Source of the DNA: Flavobacterium branchiarum
Lineage (GTDB): Bacteria > Bacteroidota > Bacteroidia > Flavobacteriales > Flavobacteriaceae
Assembly (NCBI RefSeq): GCF_030409845.1
Contig: NZ_JAUFQQ010000003.1
Location: 1,798,001 to 1,862,000, forward strand
Direction: 5' to 3'
DNA length: 64,000 bases
Shown here: piece after piece, positions 1 through 64,000 of the stretch
Numbering within the stretch: the stretch's first letter is position 1
How the letters are laid out: each line of letters starts with the position of its first letter
Translations under genes and position numbers: made by a program
Notes under the pieces: generated by a model
The model's database searches: none
The model's input: only the letters and a program-made list of their open reading frames with translations
Told to the model about the DNA's origin: nothing

Positions 1-339
1 ATTGATTTTATAAAAATACCAAATCTTCCTAAGTGTGATGGAGCAATCTATGTTTCAGGCGACAGTATGTACCCGTTGTTAAAAAGTGGCGATATTGTCA
101 TGTACAAGCAAATTCACAATATCAAAGACGGTATCTATTGGGGCGAGATGTATTTGATTAGTGTGATTGATGATGGTTCAGAAATGGTAATGGTAAAATA
201 CATTAAGAAATCTGAAAAAGAAGGTTATATAAAGCTAGTTAGCCAGAACCAGCACCATCAAGAAAGAGATATTCCATTAAAAAAAGTGAAAGCTTTAGCC
301 TTAATAAAGGCTAGTATTAGAATAAACTCCATGAGCTAA
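1..339 (+). CDS. S24/LexA-like peptidase domain, C-terminal part (gene start outside window)
   Basis: The reading frame is open from base 1, so the gene begins upstream of the window. About 112 C-terminal residues are visible. The motif GDSMYPLLKSGDIV is the serine region of S24 (LexA/UmuD/CI-type) peptidases, with the catalytic serine codon at 64-66. The expected lysine lies in MVKYIKK (codon 196-198). In this family the domain is usually fused to an N-terminal HTH, giving a repressor that inactivates itself by self-cleavage, or it stands alone as in UmuD. Which of these applies cannot be decided from the part present. An internal ATG at 67 follows the catalytic serine and is not a credible start. 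An XRE-type repressor is the most likely identity. Confidence 0.8.
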   Translation: MDFIKIPNLPKCDGAIYVSGDSMYPLLKSGDIVMYKQIHNIKDGIYWGEMYLISVIDDGSEMVMVKYIKKSEKEGYIKLVSQNQHHQERDIPLKKVKALALIKASIRINSMS

Positions 340-489
340 AATGGTAACACATTAATTATGAGTTAATTATATGTTTTAACTATTGTTATTTGTACTTTTG
401 GGGGGTATTTAAATGTATTTTTATCAGTTTTAGCTTTATTAATATGCTTTTACGGGGCATTTTATGTCTGTATTTTTCGCATTGATGAA

Positions 490-525
490 GCAACCCAATA
501 CGCAACCCAATATGCAACCCAATAA
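490..525 (+). repeat. Three tandem copies of a 12-bp unit
   Basis: The units GCAACCCAATAC, GCAACCCAATAT and GCAACCCAATAA follow one another without gaps. An ATG-started 37-codon frame (464-577) runs through them and would read K-QPN-TQPN-MQPN, but nothing else supports it as a gene. The 577-base stretch after the S24 gene otherwise holds only this repeat, the inverted repeat at 567-617 and the hairpin at 778-796. Confidence 0.7.
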
Positions 526-566
526 TAGAAAAGAGTGTTTTTTTTCACTTTATCAATATATCGAAA

Positions 567-617
567 TTCAGGTTTAAATTAACTTTAATCAATAGTTAAA
601 ATCAGTTTAAACCTGAA
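567..617. repeat. 12-bp perfect inverted repeat
   Basis: TTCAGGTTTAAA (567-578) is matched by TTTAAACCTGAA (606-617). An inner TTAACT/AGTTAA pair strengthens the possible hairpin. It lies about 230 bp downstream of the S24 gene. It could be a regulator site or a structured RNA end; the sequence does not decide. Confidence 0.6.
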
Positions 618-777
618 CAAATAAGCTCTCTAATAGCTTGTTTTTATTAGATTTAAGGGGTTTTTTAGTTCTTTTAATATATACTTAACTCTTATGGGTA
701 TTTAATCGATGTTTATGCGGTATTTATTGGTGGCTTATTCGTAATTAATTGAAGCTTCGTTTTTAAACAAAAAAAAA

Positions 778-796
778 CGCTCAACTTACGTGAGCG
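778..796. terminator. Hairpin between A-tract and T-rich flank
   Basis: CGCTCA and TGAGCG form a 6-bp stem with a 7-base loop. A run of A lies on the left and CCTTATTTTT on the right, so it could act as a bidirectional intrinsic terminator. It is about 120 bp beyond the 3' end of the leftward efflux operon. Confidence 0.5.
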
Positions 797-916
797 CCTT
801 ATTTTTATGGCTTTTTCGCCCTTTTTTTGGACTTTTTTAGCTTTATTCTTTTGGTAGTATTGTTTAGTGCCCTATAAGCGCATCTCAAAAAATAAATAAT
901 TAACGGGTAACAGGTA

Positions 917-2335
917 TTATTTCCATCCTCCACCAAGTGCACGATATAACTCGGTATTGGCGGTTAATTGTTCGCGTTTTATATTAGCAAGTTCTAGTTC
1001 GCTTTGTAATATATTGGCTTGAGCTGTAATAACTTCTAGGTAATCTGCCATTCCGTTTTTGAAAAGCATATTTGAGTTAGTAATTGCTTGTTGCAAAGTT
1101 TTTACGCGCTCTTTAAGAAAGTATTGTTGGCTTTCTAATTTTTCGATTTTTACTAAAGCATCCGATACTTCACTCACGGCAACAAGTACCGATTGTCTGA
1201 AGTTTAATACTGCTTTTTCTCTTTCGGCTTTGGCAATATTATATTGTGTTTTTATTCTTTTATTGTTTAATAAAGGTTGCGTTAATCCACCAAGGGCAGT
1301 TCCGAATAAAGAAGCTGGAATGTTGAACCAATTGCTTGTTTCGAATGAATTTAAACCACCACTTGCAGTAATTTTAAGGGATGGATATAAGCTTGCTTTT
1401 GTGATTCCGACAGCTGCATTTGCTTTAACCAATGCTAATTCTGCGCTTTTTACATCTGGTCTTTGTTTTACTAATGACGAAGGAATTCCTGCTGTTAAAT
1501 TTTGTTTTAACTCGATTGAATTCAGTGTAATTGTTCTTTCTTTTGAACTTGGAAATGTACCAGTTAAGACGCTTAATGCATTTTCTTGGATGGCAATGTT
1601 TTGTTCCAATGCTGGAATCAATTGTGCTGCAATTAATTTTTGTGCTTCCGATTGCTGAATGGCTAATGATGTTACTTGACCTGCATCGTATTTTAATTTG
1701 ATGATGAAGGTTGTACTGTCATTTAATTTCAAGTTCTTTTTGGCAATTTCTAATTGAGAATCTAGCATTAAAAGATTGTAATATCCTTTGGAAACATTAG
1801 AAACTATTGTTGTTTGTAATGCCTTTTTTACTTCTTCTGATTGAAGATATCCTGCATAAGCTTCTTTTTTCTGACTGCGAATTTTACCCCAAATATCAGC
1901 TTCCCAAGAAAAGTTGATTCCTGTTGAGTAATCTTCAATATGGCTTTTATTTAAAGATTGATTCAGATTAATTCCGTTGAAACTATTCTTAGATGGATTA
2001 TTGATGCTTCCGTTTACGAATGCGTTCATTTCGGGAATATTTCCCCATTTTGTCTGCGTTAATTGATATTGTGCTATTTCAATGTTTTTGGTTGCAATTT
2101 GCAAGTCATTGTTCTTTGTAATTGCACTGTCAATTAGTTTTACAATATCTTTCTCTGTAAAGAACGTTTTCCATTCCATACTAGCAGTACTTGTTGTATC
2201 GCTTGAAGCGGATGCTCCCCTGAAATTATCAGGGAATGCATCTTTTGGAACTTCAATATCCTTGGAAACTTTACAGGATATGAATGTTACGATGAGTACT
2301 AGTATCGCAACAGTTTTAGTTATATAATTTTTCAT
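917..2335 (-). CDS. RND efflux outer-membrane factor lipoprotein (TolC/NodT family)
   Basis: This is the outer-membrane channel of a tripartite multidrug pump. The protein has about 472 residues, normal for the NodT family. It shows a lipoprotein signal with the cysteine in TFISC, and then two OEP-type repeats rich in long helices; RPDVKSAELALVKANAAVGI is the typical mid-protein signature. A longer frame starts at 2365, but its first ten residues overlap the small ORF at 2350-2463, and the signal peptide begins naturally at 2335, so that start is preferred. It is the last gene of a leftward operon behind the adaptor and RND pump. It probably shares their TetR control. Identity is secure; the exported substrate is unknown. 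Confidence 0.93.
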   Translation of the reverse strand: MKNYITKTVAILVLIVTFISCKVSKDIEVPKDAFPDNFRGASASSDTTSTASMEWKTFFTEKDIVKLIDSAITKNNDLQIATKNIEIAQYQLTQTKWGNIPEMNAFVNGSINNPSKNSFNGINLNQSLNKSHIEDYSTGINFSWEADIWGKIRSQKKEAYAGYLQSEEVKKALQTTIVSNVSKGYYNLLMLDSQLEIAKKNLKLNDSTTFIIKLKYDAGQVTSLAIQQSEAQKLIAAQLIPALEQNIAIQENALSVLTGTFPSSKERTITLNSIELKQNLTAGIPSSLVKQRPDVKSAELALVKANAAVGITKASLYPSLKITASGGLNSFETSNWFNIPASLFGTALGGLTQPLLNNKRIKTQYNIAKAEREKAVLNFRQSVLVAVSEVSDALVKIEKLESQQYFLKERVKTLQQAITNSNMLFKNGMADYLEVITAQANILQSELELANIKREQLTANTELYRALGGGWK

Positions 2336-2349
2336 TTTATATCGTATCA

Positions 2350-2463
2350 TTAATTTTTTTGACATTTATCTTCTGGTGCTTCAAGTACTTTTGAAACTTT
2401 CCAGGATATTAATGTAAAGACAACAAAAACTGTTATCAGAACTGATGTTATATAATTTTCCAT
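2350..2463 (-). CDS. Small 37-residue membrane ORF resembling the outer-membrane factor signal peptide
   Basis: ATG at 2463, TAA at 2350-2352. The product begins MENYITSVLITVFVVF and continues LISWKVSKVLEAPEDKCQKN. It aligns without gaps to the first 37 residues of the next gene (MKNYIT..., FISCKVSKDIEVPKD). The match is also clear in DNA, for example in ATATCCTG(G/T)AAAGTTTC. The lipobox cysteine is replaced by tryptophan, so it cannot be lipidated there. It starts 2 bases after the RND pump stop and ends 14 bases before the outer-membrane factor start, which fits translational coupling. It is either a remnant of a 5' duplication of the outer-membrane factor gene or a small membrane peptide in the pump operon. 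Expression is not shown by the sequence. Confidence 0.55.
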   Translation of the reverse strand: MENYITSVLITVFVVFTLISWKVSKVLEAPEDKCQKN

Positions 2464-2465
2464 TT

Positions 2466-5400
2466 TTATTTTTCTTCGTTATGTAGTACGGCTAATGATT
2501 TTCCAGTAACCTTTTCTTGTAAATGTTGGAAGACGATAAATAATACTGGGATGATTAATACCCCAAGAATTACTCCAGAAATCATTCCACCAGCAGCACC
2601 AATACTTATCGAGTGGTTTCCTTTTGCAGATGGTCCTGTTGCACTCATCATCGGGATTATTCCCACGACAAATGCCAACGATGTCATGATAATTGGTCTT
2701 AGTCTTAGTTTGGCAGCTTCTATTGATGCAGCAACTAATGATTTTCCTGCTTTTCTTCGTTGTGAAGCAAATTCGACGATAAGAATTGCATTCTTGGCGA
2801 GCAATCCGATAAGCATGACTAGAGCAACTTGAACGTAAATATTATTTTCAATTCCAGTTAATCCGATTGCAATGAATACTCCAAATACTCCTACTGGAAT
2901 CGATAGTATTACTGCTAGTGGCAAGATGTAACTTTCGTATTGTGCTGCAAGTAGGAAGTAAATGAATATAAGACAAAGTAGGAATATCGTTGTTGATTGT
3001 CCTCCTGAAGAAATTTCTTCACGTGTTTGTCCTGAAAATTCATAGCTATATCCTGATGGCAATTGTTGTGCTGCTACTTCTTCGATTGCTTTAATGGCAT
3101 CTCCTGAACTAAATCCTGGTTTTGGAATGGCATTAATTGAAATCGAGTTAAACAAGTTGTATCTAGAAGCGGTTTCTGATCCATAAATACGAGTTAGTTT
3201 TACTAATGTATTGATTGGAACCATTGTACCATTTTTGTTCTTCACAAAAACATTATTGATTGATGATGGCTCGGCTCTATCTTCGATATCTGCTTGTACA
3301 ACAACTCTATAATATTTACCAAATCGGTTAAAGTCTGATGCTTGTGAGCTACCAAAATAAGCTTGCATTGTTTGTAGAATGTCTTTAACATTAACTCCCA
3401 ATTGGTCGGCTTTTTCATCATCAATATCCAATTGCAATTGTGGATAATCGGCTTTAAAAGTGGTAAATGCTACGGCAATTTCTGGACGCTTCATTAATTC
3501 ACCAATAAAAGTTTGTGAGATTCCACTAAACTTATCTAGTTTGCCTCCCGTTTTATCTTGCAAGACCAAATCAAGCGCTTCTACGTTACTGAAACCCGGA
3601 ACGGTTGGAAAGCTGAATACAAAGAAACTTCCTCCTGTAATTGAACCTAGTTTTGCTTGAACATCGGCCATAATTTGATCGATATTTTTAATAGCTCCAC
3701 GTTCTTCATTTGGTTTAAGCAATACGAAAATAACTGCCGATGATGGGCTTGTTGAGTTCGTTAATAGGTTAAATCCTGAAATTGCTGTAACGAATCTTGA
3801 TGGTTCTAATCCTCTCAATGTATTTTCTGCTTCAGTCATTACTTTCTGAGTTCCATCTAATGATGTTCCAGATGGTGTATTAACTGCAATGGCAATAAAT
3901 CCTTGATCTTCTGTTGGGATAAATCCTGCAGGAGTTGTTTTTACCATTAAGATTGTTGCTGCAGTTATTACTGCTAATCCTCCCAAACTTACCCATTTGT
4001 TGCGTATTAGGAATCTTAAACTTCCGACATAACGATTTGTTAACGAATTGAAACTTTTGTTGAATCCGATAAAGAATTTTTCTTTGAAACCTTTTTTAGC
4101 TTCTGGATCAGTTGCATGCGTTGCATGATTATTTTTCAAGAATAAAGCTGCAAGTGCTGGGCTTAATGTTAATGCGTTTACTGCCGAAATTAAAATTGCG
4201 ATTGCTAGTGTAAAGGCAAACTGACGATAGAAAACCCCTGTTGAACCTTCCATAAAACCGACAGGCAAGAATACAGCCGCCATTACAAGGGTTATCGAGA
4301 TAATCGCTCCTGTAATTTCGTGCATTGCTTCGTTTGTTGCTGCCTTTGGAGATAAATTTTTATGCTCCATTTTGGCATGCACTGCCTCGACGACGACAAT
4401 GGCATCATCGACGACAATTCCAATTGCTAGGATTAAGGCAAATAAGGTTAGTAGATTTATCGAAAATCCAAATAACTGCATGAAGAAAAACGTACCCAAT
4501 ATAGCAACAGGAACTGCAATTGCTGGAATCAATGTAGATCTGAAATCTTGAAGGAATATAAATACTACAACAAATACTAATATAAAAGCTTCAATTAAGG
4601 TATGTTTTACCTGATCTATTGATTGATCTAATGAAACTTTTGTGCTATAAAAGACATTTTGTTTTATTCCATCAGGGAAGCTTTTTGCTGATTTTTCCAT
4701 CAGATTATTTATTGCTACCTGAATTTCGTTTGAGTTAGATCCTGCTAATTGTATTACTCCAATTACAACTCCTTTTTTACCATTTAAACGAGTCAAACTA
4801 TTGTATGAATAGGCTCCAAGTTCAACTCTTGCTACATCTTTTAATCGTAGTACTGAACCATCGGCATTTGAGCGTATAGCTATTTTTTCATATTCTTCGG
4901 GTTTTGTTAGTTTTCCTTTGTATTTGATAACGTATTCGAAAACTTCTTTACTTCGTTCTCCAAATTTACCTGGAGCTGCTTCTAAACTTTTGTCTTGTAT
5001 GGCTCTCATCACCTCATTTGGTGTAACCTGATACGTTGCCATTTGTGTTGGATTTAACCATACACGCATGGAGTAATCTTTTACTCCACCAAATATACTT
5101 GCCGAACCTACTCCTGGAATACGTTTTATTTCTGGAATAATATTAATCTGTGCATAATTGGCAATAAACGTTTGGTCGTATTTAGCTTCGTCTTCGGTAT
5201 ATAAACCAATAGCCATTATGAGGCTATTTTGTTGTTTTGCTGTAGTTACCCCTTGCTGAACAACTTCTGCAGGTAACTGACTTGTAGCTTGTGCAACTCT
5301 GTTCTGAACGTTAACTGCTGCTTGATCAGCATCTGTACCTAATTTAAAGAAAATGGTAATCGCTAGCGTTCCATCATTACTGGCTATAGAACTCATATAG

Positions 5401-5627
5401 GTCATGTTCTCAACACCATTAATAGATTCTTCTAGTGATGGTGCTACCGAACGTAAGACTGTCTCGGCACTTGCTCCTGGATATACTGCTGTTACCAAAA
5501 CCGATGGCGGTGCAATATCAGGAAACTGTTGTAGGGGAAGTTTTGTAAGTCCTAGTACACCCAATATCACCAATAAAATGGAGATAACAGTTGCCAGTAC
5601 AGGTCTTTGAATGAATATTTTAAACAT
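2466..5627 (-). CDS. RND multidrug efflux pump, inner-membrane subunit (AcrB/MexB, HAE-1 family)
   Basis: This is a proton-driven drug transporter of 1053 residues, the usual length for the hydrophobe/amphiphile efflux family. It starts with MFKIFIQRPVLATVISILLV (TM1) and has two large periplasmic loops. The proton-relay aspartate pair is in GIVVDDAIVVVEAVHAKM (TM4) and the lysine in LLAKNAILIVEFA (TM10). The internal two-fold repeat is complete, with no frameshift. It is preceded by its adaptor gene (10-base gap) and followed by the small ORF and the outer-membrane factor. The family and the operon context make a multidrug or solvent efflux role very likely; the substrate cannot be read from sequence. 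Confidence 0.96.
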   Translation of the reverse strand: MFKIFIQRPVLATVISILLVILGVLGLTKLPLQQFPDIAPPSVLVTAVYPGASAETVLRSVAPSLEESINGVENMTYMSSIASNDGTLAITIFFKLGTDADQAAVNVQNRVAQATSQLPAEVVQQGVTTAKQQNSLIMAIGLYTEDEAKYDQTFIANYAQINIIPEIKRIPGVGSASIFGGVKDYSMRVWLNPTQMATYQVTPNEVMRAIQDKSLEAAPGKFGERSKEVFEYVIKYKGKLTKPEEYEKIAIRSNADGSVLRLKDVARVELGAYSYNSLTRLNGKKGVVIGVIQLAGSNSNEIQVAINNLMEKSAKSFPDGIKQNVFYSTKVSLDQSIDQVKHTLIEAFILVFVVVFIFLQDFRSTLIPAIAVPVAILGTFFFMQLFGFSINLLTLFALILAIGIVVDDAIVVVEAVHAKMEHKNLSPKAATNEAMHEITGAIISITLVMAAVFLPVGFMEGSTGVFYRQFAFTLAIAILISAVNALTLSPALAALFLKNNHATHATDPEAKKGFKEKFFIGFNKSFNSLTNRYVGSLRFLIRNKWVSLGGLAVITAATILMVKTTPAGFIPTEDQGFIAIAVNTPSGTSLDGTQKVMTEAENTLRGLEPSRFVTAISGFNLLTNSTSPSSAVIFVLLKPNEERGAIKNIDQIMADVQAKLGSITGGSFFVFSFPTVPGFSNVEALDLVLQDKTGGKLDKFSGISQTFIGELMKRPEIAVAFTTFKADYPQLQLDIDDEKADQLGVNVKDILQTMQAYFGSSQASDFNRFGKYYRVVVQADIEDRAEPSSINNVFVKNKNGTMVPINTLVKLTRIYGSETASRYNLFNSISINAIPKPGFSSGDAIKAIEEVAAQQLPSGYSYEFSGQTREEISSGGQSTTIFLLCLIFIYFLLAAQYESYILPLAVILSIPVGVFGVFIAIGLTGIENNIYVQVALVMLIGLLAKNAILIVEFASQRRKAGKSLVAASIEAAKLRLRPIIMTSLAFVVGIIPMMSATGPSAKGNHSISIGAAGGMISGVILGVLIIPVLFIVFQHLQEKVTGKSLAVLHNEEK

Positions 5628-5637
5628 TTTCGTTAAA

Positions 5638-6780
5638 TTATTTTTTGTTAATTACTTGGGCAACTTTAGCAGTCGATTTCTCTGGCTGAATTACTTGTCC
5701 TTCCTGAAGTTTGTCGATTCCGCTTAATACAATTTGATCTCCCGTTTTTACACCATCTTTAATAAGATAATCTGTTCCCATTTTGCCCATTATTGTGATT
5801 GGCATTTTGTTTACTTTATTGTCTTTATTTAGTGTATAAACAAATACTTTGTCTTGCATTTCGATAGTTGCCGATTGTGGAATCAAAATAGCATCGTCAT
5901 GCTGAATCCCTAAACGGATTTTACCTGTATTTCCTGAGCGTAATGTTCCATTTGAATTTGGGAAAGTTGCTCTAAGTGTTATTGCTCCGGTGTTTTTATC
6001 GAATTGTCCATCGACCATGTCTATTTTTCCAAGTTGTGCATATGCATTACCATCGGCTAGAATTAGAGAAACAGGAGGTAAGTTTTTGATTTTATCCCCT
6101 ATTGTATTTCCTGAATATTGAGTTTTGAAATTGATGAAATCAGTTTCTCCTAATGAGAAATACGCATACACTTGATGTACATCTGATAGTTTTGTTAGTG
6201 GTTCAACATCAGATGCCGATACTAAACTTCCTTGTTTTTTTGGAAGTCTTCCGATATATCCGTTTACAGGAGCTGTAATTGTAGTATAGCTTAAATTAAT
6301 TTTTGCTGATTCTACCATTGCTTTAGCTTGCTCAATATTTGCAACTGCGACTCTGTGGGAAGCTTTTGCGGTTTTTAATTGATAATCTGAAACTACTTTG
6401 TTTTGTACCAGAGGAGTTAGTTTGTCAATTTCTAATTGGGTGTTGATTAATGTCGCTTCTGCTGCGTGAAGGTTTGCAAGTGCATTGTTCAGTTGCTCAC
6501 GAAATGGACGATCGTTTATTTTAAACAGGGATTGTCCTTTTGAAACATAAGCACCTTCATCGACTAAAACTCGGTCTAGATTACCACCTACTTGTGGGCG
6601 AATTTCAACATCTATTGTTCCTTGTATTGAAGCAGGATATTCTGAATCTGTTGTTGCATTTGTGTTTTTTATTGCAAGTACTGGTAATAAAGGGGCTGCA
6701 GGAGCTGGCGCTTGAGCCTTATCTGCGCATCCCATTACAACTAGAGCAAGTAGGATACTGGTTATGAATATTTTTTTCAT
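5638..6780 (-). CDS. RND efflux periplasmic adaptor lipoprotein (AcrA/HlyD family)
   Basis: The adaptor joins the RND pump to the outer-membrane channel. The preferred start at 6780 gives 380 residues beginning MKKIFITSILLALVVMGC, a lipoprotein signal with the cysteine at residue 18. An upstream in-frame ATG (6855) would put 25 polar residues before the signal peptide and is less likely. The barrel-sandwich/lipoyl region contains GTIDVEIRPQVGGNLDRVLV and ITAPVNGYIGRLPKKQGSLV, with a hairpin of helices between them. It is the first gene of the leftward pump operon and lies directly downstream of the four-operator region at 6874-7145. Expression is therefore expected to respond to the TetR protein encoded upstream. 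Confidence 0.94.
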   Translation of the reverse strand: MKKIFITSILLALVVMGCADKAQAPAPAAPLLPVLAIKNTNATTDSEYPASIQGTIDVEIRPQVGGNLDRVLVDEGAYVSKGQSLFKINDRPFREQLNNALANLHAAEATLINTQLEIDKLTPLVQNKVVSDYQLKTAKASHRVAVANIEQAKAMVESAKINLSYTTITAPVNGYIGRLPKKQGSLVSASDVEPLTKLSDVHQVYAYFSLGETDFINFKTQYSGNTIGDKIKNLPPVSLILADGNAYAQLGKIDMVDGQFDKNTGAITLRATFPNSNGTLRSGNTGKIRLGIQHDDAILIPQSATIEMQDKVFVYTLNKDNKVNKMPITIMGKMGTDYLIKDGVKTGDQIVLSGIDKLQEGQVIQPEKSTAKVAQVINKK

Positions 6781-6873
6781 TTTAGAATTGATTTTAATTT
6801 GTTGAACATTTGAGTTAATTATTTTTGGAGAGGTGTTTGTATTAATTTGATTCATGTTTAATAATGTTCTTTT

Positions 6874-7145
6874 ATTTAACAGTGTTAAGTAATTAGGTGT
6901 AAAAATTCATATAATTATTCTTTCTAAGATTATAAGTAAATTATAATCGGTATTAAATTATTTATCACTGTTAAGTGAGGTTTGAAAAAAAATCTAAATC
7001 CTTTTTGGTAATAACAATTTGATTTAGAAACCGTATTAAATTATTTATCAGTGTTAAGTAGGAGAGGTAAAAAAAATTCTGACTCTTTGATGAAGGCAAA
7101 ATTCGGTTCAAAATTACAACATTAAATTACTTACCAGTGTTAAGT
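6874..7145. promoter_or_regulatory. Array of four evenly spaced palindromic operators (putative TetR sites)
   Basis: Four copies of a 17-bp imperfect palindrome occur at 6874-6890, 6960-6976, 7043-7059 and 7129-7145. Examples are ATTTAACAGTGTTAAGT and ACTTACCAGTGTTAAGT. The last three are preceded by ATTAAATT. Start-to-start distances are 86, 83 and 86 bp, close to eight helical turns. A related fifth site lies at the tetR promoter (7775-7791). The array fills most of the leader between tetR and the efflux adaptor gene. This is the arrangement expected of operators bound by the adjacent TetR protein, but binding is inferred. Confidence 0.75.
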
Positions 7146-7161
7146 GAGGATTAAATTTTTT

Positions 7162-7755
7162 TTAACGGATCGATTTTATAATTCCACCAATGGCGTCTTT
7201 TAAAATTTGTGTGTTAATAGTTTCTAATACTTCACTTTTGTTGATGATATTGATAGAAATTAAACCGTGTATAACTGAAAAGAATGTAAAATATTTTTGT
7301 TTTATCACATCTTCAGATGGTTTGCTATCTTTCATTATTTCTGAAATAACGGCAACGAATAGTTTGTATGGTGCTTCAGAAGCTGAACATCGCTCATTAC
7401 AGCAAGTCATTTGTACTCCAAACATTAGTTGATACATATCAGTACTTGTGAATGCAAAATCCCAATATGCCATCCACATAGCTTCTAGTTGCTCTTCTGG
7501 ATTGTCAAATTTGTCTCTTGCTTTTTCTAGCTCGACTGTTAATTTTGAGAAACCTCTACCAGTTAGTTCTTGTAAAATTGCTTCTTTATTTGAGAAGTAT
7601 TCATAAATGATTGGAGCAGTATATTCAATCTTATCTGCAATTTTTCGCATACTAAGACCTTGCCATCCATCTTCTTTTACAATAGTACAGGCAGCGTCCA
7701 GAATGTTTTTTCTGGTCTCTTCTTTTTGTCTTAAAATTCGATCTTTGCTTGCCAT
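7162..7755 (-). CDS. TetR/AcrR family transcriptional regulator
   Basis: A 197-residue one-component repressor. The N-terminal TetR HTH is complete: RQKEETRKNILDAACTIVKE, then SMRKIADKIEYTAPIIYEYF with the recognition helix ending in YEYFSNKEAIL. The C-terminal ligand domain contains MTCCNERC, a cysteine cluster that may be incidental. The gene lies upstream of, and in the same direction as, the tripartite RND operon. The repeated palindrome occurs once over its own promoter and four times in front of the pump genes. The likely role is repression of both itself and the pump, relieved by a pump substrate. Confidence 0.92.
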   Translation of the reverse strand: MASKDRILRQKEETRKNILDAACTIVKEDGWQGLSMRKIADKIEYTAPIIYEYFSNKEAILQELTGRGFSKLTVELEKARDKFDNPEEQLEAMWMAYWDFAFTSTDMYQLMFGVQMTCCNERCSASEAPYKLFVAVISEIMKDSKPSEDVIKQKYFTFFSVIHGLISINIINKSEVLETINTQILKDAIGGIIKSIR

Positions 7756-7774
7756 TTTGATAGAGTATTAAATT

Positions 7775-7820
7775 GTTTAACACCGTTAGGCAAATGTATG
7801 GCAATTTTTATAACTACAAA
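7775..7820 (-). promoter_or_regulatory. tetR promoter with overlapping operator
   Basis: On the minus strand a TTTG box (complement of CAAA at 7817-7820) is followed after 18 bp by TACATTTG (complement of 7791-7798), a textbook Bacteroidota TTTG-N(17-23)-TAnnTTTG promoter. The fifth palindrome, GTTTAACACCGTTAGGC (7775-7791), abuts and overlaps the -7 box. This fits autorepression. Confidence 0.7.
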
Positions 7821-7963
7821 ATAAAACTTTCATAGTTTTTTCTTATTGTTCCATTAGAATTTTTTAATGAATCGGTTATTTGTTGCAAAAAGACTGGAAT
7901 AGTAGGAGCTTAGAACAATTTTAAGTGTAACAGATTTTATAAAAAAAATGTGTTTTTAATTTT

Positions 7964-8000
7964 AATTTCTTCAAGGATTTCATGAAGCCTTGAAGAAATT
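7964..8000. terminator. 13-bp perfect hairpin downstream of the ketopantoate-reductase-like gene
   Basis: AATTTCTTCAAGG (7964-7976) pairs with CCTTGAAGAAATT (7988-8000) around an 11-base loop, 15 bases beyond the stop of the leftward gene at 8016. The flank has only short T runs, so it may be an RNA 3'-end stabiliser rather than an intrinsic terminator. Confidence 0.5.
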
Positions 8001-8015
8001 ACTTTAATATTTTAA

Positions 8016-8948
8016 TTAGCTCGAGTAACTTTGTGTAGCAATTTTATCATTGATGCTATCATAAAAAGGAGTTTTTAAGCCATTTTTATGACTGTTTTCA
8101 ATAACATAATCTACTAAGAATTGCTTTTCAGTTTGATTGTTGTTTTCAAAGTCTAATTGCAAAGATGATTTGGATTCAAATGGAAACTTGGTCAATAAAT
8201 CCTTTGCCGTTTCAATGTCTTCATCAGTCAAAATTATATTGCTTTTGCTGGCAAGCGATTGAATTTCTTTCATCATATTTTCGAGAATATGCATTAGGTT
8301 CGCATCTTCCAAAAGCTGTCCGAAAGTAACTTTATAAGCCGATGTTATCCCAGCAACTGGTGCAACAAATAGGTATTTCTTCCAAAGTATTTGATTTATA
8401 TTAGGAACATAAGTTATATCTAAACCTCCTTCGGTCAATAAGATAATTACCCATTTATTCACTTTTTCTCCACCTACAAAAATCTTTCCTGGCCCACCAA
8501 CATGCTGAACTGTTCCTGGTTTTTTTACATTAGAAGCAACATAAATGCAACCTTCCATAATTTGTCCTAATTCAGGTAATGCCTCACGAATTATCTCTTT
8601 GGCATTGACTACATTCTGCAAAGTAATTATAATGGTATCAGCGCTAATACAATCTTTATAGGTATTTATTATTTCACTTACCGAATAAGATTTGCTAGTA
8701 ATTAGTAACACATCTAAGATTCCGATTTCTGCTGGATTATCAGATACTAAATCAGGGAATACCGTTTCTGTTGTACCTTTTGATTCAAAAAATAAACCTT
8801 CGTTTTGTATGGATTTCTTCGTTTCGCCTCTGCAAATAAATATAATCTTGGTTGCACTTGATTTGTATTTCTTTGCTAACGGTGCACCAACAAATCCACC
8901 GATTCCACCAATTCCAAGAATTCCTATTTTTATTGTATCTGAGTTCAT
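8016..8948 (-). CDS. 2-dehydropantoate 2-reductase family protein (ApbA/PanE-like)
   Basis: The 310-residue protein has an N-terminal Rossmann fold with GILGIGGIGGFVGAPLAKKY (GxGxxG) for NADP(H). It also has the C-terminal helical domain of the ApbA/PanE family, with LWKKYLFVAPVAGITS matching the family's catalytic lysine helix. Length is normal. Family members reduce ketopantoate in pantothenate synthesis, but many paralogues act on other 2-oxo acids. Here the gene is monocistronic and divergent from an AraC regulator about 100 bp away, which fits an inducible catabolic or stress role better than housekeeping panE. For that reason no gene symbol is assigned. Confidence 0.8.
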   Translation of the reverse strand: MNSDTIKIGILGIGGIGGFVGAPLAKKYKSSATKIIFICRGETKKSIQNEGLFFESKGTTETVFPDLVSDNPAEIGILDVLLITSKSYSVSEIINTYKDCISADTIIITLQNVVNAKEIIREALPELGQIMEGCIYVASNVKKPGTVQHVGGPGKIFVGGEKVNKWVIILLTEGGLDITYVPNINQILWKKYLFVAPVAGITSAYKVTFGQLLEDANLMHILENMMKEIQSLASKSNIILTDEDIETAKDLLTKFPFESKSSLQLDFENNNQTEKQFLVDYVIENSHKNGLKTPFYDSINDKIATQSYSS

Positions 8949-9026
8949 CTTTTACTATTTAAGGTTTTTAGTTATAGATGCAAAGTAAATAGGTTCGTAT
9001 TCATTAATTGATGTAAAAATATAGGT

Positions 9027-9034
9027 TATATTTG
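9027..9034 (+). promoter_or_regulatory. -7 promoter box of the AraC gene
   Basis: TATATTTG matches TAnnTTTG exactly and ends 15 bases before the ATG at 9050. An in-frame TTG at 9032 lies inside this box and so is ruled out as the translation start. Confidence 0.55.
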
Positions 9035-9049
9035 TATAATTTAAGGATT

Positions 9050-9889
9050 ATGAATAATACATTTTTTATATATAAAGACTTTGAAATTTATTCGGTTGAA
9101 GAATTAACTTGGAAAAAAGAGGTGCATAGACATAATTTTTTCGAGTTGCTTTATATCGAATACGGTACAGGCAATCACATGTTAAATTCGATTCATCATA
9201 ATTATAAGCAACATGATATTTATTTGCTTACGCCAAAAGACTACCATTCTTTTAAAACACTTGAGCCTACAAAGTTTCATTGTTTACGGTTCTTGCCTAA
9301 TTTTTTTTCGAATAAAAAGGAGATTGAAGAAATCGAAAAATTGTTTTATTACCACAATCAACTCAATGGAAATTTGATCTTACAGGAAGATGACAAAGTT
9401 TTTTGCCAGTTGGTTATTTCTAAAATATTAGATGAGGTTGCCAATCAGAAAGAACAAAACGAAATTATAATTAAGAGCTTGATGATGTCGCTTATTCAGA
9501 TAATCAGGAGGAATGCAGGAATCAATGAAAATGATTTTAATATAAAATTGACTGAGGTTTTAAAGATTGATACTATCTTAAGCTACATCCGGTTGAATAT
9601 TGCCAATCCGCATTTGCTTAAGAAAAAAGAAATGGCAAGCTATTTTAATGTTTCTATAAATTACATTGGGGAGTATTTTAAAGCACATTTAAATATCACC
9701 TTACGAGATTACATCAAGCAAACAAAGTTAAAGGTTGTAACTGAAAAGTTGAGTAAAAGTAATTTGACGTTTTCAGAAATAAGTAACGATTTGAGTTTCA
9801 TCGACAGCAGTCATTTTAATAAATTTATAATGCGAAGCACGGGTATGTCACCATCAGAATTTAAAAAATCATTGATTGTTCCCTCGTAG
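9050..9889 (+). CDS. AraC family transcriptional regulator with cupin sensor domain
   Basis: About 279 residues from the ATG at 9050. The N-terminal half is a small cupin with VHRHNFFELLYIEYGTGNHM, the usual ligand pocket of this class. The C-terminal half carries two HTH motifs, KKEMASYFNVSINYIGEYFK and FSEISNDLSFIDSSHFNKFI, ending with the MSPSEFKK signature. It is divergent from the PanE-like gene, which is its most likely target. It closely resembles the AraC protein at 59128 in layout. The 3' end is followed at once by a hairpin and a heptamer array. Confidence 0.9.
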   Translation: MNNTFFIYKDFEIYSVEELTWKKEVHRHNFFELLYIEYGTGNHMLNSIHHNYKQHDIYLLTPKDYHSFKTLEPTKFHCLRFLPNFFSNKKEIEEIEKLFYYHNQLNGNLILQEDDKVFCQLVISKILDEVANQKEQNEIIIKSLMMSLIQIIRRNAGINENDFNIKLTEVLKIDTILSYIRLNIANPHLLKKKEMASYFNVSINYIGEYFKAHLNITLRDYIKQTKLKVVTEKLSKSNLTFSEISNDLSFIDSSHFNKFIMRSTGMSPSEFKKSLIVPS

Positions 9890-9909
9890 AGACGCACTTT
9901 AGTGCGTCT
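9890..9909. terminator. Hairpin immediately after the AraC stop codon
   Basis: AGACGCAC (9890-9897) and GTGCGTCT (9902-9909) form an 8-bp perfect stem with loop TTTA. It starts one base after the stop codon. The 3' flank is not T-rich, so it may be a dispersed palindrome rather than a classical terminator. Confidence 0.55.
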
Positions 9910-9910
9910 T

Positions 9911-10040
9911 ATGTGAAAACGTAAAACGTAAAACGTAAAACGTAAAACGTAAAACGTAAAACGTAAAACGTAAAACGTAAAACGTAAAACGTAAAACGTA
10001 AAACGTAAAACGTAAAATGTGAAAACGTGAAAACTTGAAG
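9911..10040. repeat. Heptamer tandem array (14 exact ACGTAAA units with variant flanks)
   Basis: Bases 9919-10016 are exactly 14 copies of ACGTAAA. The core is bracketed by ATGTGAAA at 9911-9918 and 10017-10024, then ACGTGAAA and ACTTGAAG. The two minus-strand frames that stay open across it (9811-10080 and 9899-10099) are by-products of the 7-bp period and are not genes. It lies between two convergent genes. Confidence 0.9.
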
Positions 10041-10108
10041 GAACGCGGATGACGCGGATTATAAAGGATTTTAAAAGCAATAAATAAAATCTGCATCATC
10101 TGCGTTCC
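10040..10108. repeat. REP-like imperfect palindromic element
   Basis: GGAACGCGGATGACGCGGAT at the left end is mirrored by the complement of ATCTGCATCATCTGCGTTCC at the right end, giving an approximately 69-base hairpin with a few mismatches. Related half copies occur at about 43177 and 43331. This looks like a dispersed non-coding element. Confidence 0.7.
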
Positions 10109-10150
10109 ATTTTAGACAATCTCTAGAGCCTCCAAAATTCTAAAAACAAA

Positions 10151-10187
10151 AAAAACACCTTTAAACATATTGCTTAAAGGTGTTTTT
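10151..10187. terminator. Bidirectional intrinsic terminator between AraC and CzcA-like genes
   Basis: AAAAACACCTTTAA (10151-10164) pairs perfectly with TTAAAGGTGTTTTT (10174-10187), with a 9-base loop. A and T runs lie on both sides. It sits 19 bases beyond the stop of the leftward metal-efflux operon. Confidence 0.85.
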
Positions 10188-10206
10188 GAAATTAAATTAA
10201 TTCTAA

Positions 10207-13200
10207 TTATGAATCGGTGTTGCTAGTATCTTTTTTACGATATACCAGATAAAACACTTGTGGTAATACAGTTAATGATAATATCATACAAGCTATTAAT
10301 CCTCCTACAATCATAATTGCTAATGGTTTTTGTACCTCAGATCCCATTCCTGTAGACAATGCAGCAGGTAATAATCCAAGTGAACCCATAAGAGCAATCA
10401 TAACAATAGGACGAATTCGGCTGTAAATACCATTTGAGATAGCGTCTTTTAGATGCATATTGGCTCTCATGTTTTCTTTTATTATTCCGATGAGGACAAT
10501 ACTATCAATTGCACTAACACCAAAGAGAATGATAAAACCAATTCCAGCAGATATTCCGAATACAGTTCCAGTTATCCATAAAGATAAGAACCCACCAATG
10601 AAGGCATATGGCATTGCACTTATAGCTACAAGAGTGTCTTTGAAATTTCCAAAGTTAAAATACAACAGACATAAAATCAGTATTAATACTACAGGAACAA
10701 TAAGAGCTAATTGTTTAGAAGCTCTTTCTTTACTTTCAAATTCTCCAGCCCATTTCATTATATTCTCTTTAGGAAGTTTTACTTCGGCAGCTACTTTTTT
10801 CTGAGCTTCATCGATTGTACTTCCTAAATCACGACCTTCGATACTAAAACCTACAGCAATATATCTGCTATTTCCTTCACGATATATAAACGTTGGACCA
10901 GTTTTATATTCTACGGTAGCGATTTCTTTTAAAGGCACCTTTTTCCCGTTCATAGTTGGAATAAGGATATCTTCAATTTTTTCTTTAGAGTCACGATATT
11001 CTTTTTCGAAACGTAAGCTAATATCAAAAATCTTTTCGTCATCATAAAACTTCGTTGCGGCTTGCCCACCAATAGTCATTCGGATAACGGCTTGAGCATC
11101 GGCAGTTGTAATTGCATAACGCGCCATTTTTTCATCATGAAGGTGGATTCTCAATTCAGGTAAACCAATGTTTTTGTATACGTTTATGTCTTCGATTCCT
11201 CTAACATCTTTGATAGATTTAGCTACTTTTGCGGCCATTTCTTCAAGTTGGAATAAGTCATTACCGAAAATTTTAATTACAAGCGGACTTTTTACTCCTG
11301 CAACATATTCTTCAACATTATCTTGAATAGGCTGACTAAATCCAAAATTAATTCCGGGATAAACATCCAACTCTTTTTTAATCTCGGCGATTAAATCGTC
11401 TTTACTAATTTTACGTTTCCATTCATCTTGATGTAGTAATTCAATATGCAATTCAATATTGAAAAAACCTGTTGGATCCGTTCCATCATTCGGTCTTCCT
11501 GTTTGTGTAAGAATGAATTTGACTTCTTCAAATTTCCTTATTTTCCCTTTCATTTCTTTGGTAAGTCTAACGGCTTCATCCAAATTGATGCTGTTTGGTA
11601 AAGTGGCTCTTATATAAATTGCCCCTTCGTTTAGTTTCGGAATAAATTCGGAACCATAAAAAGCAAATTTCCCACAGCATAAAGCAAGTAAAGCTATAAA
11701 GCCGTATAAAGTTGCTTTACGATGACGCGTACTCCATTTAAACAGTTTAAATAGATTTTCTCTAAAGAAACGTGAAATCATATTTTCTTTTTCGACAATA
11801 TTTTTGGTCAACATTACTTTACACATTGCGGGTACGTAGGTAAGTGACAAAATTAGTGATCCTAATAGCGCATAACTTAATGTATAGGCTAGGGGAGAGA
11901 ACATTTTTCCTTCTACTTTCGTGAAAGAGAATATAGGAAGCAGTGCAACAATTAAGATAATTAGAGCAAAGAAGATATACGTAGCTACACTACCCACACT
12001 TTTTTTGATTAGCCCCATTTTACTCATGCTGTTAAAACGTTCCATACCTACTTTATGGGCTTTCTTTTCGAGTGAAACAAAGACCTGTTCGACTATGACC
12101 AGTGTTCCTTCGAGTAGTAGTCCAAAATCTAAAGCTCCCATAGAGATTAAATTGGCTGGTAATCCTTGAATTCGCAACATGATAATTGCAAACAAGAATG
12201 AAAGCGGAATAACAGAAGCTACAATTAAAGAAGTTCGCCAATTGTAAAGGAAAATAAATACAATTAGGGATACAAGTAAAATACCTTCAACAAGGTTTTT
12301 TGTAACTGTTTTTACGGTTGTGTTAACTAATTCGGTACGGTCAATAAACGGCACTATTTTTACATTATCAGGTAGTACGCGTTCGTTAAGTTCGTTTAAA
12401 CGATCTTTAAGTTTCTTAATAACCTCACCCGGGTTTTCACCACGAAGCATAATTACAATACCTTCCACAACATCGTCTTCACCATCTAAACCTACTTGTC
12501 CCAGTCTTGGTTTAGCAGATATAGTTACTTCGGCTACGTGTTTTACTAATATTGGTGCTGCTCCTTTGGTTTCTATAAGGATGTTACCAATGTCTTCTAT
12601 TTTATTGATAAGACCAACACCTCTTACTACATAAGCTTGATCACCACGTTGTATTACATCTCCACCTACATTTATATTACTTTTTGATACAGCTTCGTAA
12701 ACATCGAGAGCTGATAGATTGTAATTTTCTAATTGAGTAGGGTTAATTTTTATTTCAAATATTTTTTCTTCACCACCAAAGCTAACTACATCGGCAACTC
12801 CGGGAACAGAAACTAGTTCTTTCTCGATTACCCAATCTTGAATAGCTTTTACTTCTTTAATAGGTAAATCACTTTTTATGATATATCTAAAAATTTCGCC
12901 AGTTGCTCCGGATGGTGGTTCAATATCTACATCGGCTCCTTCTGGTAAATCCAAACCGTTAAGACGATTGGATGCATATTGCTGTGCATAAAAATCATCA
13001 ACATCTTCATCAAATAATACGGTTACTACTGATAATCCAAAAAGCGAAATAGAACGTACTTCTGCTTTTTTAGGTATTGTATTCATTTGTTTGGATATTG
13101 GCAGTGTGATAAATTTTTCAACTTCTTCAGCACTTCTACCTGGCCATTGTGTAATTATCCTTGCTCGGGTATTGGTTACGTCGGGAAAAGCTTCTATAGG

Positions 13201-13311
13201 CGTATTGATATAGCTTACTATTCCGGCTACTAGTAACACTGCTGTCAGGAAAAAAACTATAAGTGAGTTTTTTAACGAGAATGCTACTAAACCTTGTACA
13301 AATTTTTTCAT
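10207..13311 (-). CDS. Heavy-metal efflux RND pump, inner-membrane subunit (CzcA/CusA-like)
   Basis: A 1034-residue HME-type RND transporter. It starts MKKFVQGLVAFSLKNSLIVF and shows the AFPDVTNTRARIITQWPGRS signature of CzcA proteins. TM4 reads DFGLLLEGTLVIVEQ, where the usual CzcA pattern is DFG..xDG......E, so the second acidic position is Glu instead of Asp. TM10 contains GVSAIDSIVLIG. It is the last gene of a CBA-type operon after the outer-membrane and adaptor genes and downstream of a two-component system. Export of divalent (Zn, Co, Cd, Ni) or monovalent (Cu, Ag) metal is likely. The altered TM4 motif prevents a confident metal assignment. Confidence 0.92.
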   Translation of the reverse strand: MKKFVQGLVAFSLKNSLIVFFLTAVLLVAGIVSYINTPIEAFPDVTNTRARIITQWPGRSAEEVEKFITLPISKQMNTIPKKAEVRSISLFGLSVVTVLFDEDVDDFYAQQYASNRLNGLDLPEGADVDIEPPSGATGEIFRYIIKSDLPIKEVKAIQDWVIEKELVSVPGVADVVSFGGEEKIFEIKINPTQLENYNLSALDVYEAVSKSNINVGGDVIQRGDQAYVVRGVGLINKIEDIGNILIETKGAAPILVKHVAEVTISAKPRLGQVGLDGEDDVVEGIVIMLRGENPGEVIKKLKDRLNELNERVLPDNVKIVPFIDRTELVNTTVKTVTKNLVEGILLVSLIVFIFLYNWRTSLIVASVIPLSFLFAIIMLRIQGLPANLISMGALDFGLLLEGTLVIVEQVFVSLEKKAHKVGMERFNSMSKMGLIKKSVGSVATYIFFALIILIVALLPIFSFTKVEGKMFSPLAYTLSYALLGSLILSLTYVPAMCKVMLTKNIVEKENMISRFFRENLFKLFKWSTRHRKATLYGFIALLALCCGKFAFYGSEFIPKLNEGAIYIRATLPNSINLDEAVRLTKEMKGKIRKFEEVKFILTQTGRPNDGTDPTGFFNIELHIELLHQDEWKRKISKDDLIAEIKKELDVYPGINFGFSQPIQDNVEEYVAGVKSPLVIKIFGNDLFQLEEMAAKVAKSIKDVRGIEDINVYKNIGLPELRIHLHDEKMARYAITTADAQAVIRMTIGGQAATKFYDDEKIFDISLRFEKEYRDSKEKIEDILIPTMNGKKVPLKEIATVEYKTGPTFIYREGNSRYIAVGFSIEGRDLGSTIDEAQKKVAAEVKLPKENIMKWAGEFESKERASKQLALIVPVVLILILCLLYFNFGNFKDTLVAISAMPYAFIGGFLSLWITGTVFGISAGIGFIILFGVSAIDSIVLIGIIKENMRANMHLKDAISNGIYSRIRPIVMIALMGSLGLLPAALSTGMGSEVQKPLAIMIVGGLIACMILSLTVLPQVFYLVYRKKDTSNTDS

Positions 13312-13348
13312 GTCTTGTATTGTGTTTATCCGTTTTTATGGAGGATAC

Positions 13349-14437
13349 TTAGTTTTTTAATCTTTCGTGAATCAACAAGTGATTTTGAGTAATAACCTTT
13401 TCACCTTCTTTAACTCCTTTATCAAAATAAATCCAGTTATTGTTTTTTATAATTGGTGTTATCTCTCTGGTTTCAATAGTGCAATCGTCTTTATAGATTA
13501 AGATATAATTACGATTATTGTCAAAAATGGATGCTTTTGCTGGAATAGCAACAAGCATTTCATCTCCTAAGCGTTTGTCAATAATGATATCTGCAGTCAT
13601 TCCAGGTTTTAACTTTAGATTTTTGTTTTCCATTACAATTCTAGCTTTAAGCACATGTTCTTCGGCATCAAAAACTTTAGAAAGCATGGTTATTTTTCCT
13701 TTAAATATTTCTCCGGGATAAGCAGGTGTTGTAACATCTACAAGCATGTTCTCTGTAACGTTTTTTAGATTACTGGTATAAACATTAACCAATACCCATA
13801 TTTCTTTTAAATCAGAAATTGTAAATAGCGGTTCGCTGCCACTAGTAATTTGCATTCCGGGACTAATGTTTTTAGCTACAACATAGCCCTCAGTAGGTGC
13901 TTTTATCTGGAAAACAGCTCTTTCGCTACTAGCGCTAAACATGGCTAAGTTTGCTTTTACGTTTTCAAGTGAAGATTTTAAGACATCCAATTCACTTTGT
14001 GCTTGCATAAGATCTTTTTGTGAAGCAATTCCATCATCGAACATTGATTTCGTAGCCTGCAACTGACGCTTAGCAACAGCTAATTGGGACTGTATTGATT
14101 TACTTTCTGATTGCATACTGTTGAGTTCAGTACTTTTTATTTCAGCTAGCACTTGTCCCTTTTTTACATAATCACCCAATGAAAAAGTAGTTTTGGTTAT
14201 AATTCCTTCTACAAGGCTATTAAATTGAACTACATGATCGTTATTATAAGTAATGTTTCCCGTAAGATTAATAGATTCACTAACCGCACGCTTTTGTGCA
14301 GACTCGATAATGATTTTTTCTTTTAGGTCTTTATCGATACAGAATTTCTCGTCTTTTGTATCTTTAATTTCTTCTTTTTTGCCACATCCGGAAACGAGCA
14401 TTAGCCCAAGGATAGGAAGTAAAATATGTTTCTTCAT
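13349..14437 (-). CDS. Metal efflux periplasmic adaptor lipoprotein (CzcB/CusB-like)
   Basis: A 362-residue membrane-fusion protein with lipoprotein signal MKKHILLPILGLMLVSGC. The adaptor features are in order: barrel-sandwich half VVQFNSLVEGIITKTTFSLG, alpha-hairpin SESKSIQSQLAVAKRQLQAT, second half FQIKAPTEGYVVAKNISPGM, and a beta-barrel starting ISDLKEIWVLVNVY. It lies between the outer-membrane factor (51-base gap) and the RND pump (37-base gap). No histidine-rich metal-binding tail like that of some CzcB proteins is seen. Assignment rests on fold and operon position. Confidence 0.9.
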   Translation of the reverse strand: MKKHILLPILGLMLVSGCGKKEEIKDTKDEKFCIDKDLKEKIIIESAQKRAVSESINLTGNITYNNDHVVQFNSLVEGIITKTTFSLGDYVKKGQVLAEIKSTELNSMQSESKSIQSQLAVAKRQLQATKSMFDDGIASQKDLMQAQSELDVLKSSLENVKANLAMFSASSERAVFQIKAPTEGYVVAKNISPGMQITSGSEPLFTISDLKEIWVLVNVYTSNLKNVTENMLVDVTTPAYPGEIFKGKITMLSKVFDAEEHVLKARIVMENKNLKLKPGMTADIIIDKRLGDEMLVAIPAKASIFDNNRNYILIYKDDCTIETREITPIIKNNNWIYFDKGVKEGEKVITQNHLLIHERLKN

Positions 14438-14488
14438 TATGTTTGTTATTATTTTAGATAATTAGCACAGTTTTCGAGATTAGGATAA

Positions 14489-15775
14489 TTAGTTAATTTC
14501 CTGACCAGCGATGTAACTTAGTTCTTCAAGGTTTTTATTAAGGTCTTTTTTAGAATTTAGCAGTATTGATTTGTTTTCTATATAGGCCTCTACAAAATCA
14601 AGATATTCTAATATACTGGTATTTCTTTGCATGAAGTTTTTACGATAGCTTTCTAAAAGTTTATCCAAATCGCCTTCATAATTAGATTCAACACTTTCGT
14701 ATAGTTTTTTGGTAACGATTAAATCTTCATAGGCTTGTAATACTTCAGCTTGTACGCTAATTGCTTTTTCTTCGGTTAGTAATTTACCTTGATCGATAGC
14801 AATTTTTGCAGCTTTAATATTTCCTTGGTTTCTATTAAAAAATGGAAGATCCATAGCAAAACCTACACCAACGAAATCGTTCATTAAACTAGCACCACGA
14901 TCATAACTAACCCCAAGAGTAACATCAGGAGTTCGCATTGCTTTTTCGTATTTGTATTTTTTTGTATTATATTCATTTCCTAGTTTAAGGACTTTCATAT
15001 CAGGTCTGTTTTCTACAGCCGATGCCATAAGATTACCTAAGTTTATGTTATCAATGTTTTTATTATCAGGAACAAAACCATCATTAGTAAGCTTAATGTA
15101 GCTCGTTGCAGGAAGGTTCATTAGGACTTTTAATTCTTTTTGTAATGAATTGTTTTCCTTTTTTAGGTCGGTGATTTCTTTTAAGAATTGTAATTCAGAT
15201 GCCTTTAATCTAATGTATTCTCCTTTACCAATATTTCCCTGTGTAACTTGATTGCTATAGGCTTTGAGTAATGTTTGCATCGAAGCAAGTTGTTTTTGGT
15301 AAACGGCTTCTTGAGCTTGAACAAATTGTAGTTCAGTTAGATTTCCTCTAAACTCAATTTTCAGATTGCGTAAAAAAGTTTTAAAGTATTCTTTGGCAAT
15401 ATCTACGCCTACTTTTTCCATGGCAATCATCTTTTTTCTTTTTCCAGCAGTTTGGATAAGTTGCTCCAGCTCGGCATTAACTTGAGATGTAGTACCAAAA
15501 TTTCCCCATAAAGGAGGTAATTTTTGTGCTGTAGCATTACTCCAAAGATTTATCTCTGAAACAGTAAGCGTTGGATTTGGCCATAATTTTGCCTGAATAA
15601 CTTGTGCATCAGCAATATCGATGTTTAGCTTTTCGGAAATAAGAGAAAGATTCTTATCTAGAAACAAAGCCTCGGCCTGTGTTCGAGAAAGAACAATTGT
15701 ATCGTTTTTTGTATTGATTTGTGCCACAGCTTTGTGTGATACAATAACGAGTAGGGTTAAGATTATACGTTTCAA
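14489..15775 (-). CDS. Metal efflux outer-membrane factor (CzcC-like TolC family)
   Basis: The 428-residue protein has a cleavable signal peptide (MKRIILTLLVIVSHKAVA, then QINTK), not a lipobox. Two OEP repeats follow. The first contains AKLWPNPTLTVSEINLWSNA, typical of CzcC-type proteins, and the second contains GVGFAMDLPFFNRNQGNIKA. It is the first gene of the czcCBA-like operon. Its start codon is preceded at 22 bases by a TAGCTTTG -7 box. It completes the tripartite metal exporter with the next two genes. Confidence 0.9.
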   Translation of the reverse strand: MKRIILTLLVIVSHKAVAQINTKNDTIVLSRTQAEALFLDKNLSLISEKLNIDIADAQVIQAKLWPNPTLTVSEINLWSNATAQKLPPLWGNFGTTSQVNAELEQLIQTAGKRKKMIAMEKVGVDIAKEYFKTFLRNLKIEFRGNLTELQFVQAQEAVYQKQLASMQTLLKAYSNQVTQGNIGKGEYIRLKASELQFLKEITDLKKENNSLQKELKVLMNLPATSYIKLTNDGFVPDNKNIDNINLGNLMASAVENRPDMKVLKLGNEYNTKKYKYEKAMRTPDVTLGVSYDRGASLMNDFVGVGFAMDLPFFNRNQGNIKAAKIAIDQGKLLTEEKAISVQAEVLQAYEDLIVTKKLYESVESNYEGDLDKLLESYRKNFMQRNTSILEYLDFVEAYIENKSILLNSKKDLNKNLEELSYIAGQEIN

Positions 15776-15797
15776 ATTATGTTGTTTTAATATGGTG

Positions 15798-15805
15798 CAA
15801 AGCTA
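15798..15805 (-). promoter_or_regulatory. -7 promoter box of the metal-efflux operon
   Basis: CAAAGCTA on the plus strand reads TAGCTTTG on the minus strand, a full match to TAnnTTTG, 22 bases before the first start codon. A convincing TTTG box upstream was not found, as might be expected of an activator-dependent promoter. Confidence 0.45.
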
Positions 15806-15871
15806 CTTGCGGTATATTAAATGATAATTTGATGTATATTATAAGAAGATTAGAGCAACATTAGAAAACGA

Positions 15872-17230
15872 TTAGAGTGCCGGAAATAGTAAGGTTACCG
15901 TAGTACCTTCGTCTTTTTTAGATACAATTGTAAAATGAATATTATTTTGTTTGAAGATAATGTTAGCTAAAGATAATCCTACACCGCTCCCTTTAATTTC
16001 ATTTACATTTTTGCCCCTGTAAAAGGTTTGTTTGATAAATTTTAAGTCGTTTTCACTGATACCAGTTCCGTGGTCTTCGATTACAATTTTTAATTGATTG
16101 TCTTGTTGTAACAGGCTTATTTTTATAGGATTGCCATTTGAATATTTAACGGCATTCTCTATGATATTATACAATGCAATTTTAATTTCATTGCTATTTC
16201 CTTTTATCGAAAGTAGTTTGTCATTAGTGATTTCTATTGCAATTTGTATTTGAGCGTCTTTTAATTTGTGTACAGCAGGCAATTGGTCGTTAATATCCCA
16301 TACCAATTCATCTACTCTAAAAACTTCATTAAGTTCGGTATTATCTCTAAGTCCAGAAAGCATCATAAGTGTATTTAGGGTATCTTCTATTTGATACACG
16401 TTTTCTAATACTTTTTCAGACATCTCTTTATACTCAACACTGGTTCTTTCCTTTTGAGCAAATACCTCTAGATTTCCTGATATGGCTGTTAAAGGTGTTT
16501 TAAATTCATGAGAAACATAATTTATAAAGTTTTTTTGAATCACAAATGTATCAGATAAACGCTTAAACAAATTATTGTAGGTTTCTATAAGTTCTTGAAT
16601 TTCGTCTTTTGTATCTGGAGAAATAATTTGTCTATCTAATGATGAAGCTTCTATTTCGTTTACCTGATTTACGATATTCTTTATTGGACTATAAGCAAGG
16701 TTCGATAATTTTCGACTAACCAGATATATTATTATAAGCCCAATAATTAGAACTAGTACCATGATTATTAGTAATCGATTAGTAATCGTTTTAAATTCGA
16801 CATCATTTTTTTTAACAAAAACCACAAAGTCTCCTTGGTTGTCATGGTAATAACTTCCAAAATAAAAATGATGTTTTGATTTAAAACTTAATTTTCTATA
16901 TTTTCGGATATAGTCTAGTCTTTCGGGAGTTATATTTTTATCACTTTCTTTTTCGCCATAGACAATTTCGTTTTGCTTGTTATAAACACGAGTTACAATC
17001 TCTTGAGAGTTTTCTTTGAATTGTTGCCCAATGATTAAATGTTGATTTTCGGGTAATTCATCTTTCTCTAAATAGAATATTCCAGTAAGCAAACACGTTT
17101 TTTGAAGTTCATTGTACATTATCTTTTCTGAATAGCTGTAAAATGATAAGTAGGTTATAATCGAAGCAATTATAAATACAATGCTAAAAGTAAAGGATGA
17201 TATTAATGTAAATCTGTTGCGTATTTTCAT
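15872..17230 (-). CDS. Sensor histidine kinase (metal-efflux two-component system)
   Basis: A 452-residue membrane kinase. TM1 is near residues 10-32, followed by a periplasmic sensor of about 110 residues and TM2 near 150-170. A HAMP region, the HisKA motif VSHEFKTPLTAISGNLEVF and the ATPase domain follow. N box: NIIENAVKYS; G1: EDHGTGISE; G2: GSGVGLSLANIIF. It lies 2 bases after the response regulator and directly before the CzcCBA-like genes. It probably senses periplasmic metal, as CusS or CzcS do; this role is inferred from position. Confidence 0.92.
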   Translation of the reverse strand: MKIRNRFTLISSFTFSIVFIIASIITYLSFYSYSEKIMYNELQKTCLLTGIFYLEKDELPENQHLIIGQQFKENSQEIVTRVYNKQNEIVYGEKESDKNITPERLDYIRKYRKLSFKSKHHFYFGSYYHDNQGDFVVFVKKNDVEFKTITNRLLIIMVLVLIIGLIIIYLVSRKLSNLAYSPIKNIVNQVNEIEASSLDRQIISPDTKDEIQELIETYNNLFKRLSDTFVIQKNFINYVSHEFKTPLTAISGNLEVFAQKERTSVEYKEMSEKVLENVYQIEDTLNTLMMLSGLRDNTELNEVFRVDELVWDINDQLPAVHKLKDAQIQIAIEITNDKLLSIKGNSNEIKIALYNIIENAVKYSNGNPIKISLLQQDNQLKIVIEDHGTGISENDLKFIKQTFYRGKNVNEIKGSGVGLSLANIIFKQNNIHFTIVSKKDEGTTVTLLFPAL

Positions 17231-17232
17231 GG

Positions 17233-17904
17233 CTATTCTTTGATCATATATCCAGTTCCTTTTATAGTATGGATAAATTTATGGTTTTGTTCAATTTTGT
17301 TTCTTAAGTAAGAAATGTAAACATCGACTACATTGGTGTTGTTATCATAATTAATTCCCCAAACGGCATTTAAGATTTGAGTTCTAGACATGACTTTGTT
17401 TCTATTTTCAAGTAAAAACAATAGGAGTTTATACTCTCTTGGTGATAAATCAATAGGGGAGTTGTTCTCGGTAACTTTGTGTTCTTCGGGGTTTATGGTT
17501 AAGCTCCCGCAGGTATATAGTGTTTCGACTTTGTTATAATTAAATTTAGTCCTTCGGGTTAGTGCGTTAACTCTAGAAATTAATTCCTGAAAATGAAACG
17601 GCTTCACTAGATAATCATCGGCTCCAGAATCTAGAGCATTTACCTTATCATCAGTATTACTAAGTGCACTAAGCATTAATATTGGAGTGTGAATTTTTTT
17701 GAAACGCATTAGTTTCGTTAATTGAATGCCATCAATACCAGGAAGCATAATATCCATTAGGATAATATCCCAAGTGTTTTCTTGAAGTAAGTCTCTGGCA
17801 ATCTCACCAGTTTCGGCCAAATGCACTGTAAAATTGTTTTCTTCTAAACCTTTTACAATAAATTCGCTTATGCGTTTATCGTCCTCAATGAGTAAAACAT
17901 TCAT
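17233..17904 (-). CDS. OmpR-family response regulator
   Basis: The 223-residue protein has a receiver domain with the acidic pocket EDD (residues 7-9), phospho-acceptor Asp51 in LMDIMLPGIDG and Lys in DDYLVKPFHF. A C-terminal winged helix (LSPREYKLLLFLLENRNKVM, DVYISYLRNKIE) follows. It is the first gene of a kinase pair and is followed by the czcCBA-like operon on the same strand. Activation of that operon's separate -7 box is the expected job. Confidence 0.93.
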   Translation of the reverse strand: MNVLLIEDDKRISEFIVKGLEENNFTVHLAETGEIARDLLQENTWDIILMDIMLPGIDGIQLTKLMRFKKIHTPILMLSALSNTDDKVNALDSGADDYLVKPFHFQELISRVNALTRRTKFNYNKVETLYTCGSLTINPEEHKVTENNSPIDLSPREYKLLLFLLENRNKVMSRTQILNAVWGINYDNNTNVVDVYISYLRNKIEQNHKFIHTIKGTGYMIKE

Positions 17905-18240
17905 ACTTAAAATCTAATGTTATAATAGTTGTTTTTAATAGTATTCTGATGAGGTGTTATTAGTAAACAGTACCTACAAAATTATACAAATTGTAATGAT
18001 TGCTTAATAATGGTACACTGACGATGCGTATTCGCTAAGGCGAAAACACAGATATAAACGTTTTTTAAATTAAAAAAACTGTTTATAAAGATTCTCAAAA
18101 ATACTACTTAATTGTGGGAATGTACTATTAATATTTAAGGTTATAATCACGATGAGTTTTTTTTAATATTTTGTTGTGAAAGACATTTATTGAAAAATTA
18201 ATATCAATTCGTAAATTAGCGGCGATATAAATACATTCGA
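17905..18240. other. Divergent promoter region with inverted repeat
   Basis: This 336-base gap separates the leftward two-component operon from the rightward TSUP gene. TATAAAC (18053-18059) and GTTTATA (18081-18087) flank a T6/A7 stretch, forming a possible hairpin or regulator site. TAATTTTG (minus strand, 17984-17977) could be a -7 box for the response regulator. Nothing else was recognised. Confidence 0.4.
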
Positions 18241-19077
18241 ATGACAGTACTTACATTTACTTTAATTATGCTTTTTGGTGCTTTTTTAGCCGGTTTCATA
18301 GGTTCATTATCAGGTTTAGGAGGCGGAATAATCATTATACCTTTATTAACCGTTGTTCTAGGAGTTGATATTCATTATGCAATTGGAGCAGCCTTAGTAT
18401 CAGTTATTGCGACTTCATCAGGCTCAGCTGCAGCATATGTAAAAGAAGGAATTACCAATATGCGTTTGGGAATTTTTCTTGAGATAGCCACTACTATCGG
18501 CGCTGTTGGTGGGGCATTACTTTCTACAATTGCACCAACGTCTTTTATAGCTGTTTTATTCGGACTCACATTAATTTTTTCAGCTATTAATTCATTACGA
18601 AAAAAAGAAGAACATATTGTTTTAGAGTCAAGTCCATTGGCCAAAAAACTTAAATTGGAAGGAACTTATCCTACTCATGATGGTGAAGTAGTGAGTTATG
18701 GAACAAAAAATGTTGTAGGTGGTTTTAGTATGATGGGAGTTGCAGGAATGATGTCTGGATTACTAGGAATAGGTTCTGGAGCTTTTAAAGTAATTGCAAT
18801 GGATAATATCATGCGAATTCCGTTTAAGGTTTCTACCACAACTAGTAATTTTATGATGGGAGTTACAGCAATGGCAAGTTCTGTAATTTATATTCAGAAA
18901 GGATATATCGAGCCAGGAATATGTATGCCCGTAGTTATTGGTGTTTTATTTGGTGCGATGGCAGGAGCAAAATTATTAGTTAAAACAAATCCTAAAAAGC
19001 TTCGAATCTTTTTTGCCTGTCTTATTTTTGTACTTGCAATCAACATGATTTATAATGGACTTAATGGAAAAATCTAA
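18241..19077 (+). CDS. TSUP/TauE-SafE family membrane permease
   Basis: A 278-residue polytopic membrane protein with the two-fold TSUP repeat. The first half contains AGFIGSLSGLGGGIIIIPLL, and the second half repeats the motif as MMGVAGMMSGLLGIGSGAFK. Family members export sulfite or other sulfur-containing anions. It overlaps by 14 bases the DUF1634 gene that follows. TSUP plus DUF1634 is a recurring pair, suggesting an accessory subunit. The substrate is not determined. A weak TAAATTAG element lies upstream of the start. Confidence 0.88.
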   Translation: MTVLTFTLIMLFGAFLAGFIGSLSGLGGGIIIIPLLTVVLGVDIHYAIGAALVSVIATSSGSAAAYVKEGITNMRLGIFLEIATTIGAVGGALLSTIAPTSFIAVLFGLTLIFSAINSLRKKEEHIVLESSPLAKKLKLEGTYPTHDGEVVSYGTKNVVGGFSMMGVAGMMSGLLGIGSGAFKVIAMDNIMRIPFKVSTTTSNFMMGVTAMASSVIYIQKGYIEPGICMPVVIGVLFGAMAGAKLLVKTNPKKLRIFFACLIFVLAINMIYNGLNGKI

Positions 19078-19471
19078 GAATATGACACACGAAAAATTTG
19101 GAGAAAAAGATTTTCAATCTATTATAGGGAATTTATTGCGCTACGGAGTATGGATTTCATTATCTGTAGCTTTCATTGGCGGAATTATTTATTTGATGAA
19201 TCATGGTGGCGATATCGAAGATTATTCGGTATTTAAAGAAAACGATAGAAACATATTCGAAGTAATAACAGCTATTTGTAACGGAGTTATTAAAGGAAAT
19301 GGGGAATCAATCATATTTTTTGGTGTGATATTACTGTTTCTTACACCTGTATTACGTGTAATATTGTCGTTGTTTTCTTTTTTACTAGAGAAAGATTATA
19401 TGTATGTAGTAATTACTCTAATTGTAATTTTTATTATTCTGGTAAGTGTTTCATTAGGTTTTTCTCATTGA
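19064..19471 (+). CDS. DUF1634 family membrane protein
   Basis: About 135 residues with three membrane segments: LLRYGVWISLSVAFIGGIIY, SIIFFGVILLFLTPVLRVIL and YMYVVITLIVIFIILVSVS. The middle segment with ILLFLTPVLRV is the DUF1634 signature. Possible starts are 19055, 19064 and 19082; 19064 gives a natural overlap with the preceding stop. It is translationally coupled to the TSUP permease and probably works with it. The biochemical function of the family is not established. Its stop codon lies inside the hairpin at 19451-19488. Confidence 0.82.
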   Translation: MEKSKNMTHEKFGEKDFQSIIGNLLRYGVWISLSVAFIGGIIYLMNHGGDIEDYSVFKENDRNIFEVITAICNGVIKGNGESIIFFGVILLFLTPVLRVILSLFSFLLEKDYMYVVITLIVIFIILVSVSLGFSH

Positions 19472-19488
19472 TGAGATAAACCTAATGA
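19451..19488. terminator. Long hairpin spanning the DUF1634 stop codon
   Basis: TCATTAGGTTTTTCTCAT (19451-19468) pairs with ATGAGATAAACCTAATGA (19471-19488) with a single mismatch. The stop codon (19469-19471) sits at the tip. The 3' flank is A-rich rather than T-rich. It lies between convergent genes and probably defines the mRNA end. Confidence 0.65.
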
Positions 19489-19531
19489 AAAAAGATCTTG
19501 AGTCTATTTTGTAACTTGAAATAAGAGTGTC

Positions 19532-19921
19532 CTAATCAACTTTTATCATTACACTTCCTGAAAGTAAATCGTGTATTGCGCGATTTTTTGAGTTCATTAG
19601 TATGCCAATAAATGAAATCCAGCCCAAAATAATCTTAAAAAAATACCTGATTGTTGATTGAAATATATTCAGACGCTTTGAAGTATCTGATATTTTTCTG
19701 ACTCTGATTCTATTTTTATGATTTCCTATTGTGGCGCCAAATGCTGTGCAGATTGGCTCATACATGAGCAATGATGCAAACAATATAATTTTAACCCAAT
19801 TAGGCACATTACTAAAATTAGTAAGTATATCAGTAAAAAGATACATACAAGCTATAAGTAATAGGGTATCTATAAATGTAGATTTAGTTCTCTCTAGGAT
19901 AGTAGGGTACTTTTCGGCCAT
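19532..19921 (-). CDS. RDD family membrane protein
   Basis: A 129-residue protein. It begins with a variant RDD-type helix (ERTKSTFIDTLLLIACMYLF) and has two more membrane segments (WVKIILFASLLMYEPICTAF, IRYFFKIILGWISFIGILM). The ending NRAIHDLLSGSVMI is the conserved C-terminal signature of RDD proteins. The domain is found in small membrane proteins of mostly unknown role, some linked to ion exchange. The gene is monocistronic, convergent with DUF1634. Confidence 0.85.
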   Translation of the reverse strand: MAEKYPTILERTKSTFIDTLLLIACMYLFTDILTNFSNVPNWVKIILFASLLMYEPICTAFGATIGNHKNRIRVRKISDTSKRLNIFQSTIRYFFKIILGWISFIGILMNSKNRAIHDLLSGSVMIKVD

Positions 19922-20015
19922 GTATTAATTTCAGTTAGCTAAATTCTTTGAGTTTACATTTATTATTAAATACTATTTAATTTGCTTCGACCAAAGCAGG
20001 TTCCAGTTGAATTTT

Positions 20016-20678
20016 TTATTGAATGTTATCAGCTTCAATTAATAATGGCTCAATTTTAGAATAGTCTTTGATGACTTTTATAGTTACTAAGGCTAGTGGA
20101 ATTTCAATAATCTTATCAATAATATTCAGAATTGTACTTGTCGTTAATTGATCTACAGATGTAGCATCAGCAGTATATCTATAGATGACTTGCCCCAAGA
20201 TGTTGTTAACAATCCAAAGTGTCCACCATAGAGTCAATGCTTTAGTTGTAAAATTTGCATCAATTTTTATTCCTTTTTTTGATAAGTAAAAATCGGTAAC
20301 ATTATATAGTTCTTTCATTATTTGTAATGGTCTGTATAGACACATAATTGGAACAAACCAAGATCCAGCAGCCCATCCTTCTCCATGCGACAAATTTTCA
20401 ACTCTTAGATGAAGATTATAATAAGCTCGTCTGAACCATTGTATAAAAGTAACTCCTGATATAAAGAAAAAAATCACGTAAATGATCGTAATTATTTGTT
20501 GCGTGCTGTCATTTGCATTTGCTTCATCTGGAGTTATAAAACCTCCATTAGCAACATTATGAAGTAAATTGTATTGTAAGAAGTTTGAAATTAATGCAAC
20601 AACATTAATTGCTAAAACAATTGATACTAATAGAATTGCATTTTTTGCCCTTTGTCCGTTAGGTCTTAATTCGTCCAT
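20016..20678 (-). CDS. DUF4328 family membrane protein
   Basis: The 220-residue protein has four or more predicted membrane segments. The DUF4328 signatures are FIQWFRRAYYNLHLRV, GWAAGSWFVPIMCLYRPLQI and LTLWWTLWIVNN. The family has no assigned function. A cluster with no operon partner offers no clue. The start at 20678 follows an A/T-rich leader and fits the hydrophilic N-terminus MDELRPNGQRAKN. Confidence 0.85.
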   Translation of the reverse strand: MDELRPNGQRAKNAILLVSIVLAINVVALISNFLQYNLLHNVANGGFITPDEANANDSTQQIITIIYVIFFFISGVTFIQWFRRAYYNLHLRVENLSHGEGWAAGSWFVPIMCLYRPLQIMKELYNVTDFYLSKKGIKIDANFTTKALTLWWTLWIVNNILGQVIYRYTADATSVDQLTTSTILNIIDKIIEIPLALVTIKVIKDYSKIEPLLIEADNIQ

Positions 20679-20833
20679 TATATTATTTTGGTTAGTGGTT
20701 TTTTAGTAATGCGAATATATTCTATTTTATACTATAAATCGTATTTAAATTTGGTAGAAATAAAATTTATTAATAGCATAATTTTTATTCAAAGCTAACT
20801 TTGCTAAAAGGAGGAATAAAAGAGATAATTATA

Positions 20834-21226
20834 TTAACCCATTGGAGTACAAATCTCAATTAAAAAGCCATCAATATCTCTTATATAGGCAACAGTTTGT
20901 CCCCAAGGTTTTTGTTTTGCTTCTTGTAAAATAGTTGCTCCAGCTTTTTTTGCTTTTACAAGTACTTCATCTACATTGTCGGTTATAAAACCTAACTCGG
21001 AAGCAAAAGGTTTATTGGTTAAATCACTTTCGATAAAACCTTCTTTTAAGTTTGAATTTGCAAGTTCTTTTGATGCAAATGCAATTGTAGTTTCACCTGT
21101 AATAAGTTCTCCGTAATCGTTTTCGGGAGTTATGAATTTCCTTGTAAAGCCAAATGCATCTTCATAAAATGAAATTGATTTACTTACATCACTAACGTAT
21201 AAGATTGTGTAGCCGAATTTTACCAT
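20834..21226 (-). CDS. VOC family protein (glyoxalase/bleomycin-resistance fold)
   Basis: A 130-residue single VOC module pair with KFGYTILYVSDVSKSISFYE at the start and VAYIRDIDGFLIEICTPMG at the end. The latter is the usual GxxxExxxP-type C-terminal strand with Glu as a metal ligand. Such proteins include metal-dependent lyases, dioxygenases and antibiotic-binding proteins, so specificity cannot be read. It is monocistronic, with a strong hairpin between it and the gene upstream. Confidence 0.85.
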   Translation of the reverse strand: MVKFGYTILYVSDVSKSISFYEDAFGFTRKFITPENDYGELITGETTIAFASKELANSNLKEGFIESDLTNKPFASELGFITDNVDEVLVKAKKAGATILQEAKQKPWGQTVAYIRDIDGFLIEICTPMG

Positions 21227-21318
21227 TTGAATTTTATTAAATGTTTTAGAAAAATTATTACTCGAATTTTAATCAATATTTTAAACTAAAAAAAGCTTGG
21301 CGAAACAGAAATAATATG

Positions 21319-21348
21319 TTTTTAATTGTACGAAAATACAATTAAAAA
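21319..21348. terminator. Terminator hairpin downstream of the DoxD-DoxA gene
   Basis: TTTTTAATTGTA (21319-21330) pairs perfectly with TACAATTAAAAA (21337-21348), loop CGAAAA. An outer pair, TTGGCGAAACAG and CTGTCTCACCAA, extends the structure to about 80 bases with two mismatches. It lies about 40 bases beyond the leftward stop at 21386. Confidence 0.75.
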
Positions 21349-21385
21349 TAAACTCCTGTCTCACCAAACCTAAATTAATTATGCT

Positions 21386-22405
21386 TTATTTTGTAACAGT
21401 ACTTGTCCATTCTGTACCGCTAATATCGGTAAGGGTTATAATATAGCTAGTGTTTTTTTGTAGTTGCTTATTTGTCAAATCAAAACTAAGAATTGCTTTT
21501 GCTCCAAGCGGAATTATCAAACTATGTCTACCAGGTTTTACTTTAGTAACATATTTGTTTGCTATAGCATCCTTTGGAAACTTAGCTAAATCTTCGCCTT
21601 TTAAATCGATAATGATTTTTCCTTGTTGGTCTTTTAATTGAATTCCGATTAAGAATGATCCATATACATCTACGCCTTCAGTACGATATATTTGAAATTG
21701 TAACGAATCATTTTTTATAGTTGCATCACTAATTTCTACTTTAGGCTTTACCGATTTGTTGTGTAATTTTCCAAATACACCACCATGGAAATACTGATTG
21801 GTAAATAAGGTAAGTGCCAATATCAGTAATGAACCTATTAGAACAATTGGTTTAAGATTAGGAATGTTTAACGGACCAGAACCTATCCATGAAAACCATT
21901 TTGTTTTAGTAAATGCATAGTTTTTATTCATGAAGTAATTGTCGAGTGAATAAGAACCGCTTCCGCTTAAGAATAGGGTAAATCCACAAGCAATACCCAA
22001 TACACCAATTTGCCATTCATCTAAGCAAGTAGTCCCAATCCAACCAGAGCCTAATAAAATTCCCATAGCCAAACTAAATACTCCAAAACTCATCAATCGT
22101 GTAAAGAGCCCAAGCATAATGAGTAAACCTACAATAGCTTCGATGATGGTGAAACTGACCATAGACCACCACAGCGCTTCGGGATTAGTTACTAAGTATT
22201 CGATTATAGGTTTAATTCCTAATGCGTTCGGAAGGAAATGATTGAATTTTTCACCAATATATCCTGCCTCATCTTGAATTAATTTGTTTTCGAGAATAAG
22301 TCTTCTCCAAAAAGCCGAAAAGTATGTCCAACCAATAACCAGCCTAATAGAAAGCGTAAAAAGACCAGCCACAGTATAGGGCTGATTCATATGAATGTTT
22401 TTCAT
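21386..22405 (-). CDS. DoxD-DoxA-like thiosulfate:quinone oxidoreductase family membrane protein
   Basis: The 339-residue protein has an N-terminal DoxD/DoxX-type membrane domain of about 170 residues: SIRLVIGWTYFSAFWRRLIL, SMVSFTIIEAIVGLLIMLGL, then SGSGSYSLDNYF. One further membrane segment (IVLIGSLLILALTLFTNQYF) and a periplasmic DoxA-like beta domain of about 130 residues follow (DVYGSFLIGIQLKDQQGKII). In Acidianus the two parts are separate TQO subunits; here they are one chain. Thiosulfate oxidation is a family inference only. A small secreted protein gene lies directly upstream on the same strand. Confidence 0.82.
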   Translation of the reverse strand: MKNIHMNQPYTVAGLFTLSIRLVIGWTYFSAFWRRLILENKLIQDEAGYIGEKFNHFLPNALGIKPIIEYLVTNPEALWWSMVSFTIIEAIVGLLIMLGLFTRLMSFGVFSLAMGILLGSGWIGTTCLDEWQIGVLGIACGFTLFLSGSGSYSLDNYFMNKNYAFTKTKWFSWIGSGPLNIPNLKPIVLIGSLLILALTLFTNQYFHGGVFGKLHNKSVKPKVEISDATIKNDSLQFQIYRTEGVDVYGSFLIGIQLKDQQGKIIIDLKGEDLAKFPKDAIANKYVTKVKPGRHSLIIPLGAKAILSFDLTNKQLQKNTSYIITLTDISGTEWTSTVTK

Positions 22406-22458
22406 AAGTATATATTTTAATTTTTTAAACTACAGTAAATAAAATGCGACATGATGAA

Positions 22459-22839
22459 CTATGCCAAGTTGGATTTTAATTGTTTATATAAAATATACAA
22501 AGGAGGTTTGTTTACAGCTAATACATTTACATTAATAGAAGTATTATGTAATGCAGTTGCTAATGAAATTTGATTCTGAGGAATAGAAACAGGTAAAACA
22601 ACAATTTGTTTACTGAGTTTTGTAACACTATTTTCTAATTGATTAACGCTAGATTCTTGTACTTCGCAATAAGAAGTCCCAGTTTGTGCAGTTTGGTTCT
22701 TATTAAGCGTCTGAAAGTACTCAATATCGAATGCAGAAAATAAAGAACTCTTTACCGAACACGGAGCAAGTGCAAACACTACAGCAAGTAGTATCAGGAC
22801 AAGTCGCATTTTTTGAGTATAAGTTCGTTTGTTTTTCAT
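22459..22839 (-). CDS. Secreted or membrane-anchored protein of unknown function
   Basis: Not recognised. The preferred start at 22839 gives MKNKRTYTQKMRLVLILLAV, one hydrophobic N-terminal segment (signal peptide or anchor), then about 95 mainly polar residues. Two cysteines, one at the end of the signal region (APCS) and one in SYCEVQ, are notable. The alternative ATG at 22848 would overlap a TATCTTTG promoter-like element at 22853-22846. The gene is 54 bases upstream of the DoxD-DoxA gene on the same strand and may be cotranscribed with it. No function is inferred. Confidence 0.6.
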   Translation of the reverse strand: MKNKRTYTQKMRLVLILLAVVFALAPCSVKSSLFSAFDIEYFQTLNKNQTAQTGTSYCEVQESSVNQLENSVTKLSKQIVVLPVSIPQNQISLATALHNTSINVNVLAVNKPPLYILYKQLKSNLA

Positions 22840-22918
22840 ATTTTCCAAAGATAGACTATTGTTTTGCTTTTGTGTTATTGATTAGGAAAGAAATTTATTC
22901 AGTAGGCTCTTGCTTGAG

Positions 22919-23290
22919 CTATAGATTGATATAAGAAATAGATTTGTTCAATTGCCTCCTGCTTAAGCTAGGCATTGATAGTGGAAGACAATTATTCAAT
23001 AGGCTCCTGCTTCAGCTGGAGTCTATAGATTGATATAAGAAATAGATTTGTTCAATTGCCTCCAACTTTAGTTGGAGTCGAAAGGATTATTAGTTAATAA
23101 GGCTTTAGCCAAAATAATGAATGATTTTGGCTAAAGCCCTTAAATTTTATGTTTTTTATTCCTCCAGATGAAGCAGGAGGCAATTAAAAAAAAGAGCTAG
23201 TATTTCTGAAAACAATTAATGATTTTAGCTAAGCCTTTATATTTTGTGTTTTTTATTCCTTCAGATGAAGCAGGTGGCAATTAAAAAAAC
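22919..23290. repeat. Cluster of intergenic direct and inverted repeats
   Basis: A 41-bp unit is repeated exactly at 22919-22959 and 23023-23063 (it begins CTATAGATTGATATAAG). GGCTTTAGCCAAAAT (23101-23115) and ATTTTGGCTAAAGCC (23124-23138) form a perfect 15-bp hairpin. A unit around AGATGAAGCAGGAGGCAATT occurs at about 23155-23187 and, with changes, at about 23250-23282. Its complement also appears in the GCCTCCTGCTT motifs on the left side. The cluster fills the 480-base gap upstream of the DUF2199 gene's 3' end and contains no gene. Confidence 0.8.
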
Positions 23291-23321
23291 AAATTAGCTT
23301 TTTTAAAAATCATAATTTTTT

Positions 23322-23867
23322 CTATTTATGCGAATCTCTCAAAATATTTTCAACCATTTCTAGCGCTCTTTCATAAGTTATTCCGTTTTCTTGGTCGATA
23401 GTAAGTTGGTGATTTTCTTCGATACATTTAATTTCTGGAATAAATCCAATTCCTTGCTCGATAGCAATTGTTTTTAGGCTTAGTGTTTCACCATAATTAG
23501 GAACCATTGTTTGCAACCAACCAAAATACGGTTCTTGTTTGGTGCGATCTTCATCTTCCCACAAGTCTATTCTGGTTTCAAAATTTTCAGGACTAATAGA
23601 TGTCCAAATATCAAATGCAAAATCTTCATGATGATTAATAATTGGAATTGTCAATCGACCACGATGGAAGAAGTATTTTTTATCAACAACGCATAGACTT
23701 TCTTCTAATTCAATTCTTTCTTCTCTCTCTTCGGGAGGGACTGAAAAATAATACTCTGGATAATCAGAGCCAAAACAAAGCGGAAGAGCGTTATATATTA
23801 TATCACAACAATTGCACTTGTAGGCTGTTTTGTTTGTTTCTGTGTTTAAAAATGGAATTAATTTCAA
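23322..23867 (-). CDS. DUF2199 domain protein
   Basis: The 181-residue soluble protein has an N-terminal zinc-ribbon-like CNCC motif (YKCNCCDIIYNALPLCFGSD), then the DUF2199 core: FFHRGRLTIPI, FDIWTSISPENFE and PYFGWLQTMVPNY. Length and motif order match the family. Its function is unknown. It stands alone, with a repeat cluster downstream and 273 bases of unremarkable sequence upstream. The start at 23867 places the cysteine motif near residue 18, as usual. Confidence 0.85.
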   Translation of the reverse strand: MKLIPFLNTETNKTAYKCNCCDIIYNALPLCFGSDYPEYYFSVPPEEREERIELEESLCVVDKKYFFHRGRLTIPIINHHEDFAFDIWTSISPENFETRIDLWEDEDRTKQEPYFGWLQTMVPNYGETLSLKTIAIEQGIGFIPEIKCIEENHQLTIDQENGITYERALEMVENILRDSHK

Positions 23868-24140
23868 TGTATTTGGGGGAATTAGTTTTATTAGTATTTA
23901 TCAAAAGTCTAAGTAGGTAACTTCATTTGGAAAAATACAAGTTAGCTATTTCTATCAGATAAAACTAGAGATTATTCAAAATGCAGAATTTATTCAGAAT
24001 TGGATATGAAATTTGTAGTATAATACAACTTTATTATTTTTTGCTATCAAATTATAGAAATCCAAACCATTTATTATGATGAAGAATTACGCTTGTTTAT
24101 TTGTTAACTCGTGTATTATTAATCCTTAATTTTTATTAAA

Positions 24141-24899
24141 ATGCTAAAAACCATCCTGTTTTTATTATTGAGTGTTAGTACTATTAATGCTCAAAATATT
24201 GTAAAAGATACGGTAGCCGTAAAAATTGATACGGTACAGAATTTGAAGTTCAATTACAAACAACTCATCATTCCGGGAGTTTTAATTGGATATGGGCTTA
24301 TAGGTCTTGAAAGTGATTATTTAAAAGGCTTTAATTCTCAAATTCATGATGAAGTAAAAGAGGATATTGATAGGAGGATTACTATTGACGATTTCTCGCA
24401 ATATGCTCCAGCGGCTTCAGTTTACGCTCTAAATGGATTAGGGATAGAAGGAAAGAATAATTTAAAAGACAGAACTATAATATTAGGGACTTCATACGTA
24501 ATTATGACCGCTACGATATTAGGGTTAAAATCGCTTACCAAAGTCGAAAGACCAGACGGAAGTTCAAAAAACTCATTTCCTTCAGGACATACAGCAACAG
24601 CTTTTGCAGGAGCCGAATTCTTGTATCAGGAATACAAAGACAAATCAATATGGTATGGTATTGCAGGTTATGCCATTGCAACAGGAACAGGAGTTTTCAG
24701 AATGGTCAATGACAGACATTGGCTTACAGATGTTGCAGCAGGGGCGGGAATCGGAATTATGAGTACGAAAATTGCTTATTGGGTAAGTCCTTACGTTACA
24801 AAGAAGATATTTGGAGAGCGAGAAAAAAATGTAACATCGGTAATAACCCCATTTTATAATGGCAAGCAAATCGGATTTGGATTTGCAATGATGTTCTAG
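24141..24899 (+). CDS. PAP2-family membrane phosphatase
   Basis: The 252-residue protein has a signal peptide (MLKTILFLLLSVSTINAQ) and the three-part phosphatase signature: KVERPDGS (K...RP), NSFPSGHTAT (PSGH) and RMVNDRHWLTDV (R...H...D). Members dephosphorylate phosphatidate, undecaprenyl-pyrophosphate or lipid A at the outer face of the inner membrane. It is longer at the N-terminus than minimal PAP2 enzymes, with an extra periplasmic stretch before the catalytic helices. It is monocistronic with a clear terminator. Confidence 0.9.
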   Translation: MLKTILFLLLSVSTINAQNIVKDTVAVKIDTVQNLKFNYKQLIIPGVLIGYGLIGLESDYLKGFNSQIHDEVKEDIDRRITIDDFSQYAPAASVYALNGLGIEGKNNLKDRTIILGTSYVIMTATILGLKSLTKVERPDGSSKNSFPSGHTATAFAGAEFLYQEYKDKSIWYGIAGYAIATGTGVFRMVNDRHWLTDVAAGAGIGIMSTKIAYWVSPYVTKKIFGEREKNVTSVITPFYNGKQIGFGFAMMF

Positions 24900-24919
24900 A
24901 AATTTAGGTTAAATTAATA

Positions 24920-24956
24920 ATGCAAAAATAGCGCGGTTCTATTTTTGCATTTTTTC
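24920..24956 (+). terminator. Intrinsic terminator of the PAP2 gene
   Basis: ATGCAAAAATAG (24920-24931) pairs perfectly with CTATTTTTGCAT (24939-24950), loop CGCGGTT, followed by six T. It begins 20 bases after the stop codon. Confidence 0.88.
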
Positions 24957-25176
24957 ATTCTACTGGTTTCTGGTCTATTATGAGGATATAAATGCATGCG
25001 TGTTTTTGGAAACAATCTGATTTAATAATTTGTTTAAATCAGACTTAGGATAATTTTAAACATCAGTGTGATTAATTTTACAAGCATACTTATTGTTATT
25101 ATAAATAATGAGAATTATCTAACAAAAATATCTAGTTGTATTTGTTTAAAATTGTAAAAATGTAACCTTAATATAA

Positions 25177-26007
25177 TTATATATACAACCAATTTATAAC
25201 CCCATTTTCATGGGAAGTTATTTTATTAAAGAAATTTTTAGGAGTAAAACCAGTTATTGATTTAAAATCTTTGATGAGGTGCGATTGATCAAAAAAATCA
25301 AGTTGATACGTCATGTCAGAAAAATTACTCTTCTTGCGAGCATTAATTTGCTGATGCATTGCTTGACGAAATCTAATAATTTTGCGTAACTCAGATGGGG
25401 TTTTTCCAATATGAATATCAAAATGTTTACACAAAGTCTTACGACTTATTTTATATTTATCGGCAAGATACTTAATCGTATAATTGCCATCCGTATATTG
25501 CATATCCGCAAGGATAGAACCTAAAAAAGGATGAGTAAATCCTCTAAATTTACTGATGAGGTATTGTTCTAACTTTCTTATTTTTTCTTCTGCCAGTGCA
25601 GTATTCATGATTTCCGACATAGACGCAGTAAAATCATTAAACGGATTAAAATAAGAGAAAGATTTTCCGTTATAAAAATTTAAGTTTTTTTCTAAAAATG
25701 CATTAATTCCTAGTGGTTTAAAGCTAATCGTAATTTCATGAATATACCCCGGAATATTAATCTCAATGGGTTTTGTATACCCACATATTAACGTAGCAAG
25801 CAAAGGATTATCGAGGTTCTTACCAACAGTTAGTTTATTGTTTTCGAATATAAATTCAGGATATTGATTAATAGAAACAATAGAATTTACGTAAGGAAAT
25901 GTATAATAACTAACATTTTCAGAATCAGCAGATTTTTTAAGAATATAAAAATAATCGATATAATTTTTCAACAATTTATTTTGAGGAACAAAAAGTTTTA
26001 GATCCAT
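25177..26007 (-). CDS. AraC family transcriptional regulator
   Basis: From the ATG at 26007 the protein has 276 residues. The N-terminal about 150 residues resemble the DUF6597-type sensor of Bacteroidota AraC proteins (MDLKLFVPQNKLLKNYIDYF; GYIHEITISFKPLGINAFL). The C-terminus has the double HTH: IKYLADKYKISRKTLCKHFD and FSDMTYQLDFFDQSHLIKDF, then FKSITGFTPKNFF. An in-frame ATG at 26064 would add 19 residues that do not fit the family. No adjacent gene is obviously its target. Confidence 0.85.
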   Translation of the reverse strand: MDLKLFVPQNKLLKNYIDYFYILKKSADSENVSYYTFPYVNSIVSINQYPEFIFENNKLTVGKNLDNPLLATLICGYTKPIEINIPGYIHEITISFKPLGINAFLEKNLNFYNGKSFSYFNPFNDFTASMSEIMNTALAEEKIRKLEQYLISKFRGFTHPFLGSILADMQYTDGNYTIKYLADKYKISRKTLCKHFDIHIGKTPSELRKIIRFRQAMHQQINARKKSNFSDMTYQLDFFDQSHLIKDFKSITGFTPKNFFNKITSHENGVINWLYI

Positions 26008-26128
26008 AAATACAATTAAATAATAGTTGTTTTTTAAATCGATTTGGGGTTCAAATATAATCAAAAAGAGCTATGATTTTTTGTGGTTTTTAAAATTAGA
26101 GAAAAAAGAATAATTAAATCTTTATAAG

Positions 26129-26207
26129 TAGCTATTTCCTGCTATCCGCTATATCTTTTTCTGTCTAAAGAAGCCAGAAAAAGGATGTCGCTACTATCAG
26201 GGCTAGA
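26129..26207. repeat. Palindromic dispersed intergenic element
   Basis: An imperfect palindrome of about 79 bases is centred on ATCTTTTTCTG and CAGAAAAAGGAT, with outer arms AGCTATTTCCTG... and ...CAGGGCTAG. Its shape resembles non-coding repeats recalled from other flavobacteria. No gene is seen between the AraC start and the small ORF at 26562 apart from this and the next repeat. Confidence 0.5.
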
Positions 26208-26287
26208 GTTTTCGTTTCAACTAGAGCATTGTGAATACACACAAAAACCTGTGAAGTAGAATAGGTGTTTTTTTGTTTGGAATTTTT

Positions 26288-26476
26288 AACCCAAACTTGT
26301 CTTTCTGAGGAACGAAGAATCGCATCTAGTAGCTCGACAATCTAAGTAAGCCATCTTGCGGAGATTACTTCGTCTATTCGCTTTGGCTCGGGTAATCGTA
26401 AGTTTGCGAGTGAATGGAAATAGTATTGTGATTTTTATTAATATCACTTTAGTAGCGCTACTCTTTGCAGGCACCG
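26288..26476. repeat. Composite dispersed repeat, left copy
   Basis: Part A (about 26288-26410) begins AACCCAAACTTGTCTTTCTG and is of the family repeated at 27610, 43052, 43367 and 60115. Part B (26432-26476) contains TTTAGTAGCGCTACTCTTTG and matches 27525-27569 at 39 of 45 positions. A 62-residue minus-strand frame across it (26286-26474) is an artefact of the repeat. Confidence 0.75.
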
Positions 26477-26512
26477 ATATGTTTGCGCAATTAGGTCGTT
26501 ACAACATAAAAA

Positions 26513-26537
26513 AACCACCTAGATAATCTAGATGGTT
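26513..26537 (-). terminator. Terminator of the DUF6934 two-gene unit
   Basis: AACCACCTAGAT and ATCTAGATGGTT form a 12-bp stem on the minus-strand RNA, with one U-G wobble and a very tight loop. A run of T follows in both directions. It begins 24 bases beyond the stop of the small ORF. Confidence 0.8.
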
Positions 26538-26561
26538 ATTATTTTTTTTTATTCATATAAA

Positions 26562-26765
26562 TTATAATGTGCGATTATGCATCATTGCGATTTTTTCAAT
26601 TTTCTCTTGAGAATCAAAGGCTTTTTCAAAAAAAATATTTTTTTCTTTGGCAAATTTCTCTACTGCTTCCAACTCTTGAATGGTCATTTTAGGACGACCT
26701 GCCCAAAAGTTTGTAGATTTTTCTATTTGCTTCTCTACCAAATCTCTTAATTGTTTTGTTTCCAT
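26562..26765 (-). CDS. Small 67-residue protein downstream of the DUF6934 gene
   Basis: Not recognised as a named family. The product is soluble, charged and helical, starting METKQLRDLVEKQIEKSTNF, with a central WAGRPKMTIQELEAVEKFA segment and no membrane region. It lies 45 bases downstream of the DUF6934-like gene on the same strand and shares its terminator. The regular start, the operon spacing and a plausible amino-acid composition support a real gene. The pair of a helical small protein and a DUF6934 protein invites comparison with toxin-antitoxin modules; that is inference only. Confidence 0.65.
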   Translation of the reverse strand: METKQLRDLVEKQIEKSTNFWAGRPKMTIQELEAVEKFAKEKNIFFEKAFDSQEKIEKIAMMHNRTL

Positions 26766-26810
26766 GATATTACAAATATACTGTTTTTTTCTTACTCTAT
26801 TAATTATGGA

Positions 26811-27401
26811 TTATTTTTTCAAATTAAACAAAATAAACTGATAATCAGCTGTTTTATCTTTATCGTATTTTTCAATACTTTTCACTACAACACCATTATT
26901 AAGCGTAGTCAAATCTTTTTTTCGAATTGTTCTTTCGAATTCTTTTCCTTTTCTAAATATTATCTGTTTTTTTTCAATAATCTTTATTACTTCTTCTATT
27001 TTACCCCCTGAAATATCTAGATATTTTTCTAAACTAATAATGTTTGAAGATATTTTTTGTTTGTAGAGGCGATGCTTGTGCAAAGTATTCCCAAACAATA
27101 AAATTGTGAAATGAGGATTAGAATTGAAAAAATGAAGAATACACATAAAAACAGTTGCCAAAACTTCATCATAATCGTTATTGTTTATTTCAGCTAAATC
27201 ATTAACTGTGATTATATTTGCAGAATTTTCTAAGTTCCCGAATCTAACATTATACCAGTTAAGACTTTTTTCTACGGGTGAAATAGAAACAATTTTGGTT
27301 ATTTCCTGTATTCCAAAACTAATGAACCTAAATTGGTAAACCTCATTAATAATTCCTTCAAAACTATAAGTATATGCTTTTTCTAAAAAATCCAAGATCA
27401 A
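26811..27401 (-). CDS. DUF6934-like protein
   Basis: A 196-residue soluble protein. YQFRFISFGIQEITKIVSIS followed by YNVRFGNLE, DEVLATVFMCILHFF and FTILLFGNTLHKHRLYKQKI matches, in order, the pattern I recall for DUF6934 (FxSxGxxGxIxK, YNLxFGD, KVLATV, GSTxxRTRLY). That assignment is from memory, not a search. The family has no established function. It forms a unit with the small gene downstream. The unit is bounded on both sides by copies of the same dispersed repeats, so it may be mobile or recently inserted. Confidence 0.65.
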   Translation of the reverse strand: MILDFLEKAYTYSFEGIINEVYQFRFISFGIQEITKIVSISPVEKSLNWYNVRFGNLENSANIITVNDLAEINNNDYDEVLATVFMCILHFFNSNPHFTILLFGNTLHKHRLYKQKISSNIISLEKYLDISGGKIEEVIKIIEKKQIIFRKGKEFERTIRKKDLTTLNNGVVVKSIEKYDKDKTADYQFILFNLKK

Positions 27402-27524
27402 TTTTTGATTTACTTACAAATATAGTTACATTTTATTTATTTATAAGTATTTTCTTGTTTTTAATTGATGCATTTGTTATGTCTGTTTTGATATCTGTGA
27501 GCTAATGTCTTTAGATAACATTAG

Positions 27525-27730
27525 TTTTTATTAATCTTACTTTAGTAGCACTACTCTTTGCGGGTACGGAAAGAATTTCCGCGCTACCGTTGGGTTGATA
27601 TATTTGTGTAACCCAAACTTGTCTTTCTGACGAAGGAAGAATCTCCGCAATATAACTAACACAAAGTATTCTTAGATTGTCGAGCTACTAGATGTGATTC
27701 TTCGTTCTTCATAAAGACAAGTTTGTGAGT
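27525..27730. repeat. Composite dispersed repeat, right copy
   Basis: Part B' (27525-27569) matches 26432-26476 at 39 of 45 positions in the same orientation. Part A' (27610-27730) begins AACCCAAACTTGTCTTTCTG and ends with the near complement (AAAGACAAGTTTG), making a long palindrome with the inner text AGATTGTCGAGCTACTAGAT. It occupies most of the 430-base gap before the lipid kinase gene; no gene is seen here. Confidence 0.8.
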
Positions 27731-27831
27731 ATTCACTCGTTGACGTCGATATATCTGCATAATCAGGTTACTTAAAATTAATAAAGCAGTACCCATAATT
27801 GAATACTGCTTTAAGAATGAAAAAGAACTCT

Positions 27832-28713
27832 TTAGTCTGTAATAACTGTAAGTCCGTTTTTAATAATCGATATATTAATTTTATTTGTATTCAATACGTG
27901 CGATTCTCCATCTATCTGAGCATCCAGTTGGGTAACTCCTGGAACTTCAATATCAAGATTTTGAATTAAAGCATGTTCTGCTTTTTTAAATTTCTCAACA
28001 CTATTGCGCAATACATGATAACCGAAAGCCATTTTCTTGATAAGTGATAATTTAGGAACAATAATTAAATCCAACCAACCATCGTTAAGGCTAGCTTTTG
28101 GTGTTAAGCTCATGTTGTAGCCCATTTCATTAGAATTAGAAATGAATAACAAAAACGGTTTTGCATTGATCTTTTTATCATTAAAAGACAATAAAGTATC
28201 ACGAGTTTTAAATTCTAAACTAGAAGCCAAAGAAGCTTTTACATAGGCAATAAGCGTACGATTTCCTGATTGTTCATATTTTTTTATGATTAAAGCATCG
28301 ATTCCAATTCCGGTATTGCTAAAGAAATAATGATCATTTATTTTACCGACATCTATAGTAGAAACAGTACCTTTTCGGATAACTTCGACTGCTTTTTCAA
28401 ATTTTCTAGGAATATTTAAATTCGAAGCCAAACCATTTCCAGAGCCAACAGGAATAATTCCTAATTTTATAGAAGTACCAATAAGGCAAGAGGCAACTTC
28501 GTTTATAGTGCCATCACCACCGCAGGCTACTATGTAATCAGGATTATTGGCAACGGCTGTCTTGGTCAATTCAATAGCGTGTTTTTTATGTTTAGTATAA
28601 TCTATTTCAATTTTAAACTCAGAACTTGGAAAAGTGTTTGTTAAAAAAGTACTTGTAATATTATGTTTACCACTTCCCGAAATCGGGTTAACTATGAAAT
28701 GGATGTATATCAT
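27832..28713 (-). CDS. Diacylglycerol/lipid kinase family protein (YegS/DgkB-like)
   Basis: The preferred start at 28713 gives 293 residues beginning MIYIHFIVNPISGSGKH, the conserved start of this family. The ATP-binding motif VACGGDGTINEVASCL and the GIIPVGSGNGLASNL region are intact. Family members phosphorylate diacylglycerol or related lipids. An in-frame ATG at 28764 would add 17 unconserved residues. It is monocistronic. The substrate lipid is uncertain. Confidence 0.9.
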   Translation of the reverse strand: MIYIHFIVNPISGSGKHNITSTFLTNTFPSSEFKIEIDYTKHKKHAIELTKTAVANNPDYIVACGGDGTINEVASCLIGTSIKLGIIPVGSGNGLASNLNIPRKFEKAVEVIRKGTVSTIDVGKINDHYFFSNTGIGIDALIIKKYEQSGNRTLIAYVKASLASSLEFKTRDTLLSFNDKKINAKPFLLFISNSNEMGYNMSLTPKASLNDGWLDLIIVPKLSLIKKMAFGYHVLRNSVEKFKKAEHALIQNLDIEVPGVTQLDAQIDGESHVLNTNKINISIIKNGLTVITD

Positions 28714-28847
28714 TATTCTAAAAATTTGTTTATTAAAGTATAATTTGTAACTCGTTGATTGCAATTTAATACCAATTTGATAATCACAACCAACCTGTTA
28801 TAATTAGCAATATAGTATATATTACCTGATTGGGTGTAATTTTTTCA

Positions 28848-28993
28848 CACATAGAAACATAGTTTGACAAAGTCTAAAAAAGACGTTTCACTTAGGATAA
28901 ATCACATAAGGCTATGCGAAAAAAATATTTTTCTTGAATCACCTTTGATTATCGATTTTATTCCGATAGCTATTGGAGCTATGTTTCTATGTG
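28848..28993. repeat. Dispersed element bounded by 15-bp perfect inverted repeats
   Basis: CACATAGAAACATAG (28848-28862) and CTATGTTTCTATGTG (28979-28993) enclose about 115 bases without a convincing ORF. It fills the gap between the lipid kinase and the TonB receptor 3' end. It resembles a short palindromic intergenic element; it may also end the receptor mRNA. Confidence 0.65.
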
Positions 28994-29058
28994 TTGAATG
29001 CCATTTTTTGAATCGCTTCCAACCGGATATTAAAAAATAAGGCGCAAAATTACTCTTT

Positions 29059-31473
29059 TTAAAATTTATAACTGTATCCAAATCGAACAACTTGTGTTTC
29101 ATAATAATCACTACTGTTATAGTTATATCCATTGCCTTGTATGTCTTTTTTAATCACAAGTGTATTTAGGATATCAGTTGCATTAATAAAAATTTCGCCT
29201 TTGCCTTTTTGAATTGATTTTTTAGCTCCTAAATCTATTGAGAAACGAGCGTTTATTTTCGCCTGCGGAATAACATCAGGTGCAAGATACACGGCTGCTA
29301 GTTGACCGCTAACTGTTTTATTAAATTGAAAAGTATTGTTCCATTTTACATTTCCGGAAACAATCTTTTGCTTTTCGCCAAAGTAGGTTGTTGGAACAGG
29401 GTATAAATTGGTTACCGTAAACGCATCTATCTCGTTCTGATACACATTTCCGTTTAAATTAAAAGAGTACCATGAGTTCACTTCGTTAGAATAGATCATT
29501 TCTATACCAGTAGAAGCACTTTTGTTAGCATTCTGAAAAACAGCATAAATAAGATTACTGTCAGGTGCAGTAGTTGCAATACGACTAATGGTTCCATTTA
29601 CGAAACGATGGTAAAGAGATGTAAATAAATATCCTTTGCCAATAGTAGCTTTATAACCAAGTTCAAATGCTGTAGTAAATTGTGGTTTAAGAGCAGGATT
29701 ACCAACTTTTATAATTTCGGCATCATCGTATTTAGGAAAAATTCGAATATCTACCTCACTTGGTCTGTCGACTCTGCGGTTGTAAAAAGCTGTCAATTTA
29801 TTATTCTCATTAATTTTATATCCAAATCGAACGCTAGGGAAGGGTTGCGTATAATCGTAACCATCGCTTTTGTAGGTAGGGTGATTCGGATTTACATCAT
29901 ATTTTAATTTTACATATTCTAAGCGCAGGCCAACTTCGGCTTCGATTTTATTGTTTTCGAATATGTAGTTACCATACAATGCAGGAATAATCTCTTTGTA
30001 AGTAGCCCAACCACCTGCATCAGGATCCAAAGGAGAATTGATACCTGGGTAAAACTGCATATTTGTTGGAATTTCTCTATTTCTGAATTTTAATCCAGTT
30101 TCAAAACGTCCGTATTTTAAAGGCTGAATATAATCAACATTAATGTCAATTACTTTTTCATCAGAAAGTAGTTTAAAAGAATCCTTTCCAGTAAAAGTTG
30201 GCATAATGTTGTCAAAGAAATATTTCTCATCTTCTCTATGATAGGTATAATTAATTCCTGCATTTAGTTTGTGTCCCGCTTCTTTAAATTTATGTTGGTA
30301 AGAAGCAGAAAGCATTACAGTTGTTTTTAATTCATCTTCAAGAAATTGCCACAAGCGCAAACGTTGCGAATAATCATGATTAAAGAAAGGTTGATCTCCA
30401 TTATCAATTATCTTTTCGCTTCCAAACATACCAGATAATGCAAAAGTGTTTTGCTCATTATAATTCCAATCAATCCCCGTTTTTAAAGTTGTAAAATGCG
30501 TATCACGGTTTCTTTTTGTTTGTTGGTTTACAACAGTACCATCATCATACGTTCGGGTAACAAACTCGTTTTTATTAAGCGTTTCGGTATATAAATAATC
30601 TGCTTGTAAATAGGTGTTTATTTTGTTCTTGCGGTAATTTAGCGAAAGCGAAGGATTTATTTTAGGAGTAACTTCGTATTGAGGTCTTATTGTAGGTAAA
30701 TTGGGCTTACGTTGCCACAAAGCACCATATCCGGATGCAATGCCTACTTTTCCGTTAAAACCTTCTTGTTTGTTCTTTTTGTAAACAATATTGATGATAC
30801 CGGCATTTCCATTAGCATCAAATTTAGCCGAAGGATTATTGATGATTTCTATTTTTTCAATAGCCGAAGCAGGAATGTTGTCCAATCCTGATTGATTACC
30901 AAAACCAGTTAAAGCCGTTTGTTTTCCGTCAATAAGAACCATTACTTTGTCATTACCACGCAATTGTACTTTTCCGTCTTGAACCGTAACACCTGGAAGA
31001 CTTTGCATAGATTGTAAAACCGAACCACCACTTTGAGTAATATTATCGGCTACAGAAAAGACTTTTTTATCCATTTTGGCATTTACTTCCTCCGTTTTGG
31101 AGGCATTTATTAATACCTCATTTAGCGTATTAATATCTTCTTCGAGTTCTAAGGTTGATAGATCTAAAAAGTCTGATAATGTTCCAACAAACAGCGGTTG
31201 TGTTTTGGTCTTGTATCCTATGAAGCTAATTTCGAGTATATAATTACCAGAGTTAATGTTCGAAAAAATAAAACGACCTTCTTCATTACTAAGTACTCCT
31301 GCAACAAACGTTTGATTCTTAGATGATTTTAAAGTAATATTCACATAAGGGATTGATGTCTTTAAATTCTTGTCTTTTATCATTCCAGAAATTGTGACCG
31401 ATTTAGTTTGTGCTGTTGTCTTTGAGACTACGAATAATATCAAAGAAAATAATACGATTATGTGTGTTTTCAT
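29059..31473 (-). CDS. TonB-dependent receptor, outer-membrane beta-barrel family
   Basis: The 804-residue protein has a signal peptide (MKTHIIVLFSLILFVVSKTTA), then a carboxypeptidase-regulatory-like domain (VTISGMIKDKNLKTSIPYVN). A plug domain follows (VTVQDGKVQLRGNDKVMVLI; SAIEKIEIINNPSAKFDANG) and a C-terminal barrel ending in RFGYSYKF, with the aromatic last residue typical of outer-membrane proteins. No SusD partner is adjacent, so it is not a classical glycan PUL. It lies downstream of a PepSY-like protein and a two-component system on the same strand. This suggests regulated uptake or envelope-stress function; the ligand is unknown. Confidence 0.9.
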   Translation of the reverse strand: MKTHIIVLFSLILFVVSKTTAQTKSVTISGMIKDKNLKTSIPYVNITLKSSKNQTFVAGVLSNEEGRFIFSNINSGNYILEISFIGYKTKTQPLFVGTLSDFLDLSTLELEEDINTLNEVLINASKTEEVNAKMDKKVFSVADNITQSGGSVLQSMQSLPGVTVQDGKVQLRGNDKVMVLIDGKQTALTGFGNQSGLDNIPASAIEKIEIINNPSAKFDANGNAGIINIVYKKNKQEGFNGKVGIASGYGALWQRKPNLPTIRPQYEVTPKINPSLSLNYRKNKINTYLQADYLYTETLNKNEFVTRTYDDGTVVNQQTKRNRDTHFTTLKTGIDWNYNEQNTFALSGMFGSEKIIDNGDQPFFNHDYSQRLRLWQFLEDELKTTVMLSASYQHKFKEAGHKLNAGINYTYHREDEKYFFDNIMPTFTGKDSFKLLSDEKVIDINVDYIQPLKYGRFETGLKFRNREIPTNMQFYPGINSPLDPDAGGWATYKEIIPALYGNYIFENNKIEAEVGLRLEYVKLKYDVNPNHPTYKSDGYDYTQPFPSVRFGYKINENNKLTAFYNRRVDRPSEVDIRIFPKYDDAEIIKVGNPALKPQFTTAFELGYKATIGKGYLFTSLYHRFVNGTISRIATTAPDSNLIYAVFQNANKSASTGIEMIYSNEVNSWYSFNLNGNVYQNEIDAFTVTNLYPVPTTYFGEKQKIVSGNVKWNNTFQFNKTVSGQLAAVYLAPDVIPQAKINARFSIDLGAKKSIQKGKGEIFINATDILNTLVIKKDIQGNGYNYNSSDYYETQVVRFGYSYKF

Positions 31474-31643
31474 TGTATTTTAAGATTTGTTTTGCCTCAA
31501 AAAAATGACAAAAAAAGTCCTTAGCTAATTATAGAGAATTACTCTATATAGCTTTTATGAATTCTAGTTATTAATTTTTTTTAGTTTATAATGTATCAGA
31601 AATAATATTTAAGAGACATTATAAAGGGGAAGAGTTATCGGAA

Positions 31644-32078
31644 CTATTTTTCGATTTCTTTCACGAAATTTCCTTTGTGATCAAAGATTAAATCTTTTTT
31701 GTAGATCTCAACTTCATAAAAGACTTTGCCTTTTACATCAGTAATTTTAGCAACCTCTCTGATTTTTTTACGGCGATAATTAACTTTAACGTAAGGTAAA
31801 ATACTATGTGGTAATTGATCTTTTGTTATTTTAACCTCTGTTTGAATTAGGTTTCCAGAACTATCTAATATAGCCGATTGGACTTCTTTATCATTGGTAA
31901 AAGTAACTTCGTAGTTGTCGTTTTCTTTTTCCCATTTAGGATTTGTTGCATCTGGAAATTTTATTAAAAAAGTCGATTTTACGATTCCAGGAACATCTTT
32001 TGGAGATAAATACTGTTCCTGAGCCATTGCAAAAGTCGAAATTAATATTGCGAAGAGTGTTACTATTGAAGCTTTCAT
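31644..32078 (-). CDS. PepSY-like (DUF2874) periplasmic protein
   Basis: The 144-residue protein has a signal peptide (MKASIVTLFAILISTFAMAQ) and two PepSY-like repeats: VKSTFLIKFPDATNPKWEKE with YEVTFTNDKE, and ILPYVKVNYRRKKIREVAKI with FYEVEIYKKD. The family is common beside two-component systems in Bacteroidota; its biochemical role is unclear. It lies 71 bases after the kinase gene. TAATTTTG (minus strand, 32120-32113) upstream may be its own -7 box, so it may be the target of the neighbouring regulator. Confidence 0.85.
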   Translation of the reverse strand: MKASIVTLFAILISTFAMAQEQYLSPKDVPGIVKSTFLIKFPDATNPKWEKENDNYEVTFTNDKEVQSAILDSSGNLIQTEVKITKDQLPHSILPYVKVNYRRKKIREVAKITDVKGKVFYEVEIYKKDLIFDHKGNFVKEIEK

Positions 32079-32149
32079 ATGTTTTTTAGTTTCTATTAAT
32101 AAATCTACAGTTCAAAATTAGATAGTGATTCTGTAGGAACTTTGAATTT

Positions 32150-33412
32150 TTAAAATTTAACGGTAAAACGATGTAAATTATTTTCAAATCTATAATCTAT
32201 TTTCCAATGACTTATTTCAGTGATTTTCTTTATAATTGCCATTCCCAATCCGTTTCCTTGCGAAGAAGGATTTGCTTTAGAAAAACGATTAAATAACCTA
32301 TCTACAACCAAAGGCATTTCCTGACCTGTATTTGAAAAAGTAATAGATTCTCCCGTAATTATAATACTGATTTCTCCATTTTTAATATTGTGTCTAATGG
32401 CATTAAGAAACAAGTTATTAATTAGAACTTCAGTTAATGAAGGATTCCCTTCTATTTTAAGTTTTTCAGTATATTCAATAACAATATTGAGGTTTTTAGC
32501 TTTTGCTTGTTCCGTAAAAAAGTCAAGATGTTTTTTTAAATATTCATTAATAACAATGGACTGTTTATCAAAATAATTTTCATTTTCAATCTTGGATAAT
32601 AACAGCAGATTTTTGTTTAATCTATTTAATCTAGAAACATCTTTATTTAGTGAACTCAAAACTTCTGATTGCTCTTTTGATACATCAAGCTGAAAAAGGG
32701 TATCTATTTTTGTTTGAAAAAGTGCCAATGGTGTTTGTAACTCATGTGCTGCATTTTCGACAAACTCCCTCTGATTGTTATAAATGTCAGTATTTTTTTC
32801 GATAAGACGATCCAAGTTTTTGTTGAGTCTGTTGAACTCTTCAACATCCGTATGCATAAAGTTAGGTTTTTTATTTTTATCTATTTCAAATCCCTGTATC
32901 TGATTTAGCGTATCGTAAAAAGGAGCCCAAAGCCTTTTAGATGAAATTTTAGTGATTATCAAAATTCCTAAAAGCAAAATAATAATTACCACTAAAAACA
33001 ACAATGCGATACTTACAATTAAATCTTCTTTTTCTATCAGATTAATTCTTCCTACGTAGGTATATGGTTGTCCTTTTATTGTTATTGGAGAATTAAGTTC
33101 TCTATAAGGTTCGTTTTCATTTTCAAGTTCATCAAAGTAAATTTTATCAATAATGGTGTCTTTGCTAACAATATGAGAAGGTATAATTTGAACATTTCGA
33201 TTGTACTTATTCCATAAAGAAATATCCTTAATATCAATATTAGGCAATTCTTCTTTTAAGAATTCATCTCTATGCAAAGAGAGCGTTTCATCCGTTTCTT
33301 CAATATACAATCGCTCGGTGATGTAGTAAAAAGCAGGAACAGCTATTAGCAGTATAAAAACTGAAAATATCAAAAAATTAGTAGTTGTTTTATTTAGTAG
33401 TTTTTTATTCAT
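32150..33412 (-). CDS. Sensor histidine kinase
   Basis: A 420-residue kinase with TM1 near residues 12-32, a periplasmic region of about 100 residues and TM2 near 135-158. The HisKA box is ENAAHELQTPLALFQTKIDT, followed by N box NNLFLNAIRHN and a G box NGLGMAIIKKI. The D box appears as SITFSNTGQEMP, slightly degenerate. It overlaps the response regulator by 8 bases, indicating translational coupling. Its neighbours are the PepSY-like and TonB receptor genes, the probable regulon. Confidence 0.92.
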   Translation of the reverse strand: MNKKLLNKTTTNFLIFSVFILLIAVPAFYYITERLYIEETDETLSLHRDEFLKEELPNIDIKDISLWNKYNRNVQIIPSHIVSKDTIIDKIYFDELENENEPYRELNSPITIKGQPYTYVGRINLIEKEDLIVSIALLFLVVIIILLLGILIITKISSKRLWAPFYDTLNQIQGFEIDKNKKPNFMHTDVEEFNRLNKNLDRLIEKNTDIYNNQREFVENAAHELQTPLALFQTKIDTLFQLDVSKEQSEVLSSLNKDVSRLNRLNKNLLLLSKIENENYFDKQSIVINEYLKKHLDFFTEQAKAKNLNIVIEYTEKLKIEGNPSLTEVLINNLFLNAIRHNIKNGEISIIITGESITFSNTGQEMPLVVDRLFNRFSKANPSSQGNGLGMAIIKKITEISHWKIDYRFENNLHRFTVKF

Positions 33413-34082
33413 TGTTCCATTTGTATCCTAAGCCATAAACCGTTTTTATATAATCACCACCTTCGGCATTGTTTAGTTTCTTTTTTAAGTTTTTTATATG
33501 AGCATATACAAAATCATGATTATCGAGCATGTCTGCCATGTCTCCCGATAGATGTTCGGCAATAGCGCCTTTAGATAGTACTTTGTTTTGATTACCTATT
33601 AAAAACAATAATAAGTCAATTTCTTTTTTTGTGATATCTAGCTTTGTATTATTCACAGTAACCGTTTTAGAAAGAATATCAATTGTAATTTCATTAAAGA
33701 CGACATTGTTATTTCCTTTAAAGTTTTTGCGTCGGATGAGCGCTTGGATTCTAACTAGTAATTCAGATAAATGAAAAGGCTTTGTCAGATAGTCATCGGC
33801 ACCAAGATTAAACCCTTCAATACGGGTATCTAGTGTTTCTTTTGCAGAAATAATAATTACACCTTCCGTTTTGTTTCTTCTTTTTAATTCTTTTAATATG
33901 TCAAATCCATCACCATCAGGAAGCATTAGATCTAATAATACACAATCATAATCATACAAATCAATCTTGTCAAGTGCATCTTTGTAGGATCCAGAGGTCT
34001 CACAATGAATGCCATTGGGCTTAAAATAGCTTTTTATACTCGCCGCTATTTCTAATTCGTCTTCTATTATCAAAATTTTCAT
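33405..34082 (-). CDS. OmpR-family response regulator
   Basis: A 225-residue regulator with receiver acidic pair ED (residues 7-8), Asp51 in VLLDLMLPDGDGF, and the lysine in DDYLTKPFHL. The C-terminal winged helix reads ITKKEIDLLLFLIGNQNKVL and YAHIKNLKKKLN. It is first in the operon with its kinase. It is transcribed away from the DUF6377 gene across a 240-base divergent region. Confidence 0.92.
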   Translation of the reverse strand: MKILIIEDELEIAASIKSYFKPNGIHCETSGSYKDALDKIDLYDYDCVLLDLMLPDGDGFDILKELKRRNKTEGVIIISAKETLDTRIEGFNLGADDYLTKPFHLSELLVRIQALIRRKNFKGNNNVVFNEITIDILSKTVTVNNTKLDITKKEIDLLLFLIGNQNKVLSKGAIAEHLSGDMADMLDNHDFVYAHIKNLKKKLNNAEGGDYIKTVYGLGYKWNNE

Positions 34083-34287
34083 AATGCAATTTACTAATTC
34101 AATTCTGAATGAAATCTGAATTTTGTTGATTTTAAATATTGAAACTCGTTTTGGCGCATGCCAGATATTTTGAGATAGATGTTATTAGTTTATTAATGAA
34201 TATTAGACGTTTTGGAAAAAAGTGTAAAAGCACCTTTTTAAGAAAGGGTTTAATAGTATAAAAAACTTTTTTTTTGTTGCACTTTAC

Positions 34288-34295
34288 TATCTTTG
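34288..34295 (+). promoter_or_regulatory. -7 promoter box of the DUF6377 gene
   Basis: TATCTTTG is an exact TAnnTTTG match. It lies downstream of the first in-frame start (TTG 34274) and about 26 bases before the TTG at 34322, supporting the latter as the translation start. Confidence 0.5.
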
Positions 34296-34321
34296 GCTAT
34301 TGTAATTTTATATTGAGAAAG

Positions 34322-35971
34322 GTTTTGAAAAATAGTCTATTGTTTCTTTTTCTGGTTATTGTTTGTCATACTGCTTCTGCGGATAACAGCGCTGATTCGG
34401 TTTTTGTAAAATTGGATTTGGCCTTAAAAAACAAACAGAAATACGTTGCCATAAAAGAAGAACGAATTGCTAATTTTAAGAAAATAAAATCTACAGATCT
34501 ATCCGATTACCAAGAATATAATTATAACCAAACGGTATACAGAGAATACCAAAAATTCAAATTGGATTCGGCAATTTTATATGTAAAGAAGAATCTTAAG
34601 ATTGCCAACAATCTACATGAAAAAGATTTAAAAGAAACGGCTCAATTGCAATTAGCAAATCTTTATTCGTCGTCAGGGAGATACCGAGAATCTGAAGAAA
34701 TCTTAAAAAGTATAAACAAAAAGCTTTTATCAGCGCAGTTACTTCCAGATTACTACGAAGCCTATCGGGAGTTTTTCTCGCATTATTCGACTACTAGTTA
34801 CAATCCGATGTATATTGAGCAAATTGTAAAATATCGTGATTCACTGTTAGCGCTTTTAAATCCGCAATCGCTGAAGTATAAAATCAATCTAGCCGAAAAG
34901 AATATTTCAGAAGGAAAAATTGACAGTACAGAGAAAGACTTGATACAATTGCTAAAAGAAACAAAAGAGGACAATCCGCAATACGCTATGATTGGTTATC
35001 TTTTGGGAAGCATTAATAAAAAGAAAGAAAATTTAGAATTTAAAAAAAAGTATTTCGCTATATCTGCAACTGCTGATTTAAAAAATGCAATAAAAGACAA
35101 CGCTTCTATTCAAGAGCTAGCTTTGGTTTATTATGAATTAGGAGATGTAGATACTGCATATAAATTGACAAAATCGGCAATTGAAGATGCTATTTTTTGT
35201 AATGTACAATTCCGTACAATTCAAATGTCAGAAGTATTCTCGATTATTAATACTGCTTATTTAGATAAAGAAGCTAAAAGCAAAAGCCAATTGCAATTGT
35301 ATTTGATATTGATAAGTGTGCTATCAGTATTTCTTATTTTAGCAGTAATCTATGTTTATAAACAAATGAAGAGGGTTTCTAGAATAAAGGAAGAACTTTC
35401 TAAAACAAGTGAAGAACTCGTAAAATTAAATGCTGACATTAGTAATACCAATAAGCAATTACAGGAGCGAAATGGGCAATTGTCTGAATCCAATCATATT
35501 AAAGAGGAGTATATCGCGCATTTCTTTAGTCTTTGTTCTACTTACATCAATAAGCTAGAAACATACCGCATTACTTTAAATAAAAAAGCTACAGCCAAAC
35601 AGTTTGATGAATTGTATAAGATTTTGAAGTCAAATACTTTGGTTGATAATGAGCTAGAAGAACTATATAAAAATTTTGATACGATATTTTTAAATCTGTA
35701 TCCTACTTTCGTGAAAGACTTTAATTCATTGCTTATTGCCGAAGAACAGATTGTACTTAAGCAAGGAGAGTTGTTAAATACAGAATTACGAATTTTTGCT
35801 TTAATACGACTTGGTATTAATGACAGTGTGAAAATTGCAGCTTTCCTTCGTTACTCTTTAAGCACCATTTATAATTATCGTACAAGAGCGAGAAATAAAG
35901 CCGTAGTTTCTCGTAATGATTTTGAAGAAATGGTTGTTAAAATCGGTTTAATTGCTACTAAAGCGCAATAA
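34322..35971 (+). CDS. DUF6377 membrane regulator with C-terminal HTH
   Basis: No ATG precedes the signal peptide. TTG at 34322 gives (M)KNSLLFLFLVIVCHTASA, a complete signal sequence preceded by GAGAAAGG, so this start is chosen (549 residues). A periplasmic helical, TPR-like region covers about residues 25-320, one membrane helix (LYLILISVLSVFLILAVIYV) about 325-345, and a coiled coil about 355-395. The cytoplasmic C-terminus ends in a LuxR-like HTH, INDSVKIAAFLRYSLSTIYN. Proteins of this layout are membrane-spanning regulators in Bacteroidota. The GH3 glucosidase that follows on the same strand is a plausible target. Confidence 0.82.
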   Translation, partial: VLKNSLLFLFLVIVCHTASADNSADSVFVKLDLALKNKQKYVAIKEERIANFKKIKSTDLSDYQEYNYNQTVYREYQKFKLDSAILYVKKNLKIANNLHEKDLKETAQLQLANLYSSSGRYRESEEILKSINKKLLSAQLLPDYYEAYREFFSHYSTTSYNPMYIEQIVKYRDSLLALLNPQSLKYKINLAEKNISEGKIDSTEKDLIQLLKETKEDNPQYAMIGYLLGSINKKKENLEFKKKYFAISATADLKNAIKDNASIQELALVYYELGDVDTAYKLTKSAIEDAIFCNVQFRTIQMSEVFSIINTAYLDKEAKSKSQLQLYLILISVLSVFLILAVIYVYKQMKRVSRIKEELSKTSEELVKLNADISNTNKQLQERNGQLSESNHIKEEYIAHFFSLCSTYINKLETYRITLNKKATAKQFDELYKILKSNTLVDNELEELYKNFDTIFLNLYPTFVKDFNSLLIAEEQIVLKQGELLNTELRIFALIRLGINDSVKIAAFLRYSLSTIYNYRTRARNKAVVSRNDFEEMVVKIGLIATKAQ

Positions 35972-36189
35972 TTTATTTCATTTTTACTACTTTTTTCACT
36001 TCTTAAAAAGTGTTAACTTGTTTGTTTGTAGGTGTTTGTGTTTTTAAATTGCTACTTTTCTTAAATAGGGCTTTCTAATTATACTATATCGTTTTAGTTT
36101 TACAATATAATTGCATCATCTTATTTAAGATTAAGTAAGATTTAAGCTTTGTCATTATATTAAAATAAATTATTAATAAATAAGTAGTT

Positions 36190-38406
36190 ATGTTTAGAAA
36201 CATTAAAGCAGTTGTTGTTTTACTCTTATTAGGTACATTCGGGATGAATGCACAAAATAAAGTACCCGTTTATCTTGATGATAAAAAGCCAATTCAAGAG
36301 CGTGTCGAAGATGCACTTGCGCGAATGACTTTAGAAGAAAAAATAGCAATGGTACATGCACAATCAAAGTTTAGTTCTCCTGGAGTACCACGTTTGGGAA
36401 TTCCTGAATTTTGGATGACAGATGGACCTCATGGTATTCGTTCAGAAGTTTTGTGGGATGAGTGGGATCAAGCCGGATGGACAAATGATTCATGTATTGC
36501 ATTTCCAGCACTTACAGCTCTTGCAGCAACTTGGAATAAAGAAATGTCTTCATTATATGGTAAATCAATAGGTGAAGAAGCACGTTACCGTAATAAAACT
36601 GTTTTATTAGGACCTGGTGTAAATATTTACAGATCACCTCTTAACGGGCGTAACTTTGAATACATGGGTGAAGATCCGTTCTTGGCTTCAAAAATGGTAG
36701 TACCTTACATTAAAGGAGTACAACAAAACGGTGTTGCTGCTTGTGTAAAACATTTTGCTTTAAACAATCAAGAAACAAACCGTCATACAGTAAATGTAAA
36801 TGTAGATGATCGTGCATTGTACGAAATATATTTACCAGCATTTAAAGCTGCTGTTCAAGAAGGTGATGCTTGGACTATAATGGGATCTTATAATAAATAC
36901 AAAGGACAGCCTAACTGCCATAATGAGTTTTTATTAAATGATATTCTTCGTGGAGAATGGGGATTTAAAGGAGCTGTTGTTGCCGATTGGGGTGGTGTTA
37001 GTAACACACGACAAGCAATTACAAATGGTTTAGACATGGAGTTTGGAACATGGACAAATGGTTTATCTGCAGGAACAAGTAATGCTTATCAAAATTATTA
37101 TTTAGCAAAACCTTATTTGGATTTGATTAAATCTGGAGAAGTAGGAACTAAAGAATTGGATCAAAAAATCCGTAACATACTTAGATTAGCTTTCCTTACA
37201 ACAATGGATAAAAACAGACCATACGGTTCGTTTGGAACAGAAGAGCATGGTTTAGCTGGTCGTAAAATTGCTGAAGAAGGAATTGTTTTGTTGCAAAACA
37301 AGAATAACATATTGCCAATTAATCTTAACAAAACGAAGAAAATTGCTGTTATTGGAGAAAATGCAATCAAGATGATGACTGTTGGTGGAGGTAGTTCATC
37401 ATTAAAAGCTAAATATGAAATTTTACCATTAGATGGTTTAAAGAAAAGAGTAGGTACACAAGCCGAAGTTATATATGCTCGCGGCTATGTAGGTGATGCT
37501 GAAGGTAATTACAACGGGGTTGCTTCAGGGCAAGATTTGACTGAAAAACGCCCAGCAGACCAATTATTAGCTGAAGCTATAGCAGTTGCCAAAAAAGCTG
37601 ATATAGTATTGTTTTTTGGTGGATTGAACAAAAGTAATTATCAAGATGCAGAAGGAGTAGACCGTACAAGTTTAGAGCTTCCATACAATCAAGATAAAAT
37701 TATTACTGAATTACTTAAAGTAAATAAAAACGTAGTATTCATAAATATCTCAGGGAATGCTGTTGCAATGCCGTGGGTAAATGAAGTACCAGGAATTGTA
37801 CAAGGATGGTTTTTAGGATCAGAAACAGGTAATGCTTTGGCATCTATTTTAGTTGGTGATGCTAATCCTTCAGGAAAATTACCATTTACTTTCCCAGTTA
37901 AACTAAAGGATAACGGAGCTCATGCTTTGGGAGAATTCCCAGGAAAAGAAGAAGTGACTTATAACGAAAGTATTTTTGTTGGATACCGTTGGGCAGACAA
38001 GCAAAAAGTAAAACCATTGTTCAGCTTTGGACATGGATTAAGCTACACAACTTTCCAATACGGAAAAGTTACTGCTGATGCAAAAACAATAACAGCAGCT
38101 GATAAGATTACATTTACTGTAAACGTTAAAAATACAGGGACTAAAGATGGTTCAGAAATAGTTCAGTTATACATTACAGATTTAAAATCTTCATTACCAC
38201 GTCCTATCAAAGAATTAAAAGGATTTGAGAAAGTAAATCTAAAAGCGGGTGAAGAAAAAACAGTTTCTATAACAGTTGATAAAGCAGCTTTAAGCTTTTT
38301 CGATCCTGTTAAGCATGACTGGGTTGCTGAACCAGGTGACTTTGAAGCATTAATAGGAGCTTCTTCTACAGACGTTAAAACGAAAGTGAAATTTACTTTA
38401 AAATAG
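36190..38406 (+). CDS. GH3 family beta-glucosidase
   Basis: The 738-residue secreted glycosidase has a signal peptide (MFRNIKAVVVLLLLGTFGMN). The N-terminal GH3 barrel has MTDGPHGIR, KHFALNNQETNR and VVADWGG, in which Asp266 is the catalytic nucleophile. The GH3 C-terminal domain (VLLQNKNNILPI, GLNKSNYQDAEGVDRTSLEL) and a C-terminal fibronectin III-like domain (TVNVKNTGTKDGSEIVQLYI) follow. Length and order match BglX-like enzymes that hydrolyse beta-glucosides in the periplasm. It lies 218 bases after the DUF6377 regulator and has its own terminator. Confidence 0.95.
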   Translation: MFRNIKAVVVLLLLGTFGMNAQNKVPVYLDDKKPIQERVEDALARMTLEEKIAMVHAQSKFSSPGVPRLGIPEFWMTDGPHGIRSEVLWDEWDQAGWTNDSCIAFPALTALAATWNKEMSSLYGKSIGEEARYRNKTVLLGPGVNIYRSPLNGRNFEYMGEDPFLASKMVVPYIKGVQQNGVAACVKHFALNNQETNRHTVNVNVDDRALYEIYLPAFKAAVQEGDAWTIMGSYNKYKGQPNCHNEFLLNDILRGEWGFKGAVVADWGGVSNTRQAITNGLDMEFGTWTNGLSAGTSNAYQNYYLAKPYLDLIKSGEVGTKELDQKIRNILRLAFLTTMDKNRPYGSFGTEEHGLAGRKIAEEGIVLLQNKNNILPINLNKTKKIAVIGENAIKMMTVGGGSSSLKAKYEILPLDGLKKRVGTQAEVIYARGYVGDAEGNYNGVASGQDLTEKRPADQLLAEAIAVAKKADIVLFFGGLNKSNYQDAEGVDRTSLELPYNQDKIITELLKVNKNVVFINISGNAVAMPWVNEVPGIVQGWFLGSETGNALASILVGDANPSGKLPFTFPVKLKDNGAHALGEFPGKEEVTYNESIFVGYRWADKQKVKPLFSFGHGLSYTTFQYGKVTADAKTITAADKITFTVNVKNTGTKDGSEIVQLYITDLKSSLPRPIKELKGFEKVNLKAGEEKTVSITVDKAALSFFDPVKHDWVAEPGDFEALIGASSTDVKTKVKFTLK

Positions 38407-38472
38407 TTTTACAAAAGATACTTTTTGAGGTTTCATAATTAGTACTTCAATGGTTGGTTATTTAGTTTATAT

Positions 38473-38508
38473 AATCCCGATTGCCTTTTGGTAATCGGGA
38501 TTTTTTTG
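38473..38508 (+). terminator. Intrinsic terminator of the GH3 gene
   Basis: AATCCCGATTGCC (38473-38485) pairs with GGTAATCGGGATT (38490-38502), loop TTTT, one G-U pair, followed by a T run. It lies about 65 bases after the stop codon. Confidence 0.92.
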
Positions 38509-38709
38509 CTTAAATTTACTATGTTAGATTTATTTGTAATAAATTGAAATTCATTTGTTTATGTTGGTTTAGTCATGAAATGAGAATAACCTAAAGCAGA
38601 AGAGCTCCATAGTAGAGAGAAATATATAGAATTTAAAAGTTAAACCGATTGTTCTTAAAATATTTATTAATCGTAAAGTAGAATTGCTTTGCATTTAAAA
38701 TCAAAAAAC

Positions 38710-40176
38710 ATGAAGAACTTTATCCAAATAATTTTTATAGTTTGCTTATTCACAGGTTGCAAAAAAGAAGAGAAAAAAGTAACTGATGAAAAAAAAGTTA
38801 CTACTATTGAAAATGATAGTGGTATTATAAAAACAGCCGAAATAGCTTATCTGTATGGTTTACCATTAGTATTAACGGATATTACTCGCAGACAATCTAC
38901 TAACGTAGAAGAGGCGGGGAGCGCAGGAGCTCCAATAAATCAGTTTGCTCATAAATCTACATTTCCCGACGCAACTCTTAAAAATGGCGGGCAACTTAAT
39001 GCCGACACTTATTATTCGTCAGCTTGGCTAGATTTAGGAAAAGGCCCAATGGTGCTTTCCGTTCCAGATACTTACGGTAGGTATTATCAGCTTTCTATGC
39101 AAGATGCTTATACCAATATTTTTTCTACCGTAAACAAAAGAACCACCGGAACAGGAGCAGCTAATTTTTTTATAACAGGTCCAAAATCAACAGAGCCAAT
39201 TCCTATTGGAATGCAAGAAATTAAATCACCAACCAATATAGTGCGAATTAATAACCAAATTCAAATTAATAGTTATGTTGATGGACTGAAAGTATATAAG
39301 CTACAACGTCAGTTTAAATTGATCCCTTTGAGTAGTTGGGCTACAGACTATGTTGCTCCAAAAGGCAAAATTGACTCTTCGATTCCCAAAGATTCTCCAA
39401 ATGATATTGTTTCTAAAATTCCTATTGGTGAGTTTTTTAATTATGTAAATCAGTTGATGGCTAATAATCCGCCAAGTGACAAAGATGCCGAAACAATAAA
39501 AAGGTTTGCTACAATTGGTATTAAACCTGGAACTAAATTTAATTTGAGCACTTTAAGTAGTTCGGTACAAGCAACGTTACGATCACTTCCTGATAAAATG
39601 TTGAGTGAATTGAATAAAGAGTCAACAACACTTCCAAAAGTTGAAAACGGATGGACACCAATAGATTTAAAATTAGGAGCATTTGGAACCGATTATAAAC
39701 ACAGAGCGCTAGTTTCATATCAAGGATTAGAAATTAATTTACCCCAAGATATGATTAGTTCATCCTGTATTGTTGATGAGGTTGGAGATAAATTAAATGG
39801 ATCCAATAAATACACGATTCATTTTAATCAAGATGAGGTTCCGCTAGCAAATGCCTTTTGGTCATTAACCGCTTATAATTCAAAAGGAGCATTTGTAGCT
39901 AATCCGATGAATCGTTTCACAATAGGCAATCGAGATTCGTTAATTAGAAACGCTGATGGTTCGATAGATATTTATTTCCAAAGAACATATCCAGGGAAAA
40001 TTCGAGAAAATAATTGGCTACCCGTATCATCAGGAGATTTCAATATTGTATTGCGAGTATATTCTCCAAAAGAACAAATGCTAAAAGGAAAATGGATAAT
40101 TCCCTCTATTAAAAAGATAGTTCCTATTGCCCCAGTTTCTCAATCAGCGCCGGTGACTGTTGCAGCGGTTGAGTAG
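38710..40176 (+). CDS. DUF1254/DUF1214 lipoprotein
   Basis: From the ATG at 38710 the protein is 488 residues with lipoprotein signal MKNFIQIIFIVCLFTGC. DUF1254 occupies roughly residues 45-190 (EIAYLYGLPLVLTDITRRQS; TYYSSAWLDLGKGPMVLSVP; YYQLSMQDAYTNIF). DUF1214 forms the C-terminus (PLANAFWSLTAYNSKGAFVA; DIYFQRTYPG). An upstream TTG at 38689 would put seven residues before the signal and is less likely. The family is widespread, with no firm function. The 3' side runs straight into a large CAGT-type repeat array. Confidence 0.88.
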   Translation: MKNFIQIIFIVCLFTGCKKEEKKVTDEKKVTTIENDSGIIKTAEIAYLYGLPLVLTDITRRQSTNVEEAGSAGAPINQFAHKSTFPDATLKNGGQLNADTYYSSAWLDLGKGPMVLSVPDTYGRYYQLSMQDAYTNIFSTVNKRTTGTGAANFFITGPKSTEPIPIGMQEIKSPTNIVRINNQIQINSYVDGLKVYKLQRQFKLIPLSSWATDYVAPKGKIDSSIPKDSPNDIVSKIPIGEFFNYVNQLMANNPPSDKDAETIKRFATIGIKPGTKFNLSTLSSSVQATLRSLPDKMLSELNKESTTLPKVENGWTPIDLKLGAFGTDYKHRALVSYQGLEINLPQDMISSSCIVDEVGDKLNGSNKYTIHFNQDEVPLANAFWSLTAYNSKGAFVANPMNRFTIGNRDSLIRNADGSIDIYFQRTYPGKIRENNWLPVSSGDFNIVLRVYSPKEQMLKGKWIIPSIKKIVPIAPVSQSAPVTVAAVE

Positions 40177-40185
40177 TTTGTTTTT

Positions 40186-40420
40186 AGTATTCAGTCTCAG
40201 TATTCAGTCTCAGTATTCAGTCTCAGTATTCAGTCGCAGTGTTCATTCTCAGTATTCAGTCGCAGTGTTCAGTCTCAGTGTTCAGTCGCAGTATTCAGTC
40301 TCAGTATTCAGTCTCAGTATTCAGTCTCAGTATTCAGTCTCAGTATTCAGTCTCAGTATTCAGTCTCAGTCTCAGTGTTCAGTATTCAGTCTCAGTCTCA
40401 GTCTCAGTCTCAGTCTCAGT
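40186..40420. repeat. CAGT-word tandem array (mostly a 13-bp AGTATTCAGTCTC unit)
   Basis: The array is built from CAGT plus two or three bases: CAGTATT, CAGTCT, CAGTCG, CAGTGTT. The commonest period is 13 bp (7+6), degenerating to a 6-bp period (CAGTCT) at the right end. Two plus-strand frames (40160-40465 and 40239-40493) are open only because of the repeat and are not genes. Confidence 0.9.
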
Positions 40421-40655
40421 TCTGAGTCGAAGAGCAGTCGCAGTTTACAGTTTACAGTTTTTTAATTGTAAACTGTTTTTACTGCGACTGTAAACTGAAA
40501 ACTGAATACTGCGACTGTTGACTTTGTATTCTCAGTCTCAGTTTACAGTTTTTTAATTGTAAACTGTTTTTACTGCGACTGTAAACTGAATACTGTAAAC
40601 TGAATACTGTGACTGTAAACTGAAAACTGAAAACTGCGACTGTAAACTTTGAACC
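40421..40655. repeat. Duplicated 52-bp hairpin unit within an ACTG-word array
   Basis: A 52-bp unit occurs identically at 40448-40499 and 40539-40590. It contains CAGTTTACAG and GTAAACTG, which form a hairpin around an A/T loop. Around it the words are inverted relative to the array on the left: ACTG preceded by CG, TAA, AAA or AAT. The left (CAGT) and right (ACTG) arrays are therefore reverse complements in vocabulary. No gene is seen up to the acyl-CoA dehydrogenase start. Confidence 0.88.
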
Positions 40656-40752
40656 TCAATACCTCAACACCTTTTAAAAACAATTATGAGATTCTTAACG
40701 CACTTTAGTTCGTAAAATTCCTTAATTTAACAAAAGTTAAAATTTAAGTTTT

Positions 40753-43011
40753 ATGAAAAATTCAAGACTCCAATCCTTTATACCTCTTTTTTATCTCGTT
40801 TGGTCAGATGATCTTTTAACTCAAAAAGAGTTTGTTACTTTGCAAGAATTTATCCGTTCACAAAATTGGCTTACAGAAGAAGACAAGGAGGTTTTACTAT
40901 CTAAAATTGATATTTCAGTACCACCATCGAGAGAGCAACTTACAAATTGGAAACTTGATATCGAAAAAAGTATTCAAGATAAAGAATCTATTAAAACTAT
41001 ATTTGATATTGTTGTAGCCCTTTCGGGAGATGATCAAAATCTTAAAGAATTAGAGCCTGCTTTTGCAAAACTTGAAAATGATCTTGGCGTTTTTGGTGAA
41101 GAAGCTATTGGAGCTTTCAAAAAAACAGCAACTTCATTCACTTCAAATTATAAAACGGAGAGTAGTTTTGATACTAAAATTCTAACAGAGATTCTTGATG
41201 GCGAACAAGCTTCGATTATAAAAAAAGTAAAATCAGTTATAAGCAAACCTGAATTTGCCTACGAAACTTCTACAGATATTAATGTATATCGTGCAAAAGT
41301 ATTTGAATGGTGCAAAATCTTAGCCAAAGAAAATTTAGGCAATATGGCTTATCCAAAGCAATATGGTGGAGGAGAAAATATAGCCGATTATTTTGCGATT
41401 ATGGAAACGCTTAGTTATCATGATTTGAGTTTGGTGATTAAGTTTGGTGTACAATTCGGACTTTGGGGAATGAGTGTACAATCGCTGGGAACAGAAAAAC
41501 ATTACAGCAAATATTTAAAAGATATTGGTTCATTAAAAATACCAGGTTGTTTTGCTATGACCGAAACGCATCATGGCTCGAATGTTAAAGGACTTGAAAC
41601 GACAGCTACTTATAACTACGACGAGCAGACGTTTACTATTCATACACCAAATACAAATGCTCAGAAAGAATATATTGGTAATGCAGCTGTACATGGGCAA
41701 ATGGCAACTGTATTTGCGAAACTAATAATCAACGATGTTGATTATGGTGTAAATGCTTTTATTGTGCCTTTAAGAGAAGCAAATGGCAATGCCATAAAAG
41801 GAGTCACTATTGGTGATTGCGGTCATAAAATGGGATTAAACGGAGTCGATAACGGTACAATCAGTTTTGATAATGTAGTTATTCCAAAAGAAAATATGTT
41901 AGATAGATTCGCTTCTGTAAACGAAAAAGGCGAATTCGAAAGTCCAATACCAAGTGATAACCGACGATTTTTTACCATGCTTGGAACATTAGTTGGTGGA
42001 CGAATAGGAATTCCACGTTCGGCATTGGCAGCAGCTAAATCAGGATTAGCAATTGCAATTAGATATAGCGATCAACGCAGACAATTTGGACCAGAAGGGG
42101 GTTCAGAAGTTCCTATTTTGAATTATCGCATGCACCAACGCCGATTGATTCCACAACTTGCAAAAACCTATGCCGTACATTTTGCTTTGCAATATCTTAC
42201 GAGTCGTTTCTTAAACAAAACAGAATCTGAAATGCAGGAAATTGAAGCTCTTGCTGCCGGAATGAAATCGTATTCAACTTGGAGTACGAGGGATATTTTG
42301 CAAGAATGTCGTGAAGCCTGTGGAGGTAAAGGGTATTTGTCTGAGAATAGAATAGACGCTTTAAAAAATGACACTGAAATCTATACCACTTTTGAGGGAG
42401 ATAATACAGTATTGATGCAATTGGTAGCTAAAAATCGCTTATCTGAATTTAGAAAATCATTTGGAGAGATGGGAGCAGTGGGAATCATTAATTATGTATA
42501 TGAAAATGCAAAAACTGTAATTTCTGAGAAGAATCCAATTGCTACTCGTAAAACAGATGATGCACATTTATTGGATAATGAGTTTCATTTATTAGCATTT
42601 CAGCACCGAGAAAAAACGACTTTAGCATCTGCGGCTAAGCGTATAAAAAAACTTATCGATAGCGGATTGGAACCGTATGATGCATTTAATGTGGTACAAC
42701 ACCAAATGATTGATGTAGCTCAAGCGTATCTAGAGCGAATTGTTTTAGAACAGTTTCAAGTTGCTGTAGAATCTGTTAAAGATGAAAGTGTAAAAGCTAT
42801 TCTATCAAAATTATGTCAATTGTATGCTCTTGCTCAAATAGAGAAGAATAAAGGCTGGTATCTTGAAGATGGATATATGGAAGCTGTAAAAACAAAAGCA
42901 GTACGTAAAATGGTTAATCAGCTTTGTTGGGATATAAGACCAGATGCTGTTTCGTTGGTCAATGCTTTTGATATTCCTGAAAGTTGTCTTGCTGCGCCGA
43001 TTTTGAAATAA
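40753..43011 (+). CDS. Acyl-CoA dehydrogenase family protein (acyl-CoA oxidase-like length)
   Basis: The 752-residue protein is much longer than the usual 380-residue acyl-CoA dehydrogenases. An N-terminal extension of about 170 residues precedes the dehydrogenase core. The core motifs are FAMTETHHGSNVKGLETTAT (FAD/acyl binding), SAAKSGLAIAIRYSDQRRQF and ECREACGGKGYLSENRIDAL, with TTFEGDNTVLMQ near the catalytic region. A C-terminal helical domain of about 170 residues resembles acyl-CoA oxidases. It probably catalyses the first oxidation of fatty-acid beta-oxidation. No electron-transfer flavoprotein or other beta-oxidation gene is nearby. Confidence 0.9.
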   Translation: MKNSRLQSFIPLFYLVWSDDLLTQKEFVTLQEFIRSQNWLTEEDKEVLLSKIDISVPPSREQLTNWKLDIEKSIQDKESIKTIFDIVVALSGDDQNLKELEPAFAKLENDLGVFGEEAIGAFKKTATSFTSNYKTESSFDTKILTEILDGEQASIIKKVKSVISKPEFAYETSTDINVYRAKVFEWCKILAKENLGNMAYPKQYGGGENIADYFAIMETLSYHDLSLVIKFGVQFGLWGMSVQSLGTEKHYSKYLKDIGSLKIPGCFAMTETHHGSNVKGLETTATYNYDEQTFTIHTPNTNAQKEYIGNAAVHGQMATVFAKLIINDVDYGVNAFIVPLREANGNAIKGVTIGDCGHKMGLNGVDNGTISFDNVVIPKENMLDRFASVNEKGEFESPIPSDNRRFFTMLGTLVGGRIGIPRSALAAAKSGLAIAIRYSDQRRQFGPEGGSEVPILNYRMHQRRLIPQLAKTYAVHFALQYLTSRFLNKTESEMQEIEALAAGMKSYSTWSTRDILQECREACGGKGYLSENRIDALKNDTEIYTTFEGDNTVLMQLVAKNRLSEFRKSFGEMGAVGIINYVYENAKTVISEKNPIATRKTDDAHLLDNEFHLLAFQHREKTTLASAAKRIKKLIDSGLEPYDAFNVVQHQMIDVAQAYLERIVLEQFQVAVESVKDESVKAILSKLCQLYALAQIEKNKGWYLEDGYMEAVKTKAVRKMVNQLCWDIRPDAVSLVNAFDIPESCLAAPILK

Positions 43012-43043
43012 GTTTGCGATAAAAAATGGAAGATATTTTTTTG

Positions 43044-43605
43044 TCATTCTGAGGAACGAAGACCCGAAAGCGATTAGACGAAGTAATCTCACCGTGATAT
43101 AAAACAAAGTAGCTCGACAATCTGGAGTTACTTTCCTTTAGTTTCTTATGCAGATTGACAAGTTTGTGATAAAAAATGGAACGCGGATTAAACGGATTTA
43201 AGCGGTTTTGAAGACCCGAGATAGTGATTAGACGAAGTAATCTTTGCAAAGAGCTGAAGTAAGCTAGCTCCAGATTTTCGAGTTACTAAAGGATGTTCTT
43301 CCTTCGTCAGAAATACAAGTTTGTGAGTAATGGAACGCTGATGACGCGGATTTAAACGGTCTTTTGTCATTCTGAGGAATGAAGTAATTTCACCATGAAA
43401 TAAAACAAAGTAGCCCCAGATTGTCTAGTTACTAAAGGAGATTCTTCCCACGTAAGAAGAATAACAAGATTTGGAATAAAAAATACGCCCCTCAGAGGCT
43501 TTGTTCCTTTGCGCCTTAATACCTCAAAGCCTTTGTCTTTGGACTAATTTATGTGTTCCTTCCTTCGTCAGGAAGAAAAGATTGTCTAAAATAGTAAAAG
43601 TATAG
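43044..43605. repeat. Cluster of dispersed palindromic elements (three partial copies)
   Basis: The 609-base gap downstream of the dehydrogenase contains repeated modules and no gene. TTGTCATTCTGAGGAACGAA occurs at 43052 and TTGTCATTCTGAGGAATGAA at 43367. AAAACAAAGTAGC occurs at about 43102 and 43402. Part of the AACGCGGATGACGCGGATT element occurs at about 43178 and 43331. CTTCCTTCGTCAG occurs at 43300 and 43559. ORFs across it on the minus strand are repeat artefacts. Confidence 0.8.
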
Positions 43606-43620
43606 GTACTTAAAAAAAAA

Positions 43621-45042
43621 TTACATTTTCCCAACCAACATGCCTAATGTTTGTATCGACTGTCTTATTTCGTTGCTCCAAGGCAATCCAAAACTTAATC
43701 GCATGCAGTTGTAAAATTGGTCTTGAAAAGTAAATATCCGTCCAGGTGCTATACTGATATTGTGTTGCATAGCGAGTTGGTATACTACTGCGGTGTCTAT
43801 TTTTTTATCCAATTCTAACCATAGAAAAAATCCTCCTTGTGGCTGGCTGACTTTGGTTCCTGCAGGAAAAGATTCTAATATTGTATTGATATAATTAATA
43901 CTGTTATGATGTAAAATTTGACGTATTTTCCTAAGGTGGTTTTCATATCTACCATTTTTAAGAAAATCAGCAACTACTTCGTGAGTAATTGTAGTACAGG
44001 AAACGGTATGGTATAATTTGGTGTGTAAGATTTGTTTTTTGAATTTCCCTGGAGATACCCAACCCACTCGGTAACCTGGAGCTAATGATTTTGAAACGGA
44101 GTTACAGCAAAGCACAATGCCGCTTTCATCATAGGTTTTACAGTTAGTTGGCCTACTACTGCCGAAGTATAAATCACCATGAATATCATCTTCGATAAGT
44201 GGTACATTGTAATGCTCCATTAATCGAACAACTTCTTTTTTATGCTCAACTGGCATCATACTCCCAGATGGATTACTAAAGTTGCTCATTAATATACAAA
44301 GTGTAATTTTATTGGTAGATAGGGCTTTCTTTAGTGCATCAAGTTCTATTCCTGTAGTCATATTAGTTGGTAGCTCCATTATGTACAAACCCAATGATTT
44401 TGCCAGTTGGAGTATTCCGAAGTAAACAGGACTCTCTGTAATAATGGTATCTCCAGGCTTTGTTAATGTCATTAAGCAATGAGATATTGCACTAATACAT
44501 CCCTGAGTTGTTATTACATCATCTTCGGTTAAGCTGCCTCCCCAAGTAAAAGACCATCGTGCAATTTCTTTTCTTAGATTAAGATTTCCCTGTACTTCAT
44601 CATAACCAGTTGCGCTATTTGGAAATTGACGCATAGCTTGTACCATTCCTTTGTTTAGTTTGGCAATAGGAAGTAGCTCATTAGATGGAAAACCTAGTGA
44701 AAGCATCGTTACATTTTTATTCATCATGCTACCATAAACAAGATCGATTAAATCTTCACGTTCAATATTAGCACAACTTATTATAGGGCTACTTGGTGAA
44801 GGTACAGCGATTGTTCGTGACGAAATATTACTCACATAATAACCCGATTGTGGTCTAGATTCTATAAGAGAACGACTCTCCATCTCATAATAAGCCTTGC
44901 TAACTGTACTCATACTGTATCCAGTTTCGGCACATACTTCTCGTATAGAAGGGAGTTTATCACCTACATTAAAAAGGCCTGATTTGATTTGTTTTTCAAT
45001 TCGGTCGGCAAATTGCAAATATAAATAGTTGGAATTTTTCAT
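43621..45042 (-). CDS. MocR-type GntR/aminotransferase transcriptional regulator
   Basis: The 473-residue protein has a GntR winged helix at residues 1-75 (YLQFADRIEKQIKSGLFNVG; SIREVCAETGYSMSTVSKAY). It is fused to a fold-type I aminotransferase domain with the PLP lysine in SVSKSLAPGYRVGW and SNFSNPSGSMMP. MocR proteins sense PLP, amino acids or related ligands. It is divergent from an EamA/RarD-like exporter with about 107 bases between starts. The intergenic CTGTATCTGTAT (45081-45092) and two AACTGT copies are possible direct-repeat operators. The exporter is the likely target. Confidence 0.93.
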   Translation of the reverse strand: MKNSNYLYLQFADRIEKQIKSGLFNVGDKLPSIREVCAETGYSMSTVSKAYYEMESRSLIESRPQSGYYVSNISSRTIAVPSPSSPIISCANIEREDLIDLVYGSMMNKNVTMLSLGFPSNELLPIAKLNKGMVQAMRQFPNSATGYDEVQGNLNLRKEIARWSFTWGGSLTEDDVITTQGCISAISHCLMTLTKPGDTIITESPVYFGILQLAKSLGLYIMELPTNMTTGIELDALKKALSTNKITLCILMSNFSNPSGSMMPVEHKKEVVRLMEHYNVPLIEDDIHGDLYFGSSRPTNCKTYDESGIVLCCNSVSKSLAPGYRVGWVSPGKFKKQILHTKLYHTVSCTTITHEVVADFLKNGRYENHLRKIRQILHHNSINYINTILESFPAGTKVSQPQGGFFLWLELDKKIDTAVVYQLAMQHNISIAPGRIFTFQDQFYNCMRLSFGLPWSNEIRQSIQTLGMLVGKM

Positions 45043-45149
45043 TTTTAAAAGGATAACTGTTGCGCTGCAATTTAATAAAACTGTATCTGTATTGCTATTT
45101 TATTTTCTAGAAATTTGCGGTATCAAAATAAGATAAATAAAAACTTCTC

Positions 45150-46070
45150 ATGAAGAATTCGAAATATTACCTAGCAGCTATTACTGCATATACAATCTGG
45201 GGTTTTTTTAGTCTCGTACTAAAGCCAATACATTCTTATTCATCGTTGGATATTTTATTCTATCGTGTTTTTAGCTGTAGCATTTTATTACTACTTATTT
45301 CTTTTGTTTTTAAAAGAAAAAAAATCAAAGAAGCTGTTGCAACTTTTAAAGCATTATCACTTGAAAAAAAGCGTAAAACTGTTTTGCTGAATATAGGAGG
45401 TAGCATATTTTTAACAGCTAATTGGTTTACATTTATATATGTAATGAATCATGTGAGCGTTAAAGCAACATCACTAGCGTACTTAGTTTGTCCAATTTTA
45501 ACGACTTTATTGGCTTACTTTATATTGCATGAAAAATTATCAAAAACACAATGGATATCAGTAGGATTGAGTATTACTGGTTGTTTGCTTTTGTCTTATG
45601 CGAATATCATGGATATGTTTTTTAGTATAATAATCGGATTAACTTATGCGAGTTATTTGGTAAGTCAGCGAGTTAATGTAGGTTTTGATAAGTTCATAGT
45701 ACTGACTTTTCATATTACTTTATCTGCATTGTTTTTATTGCCGTTTTTCCCTGCTTATAGCGGACCGATTCCTACTGAATTTAAATTTTATTTGTGTATA
45801 GAAATTATAGCCCTTGGCTTTACAATTATCCCATTATTACTGAACTTATTTGCTCTTACAGGTCTTAACTCATCTACAGTAGGAATGTTATTGAATATTA
45901 ATCCGATGATTGCTTTTGGATTGGCAACTTTTGTATATCATGAACAAAGCGGACCTTTACAGATTTTATCATACAGTATTATTTTTATTTCGGTATTTAT
46001 TTTTAATTCGCATCACATTTTTAAAAATAAACCAAATGAGATACCAATAACTAGTGGAGCTGATAAATGA
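45150..46070 (+). CDS. EamA family transporter, RarD-like
   Basis: A 306-residue protein with ten predicted membrane segments. The N-terminus YYLAAITAYTIWGFFSLVLK is very close to the RarD/EamA start, and FTFIYVMNHVSVKATSLAYL marks the end of the first EamA repeat. The second repeat spans about residues 150-295. Such proteins export metabolites or amino acids. It is controlled in all likelihood by the divergent MocR gene. It ends 5 bases before the convergent DoxX gene, with no obvious terminator between them. Confidence 0.88.
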   Translation: MKNSKYYLAAITAYTIWGFFSLVLKPIHSYSSLDILFYRVFSCSILLLLISFVFKRKKIKEAVATFKALSLEKKRKTVLLNIGGSIFLTANWFTFIYVMNHVSVKATSLAYLVCPILTTLLAYFILHEKLSKTQWISVGLSITGCLLLSYANIMDMFFSIIIGLTYASYLVSQRVNVGFDKFIVLTFHITLSALFLLPFFPAYSGPIPTEFKFYLCIEIIALGFTIIPLLLNLFALTGLNSSTVGMLLNINPMIAFGLATFVYHEQSGPLQILSYSIIFISVFIFNSHHIFKNKPNEIPITSGADK

Positions 46071-46075
46071 ATTGA

Positions 46076-46519
46076 TTAATTTTTACTAGCAAGTAGTTTA
46101 TCAATACTCCAATTGTAAAATGGAATTGTTGCCAATAGTAAAGATGCGGCGCTTGCTGTAAATACGGAATAATTAAATGGTGCTCTGTAGCCTGCAAAAA
46201 GTAGCATGCTTAAAGCAAATGATAATGTTAGTAGAAAGCTTCCGTAAGCAGTTATTTTTATTTTGAAACCAATTATAAGTAATACACCAAATATAATTTC
46301 TGCTGCTGTTGCAATTACCCCCATAATGTTAGCCATATTATGATTTAGGTAAGGTATCAAGGAATTAGTATAATCGACAAAATTGGTCCAATTACCCCAG
46401 CCTACGTTCGGCTCACCCGCAGCGCCAAGCATTCCTAATCGATCCAATACTGGTAATATAAAACCAATTCCTAATGCTAACCTTAGAAAAAGTTGCGCTA
46501 ATTGTTGTGTGTTTTTCAT
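46076..46519 (-). CDS. DoxX family membrane protein
   Basis: A 147-residue four-helix membrane protein with the DoxX pattern: LFLRLALGIGFILPVLDRLG, IMGVIATAAEIIFGVLLIIG, YGSFLLTLSFALSMLLFAGY and ASAASLLLATIPFY. It lies 200 bases downstream of the FrnE/OYE group on the same strand, but a terminator intervenes, so it is probably separate. Family members are linked to redox and detoxification functions in several bacteria; the reaction here is unknown. Confidence 0.85.
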   Translation of the reverse strand: MKNTQQLAQLFLRLALGIGFILPVLDRLGMLGAAGEPNVGWGNWTNFVDYTNSLIPYLNHNMANIMGVIATAAEIIFGVLLIIGFKIKITAYGSFLLTLSFALSMLLFAGYRAPFNYSVFTASAASLLLATIPFYNWSIDKLLASKN

Positions 46520-46656
46520 TTGTATATATTTCTAAAATAGCATTGTTATTCCTTGTTTACTACATAGTCATTATTCAATTTCATTTTATTAAAGTTTTAC
46601 TTTAGAATAATAAATTTAATGATTTAGATTTAAATGAATTGGTTTGGCTATAAAAA

Positions 46657-46696
46657 AATAAGTCTTCAGCTTAATTTTTAAACTGAAGACCTATTT
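46657..46696 (-). terminator. Terminator of the ArsR-OYE-FrnE operon
   Basis: AAATAAGTCTTCAGCTT on the left pairs with AACTGAAGACCTATTT on the right, with two weak positions, around an A/T loop. A and T runs flank it. It begins about 20 bases beyond the FrnE stop. Confidence 0.75.
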
Positions 46697-46718
46697 ATGA
46701 TTAACTTATTTAAAATAA

Positions 46719-47456
46719 TTAATTGCAATTTCCGTCTGGAGTACAAGATTGTCCATCGATTATATCAAACTTTGTTTCAGGATTTTCTTTTCTCCATTCG
46801 CCAAATGATTTCTCTAAAGTTTGCAAAAATGTATCAGGAGATTGTGCTCCATTTATAGCATATTTTCTATTGAAAATAAAAAATGGCACTCCATTTATAC
46901 CAAGTTGTTGTGCTTCTTCTACATCGCTTTTCACTTTATCAGCATATTCGTCATTGGTTAATGATTCTTTTACATCTTCTGTAGTTAAACCAATGTCCTT
47001 TCCTAATTCTTCTAAAACTTGTGGATCTCCAAAGTTTTTTCCTTCTGTAAAATAAGCATAAAACAAGCGCTCTTCGGCTTGATCACCAAGGCCTTTTGTT
47101 TTTGCTAACTGTATCATTCGGTGAGCATTGAATGAATTGGCTACAACTGCATTATCAAAGTTGTATTCTAATCCTGCATTTTTAGCCGTTTGAACTACAC
47201 CTTGATGCATTCTTACTGAATCGTCGTAACTAATTCCTTTTCTATTAGCAAGATATTCGTAAACATTTTCTTTTTTGTCAAAGTGCTCAGGAATATGTGG
47301 ATCAAGCTGAAAGCTTTTCCATACAATTTCTATATCCTTGTTAGCAGCAAATTTGTTAAGTGCAGTTTCATAATTTCGTTTTCCAATGTAGCAAAACGGA
47401 CACATGATATCACTCCAAACTTCTACTTTCATTTTTGGTGTTGCTATTATTTCCAT
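46719..47456 (-). CDS. DsbA-family oxidoreductase, FrnE-like
   Basis: The 245-residue protein (237 if the ATG at 47432 is used) has the active site CPFC in KVEVWSDIMCPFCYIGKRNY near the N-terminus and no signal peptide, typical of cytoplasmic FrnE proteins. VPFFIFNRKYAINGAQSPD contains the cis-proline loop. The C-terminus SCTPDGNCN adds two cysteines, a feature known in some FrnE homologues. It follows an old-yellow-enzyme-like gene and an ArsR regulator. A role in thiol or electrophile stress is likely. Confidence 0.88.
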   Translation of the reverse strand: MEIIATPKMKVEVWSDIMCPFCYIGKRNYETALNKFAANKDIEIVWKSFQLDPHIPEHFDKKENVYEYLANRKGISYDDSVRMHQGVVQTAKNAGLEYNFDNAVVANSFNAHRMIQLAKTKGLGDQAEERLFYAYFTEGKNFGDPQVLEELGKDIGLTTEDVKESLTNDEYADKVKSDVEEAQQLGINGVPFFIFNRKYAINGAQSPDTFLQTLEKSFGEWRKENPETKFDIIDGQSCTPDGNCN

Positions 47457-47549
47457 GTTTTTTTATGTTTTAAGTTAGAAAGCTGCTTACTTAAATGGGT
47501 CAAAGTAAGCAGCTTTCTTGTGAAACGTATTACTTGTTTCTGTAATTTA

Positions 47550-48653
47550 TTAGATAACTAGTTCAGCTAAAGCTTCTTTAGTAAAGCCTTTTAGTTCTTC
47601 CGTTTTTCCTTGTTTTATTTTAGCAACCCAATTTGGATCAGCTAATAGTGGTCTTCCAACTGCTACAAGGTCAAAATCACCTCTATCCATACGTCTAGTT
47701 AATTCGTCTAAAGAGGTTGGTTCTGAACTTTCGCCTGCAAATGCTCCAAAGAAATCATTTGAAAGACCTACAGAACCTACAGTAATTGTTGGTTTCCCTG
47801 TGATTTTTTTCGCCCAACCAGCAAAGTTTAAGTCGCTACCTTCAAATTCTGGTTCCCAAAAACGGCGTTGTGAACAATGTAGGATATCTACACCAGCATC
47901 AACTAGTGGCGCAAGCCAAGCTTCCATTTCCAGTGCATTTTTGGCTAATTTATAAGTATAATCAGCAGGTTTAAATTGCGAAAGTCTAATGATTATTGCA
48001 AAATCTTCACCTACTTGTTTTCGTACTTCTTTGATAACTTCTACAGCAAAACGTGTACGTTCAGCAAGCGTTTTACCACCGTAAATATCTGTTCTTTGAT
48101 TTGTTGCATCCCAGAAAAATTGATCTATAAGATAATCATGTGCTCCATGAATTTCGATACAATCAAAACCTAATCTTTTAGCATCTGCCGCGGCTTGTCC
48201 AAAAGCAAGAATAGTATCTTCGATATCTTTTGTAGTCATGCTAGTACCATTGCTAAAACCAGGTCTGTTTAGTCCAGATGGCCCTTCAAAAGGTACTGGA
48301 GGAACCCATCCTGAATGGTGGTTATCCATGATTCCCATATGCCAAATTTGTGGACCCATTTGCCCACCAGCAGTATGAACATCATCAATTACTTTTTTCC
48401 ATCCTGCTAATGCTTTATCACCATAAAAATGAGGAACATTAGCATCATTTGATGATGAAGGTCTGTTAATAACTGTTCCTTCTGATAAAATTAAACCTAC
48501 TTCACCTTCAGCTCTTTTTTGATAGTATTTTGCTACTTCATCTGTTGGGACTCCATTAGGGGAAAATGAACGCGTCATAGGCGCCATTACAATTCTATTT
48601 TTAAGATCTAACGTCTTTAATTTAAAAGGCGTAAATAAACTATCTGTACTCAT
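47550..48653 (-). CDS. NADH:flavin oxidoreductase (Old Yellow Enzyme family)
   Basis: A 367-residue FMN-dependent TIM barrel. The start LFTPFKLKTLDLKNRIVMAP and the motifs QIWHMGI, EIHGAHDYLIDQFFWDATNQ and ITVGSVGLSNDF are the conserved OYE series; EIHGAHDYL holds the substrate-binding histidine region. Family members reduce activated alkenes, quinones or nitro compounds. The gene lies 13 bases after the ArsR regulator and about 90 bases before the FrnE gene. An electrophile-responsive detoxification operon is a reasonable inference. Confidence 0.93.
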   Translation of the reverse strand: MSTDSLFTPFKLKTLDLKNRIVMAPMTRSFSPNGVPTDEVAKYYQKRAEGEVGLILSEGTVINRPSSSNDANVPHFYGDKALAGWKKVIDDVHTAGGQMGPQIWHMGIMDNHHSGWVPPVPFEGPSGLNRPGFSNGTSMTTKDIEDTILAFGQAAADAKRLGFDCIEIHGAHDYLIDQFFWDATNQRTDIYGGKTLAERTRFAVEVIKEVRKQVGEDFAIIIRLSQFKPADYTYKLAKNALEMEAWLAPLVDAGVDILHCSQRRFWEPEFEGSDLNFAGWAKKITGKPTITVGSVGLSNDFFGAFAGESSEPTSLDELTRRMDRGDFDLVAVGRPLLADPNWVAKIKQGKTEELKGFTKEALAELVI

Positions 48654-48666
48654 ATTAATGCTCTTT

Positions 48667-48966
48667 TTATAAATTGAATTCTATTATTTTACTTAGTTCT
48701 GTAAAAGCTTTTTCATTACGTCTGTAATAAGTCCATTGTCCAACACGAGTTGATTCTATGAATCCTGCACGTTGAAGAATAGATAAATATTCGGAAACAG
48801 TCGATTGCGTAAGCCCAGACTTTGCTTGTATTTCTCCAACACATACACCATGCTCAAAGCCACAAGGTTGTTGCATCGGAAAATTTATTTCTGGTTCTTT
48901 TAGCCATTCCAACATAAGAAGTCGGGACTTGTTTGATAATGCTTTAAATATTTCGATGTGTTCCAT
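48667..48966 (-). CDS. ArsR family transcriptional regulator
   Basis: A 99-residue winged-helix repressor: MEHIEIFKALSNKSRLLMLE and SGLTQSTVSEYLSILQRAGF (recognition helix). Between them, CGFEHGVCVGEIQ carries two cysteines five residues apart from family expectation for a thiol or metal sensor. It heads the operon with the OYE-like and FrnE-like genes. The neighbours argue for redox or electrophile sensing rather than arsenic. Confidence 0.9.
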   Translation of the reverse strand: MEHIEIFKALSNKSRLLMLEWLKEPEINFPMQQPCGFEHGVCVGEIQAKSGLTQSTVSEYLSILQRAGFIESTRVGQWTYYRRNEKAFTELSKIIEFNL

Positions 48967-49091
48967 AGCGCAAAGATATCGAGTTTTTCCGATATGTCAA
49001 TATACAAAAACGTATTTAGCAAAATTTTATGATTGTAACGATGTAGTTAACTTGTTGTAGTATAATTAAGTAGTGTGGTTTTACAGTGCCT

Positions 49092-49120
49092 TCCTAACAG
49101 ATTGTATAAACCTGTTAGGA
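49092..49120. terminator. 9-bp hairpin downstream of the AAA+ gene
   Basis: TCCTAACAG (49092-49100) pairs with CTGTTAGGA (49112-49120), loop of 11 bases, 29 bases beyond the leftward stop at 49149. No strong T-tract follows; it may be an mRNA end structure. Confidence 0.45.
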
Positions 49121-49148
49121 TGTAAGAGGGAAGGATTTCCTTGTGAAT

Positions 49149-49856
49149 TTATTTTTGAAGCTCCAATTCTTCAATGATTTGTTTTTTCATTGTTGTATGG
49201 ATGTAATCTTTAGTTTCGGCATAAGATATTTTATACTTACGCGGCATATCTTGTAGGTGGGTAGGGAATGTAGCTAGTAACTTATCGTAATATATATCCA
49301 ATTGATTTTCGTCGGGCATTTCAAATTTCAATCGTATTTGGAATCTCCTTAACAATGCTGTGTCTATGATGTTATAGTGATTTGTTGCACATATAAGTAG
49401 GCTATCATCTGGAAAATAATCAATTAGTTGAATAATTGTATTTACTAGTCTGCGCATTTCGCCTACATCTTTATCATCGCTTTCACGACTTTTTCCAATT
49501 TGGTCAAATTCATCCAAAAATAAAACCGCTTTTTCTCTACTCGCTTTATCAAATAGTGCCTTAATGTTTTTAGAAGTTTCACCTATTCGCGCATTAATTA
49601 ATGTGCTAAGATTAATTATTATAATATTCTTATTTAGTGCAGTTGCAATTGCTTTTGCAGTGGTTGTTTTCCCACAACCCGAATGCCCATGCAAGAATAT
49701 CTTATTATCTACTTTAAGATTGTATTTCTTTAATTCGTCAAGATATTGATGTTCTTTTATTGTTTGTGATAAGGCAGCTCTATTTTCTTCACTGAAAAGT
49801 AAATCGCTCAAGGCTATTTTTTCGGTATCGTTTACGGTAAGTTCGTATAGATTCAT
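49149..49856 (-). CDS. AAA+ ATPase, single-domain
   Basis: A 235-residue ATPase made almost entirely of one AAA+ module: Walker A GHSGCGKTTTAKAIA, Walker B AVLFLDEFDQIGK, sensor 1 LLICATNHYN and the arginine-finger region TALLRRFQIR. The lid domain at the C-terminus is short. The N-terminal 45 residues are the only candidate substrate-recruitment region. Unlike FtsH, ClpX or MoxR it has no protease or partner gene next to it; the only close gene is yggS (29 bases upstream, same strand). Remodelling or plasmid-style maintenance roles cannot be distinguished. Confidence 0.88.
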   Translation of the reverse strand: MNLYELTVNDTEKIALSDLLFSEENRAALSQTIKEHQYLDELKKYNLKVDNKIFLHGHSGCGKTTTAKAIATALNKNIIIINLSTLINARIGETSKNIKALFDKASREKAVLFLDEFDQIGKSRESDDKDVGEMRRLVNTIIQLIDYFPDDSLLICATNHYNIIDTALLRRFQIRLKFEMPDENQLDIYYDKLLATFPTHLQDMPRKYKISYAETKDYIHTTMKKQIIEELELQK

Positions 49857-49885
49857 CTCATATTAATTTGTTGCAAAATTATGGT

Positions 49886-50617
49886 TTATTCTGCAATATT
49901 TTCATTCCAGATTTCTTTTCCTAAAAATCGGTTTCCGAAGATTGATGTACCTATTCTTACTATGTTAGATCCTTCGGCAATAGCTAATTCTAGATCTTGT
50001 GACATTCCCATAGAAAGGAGTAGTTTATTTTGATTTTCTATTCCCTCGGCATAAATTTGATCTCTTGTTTCTCGGAGTAATCTAAGTGATGGTTGCATTT
50101 TCTCTTTTTGTACATCTAACAATCCAATTGTCATTAATCCTTTTATATTCAGAGTGTCATGTTTTTTTATTTCTTTGATAAATGCAACGACATCATTTGG
50201 AGCAAGTCCAAATTTACTTTCTTCAGACGAAGTGTTTACTTGTACATAGACATCTAGAATCTTTCCTTGTTTTTGTAGTTGTTTGTCTAACTCCTGAGCT
50301 AAGCTAAGTCTGTCTAAAGATTGAATGCATGTAGCATATTTTAAAACATCTTTTATTTTATTGGTTTGCAGATGTCCTATAAAATGGCGTTCGATGTTTA
50401 GTCCTTGTAGTACTAAATTTTTATCTCGCAATTCCTGCATTTTATTTTCACCAATCAAAAACTCACCTGCTTCAATAGCTATACGAATGTCATTGGCTGG
50501 GACAGTTTTAGTTGCTAATAATAATTGTATACTCGATCGGTTTCGGCCAGATAGTATACAAGCTTTTTCGATGCGATCATGGACTTTTTTTAGATTTGAA
50601 ATTATGATTTCTTTCAT
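49886..50617 (-). CDS. YggS family PLP homeostasis protein
   Basis: A 243-residue fold-type III PLP protein with Lys37 in LLLATKTV as the cofactor lysine. The conserved IGENKMQEL, RHFIGHLQTNKIKDVL, VNTSSEESKFGL, GLMTIG, LSMGMSQDLELAIAEGSNIV and RIGTSIFGNR follow in the usual order. These are the complete YggS/PLPBP motifs. The protein buffers pyridoxal phosphate and amino-acid metabolism. The AAA+ gene follows on the same strand; their pairing is unexplained. Confidence 0.94.
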   Translation of the reverse strand: MKEIIISNLKKVHDRIEKACILSGRNRSSIQLLLATKTVPANDIRIAIEAGEFLIGENKMQELRDKNLVLQGLNIERHFIGHLQTNKIKDVLKYATCIQSLDRLSLAQELDKQLQKQGKILDVYVQVNTSSEESKFGLAPNDVVAFIKEIKKHDTLNIKGLMTIGLLDVQKEKMQPSLRLLRETRDQIYAEGIENQNKLLLSMGMSQDLELAIAEGSNIVRIGTSIFGNRFLGKEIWNENIAE

Positions 50618-50783
50618 TTTGCAAAGTTAAGTAGTATTGATTTTTAGGAGTTAGTCCAGTTTTATTTTAACTACGGGTCCAGTTTTTTGGTTTAATATTT
50701 TGATTATAAAAGTTGTAATAAAAAGCATTTATTTAATGCATAACTTTAAGGTTACTATTTTTTAGAAAATAAAACTTTAATAA

Positions 50784-50795
50784 AAGAACGTTCAT
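50784..50795. promoter_or_regulatory. Palindrome in front of the second TetR gene
   Basis: GAACGTTC (50786-50793) is a perfect palindrome about 40 bases before the TetR start, followed by ATTCATT. GAACG-type palindromes are common TetR operators. It would place autoregulation of the TetR/small protein/MFS operon here. Confidence 0.5.
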
Positions 50796-50832
50796 TCATT
50801 TAATGTTTTGTATTTGCTAAAAAAAATCTAGT

Positions 50833-51429
50833 ATGAGAGTAAGAGATGCAGATAAGGAGAAATTAGTTGTTGCTAATGCGATAGAATTAATTGTGCGAGA
50901 TGGTTTTCAGGGTTTTAGTATGAATAAGTTAGCGAAAGCTTGTAACATTTCGGTAGCAACACTTTATATTTATTACAAGGACAAGGACGATTTAATAAAA
51001 AAAATAGGTACCGAAGTTACTCTTGAGTTCTTTTCATTTACAATAGAAAATTTTTCACCCGATATGAACTTTGAGGAAGGTTTATGGGTTCAATGGCAGA
51101 ATCGCGCAGCATTTACATTTAAACACCCTAAAAAAGTTGCCTTTTTTGAAGTAATTAAGCAATCTCCGCACGCTGAAGATATATTGAATTCGACGACTAA
51201 ATTTTCTGATTTTAGGATTATAATGAAGAAATTTATTAATAATGCATTGCAGAATAAGGAAATAATCGAGATGCAATTTGAAGTTTTCTGGAGTATTGCC
51301 TACGGCCCTTTATATACTTTACTTAATTTTCATAATGAAGGTAAAAGTTTAGGCGGTAGACCTTTTAAACTTACTCAAGAAATGATGAGAGAAGCTTTTC
51401 AGGCCTCGATACGAGGATTAAAACCATAA
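50833..51429 (+). CDS. TetR family transcriptional regulator
   Basis: The 198-residue regulator has an N-terminal HTH (KEKLVVANAIELIVRDGFQG; SMNKLAKACNISVATLYIYY, then KDKDDLIKKIG) and a helical ligand domain. It is the first gene of a rightward operon with a 75-residue protein (10-base gap) and an MFS exporter. It probably represses this operon. A GAACGTTC palindrome upstream is a candidate operator. Confidence 0.92.
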   Translation: MRVRDADKEKLVVANAIELIVRDGFQGFSMNKLAKACNISVATLYIYYKDKDDLIKKIGTEVTLEFFSFTIENFSPDMNFEEGLWVQWQNRAAFTFKHPKKVAFFEVIKQSPHAEDILNSTTKFSDFRIIMKKFINNALQNKEIIEMQFEVFWSIAYGPLYTLLNFHNEGKSLGGRPFKLTQEMMREAFQASIRGLKP

Positions 51430-51438
51430 ACAAATACT

Positions 51439-51666
51439 ATGGAACCGGATTTAGATAACATTTATATTTTTAAAACAAATATTACACAGTTACATACTAA
51501 TTGTGTTGTGAGTAAGACACTCAGCGATCATATTGCTATTTTGAAATGGAGCATTGACACAGAAGATGTAGATTGTGTTTTACGCATCGTTTCGGATTCC
51601 CTAACTACTGGAATAATTATAAATGTAATAAATGGTCTTGGGTATGAGTGCCAAGAATTAAATTAA
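51439..51666 (+). CDS. Small 75-residue ferredoxin-fold-like protein
   Basis: Starts MEPDLDNIYIFKTNI and ends NGLGYECQELN. The alternation of strand, helix and strand, with DCVLRIVSDSLTTGIIINVI in the second half, looks like the HMA (heavy-metal-associated) beta-alpha-beta fold. The CxxC metal site is absent; the cysteines are single. Small proteins of this type are recalled from other Bacteroidota, without known function. It is cotranscribed between a TetR regulator and an MFS exporter, so it may be a ligand-binding or accessory factor. This is fold-level inference. Confidence 0.6.
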   Translation: MEPDLDNIYIFKTNITQLHTNCVVSKTLSDHIAILKWSIDTEDVDCVLRIVSDSLTTGIIINVINGLGYECQELN

Positions 51667-51685
51667 TAAAAATTCAATCTTTCAA

Positions 51686-52936
51686 ATGGAAAAAACAAAA
51701 ATAGAAATACCCCCATTTTCTTCTTATCAAAAATATATTATTGTCTTATTGGCGCTTTTACAGTTTACTGTAATTCTCGATTTTATGGTTATTTCTCCAC
51801 TAGGGGATATACTAATGAAAAAACTTGATATGACTACCGCTAACTTTGGGTTGACTGTTTCAGCTTATGCATTTAGTGCTGGTATATCTGGATTACTTGC
51901 AGCCGGTTTCGCTGATAAATTTGACCGAAAAAAGTTGTTAGTTTTCTTTTATACAGGATTTATTATAGGAACTGTTTGTTGTGCTTTAGCAACCAATTAC
52001 GCTTTGTTACTTGCAGCTAGAATTGTAACTGGACTTTTTGGTGGTGTTATCGGTTCTATATCATTGGCTATCGTAACCGATTTATTTGTGATTCATCAGC
52101 GTGGTCGTGTGATGGGGTTTATACAAATGGCGTTTGCTTCTAGTCAGATTTTAGGAATTCCTTTAGGGCTTTATTTTGCCAATCATTGGGGATGGCATTC
52201 GTCTTTTTTAATGATTGCTGGTTTAGGGATTCTTATACTTGTTACAATTGTAATCAAGATGAAACCAGTAGTAAAACACCTTGAATTTCAGTCTGATAAA
52301 AGTCCTTTATTACATTTATGGCATACTTTAAGTAATAAGGATTATCAAGTTGGTTTTCTGGCTATTGCATTTTTATCAATTGGCGGTTTTATGCTACAAC
52401 CTTTCGGAAGTACTTTTTTGGTAAATAACATTAAAATTAGCCAATTAGATCTACCAATGATCTTTTTCTATACCGGAATTTCAGTACTTTTTATAATGCC
52501 TATTGTAGGGAAACTAAGTGACAAGGTTAACAAGTTTTGGTTGTTTACAGGTGGTTCTTTATTAGCAATTGTAATCATATTAATTTATACTAGTCTTGGT
52601 CCTGTTCCTTTATGGCAAATTGTGGGGCTTACTATGATTATGTTCATGGGGCTTATGAGTCGTATGGTTCCTGCAACAACACTTAATACTGGTATTCCTG
52701 AATTGAAAGATCGTGGTGCTTATATGTCTATAACTTCTTCGATGCAACAAATAGCTGGTGGTATTGGTGCCATATGTGCTGGATTGATTGTTCATCAAGA
52801 AACTAAAACGTCACCATTAGAAAATTATGATGTTCTAGGTTATGTCGTCTCTGTTGTTTCTATTTGTTCGATTTTCTTTATTTGGAGAGTGAATCAATTG
52901 GTTAAGTCGAAAGAGAAGAGTGGGAATATGGAATAG
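51686..52936 (+). CDS. MFS transporter (drug/sugar efflux type)
   Basis: The 416-residue protein has twelve membrane segments. Motif A between TM2 and TM3 is AGFADKFDRKKLLVF, and LLLAARIVTGLFGGVIGSIS is TM4. TM1 (IIVLLALLQFTVILDFMVIS) contains the DFMV sequence typical of arabinose/drug efflux MFS proteins. It is the third gene of a TetR-headed operon, so it likely exports the compound sensed by TetR. The stop codon lies three bases before a heptamer array. Confidence 0.92.
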   Translation: MEKTKIEIPPFSSYQKYIIVLLALLQFTVILDFMVISPLGDILMKKLDMTTANFGLTVSAYAFSAGISGLLAAGFADKFDRKKLLVFFYTGFIIGTVCCALATNYALLLAARIVTGLFGGVIGSISLAIVTDLFVIHQRGRVMGFIQMAFASSQILGIPLGLYFANHWGWHSSFLMIAGLGILILVTIVIKMKPVVKHLEFQSDKSPLLHLWHTLSNKDYQVGFLAIAFLSIGGFMLQPFGSTFLVNNIKISQLDLPMIFFYTGISVLFIMPIVGKLSDKVNKFWLFTGGSLLAIVIILIYTSLGPVPLWQIVGLTMIMFMGLMSRMVPATTLNTGIPELKDRGAYMSITSSMQQIAGGIGAICAGLIVHQETKTSPLENYDVLGYVVSVVSICSIFFIWRVNQLVKSKEKSGNME

Positions 52937-52938
52937 TG

Positions 52939-53071
52939 AGATGTTAGATGAAAGATGTGAGAGAAAAGAGAAAAGAGAAAAGAGGATAGAGAAAAGATGT
53001 GAGAGAAAAGATGTGAGATGTTAGAAGTAAGATGTTAGAGAAAAGATGAAAGATGTGAGATAAAAGAAGTC
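52939..53071. repeat. 19 in-phase AGAnnnn heptamers
   Basis: The 133 bases divide exactly into 19 consecutive heptamers, all beginning AGA. The variable four bases come from a small set: AGAGAAA (6 copies), AGATGTG (4), AGATGTT (3), AGATGAA (2), and AGAGGAT, AGAAGTA, AGATAAA and AGAAGTC once each. It starts directly after the MFS stop codon and abuts an ACTG-word array. Confidence 0.92.
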
Positions 53072-53218
53072 TGAATACTGAGACTATATACTGCAACTGA
53101 AAACTGCAACTGTCCTTCGGCTCCGCCCAGGATGACACTGCGACTGCGACTGAATACTGCGACTGTCCTTCGGCTACGCTCAGGATGACACTGCGACTGA
53201 ACACTGAGACTAAGATAC
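53072..53218. repeat. ACTG-word array with two embedded TCCTTCGGCT palindromic insertions
   Basis: The words AATACTG, TATACTG, CAACTG, AAAACTG, CGACTG and AGACTA alternate. Two related inserts, at about 53113-53137 and 53165-53189, read GTCCTTCGGCT...CAGGATGACA. A related element in the other orientation, GTCATCCTGAGCGGAGTCGA, occurs at 60079. No gene is present between the MFS and nadB stops. Confidence 0.85.
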
Positions 53219-53246
53219 TACAACCTAAATTATAGATCAAAAAAAC

Positions 53247-53280
53247 AAGCCACTTGTGAATCTTTACAAGTGGCTTTTTA
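53247..53280. terminator. Intrinsic terminator between convergent MFS and nadB genes
   Basis: AAGCCACTTGT (53247-53257) pairs perfectly with ACAAGTGGCTT (53266-53276), loop GAATCTTT, with A and T runs on either side, usable in both directions. Confidence 0.88.
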
Positions 53281-53395
53281 GTTGTAATTAAATTTTTATT
53301 AGAGGTAATTTTAGTTCGTGATTTTTTCGACTAAAATGGTATTTTACCTCGAATAGAGTTTGAGATAAAGGTTTTGGAAATTATATTTATTCGAC

Positions 53396-54919
53396 TTAAT
53401 AAGCTGGATTTTTTTCGAAAAAATGGCGCATATTACTTTCAATGACAATTTTAGCAACAGTAAGCATGTTTGTAAATTCTATTAGTTGCGTTGTAATTTT
53501 TTGCTTTTCATATAGTAATGAGACAGTTTTCATTTTCATAGTTTCCATTTTGTCTAATAGTTTTCGGAAATCGGTGTCTTTATTTGTATAATATAATGTC
53601 ATTAACGATTGTAATTCGGTCTTTAATTGAATAAAATAATCAGTATGTATATTAATTAAGGGTTCGTCAAAATCTTGCATTATTTTTTTTGATGAAAAAG
53701 ATAGTCCATCGATAGTTTTCTCAATCTGATTTGAAGCCTGGTGCGCAAAAACTAAAGCTTCTAATAAGGAGTTTGAAGCCAACCTATTTTTACCATGTAA
53801 TCCTGTTCGAGAACATTCTCCTATAGCGTATAAGTTTTTTACATTGGTTTCAGAGTTTTTGTTGACATTGACACCTCCACATTGATAATGAGCAACAGGA
53901 ACAATAGGAATTAAATCTGTTTTTGGATTTAAACCAATTATTTTGCAATAATCTGTAATAGACGGAAAGTGGTTATAAAATTCTTCAAAATCCAAATGGC
54001 GACAATCTAAATAAACATGTTGTTTTCTTGAAGTTTCCATTTCTTCGCTTATGGCTTGCGAAACAATATCTCTGGTTGCTAATTCTCCGCGGGTATCGTA
54101 CTTGAAGATAAAACGTTTTTCATCTTCATTAACGATATGAGCTCCAAACCCCCTAACAGCTTCTGATATTAAAAAGAAAGGATTTTTATCGCCCTCATAC
54201 AGTGCTGTGGGATGAAATTGGATGTATTGTATGTCTTTTATTAAAGCTCCTGCTCTTGATGCTATAGCAATTCCATCGCCTGTAGCAATTTCTGGATTTG
54301 TAGTGTTTTTAAACAGCTGTCCGCATCCGCCCGTACTTAATACAATGGTTTTTGCTTGTATGTATTTTATTCGGTTATTGATTTTGTCACAATAAAAAGC
54401 TCCCGTACAGTAAGGATTTCCTTTGTTTTTTTTGGTATTTATATCAATAACCAAATGATTTTCTAATAGTGTTATATTAGATAGATGGCTTAATGTTTTT
54501 ATAAGGTTTTTTTCGATTTCTGCTCCAGATATATCCTTGTGATGCAAAATTCGGTGTTGTGAATGACCGCCTTCTAAACCTAAATTCCAAATTCCTGATT
54601 TATCTTTATCAAAAGAAACGCCAATATCAATTAGCTCTTTTAATCGCTCAGGCGCTTGGTTAATTACCATACTAACGATTTCTTTATCACAGAGTCCGCC
54701 GCCAGATTGTATAGTATCTTGAATGTGTTTATCAAAACTATCCTCAATATGATCTGTAACAACAGCAATGCCACCTTGTGCCATTTGAGTATTAGAGTTT
54801 TGAGCTTTTTCTTTGGTCATTATTACAATAGACAAATCGGGACGTTTTCGCGCCGTTTTTATGGCAAAAAACAAACCTGCTATTCCTGAACCAATTATAA
54901 GTATATCAGCTTTCTTCAT
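53396..54919 (-). CDS. nadB: L-aspartate oxidase
   Basis: This is the first enzyme of de novo NAD synthesis, oxidising L-aspartate to iminoaspartate with FAD. The protein has 507 residues, with DILIIGSGIAGLFFAIKTAR as the FAD site. NTQMAQGGIAVV and RILHHKDISGAEIEKNLIKT are characteristic of NadB, and HPTALYEGDKNPFFLISEAV and AIGECSRTGLHGKNRLASNS form the catalytic fumarate-reductase-like domain. It is 19 bases downstream of nadA on the same strand. No nadC lies in the window. Confidence 0.97.
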   Translation of the reverse strand: MKKADILIIGSGIAGLFFAIKTARKRPDLSIVIMTKEKAQNSNTQMAQGGIAVVTDHIEDSFDKHIQDTIQSGGGLCDKEIVSMVINQAPERLKELIDIGVSFDKDKSGIWNLGLEGGHSQHRILHHKDISGAEIEKNLIKTLSHLSNITLLENHLVIDINTKKNKGNPYCTGAFYCDKINNRIKYIQAKTIVLSTGGCGQLFKNTTNPEIATGDGIAIASRAGALIKDIQYIQFHPTALYEGDKNPFFLISEAVRGFGAHIVNEDEKRFIFKYDTRGELATRDIVSQAISEEMETSRKQHVYLDCRHLDFEEFYNHFPSITDYCKIIGLNPKTDLIPIVPVAHYQCGGVNVNKNSETNVKNLYAIGECSRTGLHGKNRLASNSLLEALVFAHQASNQIEKTIDGLSFSSKKIMQDFDEPLINIHTDYFIQLKTELQSLMTLYYTNKDTDFRKLLDKMETMKMKTVSLLYEKQKITTQLIEFTNMLTVAKIVIESNMRHFFEKNPAY

Positions 54920-54938
54920 TTTGATTAATTTTTTAGGT

Positions 54939-55871
54939 TTATGGCAAATTGAGCATTCTGTTTATTGGCTTTATAGCTTCTATTCGTAATTCTTCATTGA
55001 TGCTAATTTCGGGGCTTTCATTTTTTAGACATAAATAAAGTTTCTCTAATGTGTTGACTTTCATATAGGCACATTCGCTACAAGCGCAAGTATTATCTTC
55101 GTATGATGGGGCAGGAATAATTACTTTTTGTGGCGCATCTTTTGCAAGTTGGTGAAGAATTCCTGCTTCAGTCGCTACAATAAAAGTAGTAGCTGAGTCA
55201 TTCTTGATGAAATTTAGCATTCCAGATGTTGACCCAATATAATGTGCCGTTTCCAGAATATGCCTCTCTGATTCTGGGTGTGCAACAATTTTTGCATCTG
55301 GGTTTGTATTGTATATTTCGACTAGTTTTTCTAATGAAAAGGCTTCATGAACGATACACGAACCATCCCAAAGTAATAAATCGCGTTTTGTTTCATTTTT
55401 CAGATACATTCCTAAGTTTTTATCAGGAGCAAAAATTATTTCTTGTTCTTTTGGAATTGCGTCTATAATTTTTTTTGCATTTGAAGAAGTACATACCCAA
55501 TCACTCATGGCTTTTATTTCTGCCGAAGAATTTATATAAGTTACGACTACGTGCTCAGGAAATAATTCTTTTAGCTTCTTAAAATTCTGAGGAGAGCATC
55601 CATCTGCAAGTGAACATCCTGCACTTAAATCTGGCAAGAGGACTTTTTTATTTGGATTAAGAATTTTGGCTGTTTCTGCCATGAAATATACGCCTGCAAA
55701 AACTATTATAGTTGCATCTGTGGTTGCCGCTTTTTTTGATAATTCAAGACTATCACCTACAAAATCAGCAATATCCTGTATGTCTTTTTCTTGGTAGTAA
55801 TGAGCGAGGATAATCGCATTTTTTTCTTGTTTTAATCGATTTATTTCAGAAACTAAGAATGATTTATCCAT
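54939..55871 (-). CDS. nadA: Quinolinate synthase
   Basis: The 310-residue 4Fe-4S enzyme condenses iminoaspartate with dihydroxyacetone phosphate to quinolinate. The cluster-binding cysteines are visible: Cys86 in [11 protein letters not shown], the cysteine in DWVCTSSN, and the CACSECAY group near residue 265. [20 protein letters not shown] is the NadA start signature. It is transcribed with nadB, which provides its unstable substrate. A 455-base upstream region gives room for its promoter; no clear operator was recognised. Confidence 0.97.
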
Positions 55872-56326
55872 GTATTTATTTTTATATACAGTATTAGATT
55901 AGATAAGAAGAATATCTAAAACATATTTTATTATTTATTAAAAAAGGAACTTTGATATAAACAACTTCCAAACCGAAAACGCATTTTATAGAATTGTTTT
56001 GCTTTTGATGGGGGCTATTACATATTTTACAATTTCAAAATAGTGTATCCAGTCTAGAAGAAATTTATTCAATAATTTATACTACAATTGTTTTTTATAA
56101 CATCTTAAATTATAATTATTTAAAATATAATTTTGGGATTTCACAGTGTAAAGATATTATTGAGGTTAGTTCTATTTTATGATTTAAATCATGAAACACC
56201 TTTTTTTTGATTTAATATTCAATTTCTCACGAAGTAGAAGTAACATAATAGAAGAAAGCCTGTAAATGCAAAATAAATTGTGCACTTACAGGCTTTGATT
56301 GATTTTATGAATAAGTTTATTCGAGG
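55872..56326. other. Intergenic region, no gene recognised
   Basis: An A/T-rich stretch between the nadA start and the 3' end of the four-helix-bundle gene. Apart from the hairpin at 56255-56296 no ORF, RNA gene or repeat was recognised. Confidence 0.5.
56255..56296 (-). terminator. Terminator hairpin of the four-helix-bundle gene
   Basis: AAAGCCTGTAAATGCA (56255-56270) pairs with TGCACTTACAGGCTTT (56281-56296) with one wobble position, loop of 10 bases, 31 bases beyond the stop of the leftward gene. Confidence 0.7.
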
Positions 56327-56953
56327 CTAATTAAGACTAGGTCCTTCGGGGATTTTAATAACTCGTTTGTGTCTTTTGGTTAATAATAAATATAGTATAG
56401 TAATACCAAGAACTATTAACAACGCTATTTCTAATTGAGCCAGCATATTGTATTGATTATATGCTTTATTGGCATTCTCCAATTGTAATTTGGCTTCATC
56501 AACTTGAATTTTAGAAAGCGATTCTAAAGTAACTAATGCTTGATCTGCCGCTCTTTCAACTTCTTGCCATTTTTTCTCTTGTACTAGATTGTTTATTTTG
56601 GCACAAATTGCAATAAAAACACTAAAATCTTCTTTTTCTTTGGGAGTTAAAACGGTATTATGATATAATAAATTTATTGCTTTAATGTTGTGGATAGATG
56701 TAATAATTGCATCGGCTTTTTCGATGTCATTATTGTCTTTGATAGCATTTGCTTTCACAAGGTTTAATTCATTAGCATAATGAAATATATAAGTAGAAAC
56801 AACTAAACGATCTTTATAAATTGCATTAATGTTTTCATTAGTAGTTTCGGCGTTTCGTAATGTATTAAAGGTACTTAGTATTATAATTAGCATTACAATT
56901 GCCAGTACAAACGCGACTTTAGTCTTCTTACTACTATTTTTTAAACCCATCAT
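56327..56953 (-). CDS. Four-helix-bundle (MCP-type) membrane protein without signalling domain
   Basis: The 208-residue protein has TM1 (VAFVLAIVMLIIILSTFN), a periplasmic helical region of about 135 residues (NENINAIYKDRLVVSTYIFH; ANELNLVKANAIKDNNDIEK) and TM2 (MLAQLEIALLIVLGITILYL). It ends with a basic 15-residue tail. The layout matches the 4HB sensor of chemoreceptors and histidine kinases, but no HAMP, kinase or MCP domain follows and no frame continues it. It is a stand-alone sensor or adaptor. No adjacent gene suggests a partner. Confidence 0.75.
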   Translation of the reverse strand: MMGLKNSSKKTKVAFVLAIVMLIIILSTFNTLRNAETTNENINAIYKDRLVVSTYIFHYANELNLVKANAIKDNNDIEKADAIITSIHNIKAINLLYHNTVLTPKEKEDFSVFIAICAKINNLVQEKKWQEVERAADQALVTLESLSKIQVDEAKLQLENANKAYNQYNMLAQLEIALLIVLGITILYLLLTKRHKRVIKIPEGPSLN

Positions 56954-57127
56954 ATTATATTAAAAATATATAACGCAATATAATTATTTATTTGCAACAA
57001 TTTTGTCATTTCAGTTCAAAATGTGCTTGTTGGATATTTCCAAAAAAAATGAAATTTAAGATAAATTAAAAACACCATAATCATTATAATTTGTACCTAA
57101 TCTCAGTTTAGTTTCCTTATGAATTAA

Positions 57128-57883
57128 TTAAATAGCCAAGTCTTTTTTTAGAAAATCTGCATAAAAATTAGGTATTGGACTTTCTTCTATTGCTTTTATT
57201 ACTTCGTTCACAGGGTATTCAAGCTTGATAATTTCTGGAACGATTTTTTCTTCATCGATGTGTAAGATCAAGTAGGTAGCCAATGGACTATTTTCTCTTG
57301 ATCGCCCTACAGAGCCGCAATTGATTAGCGTTCCTGCAGGAGATTCCTCTGTAGCTTCAACATGTCTTACGTAGGGCTTGTGGGTATGTCCCATAATGAT
57401 AATAGCTACCTTTTCTTGGGCTAGCATCGATTGAACATCTGCGAGACTATGATTTTCATAGATATATTCGTCATTACTTCTGATACTGGCATGTACCAGT
57501 AGTATTTTTGTTTCTTTTCCAGAAATTGTAAAATTTAATAAAAACCTTTCGGGAAGTGTTTTTAAAAACTCTTTGTTTTCTCGTTTTATACTTTGTTTTG
57601 TATACTTTATTCCGTTTTCTCGGGCTGCTCTTTCCTCTTGATTGTGTTTTGCTAAAGGAGTTACTTCATAGTCGAATGCAATGCGTTCGTCATGGTTCCC
57701 CATCAAACAAGGAATATCTAATTCTTTAATGCACTCGATAACTTCATTATGCCAAGGAGCAAAATCGACTAAATCACCCAAGCAATATATTTGATCTATA
57801 TTTCTTTGTTTTATATCTTCTAGAACTATTTTTAGTGCTGGTAAATTCCCATGTATGTCACTAATTATTGCTATGCGCTTCAT
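57128..57883 (-). CDS. Calcineurin-like metallophosphoesterase (YfcE/MJ0936-type)
   Basis: The 251-residue enzyme shows all metallophosphoesterase motifs in order: DIHGNLPAL, GDLVDFAPW, GNHDER, VHAS and IMGHTHKP, followed by INCGSVGRSREN. These coordinate two metal ions. Its start overlaps the stop of the MFS gene by 4 bases, indicating translational coupling. Family members hydrolyse phosphodiesters or nucleotides; the in vivo substrate and the link with a transporter are unknown. Confidence 0.92.
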   Translation of the reverse strand: MKRIAIISDIHGNLPALKIVLEDIKQRNIDQIYCLGDLVDFAPWHNEVIECIKELDIPCLMGNHDERIAFDYEVTPLAKHNQEERAARENGIKYTKQSIKRENKEFLKTLPERFLLNFTISGKETKILLVHASIRSNDEYIYENHSLADVQSMLAQEKVAIIIMGHTHKPYVRHVEATEESPAGTLINCGSVGRSRENSPLATYLILHIDEEKIVPEIIKLEYPVNEVIKAIEESPIPNFYADFLKKDLAI

Positions 57884-59046
57884 GCTTTACGTTTATTTGA
57901 AAAAAATACAATTATTAATGCTATTACACTCCATAAAAGCATTTGTGATGTTGCCATATCCCATTTCCCTATCTTCCAACTTAAAAGTCCGAAATAAGTT
58001 CCAATTGCAGCACCAATAAAATAGGTTGTCATATATATGGTGTTTAGTCTACTATGTGCTTCTTCGTGTAAACTATATATACGTGTAAAATTAGTGATTT
58101 GAGTTGCTTGAACACCTATATCCAAAAAGAAAACACTAAGTATTAATACAGGAATGGAATAGGGGAAGAGTTTTAGGAGTATAATACTGCCTATTATCAT
58201 CGAAACTGTTGTAATTAATGAGTTTCTTATGTTGCCTTTATCTGCTAATTTTCCGAAGTAAGGGGCAACCAATGCTCCTCCAATCGCAATCAAGCCAAAG
58301 AGTCCAATTATTCCCGAATGATAATTTAAAGGAGCACTACTAAGATGAAAGGTAAGCGTTGTCCAGAACGAGCAGAACACACCAAACGTAAAAGAACCTA
58401 AAAGTGCAGTTTGTCGTAAAACAGGATATTTTGGAATGAGAGCTATAGTTGATTTTATTAGATTAAAATAACTGCCTTTAAATTTTGAAGGTACTTCTGG
58501 TAAATATAATTTTAGCATAAATGTTACAGCAAGCACCATTATTCCGGATATTCCAAAAACATAACGCCATCCGAGTAATTCGGTTATGGTACCACTAATA
58601 ACACGAGCGCCTAATATTCCAACTAATATGCCACTGAAAACAACACCCACATTTTTACCTCTATTCTCTTTACCTAAAGTAGCAGCCATAGGAAGTATAA
58701 TTTGAGCTGGAGTGGAGAATAAACCAACAAAAAAGCTTAGTATGTATAATACTGTCAATGAAGATGTCAATGTTATAAAAAACAAAGTCAGAACCAATAA
58801 ACAACACAGTAACAGAATAAGATTCTTTCGATTGACTTTGTCTCCAAGAGGAAGTAAGAAAAACATACCCAATCCATATCCTAATTGCGAGAGCATCGAA
58901 ATTTTTCCGATTTGGGTTTCGGTAACTTCAAGTGATAAAGCAATTGCTTGAAGTATGGGTTGATTATAATATATGTTTGCAACAATTACACCTGCTGATA
59001 CTGCCATTAGCGGAATCACCGCTGGTTTGAAGCTCGTCTTATTCAT
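57880..59046 (-). CDS. MFS transporter
   Basis: A 388-residue, twelve-segment transporter with motif A GMFFLLPLGDKVNRKNLILL and a second-half counterpart APYFGKLADKGNIRNSLITT. The N-terminus AVSAGVIVANIYYNQPILQA is typical of the YtbD/YgaY-type efflux MFS group. A TAGCTTTG box (minus strand, 59064-59057) lies 11-18 bases upstream. It is divergent from an AraC regulator 80 bases away, likely its regulator, and coupled to the phosphoesterase gene. Confidence 0.92.
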   Translation of the reverse strand: MNKTSFKPAVIPLMAVSAGVIVANIYYNQPILQAIALSLEVTETQIGKISMLSQLGYGLGMFFLLPLGDKVNRKNLILLLCCLLVLTLFFITLTSSLTVLYILSFFVGLFSTPAQIILPMAATLGKENRGKNVGVVFSGILVGILGARVISGTITELLGWRYVFGISGIMVLAVTFMLKLYLPEVPSKFKGSYFNLIKSTIALIPKYPVLRQTALLGSFTFGVFCSFWTTLTFHLSSAPLNYHSGIIGLFGLIAIGGALVAPYFGKLADKGNIRNSLITTVSMIIGSIILLKLFPYSIPVLILSVFFLDIGVQATQITNFTRIYSLHEEAHSRLNTIYMTTYFIGAAIGTYFGLLSWKIGKWDMATSQMLLWSVIALIIVFFSNKRKA

Positions 59047-59127
59047 TTTTTTTTTGCAAAGCTATTATAGCTTTAAAAATAAAAATTGTACATTTAAACT
59101 GTATTTTTGTAAAAATAATTATAATTA

Positions 59128-59988
59128 GTGGAACGATTTATTCAGCATACTCCTTTATTTATTCGGCATTTCACAACCGAAATATGGCCGTTTCCAGTTC
59201 ATAATCACAATCATTTTGAGTTAGTTTTTATTCATTCGGGCAGTGGATTGCACCAGTTAAATGGCGGGGAAGTCCCGTATAAAGGTAGCTGTGTGTTTTT
59301 GTTATGTCCATCTGATTATCATCTTTTTATAATAGAAAAGAAAACAGAGTTCAGCGTATTGAAATTTAATAATCGCTATCTCGACGGAACTTCATCGGAG
59401 ACCGCTAAAAACGAATGGAATAAAGTTCTAGATCAATTGCTTGGGATAAGTAGTAATTTGGATGGGAAGTTGGTTGATTCTCCTCAAGAGTTAGAAAAAA
59501 TTAGTCAGCTCATGCGATTAATTGTTGACGAATGGGATGGAGGAAGTCAGAATGGTTCTCATGAAGTACTTCTTTATTTAATCCGAAGTGTATTTGCAAT
59601 TATAAAGAAAAATGCCTTTCACTCATTGGGTTCTAATGCGATTTTAAATGAAGGGCTTCTTGTCGGAATTATGAATTATATTCACAAAGAAATACGTACC
59701 CCTGCTAATTTAAATCTCAAAGTTTTATCCGCTCATTTTAATATGGCGCCCAATCATTTAAGTAGTTTGTTTAAAAGACAAACGGGTGGATCTATAAAAA
59801 AATACATTGACGATTATAAATATAGATTGATTGAAAACCGTCTTAAACATAGCACTGTTTTGATGAAAGAAATAAGTAATGAATTTGGCTTTTCAGATGT
59901 CAGTCATTTTAATAAATTCCTTAAAAAACAAACTGGACTTAATCCTAAAGAGGTGAGGAGTTTAGTTTTTAGTAATCAGTCTCAGTGA
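59128..59988 (+). CDS. AraC family transcriptional regulator (3' end inside a CAGT array)
   Basis: GTG start at 59128, 286 residues. The cupin sensor begins with WPFPVHNHNHFELVFIHSGSG. The two HTH motifs are LSAHFNMAPNHLSSLFKRQT and MKEISNEFGFSDVSHFNKFL, then LNPKEVRS. Upstream TATTTTTG (59102-59109) is a promoter -7 box. The last five codons and the stop (S-N-Q-S-Q-stop) are CAGT-array sequence, so the original C-terminus has been replaced. It is divergent from the MFS/phosphoesterase operon, its probable target. Confidence 0.9.
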   Translation: MERFIQHTPLFIRHFTTEIWPFPVHNHNHFELVFIHSGSGLHQLNGGEVPYKGSCVFLLCPSDYHLFIIEKKTEFSVLKFNNRYLDGTSSETAKNEWNKVLDQLLGISSNLDGKLVDSPQELEKISQLMRLIVDEWDGGSQNGSHEVLLYLIRSVFAIIKKNAFHSLGSNAILNEGLLVGIMNYIHKEIRTPANLNLKVLSAHFNMAPNHLSSLFKRQTGGSIKKYIDDYKYRLIENRLKHSTVLMKEISNEFGFSDVSHFNKFLKKQTGLNPKEVRSLVFSNQSQ

Positions 59989-60323
59989 TCAGTTTTCAGT
60001 CTCAGTAATCAGTCTCAGTAATCAGTCTCAGTAATCAGTTTACAGTTGCAGTTTACAGTCTCAGGAATCAGTTACAATGTCATCCTGAGCGGAGTCGAAG
60101 GACTGTATCTCCAATCTTGTCTTTCTGAGGGACGAAGAAACCCACATGTAGCTCTTTATACTTTGACGAATAGCTTGATGAGATTCTTCCTTCGTCAGAG
60201 TGATAAAATTGAGAATATGAACCTTCGTACTAATGAAGTTTTTAGTGACAGTATTCAGTCTCAGTATTCAGTCTCACTCTCAGTTTTTAGTCTCACTCTC
60301 AGTTTTTAGTCTCAGTATTCAGT
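59970..60323. repeat. CAGT-word arrays and a dispersed palindromic element
   Basis: CAGTAAT/CAGTCT words run from about 59970 to 60066. GTCATCCTGAGCGGAGTCGA (60079) and the CTTGTCTTTCTGAGGGACGA element (60117-60215) follow. Then CAGTATT, CAGTCT and CAGTTTTTAGTCTC words run from about 60250 to 60321. No gene is seen here; the plus-strand frame at 60046-60309 is a repeat artefact. Confidence 0.85.
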
Positions 60324-60706
60324 CTTTATTCTTTATTCTTTATTCTTTATTCTTTATTCTTTGTTCTTTATTCTTTGTTCTTTATTCTTTATTCTTTGTT
60401 CTTTGTTCTTTGTTCTTTATTCTTTATTCTTTATTCTTTGTTCTTTATTCTTTGTTCTTTATTCTTTGTTCTTTATTCTTTGTTCTTTATTCTTTGTTCT
60501 TTATTCTTTATTCTTTATTCTTTATTCTTTATTCTTTATTCTTTGTTCTTTATTCTTTATTCTTTGTTCTTTGTTCTTTATTCTTTGTTCTTTATTCTTT
60601 GTTCTTTATTCTTTGTTCTTTATTCTTTGTTCTTTATTCTTTGTTCTTTATTCTTTGTTCTTTGTTCTTTGTTCTTTGTTCTTTGTTCTTTGTTCTTCCT
60701 TCTCAT
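60322..60706. repeat. 55-unit heptamer array, TTCTTTA/TTCTTTG
   Basis: 385 bases stay in one 7-bp phase throughout. There are 52 units of TTCTTTA or TTCTTTG (60329-60692) with GTCTTTA before and TTCTTCC, TTCTCAT after. Read on the other strand the units are AGAATAA and AGAACAA, so they share the AGA-anchored form of the array at 52939. Three plus-strand frames up to 166 codons stay open across it but only because of the repeat; they would encode LFFxLxS repeats. Confidence 0.93.
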
Positions 60707-60735
60707 TACTTCTCCCTTCTTCAGTTTTTGTAACA

Positions 60736-60776
60736 ATAAAAAAGGCACTTAATTTTTTACAATTAGTGCCTTTTTT
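60736..60776. terminator. Terminator downstream of the DUF2911 gene
   Basis: AAAAAAGGCACTTAATT and AATTAGTGCCTTTTTT form a stem with one bulged base; A and T runs on both sides make it bidirectional. It begins about 25 bases beyond the leftward stop at 60801. Confidence 0.85.
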
Positions 60777-60800
60777 GTATTTGATTTAATGCAGAATAAT

Positions 60801-61361
60801 TTATTTAATTGTTATTGGAACTTCAACAGTTGTTTTGTCCCAACCAATCGTTAAATTAGCTACTGAACCTTTATTGGTAAAAGCTATTGATAATGCTTCA
60901 ATAGGAGTTGATACAGTTTTAACAGGAACAACTACTCTCGCAATATCTTTGCTTTCATCATAAGCATAAGCTCCCCATAAATCAGTTTCGTTATTGATAA
61001 TAATAGTCCATTTGTCTTTTTCAGGAATAGCAAATAAGCTATAAGTTCCCGCTGGAATATTTACTCCACCAACTGTAACTGGTTTGTAAAATTTGATTTC
61101 GGTATTTTCATTGGCTCCAAGACGCCAAACTTTACCAAATGGTATTAGTTCTCCAAAAATGGTACGTCCATTTGCTGAGGGTCTTGAATAAACGACTTTG
61201 ATAACAGCAGTTGGCGTATCTGTTTTTTTAGATTTAACTGCTTTATGCGGATAATAGCTAATGTCAACTGGGGTTTTGTCCAAAGGAGCAAAATTGACAT
61301 CTTGTGCGTTAACCGAAAATGCTGTCAATAAGATGATTAATAGTAAATTTAAGTTTTTCAT
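60801..61361 (-). CDS. DUF2911 secreted protein
   Basis: From the ATG at 61361 the protein has 186 residues with signal peptide MKNLNLLLIILLTAFSVNAQ. The DUF2911 core is clear: KVVYSRPSANGRTIFGELIP, FGKVWRLGANENTEIKFYKP and NIPAGTYSLFAIPEKDKWTI. The longer frame from 61409 adds a hydrophobic stretch before the signal and is unlikely. The family is common in Bacteroidota and has no assigned function. It probably has its own promoter, since it follows the SDR gene by about 70 bases. Confidence 0.9.
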   Translation of the reverse strand: MKNLNLLLIILLTAFSVNAQDVNFAPLDKTPVDISYYPHKAVKSKKTDTPTAVIKVVYSRPSANGRTIFGELIPFGKVWRLGANENTEIKFYKPVTVGGVNIPAGTYSLFAIPEKDKWTIIINNETDLWGAYAYDESKDIARVVVPVKTVSTPIEALSIAFTNKGSVANLTIGWDKTTVEVPITIK

Positions 61362-61433
61362 ATTCATGATTGTTATATGTTTTACACAAAGTAAAAAAAT
61401 AATGAACATAAATCATATTATTTCTTTTCTTTT

Positions 61434-62246
61434 TTAAATGCTTGAAGCTGCAAATCCCCCATCGACTTTAACGATAGTTCCTGTTACAAATTTGGACATA
61501 TCACTGCATAAAAATAAGAGTGCTCCATTTATATCTTCGGGTGTTCCAAATCTTCCCATTGGAGTTTGATCAATAATCTTCTGACCTCTAGGAGTTAGTT
61601 TTCCATTAGGATTTAATAGTAAAGCTTTATTTTGTTCACCAATAAAAAAGCCAGGAGAAATTGCATTTACACGAATTCCTTCTCCATATTTAGAAGCTAA
61701 TTCTACTGCCATCCATTGGGTGAAATTATCAATAGCCGCTTTTGAAGCCGAATAACCCACAACTCTCGTCAAAGGTCTTTGTGCTGATGCTGACGAAATG
61801 TTTATGATGTTACCCTCTTTTTGTTTTGCAAATAACTCCGAAAACACTTGCGAAGGCAAGATGGTACCAATTATATTTAGATCTACTACTTTTTGTAAAT
61901 CATCTAGATTCATGTTAAATATTGCCTGATCCGGACTTATGGTAGCTCCAGGCATGTTTCCGCCTGCAGCATTTATGAGAATATCAAGGCGGCCATATTT
62001 TTCTAGTATAAAATTTTTAGCCTTCTCGAGATCTTCTTTTTTTAATACGTTAGCTTGCATTGCAAAAGCTTGTCCGCCGTTATTTTGTATTTTTTCTACA
62101 ATTTTGGTTGCCTTTTCAATCGATTGGGATACAATTCCTGTAATTACACCTTGTTGCGCTAAAACTGTAGCAAAATTGCTTCCCAATACTCCAGCACCAC
62201 CAGTTATTAGAGCAATTTTTCCTTTTAGATTAAAAACTGAATCCAT
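61434..62246 (-). CDS. SDR-family oxidoreductase, mannonate/fructuronate-reductase-like
   Basis: A 270-residue short-chain dehydrogenase: cofactor loop ALITGGAGVLGSNFA, NAAGGNMPGA (NNAG position), catalytic YSASK in VVGYSASKAAIDNF, and PMGRFGTPEDINGALLFLCS at the end. The sequence resembles Bacteroidota D-mannonate oxidoreductase-type SDRs. It is third in an operon after a YhcH-type protein and a KDPG-type aldolase, so it probably reduces or oxidises a uronate-derived keto acid. The precise substrate (fructuronate, DEH or another) is inferred, so no symbol is given. Confidence 0.85.
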   Translation of the reverse strand: MDSVFNLKGKIALITGGAGVLGSNFATVLAQQGVITGIVSQSIEKATKIVEKIQNNGGQAFAMQANVLKKEDLEKAKNFILEKYGRLDILINAAGGNMPGATISPDQAIFNMNLDDLQKVVDLNIIGTILPSQVFSELFAKQKEGNIINISSASAQRPLTRVVGYSASKAAIDNFTQWMAVELASKYGEGIRVNAISPGFFIGEQNKALLLNPNGKLTPRGQKIIDQTPMGRFGTPEDINGALLFLCSDMSKFVTGTIVKVDGGFAASSI

Positions 62247-62251
62247 ATTGT

Positions 62252-62920
62252 TTATAATTGTTTTTGTATTATCTGTACTATTTGTAGCACCTTTCTAGTT
62301 TCACTTTCGATGCCATCATAATCTCCGTTGTCTGTGCGCTCTTGAGTAATAAGTTTACTACCCAGTCCAACTGCTGAAACACCTGCAGAAAACCAGTTAT
62401 TAATACTTGTGTGTGTTGTGTCAACACCACCAGTTGTCATAAAATATATTGAAGGAAATATATCTTTAATATTGCTCATGAATTTTGGGCTTAGAATGTT
62501 TCCGGGGAAAAGTTTTATGAATTTAATTCCAGCATTTTCAGCAGTAATAATTTCTGTAGGTGTCATACATCCCGGGCAATAAAGTCTTTCTTTACTTTGT
62601 AAAAATTGAGAGACTTCAGGAACAAAACCTGGACTTATAAAAAAATCTGCTCCAATTTCATAATATTGTTTTGCTTGTTCAATATTTTTTATTGTACCAA
62701 TTCCTAATAGCATTCCGGGCATTTCTAAGTCTCTAATAATAATCATTCTCTTAAAATTAGCTATTGCCTCAGGTCCTCTATTAGTATATTCTACTGCTTT
62801 GATTCCAGCTTTATAGAGCGCTCTTAGAATTGCTAAACTAATAATTTCATCAGTATTGAAGTAAAGCGGAAGAATCCCTTGTTTTAATATAGTATCTATT
62901 GTATTCTGAATAGTATTCAT
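62252..62920 (-). CDS. eda: KDPG/KHG aldolase family protein
   Basis: A 222-residue class I aldolase. Glu44 in AGIKAVEYTNRGPEA and Lys136 in GIKFIKLFPGNILSP are the catalytic glutamate and Schiff-base lysine of Eda. FFISPGFVP, YCPGCMTPTE and FMTTGGVDTTHTSIN are the conserved substrate loops. It cleaves 2-keto-3-deoxy-6-phosphogluconate to pyruvate and glyceraldehyde-3-phosphate. It lies 4 bases after the YhcH-type gene and 5 bases before the SDR. The KDG kinase needed to make its substrate is not in the window. Confidence 0.9.
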   Translation of the reverse strand: MNTIQNTIDTILKQGILPLYFNTDEIISLAILRALYKAGIKAVEYTNRGPEAIANFKRMIIIRDLEMPGMLLGIGTIKNIEQAKQYYEIGADFFISPGFVPEVSQFLQSKERLYCPGCMTPTEIITAENAGIKFIKLFPGNILSPKFMSNIKDIFPSIYFMTTGGVDTTHTSINNWFSAGVSAVGLGSKLITQERTDNGDYDGIESETRKVLQIVQIIQKQL

Positions 62921-62924
62921 AGTG

Positions 62925-63374
62925 TCATATTTTTACTTTTAGTACGATTTTTTTTAGTGTTCCGTTGCCAATCATTGCAGCATGAACATCTTCGGGATAT
63001 AAGATAGCGAATTGATTTTCGTGTAATTGAAAAAACATATCTGGTGCATCATGAAAGAAACGAACATCTTTCTCATCACTATAATCTCCATTTGGGTTAT
63101 TGCATTTTTCTCTTGGTTTCCATGCAAAAAATTCAGGACCTTGAATTGAAATTTGAATATCAATGTTTTTATCATGGCATTCAAAACCTTTAATGCTTTC
63201 TTCTTTTGTGGTTCCTTCGCCTACAATAACAATAGCTTTTAATCCTTCTGCAATTTGGTATGTTCCTTCACTAAGGTTTACAATGTCATTTTGTTTTATG
63301 TAGTCAAATGCTTTTTTGAAATTAGGATGTAAGCTATAATATGTTACTGCGTTATTTAATGAGTCTATTATCAT
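62925..63374 (-). CDS. YhcH/YjgK/YiaL family protein
   Basis: The 149-residue cupin-like protein matches the family: ECHDKNIDIQISIQGPEFFA, EKDVRFFHDAPDMFFQLHENQFAILYPEDVHA and IVLKVKI. Members act in sialic-acid, ascorbate or unsaturated-uronate breakdown, probably as anomer or tautomer handling enzymes. It is the first gene of the operon with the aldolase and SDR and is divergent from a LacI regulator. This points to uronate or related sugar-acid catabolism. Confidence 0.88.
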   Translation of the reverse strand: MIIDSLNNAVTYYSLHPNFKKAFDYIKQNDIVNLSEGTYQIAEGLKAIVIVGEGTTKEESIKGFECHDKNIDIQISIQGPEFFAWKPREKCNNPNGDYSDEKDVRFFHDAPDMFFQLHENQFAILYPEDVHAAMIGNGTLKKIVLKVKI

Positions 63375-63494
63375 TTTAATTTTAATTTTCTAATTATTTG
63401 AAGCTCTTCTTTTAAGATATATGAAGATGTTATTTTTTGTTGTATGCTTTTTTTGACCTAATTATGGAGTTTTCCCAATATTTAATTCCATAAA

Positions 63495-63578
63495 ATGGAT
63501 AATTTTTATTGGTTATAGAAGTAAAATCACCAGTAAACATACACGGATTGAAACAAATGTATGTAAAATGTTATCCAT
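63495..63578. promoter_or_regulatory. Nested inverted repeats between divergent sugar-acid operon and LacI gene
   Basis: The outer pair is ATGGATAA (63495-63502) and TTATCCAT (63571-63578). The inner pair is ACATACA (63537-63543) and TGTATGT (63558-63564). They lie between the YhcH-type start and the LacI -7 box, suited to binding by a dimeric or looping LacI repressor. Confidence 0.5.
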
Positions 63579-63604
63579 AACAAGTTATCTTCAATAATAA
63601 GAAT

Positions 63605-63612
63605 TAATTTTG
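63605..63612 (+). promoter_or_regulatory. -7 promoter box of the LacI gene
   Basis: TAATTTTG is a full TAnnTTTG match. It contains the only upstream TTG (63610) that could serve as an in-frame start. A matching TTTG box 17-23 bases upstream was not seen. Confidence 0.4.
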
Positions 63613-63654
63613 TATTTACATAGAATTACTTTTAACATAAAGAGAATTGGTATT

Positions 63655-64000
63655 ATAACAATTAAGAAAATAGCAGAATTAGCCAATGTTTCAATAGGAA
63701 CAGTTGATAGGATTATCCATAATCGTGGGCAAGTTACTTTAGAGAATGTGAGTAAAGTAAATGCTATAATCGAAGAATATGGATATAAAAGACATATTCT
63801 TGCGAGCAGTCTTACTTTAAATAGAAAATTTCATTTTGCAGTGCTTTTACCTAAATATGAAAACATCGAGTATTGGAAAAGCCAAGTTTCTGGAATTGAA
63901 AAAGCGGCAAACGAATTAGGGAAATTCGGAGTTGTTTTGAATTATTTTTTCTTTGATTTTAATACAACATCTTTCAAAAAGTATCTAAAAAAAATAATGA
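63655..64000 (+). CDS. LacI family transcriptional regulator, N-terminal part (runs off window)
   Basis: The frame reads TIKKIAELANVSIGTVDRII followed by HNRGQVTLENVSKVNAIIEE, a complete LacI HTH plus hinge, then a ligand domain beginning KFHFAVLLPKYENIEYW. The gene continues beyond base 64000. No ATG, GTG or TTG lies just before the HTH. ATA at 63655 or ATT at 63652 would give the normal LacI start. TTG at 63610 would add 15 residues but lies inside a promoter-like box. The start is therefore uncertain. It is divergent from the YhcH/Eda/SDR operon, its likely target. Confidence 0.8.
   Translation, partial: MTIKKIAELANVSIGTVDRIIHNRGQVTLENVSKVNAIIEEYGYKRHILASSLTLNRKFHFAVLLPKYENIEYWKSQVSGIEKAANELGKFGVVLNYFFFDFNTTSFKKYLKKIM

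Follow-up and report, generated by a model that had tools for sequence, protein, structure and literature searches.

Flavobacterium psychrophilum has been typed with a set of intergenic heptamer variable-number tandem repeats (VNTRs), the FpVNTR set, and in the available part of that report eight of the twelve listed units are 7 nt long and most of the loci are intergenic (PMC4501049). FpVNTR8 is among eight loci that varied between isolates, FpVNTR3 and FpVNTR12 were invariant in the first 11 isolates, and one isolate was unchanged after 12 passages (PMC4501049). By our own matching, three of the twelve loci are AGA heptamers by rotation or reverse complement, as rotating AGATTTT gives FpVNTR12 (ATTTTAG), rotating its reverse complement gives FpVNTR3 (AAATCTA), and rotating the reverse complement of AGATTTC gives FpVNTR8 (AATCTGA). 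The same part of the text presents the FpVNTRs as single-unit typing repeats and does not describe anchor-plus-variable words, stop anchoring or a strand rule (PMC4501049).

TAACTGA direct repeats occur in Beggiatoaceae, Cyanobacteria and some Bacteroidetes, and the available text also mentions heptamer assemblages in other Bacteroidetes, beside TAACTGA in some, and one TAACTGA set directly past a stop codon (MacGregor 2015, PMC4679880). Like the arrays considered here, these direct repeats are 7 nt long, lie between genes and occur scattered among related genomes, and there are relatives that have the same genes but no repeats. However, TAACTGA is one fixed word, and in the principal genome described most copies lie directly before start codons (PMC4679880), whereas we find many words with a fixed AGA and 65 of 111 arrays at sense stops. 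Chloroflexus aurantiacus carries dispersed (GATAGRA)n heptamer satellites, and in our own reading GATAGRA rotates to AGATAGR, which is AGA-initial as here, but these are from another phylum, use nearly one unit, and are not described with respect to stop-codon placement in the part of the text available (PMC6749651). REP/BIME elements are known with REP-associated tyrosine transposases and, like the AGA arrays, are extragenic and repeated (PMC2817692), and the available part of a table of REP-transposase genomes includes two Flavobacterium (PMC12306157). A complementary TCT arm accompanies some AGA arrays, but the arrays are mostly single-armed and without a fixed palindrome, and the focal array has no palindromic unit (fold z -0.9 for the array alone).

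Heptamer VNTRs are therefore known in Flavobacterium, while a stop-anchored AGA heptamer class with a strand rule was not found described among the top-ranked papers of the open-licence literature searched. As the available FpVNTR, TAACTGA and GATAGRA texts hold no such class, we rate the AGA class as a variant of known repeats, and it is an unusually orderly form of that kind.

The array downstream of an MFS transporter gene

The window (the whole 64-kb stretch of DNA analysed here) had been predicted from its letters to contain 19 consecutive AGAnnnn heptamers in which a strict period and a fixed anchor are combined with a variable suffix. A direct parse of the 133 bp agrees, giving exactly 19 heptamers with remainder 0, every one AGA-initial and in phase, and the run is maximal as the neighbouring 7-mers on both sides are not AGA-initial (Table 1). 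The units are, in order, AGATGTT, AGATGAA, AGATGTG, AGAGAAA (three times), AGAGGAT, AGAGAAA, AGATGTG, AGAGAAA, AGATGTG, AGATGTT, AGAAGTA, AGATGTT, AGAGAAA, AGATGAA, AGATGTG, AGATAAA and AGAAGTC; TAACTGA is not among these eight words. The further reading that this does not look like simple slippage of one unit also holds. The coding strand has 1 C in 133 nt, and the predicted fold of 52937-53075 (139 nt, -5.8 kcal/mol) indicates little RNA structure.

Table 1. Features of the locus around the focal array (window coordinates).
Feature	Position	Strand	Basis or remark
MFS transporter gene, 416 aa	51686..52936	+	ORF; MFS_1 PF07690, E 1.3e-49
AGANNNN array, 19 units	52939..53071	+	Starts 2 nt past stop codon of MFS gene
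Second word array (ACTGNN and ACTGNNN), with intermixed 6- and 7-nt units	53077..53213	+	Sequence reading; matches elsewhere in genome
TCCTTCGGCTCCGCCCAGGATGACA element, copy 1, within ACTG array	53113..53137		Sequence reading; 53-bp period
TCCTTCGGCTACGCTCAGGATGACA element, copy 2	53166..53190		Sequence reading
Intrinsic-terminator-like hairpin AAGCCACTTGT...ACAAGTGGCTTTTT	53247..53279	+	Inverted repeat, folded
Convergent neighbour, FAD-binding protein	53396..54919	-	FAD_binding_2 PF00890, E 2.2e-85

The MFS gene ends in TAG (52934-52936) and is followed by the AGA array, the ACTG array, the terminator-like hairpin and the convergent FAD-binding gene, which we take to be nadB-like. AGA and ACTG words are the two common families in this genome, the ACTG array here contains two TCCTTCGG...GGATGACA elements, and the terminator-like hairpin is the only inverted repeat in 52900-53340. 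When the focal spacer was used as a query it had 73 matches in the genome (itself included), mostly to the ACTG part. The genome is 5.0 Mb in 5 contigs, and the nearest records to the MFS gene are from Flavobacterium sp. ALJ2 (93%) and F. frigoritolerans (88%). The sole Rfam match in the window at the gathering threshold is a Flavo-1 RNA away from the focal array (RF01705, 26131-26208 on the minus strand, E 3.8e-15), and a search for tRNAs found none.

The original prediction had also compared the array with the short tandemly repeated repetitive (STRR) heptanucleotides of cyanobacteria, which are 7-nt tandem repeats between genes with each array largely one word, and for which we know of no stop-codon anchoring. 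The likeness in 7-nt tandem structure stands but is an analogy only, as the focal array has eight words in 19 units and its host is a Flavobacterium, judged by the MFS records and the Flavo-1 RNA, rather than a cyanobacterium; the heptamer repeats of Flavobacterium and other Bacteroidetes are closer.

AGANNNN arrays and other word families across the genus

Of 150 genomes in the genus, 107, this one included, have runs of at least six AGANNNN units, as counted with a start pattern which overlooks arrays whose preceding heptamer begins with A. A genome-wide search, as had been suggested for this array, gave 34 matches in this genome to one start pattern for at least five units (two overlap), and this pattern similarly skips arrays with an A-initial preceding heptamer, the focal array among them. 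Runs of eight units are present in 17 of 40 genomes, again including this one, so the array is not an artefact of one assembly, a possibility that had been named as a refutation.

We also surveyed 464 kb of this genome without presetting an anchor, covering the window and twenty stretches of 20 kb, and obtained 40 periodic regions, compared with none in Markov-simulated sequence of the same size. Seventeen of these are in tandem spacers, 15 in convergent and two in divergent spacers, and six are genic or mixed; divergent spacers are under-used, with two of the 34 spacer regions against 8.6 expected by spacer length (P(≤2) 0.004). Before merging, survey segments numbered 11, 10, 12 and 8 at lags 7, 8, 13 and 14, and 0, 3, 2, 1, 2, 4 and 2 at lags 5, 6, 9, 10, 11, 12 and 15, respectively. 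Several families, named by reading, share the combination of a fixed word and a variable part (e.g. AGANNNN, ACTGNN(N), TTAGANTN and CAAAGNNN), and other word families in the survey are pure units.

Further word-built sequences were seen in passing. The window contains a 55-unit AGANNNN array (60319-60703, minus strand, mostly AGAATAA/AGAACAA) which is sense to the gene at 60801-61409 and begins about 40 nt past a terminator-like T-run, and beyond it are CAGT words, i.e. ACTG on the strand of the AGA. Mixed 6- and 7-nt spacing, giving a 13-nt period, occurs in the ACTG/CAGT arrays at 40186-40652 and 59971-60314 as well as in that of Table 1, and an ACTG array follows AGA on a common strand and in a common spacer in L003, L038, L039 and L049, the two being interleaved in L047. 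The window also has a nearly pure AAAACGT array (about 17 copies, 9916-10034) in a convergent spacer about 28 nt past a stop, and tandem repeats of 49 bp and 97 bp with CTCCTGCTTAAGC and GAAGCAGGAGG words at 22877-23289. Long, near-pure octamer arrays occupy spacers in L092 (ACCTCTGA, about 33 copies, 15163-15431) and L100 (GATTTTTG, about 42 copies, 5814-6152). L054-L058 (G000 C5 2040007-2040780) has a direct repeat of about 200 bp in four copies, each TTTCGTAAGATTGGAGAAG-initial, with a related copy before them, and the five-unit AGA runs here are antisense to both adjoining genes. Genome G147 has 12 AGANNNNN octamer array starts (with words such as AGATTTCG, AGATTTAA and AGATTGAA), a period-8 version of the fixed-word design.

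Placement and orientation at stop codons

Arrays of at least six units were collected from 17 loci of G000 (not every matching place in that genome), 20 stretches of G090 (31 starts counted), 20 of G067 (35), 13 of G057 (14) and six of G066 (8), and from an additional 27 loci in other genomes. Dropping three genic arrays and three at contig or locus edges reduced the initial 120 to 114, and removing duplicates (the focal array, represented by L001 and the window, L032/L033 and L150/L221) left 111. Sixty-five of these 111 distinct spacer arrays, among which orthologous arrays are not independent, begin between -15 and +20 nt from a sense stop, compared with 14.0 for random placement, and none of 20000 simulations reached 65 (before dropping the three duplicates, 68 of 114 compared with 14.5); gene ends are those of our own hexamer gene caller and not of curated annotation. 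Taken set by set, the observed number exceeded every simulation for G000, G090, G067, G057 and the mixed set, but the preference was not significant for G066 alone (3 vs 1.3; 2182/20000).

Taking AGA on the coding strand as sense, tandem-spacer arrays which abut the upstream stop are sense in 46 cases and antisense in one, whereas those farther away are sense in 12 and antisense in 17 (Fisher p 2e-8), and in convergent spacers 24 arrays are sense to the nearer stop and two to the farther. At three G000 loci the arrays lie beyond a terminator-like site and are nonetheless sense. This bias is far above the AGA:TCT ratio of 382:248 in the 30 nt past the stops of called survey genes. The stop is TAG at 33 of the 65 abutting arrays compared with 115 of 582 background genes (20%, p 2e-7), because T plus AGA makes TAG, and in 15 of 68 abutting rows from the set before clean-up the array begins at distance -1, with the stop made from T and its first AG. 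The class thus has a preferred place at the 3' ends of genes and a strand rule there, and while the anchor-plus-variable structure that had been called unusual is real, the focal array is not a lone oddity but belongs to a genus-wide class.

Frame closure was counted within 42 nt for the 68 abutting arrays, the three duplicates included. On the AGA strand all three frames are closed in 42 and at least one in all 68, while on the reverse complement all are closed in 10 and none in 31. It should be noted that shuffling the suffix letters with AGA kept closed all three frames in 683 of 1360 cases, so the array words do only modestly better than composition predicts, and that in antisense arrays, likewise counted before the clean-up, all three frames are closed on the AGA strand in 11 of 25. 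Furthermore, 32 of the 65 abutting arrays begin at least 2 nt past an intact stop, so that they have no need to provide one, and these too are sense; the strand rule is therefore not accounted for by frame closing alone.

Turnover in orthologous spacers

We compared the spacers downstream of two genes in 30 genomes each, picked by protein and not by repeat; these genes are presumably tpiA and cysH, and the names cysD, araD and araA used below are likewise our assumption from the sequences. The tpiA 3' spacer has (AGATTTT)n between the stop and a terminator hairpin with n from 0 to 18, and at least three in-phase AGA lie near the stop in 11 genomes, one or two in 14 (some by chance) and none in five; G103 and G111 have a different word, GCCACAGATT. 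At least three in-phase AGA are found within 30 nt of the cysH stop in 23 genomes, two in three and none in four, with unit number differing between genomes, and in the genome of the window a CAGT family follows cysH in place of AGA. The focal array thus belongs with bacterial heptamer VNTRs both in the strict phase of its 7-nt units (19 of 19) and in the differing unit number of the class between related genomes (0-18 at tpiA).

In a syntenic trio (86-92% mean protein identity), where word-frequency scoring was dropped as too insensitive in favour of a side-by-side comparison of spacers with a longest copy of 110 to 420 nt, the araD-araA spacer has AGA words in one genome and GTTTCAG/CTGAAAC in the other two, and AGA words appear again after the araD stop in G005 (78% DNA identity) and G057. 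Spacers thus differ between species by whole units, and relatives hold other word families at one and the same spacer. We also note that across L120-L137 (120 kb each from three mostly syntenic species) several orthologous spacers differ in word-built sequence despite common flanking genes, with the words CTAAGNNN, GTTTCAR, ACATAGAA, CACGAATT and CAGATT.

The focal array itself was sought in the best 80 of 534 MFS relatives, and in none of them do the 40 nt around the stop contain three in-phase AGA. L288, the nearest of the relatives examined, has a matching downstream neighbour and, by eye, a similar terminator, but the array is absent. The focal array is therefore a young member of the class, or else one lost elsewhere.

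Retention of the AGA anchor

We simulated drift with seven equally mutating columns, unit duplication and loss, matched to the observed diversity. Three adjacent invariant columns arose in 0 of 4500 runs at duplication/mutation ratios of 0.5-2, 3 of 1500 at 4, 6 of 1400 at 8, and 3 of 373 at 16; as this is below 1% in each setting, ordinary drift of one unit is unlikely to leave a fixed anchor. In a six-unit unambiguous cysH-cysD module from 10 genomes, limited to rows at distance ≤3 and so a small test on related genomes, there was 1 mismatch in 180 anchor sites compared with 11 in 240 suffix sites. Looser comparisons gave 14/324 vs 61/432 (18 genomes) and 4/300 vs 80/400 (25 genomes), but in these the register search favours anchors by construction and we do not rely on them. 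Anchor changes do occur, as L197 has one unit with an altered anchor.

Origin and possible roles of the arrays

Chance in A-rich DNA, search bias or assembly artefact can be practically discounted for the class. The AGA pattern search does pick perfect anchors, and its built-in control pattern was uninformative because AGA reads the same backwards, but 200 order-2 Markov simulations of the window (plus strand) gave a longest in-phase AGA run of only two (163 runs) or three units (37 runs), the anchor-free survey found nothing in simulated sequence, orthologues picked by protein also show arrays, and period-8 AGA runs occur in 37 of 150 genomes compared with the 107 for period 7. The focal array is thus confirmed as real, and the chance rate which might have refuted it was not found.

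The reading we favour, with a probability of about 0.5, is that the array is a fast-turnover heptamer VNTR which settles preferentially at the 3' ends of genes. Such an array would begin from an AGA-containing sequence at or just past a stop codon and grow as replication or repair copies whole units in register, AGA being the register, so that units keeping AGA would remain in register and be copied on, those losing it would drop out, and the four-base suffix would drift freely. It would be tolerated in dispensable DNA, chiefly between stop codon and terminator. The coding-strand words (T|AGA, TGA, ATAA and GTAA) close reading frames. As 7 is not divisible by 3, their repetition can offer stops in all frames, so that gain or loss of a unit would shift the frame yet not leave an ORF open. 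Selection may then act against orientations that leave a frame open; the reverse complement closes fewer frames and almost never abuts a stop. We propose no gene-specific function for the array at the MFS gene, and it is probably not a switch for the particular gene upstream.

An alternative which we consider unlikely, while keeping it in view, is that AGANNNN arrays are a stop-anchored, strand-specific 3' element under selection, acting as a stop cassette that works in any frame, as an RNA tract of spaced triplets, or as both, with AGA held and the suffix and unit number free. The RNA part of this, where sense AGA repeats would form a polyvalent single-stranded 3' UTR tract for a putative RNA-binding protein or protect the 3' end, has a model in TRAP, which binds spaced (G/U)AG triplets. 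It fits arrays having AGA on the coding strand only beside stops, a fixed triplet with a variable spacer, little C (2.5% overall), a nearly unstructured focal array, and arrays lying ahead of the terminator both at tpiA and in the window, but is made doubtful by there being fewer than three in-phase units near the stop in 19 of 30 tpiA and 7 of 30 cysH orthologues, by the missing focal array in those best 80 of 534 MFS relatives, and by the variety of array-bearing genes and unit numbers (0-18). Similarly doubtful is a neutral, transcription-coupled expansion in which ribosome-free RNA past the stop would re-anneal to its template. As purine-rich RNA on pyrimidine DNA is stable, R-loops would promote repeat growth only in the sense orientation, and this agrees with the sense polarity and C-poor coding strand beside stops, with arrays sitting where ribosomes leave the RNA, and with the link between R-loops at repeats and instability made in the parts of the literature available. 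However, in tandem spacers polarity is lost more than 20 nt from the stop, where the RNA would still be naked unless a terminator intervenes, and this 12 to 17 split weakens transcription alone as the cause of polarity; the fixed anchor would also be left without explanation.

We regard as improbable that the arrays belong to REP-like intercistronic hairpins, spread or rebuilt as units, with AGA words in the 5' arm and TCT words in the 3' arm. Among abutting spacers, 9 of 45 tandem and 2 of 18 convergent ones have a subsequent in-phase TCT run of at least three units (e.g. L221, the same locus as L150, and L214), several other spacers have word-built hairpins, and fold z is below -2 in 10 of 45 tandem and 9 of 18 convergent spacers, part of these fold and TCT counts preceding duplicate clean-up. 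Such a run is nevertheless absent from 36 of the 45 and 16 of the 18, and with 11 of 63 in all we reject the idea that arrays generally form hairpins; for the focal spacer, folding is not better than that of shuffled sequence (z 0.4). The REP-type transposase domain PF01797 (Y1_Tnp) has matches in 108 of 150 genomes, this one included with three, but not in G016 and G045, which bear arrays, and such a transposase is therefore rejected as a requirement.

Many of the bacterial tandem repeats that have been studied are pure units at promoters or within genes. In contrast, these are arrays of fixed-triplet words which favour stops, where their strand bias is 46 to 1, while 20 nt farther on it has disappeared, and a bias limited to stops suggests a repeat-generating or repeat-filtering process tied to translation termination or to message 3' ends. 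What holds anchors fixed in variable repeats becomes directly testable in this genus, for which laboratory strains exist. If the arrays were a selected 3' element, Flavobacterium would have a repeat-based form of gene capping that any gene could gain and lose.
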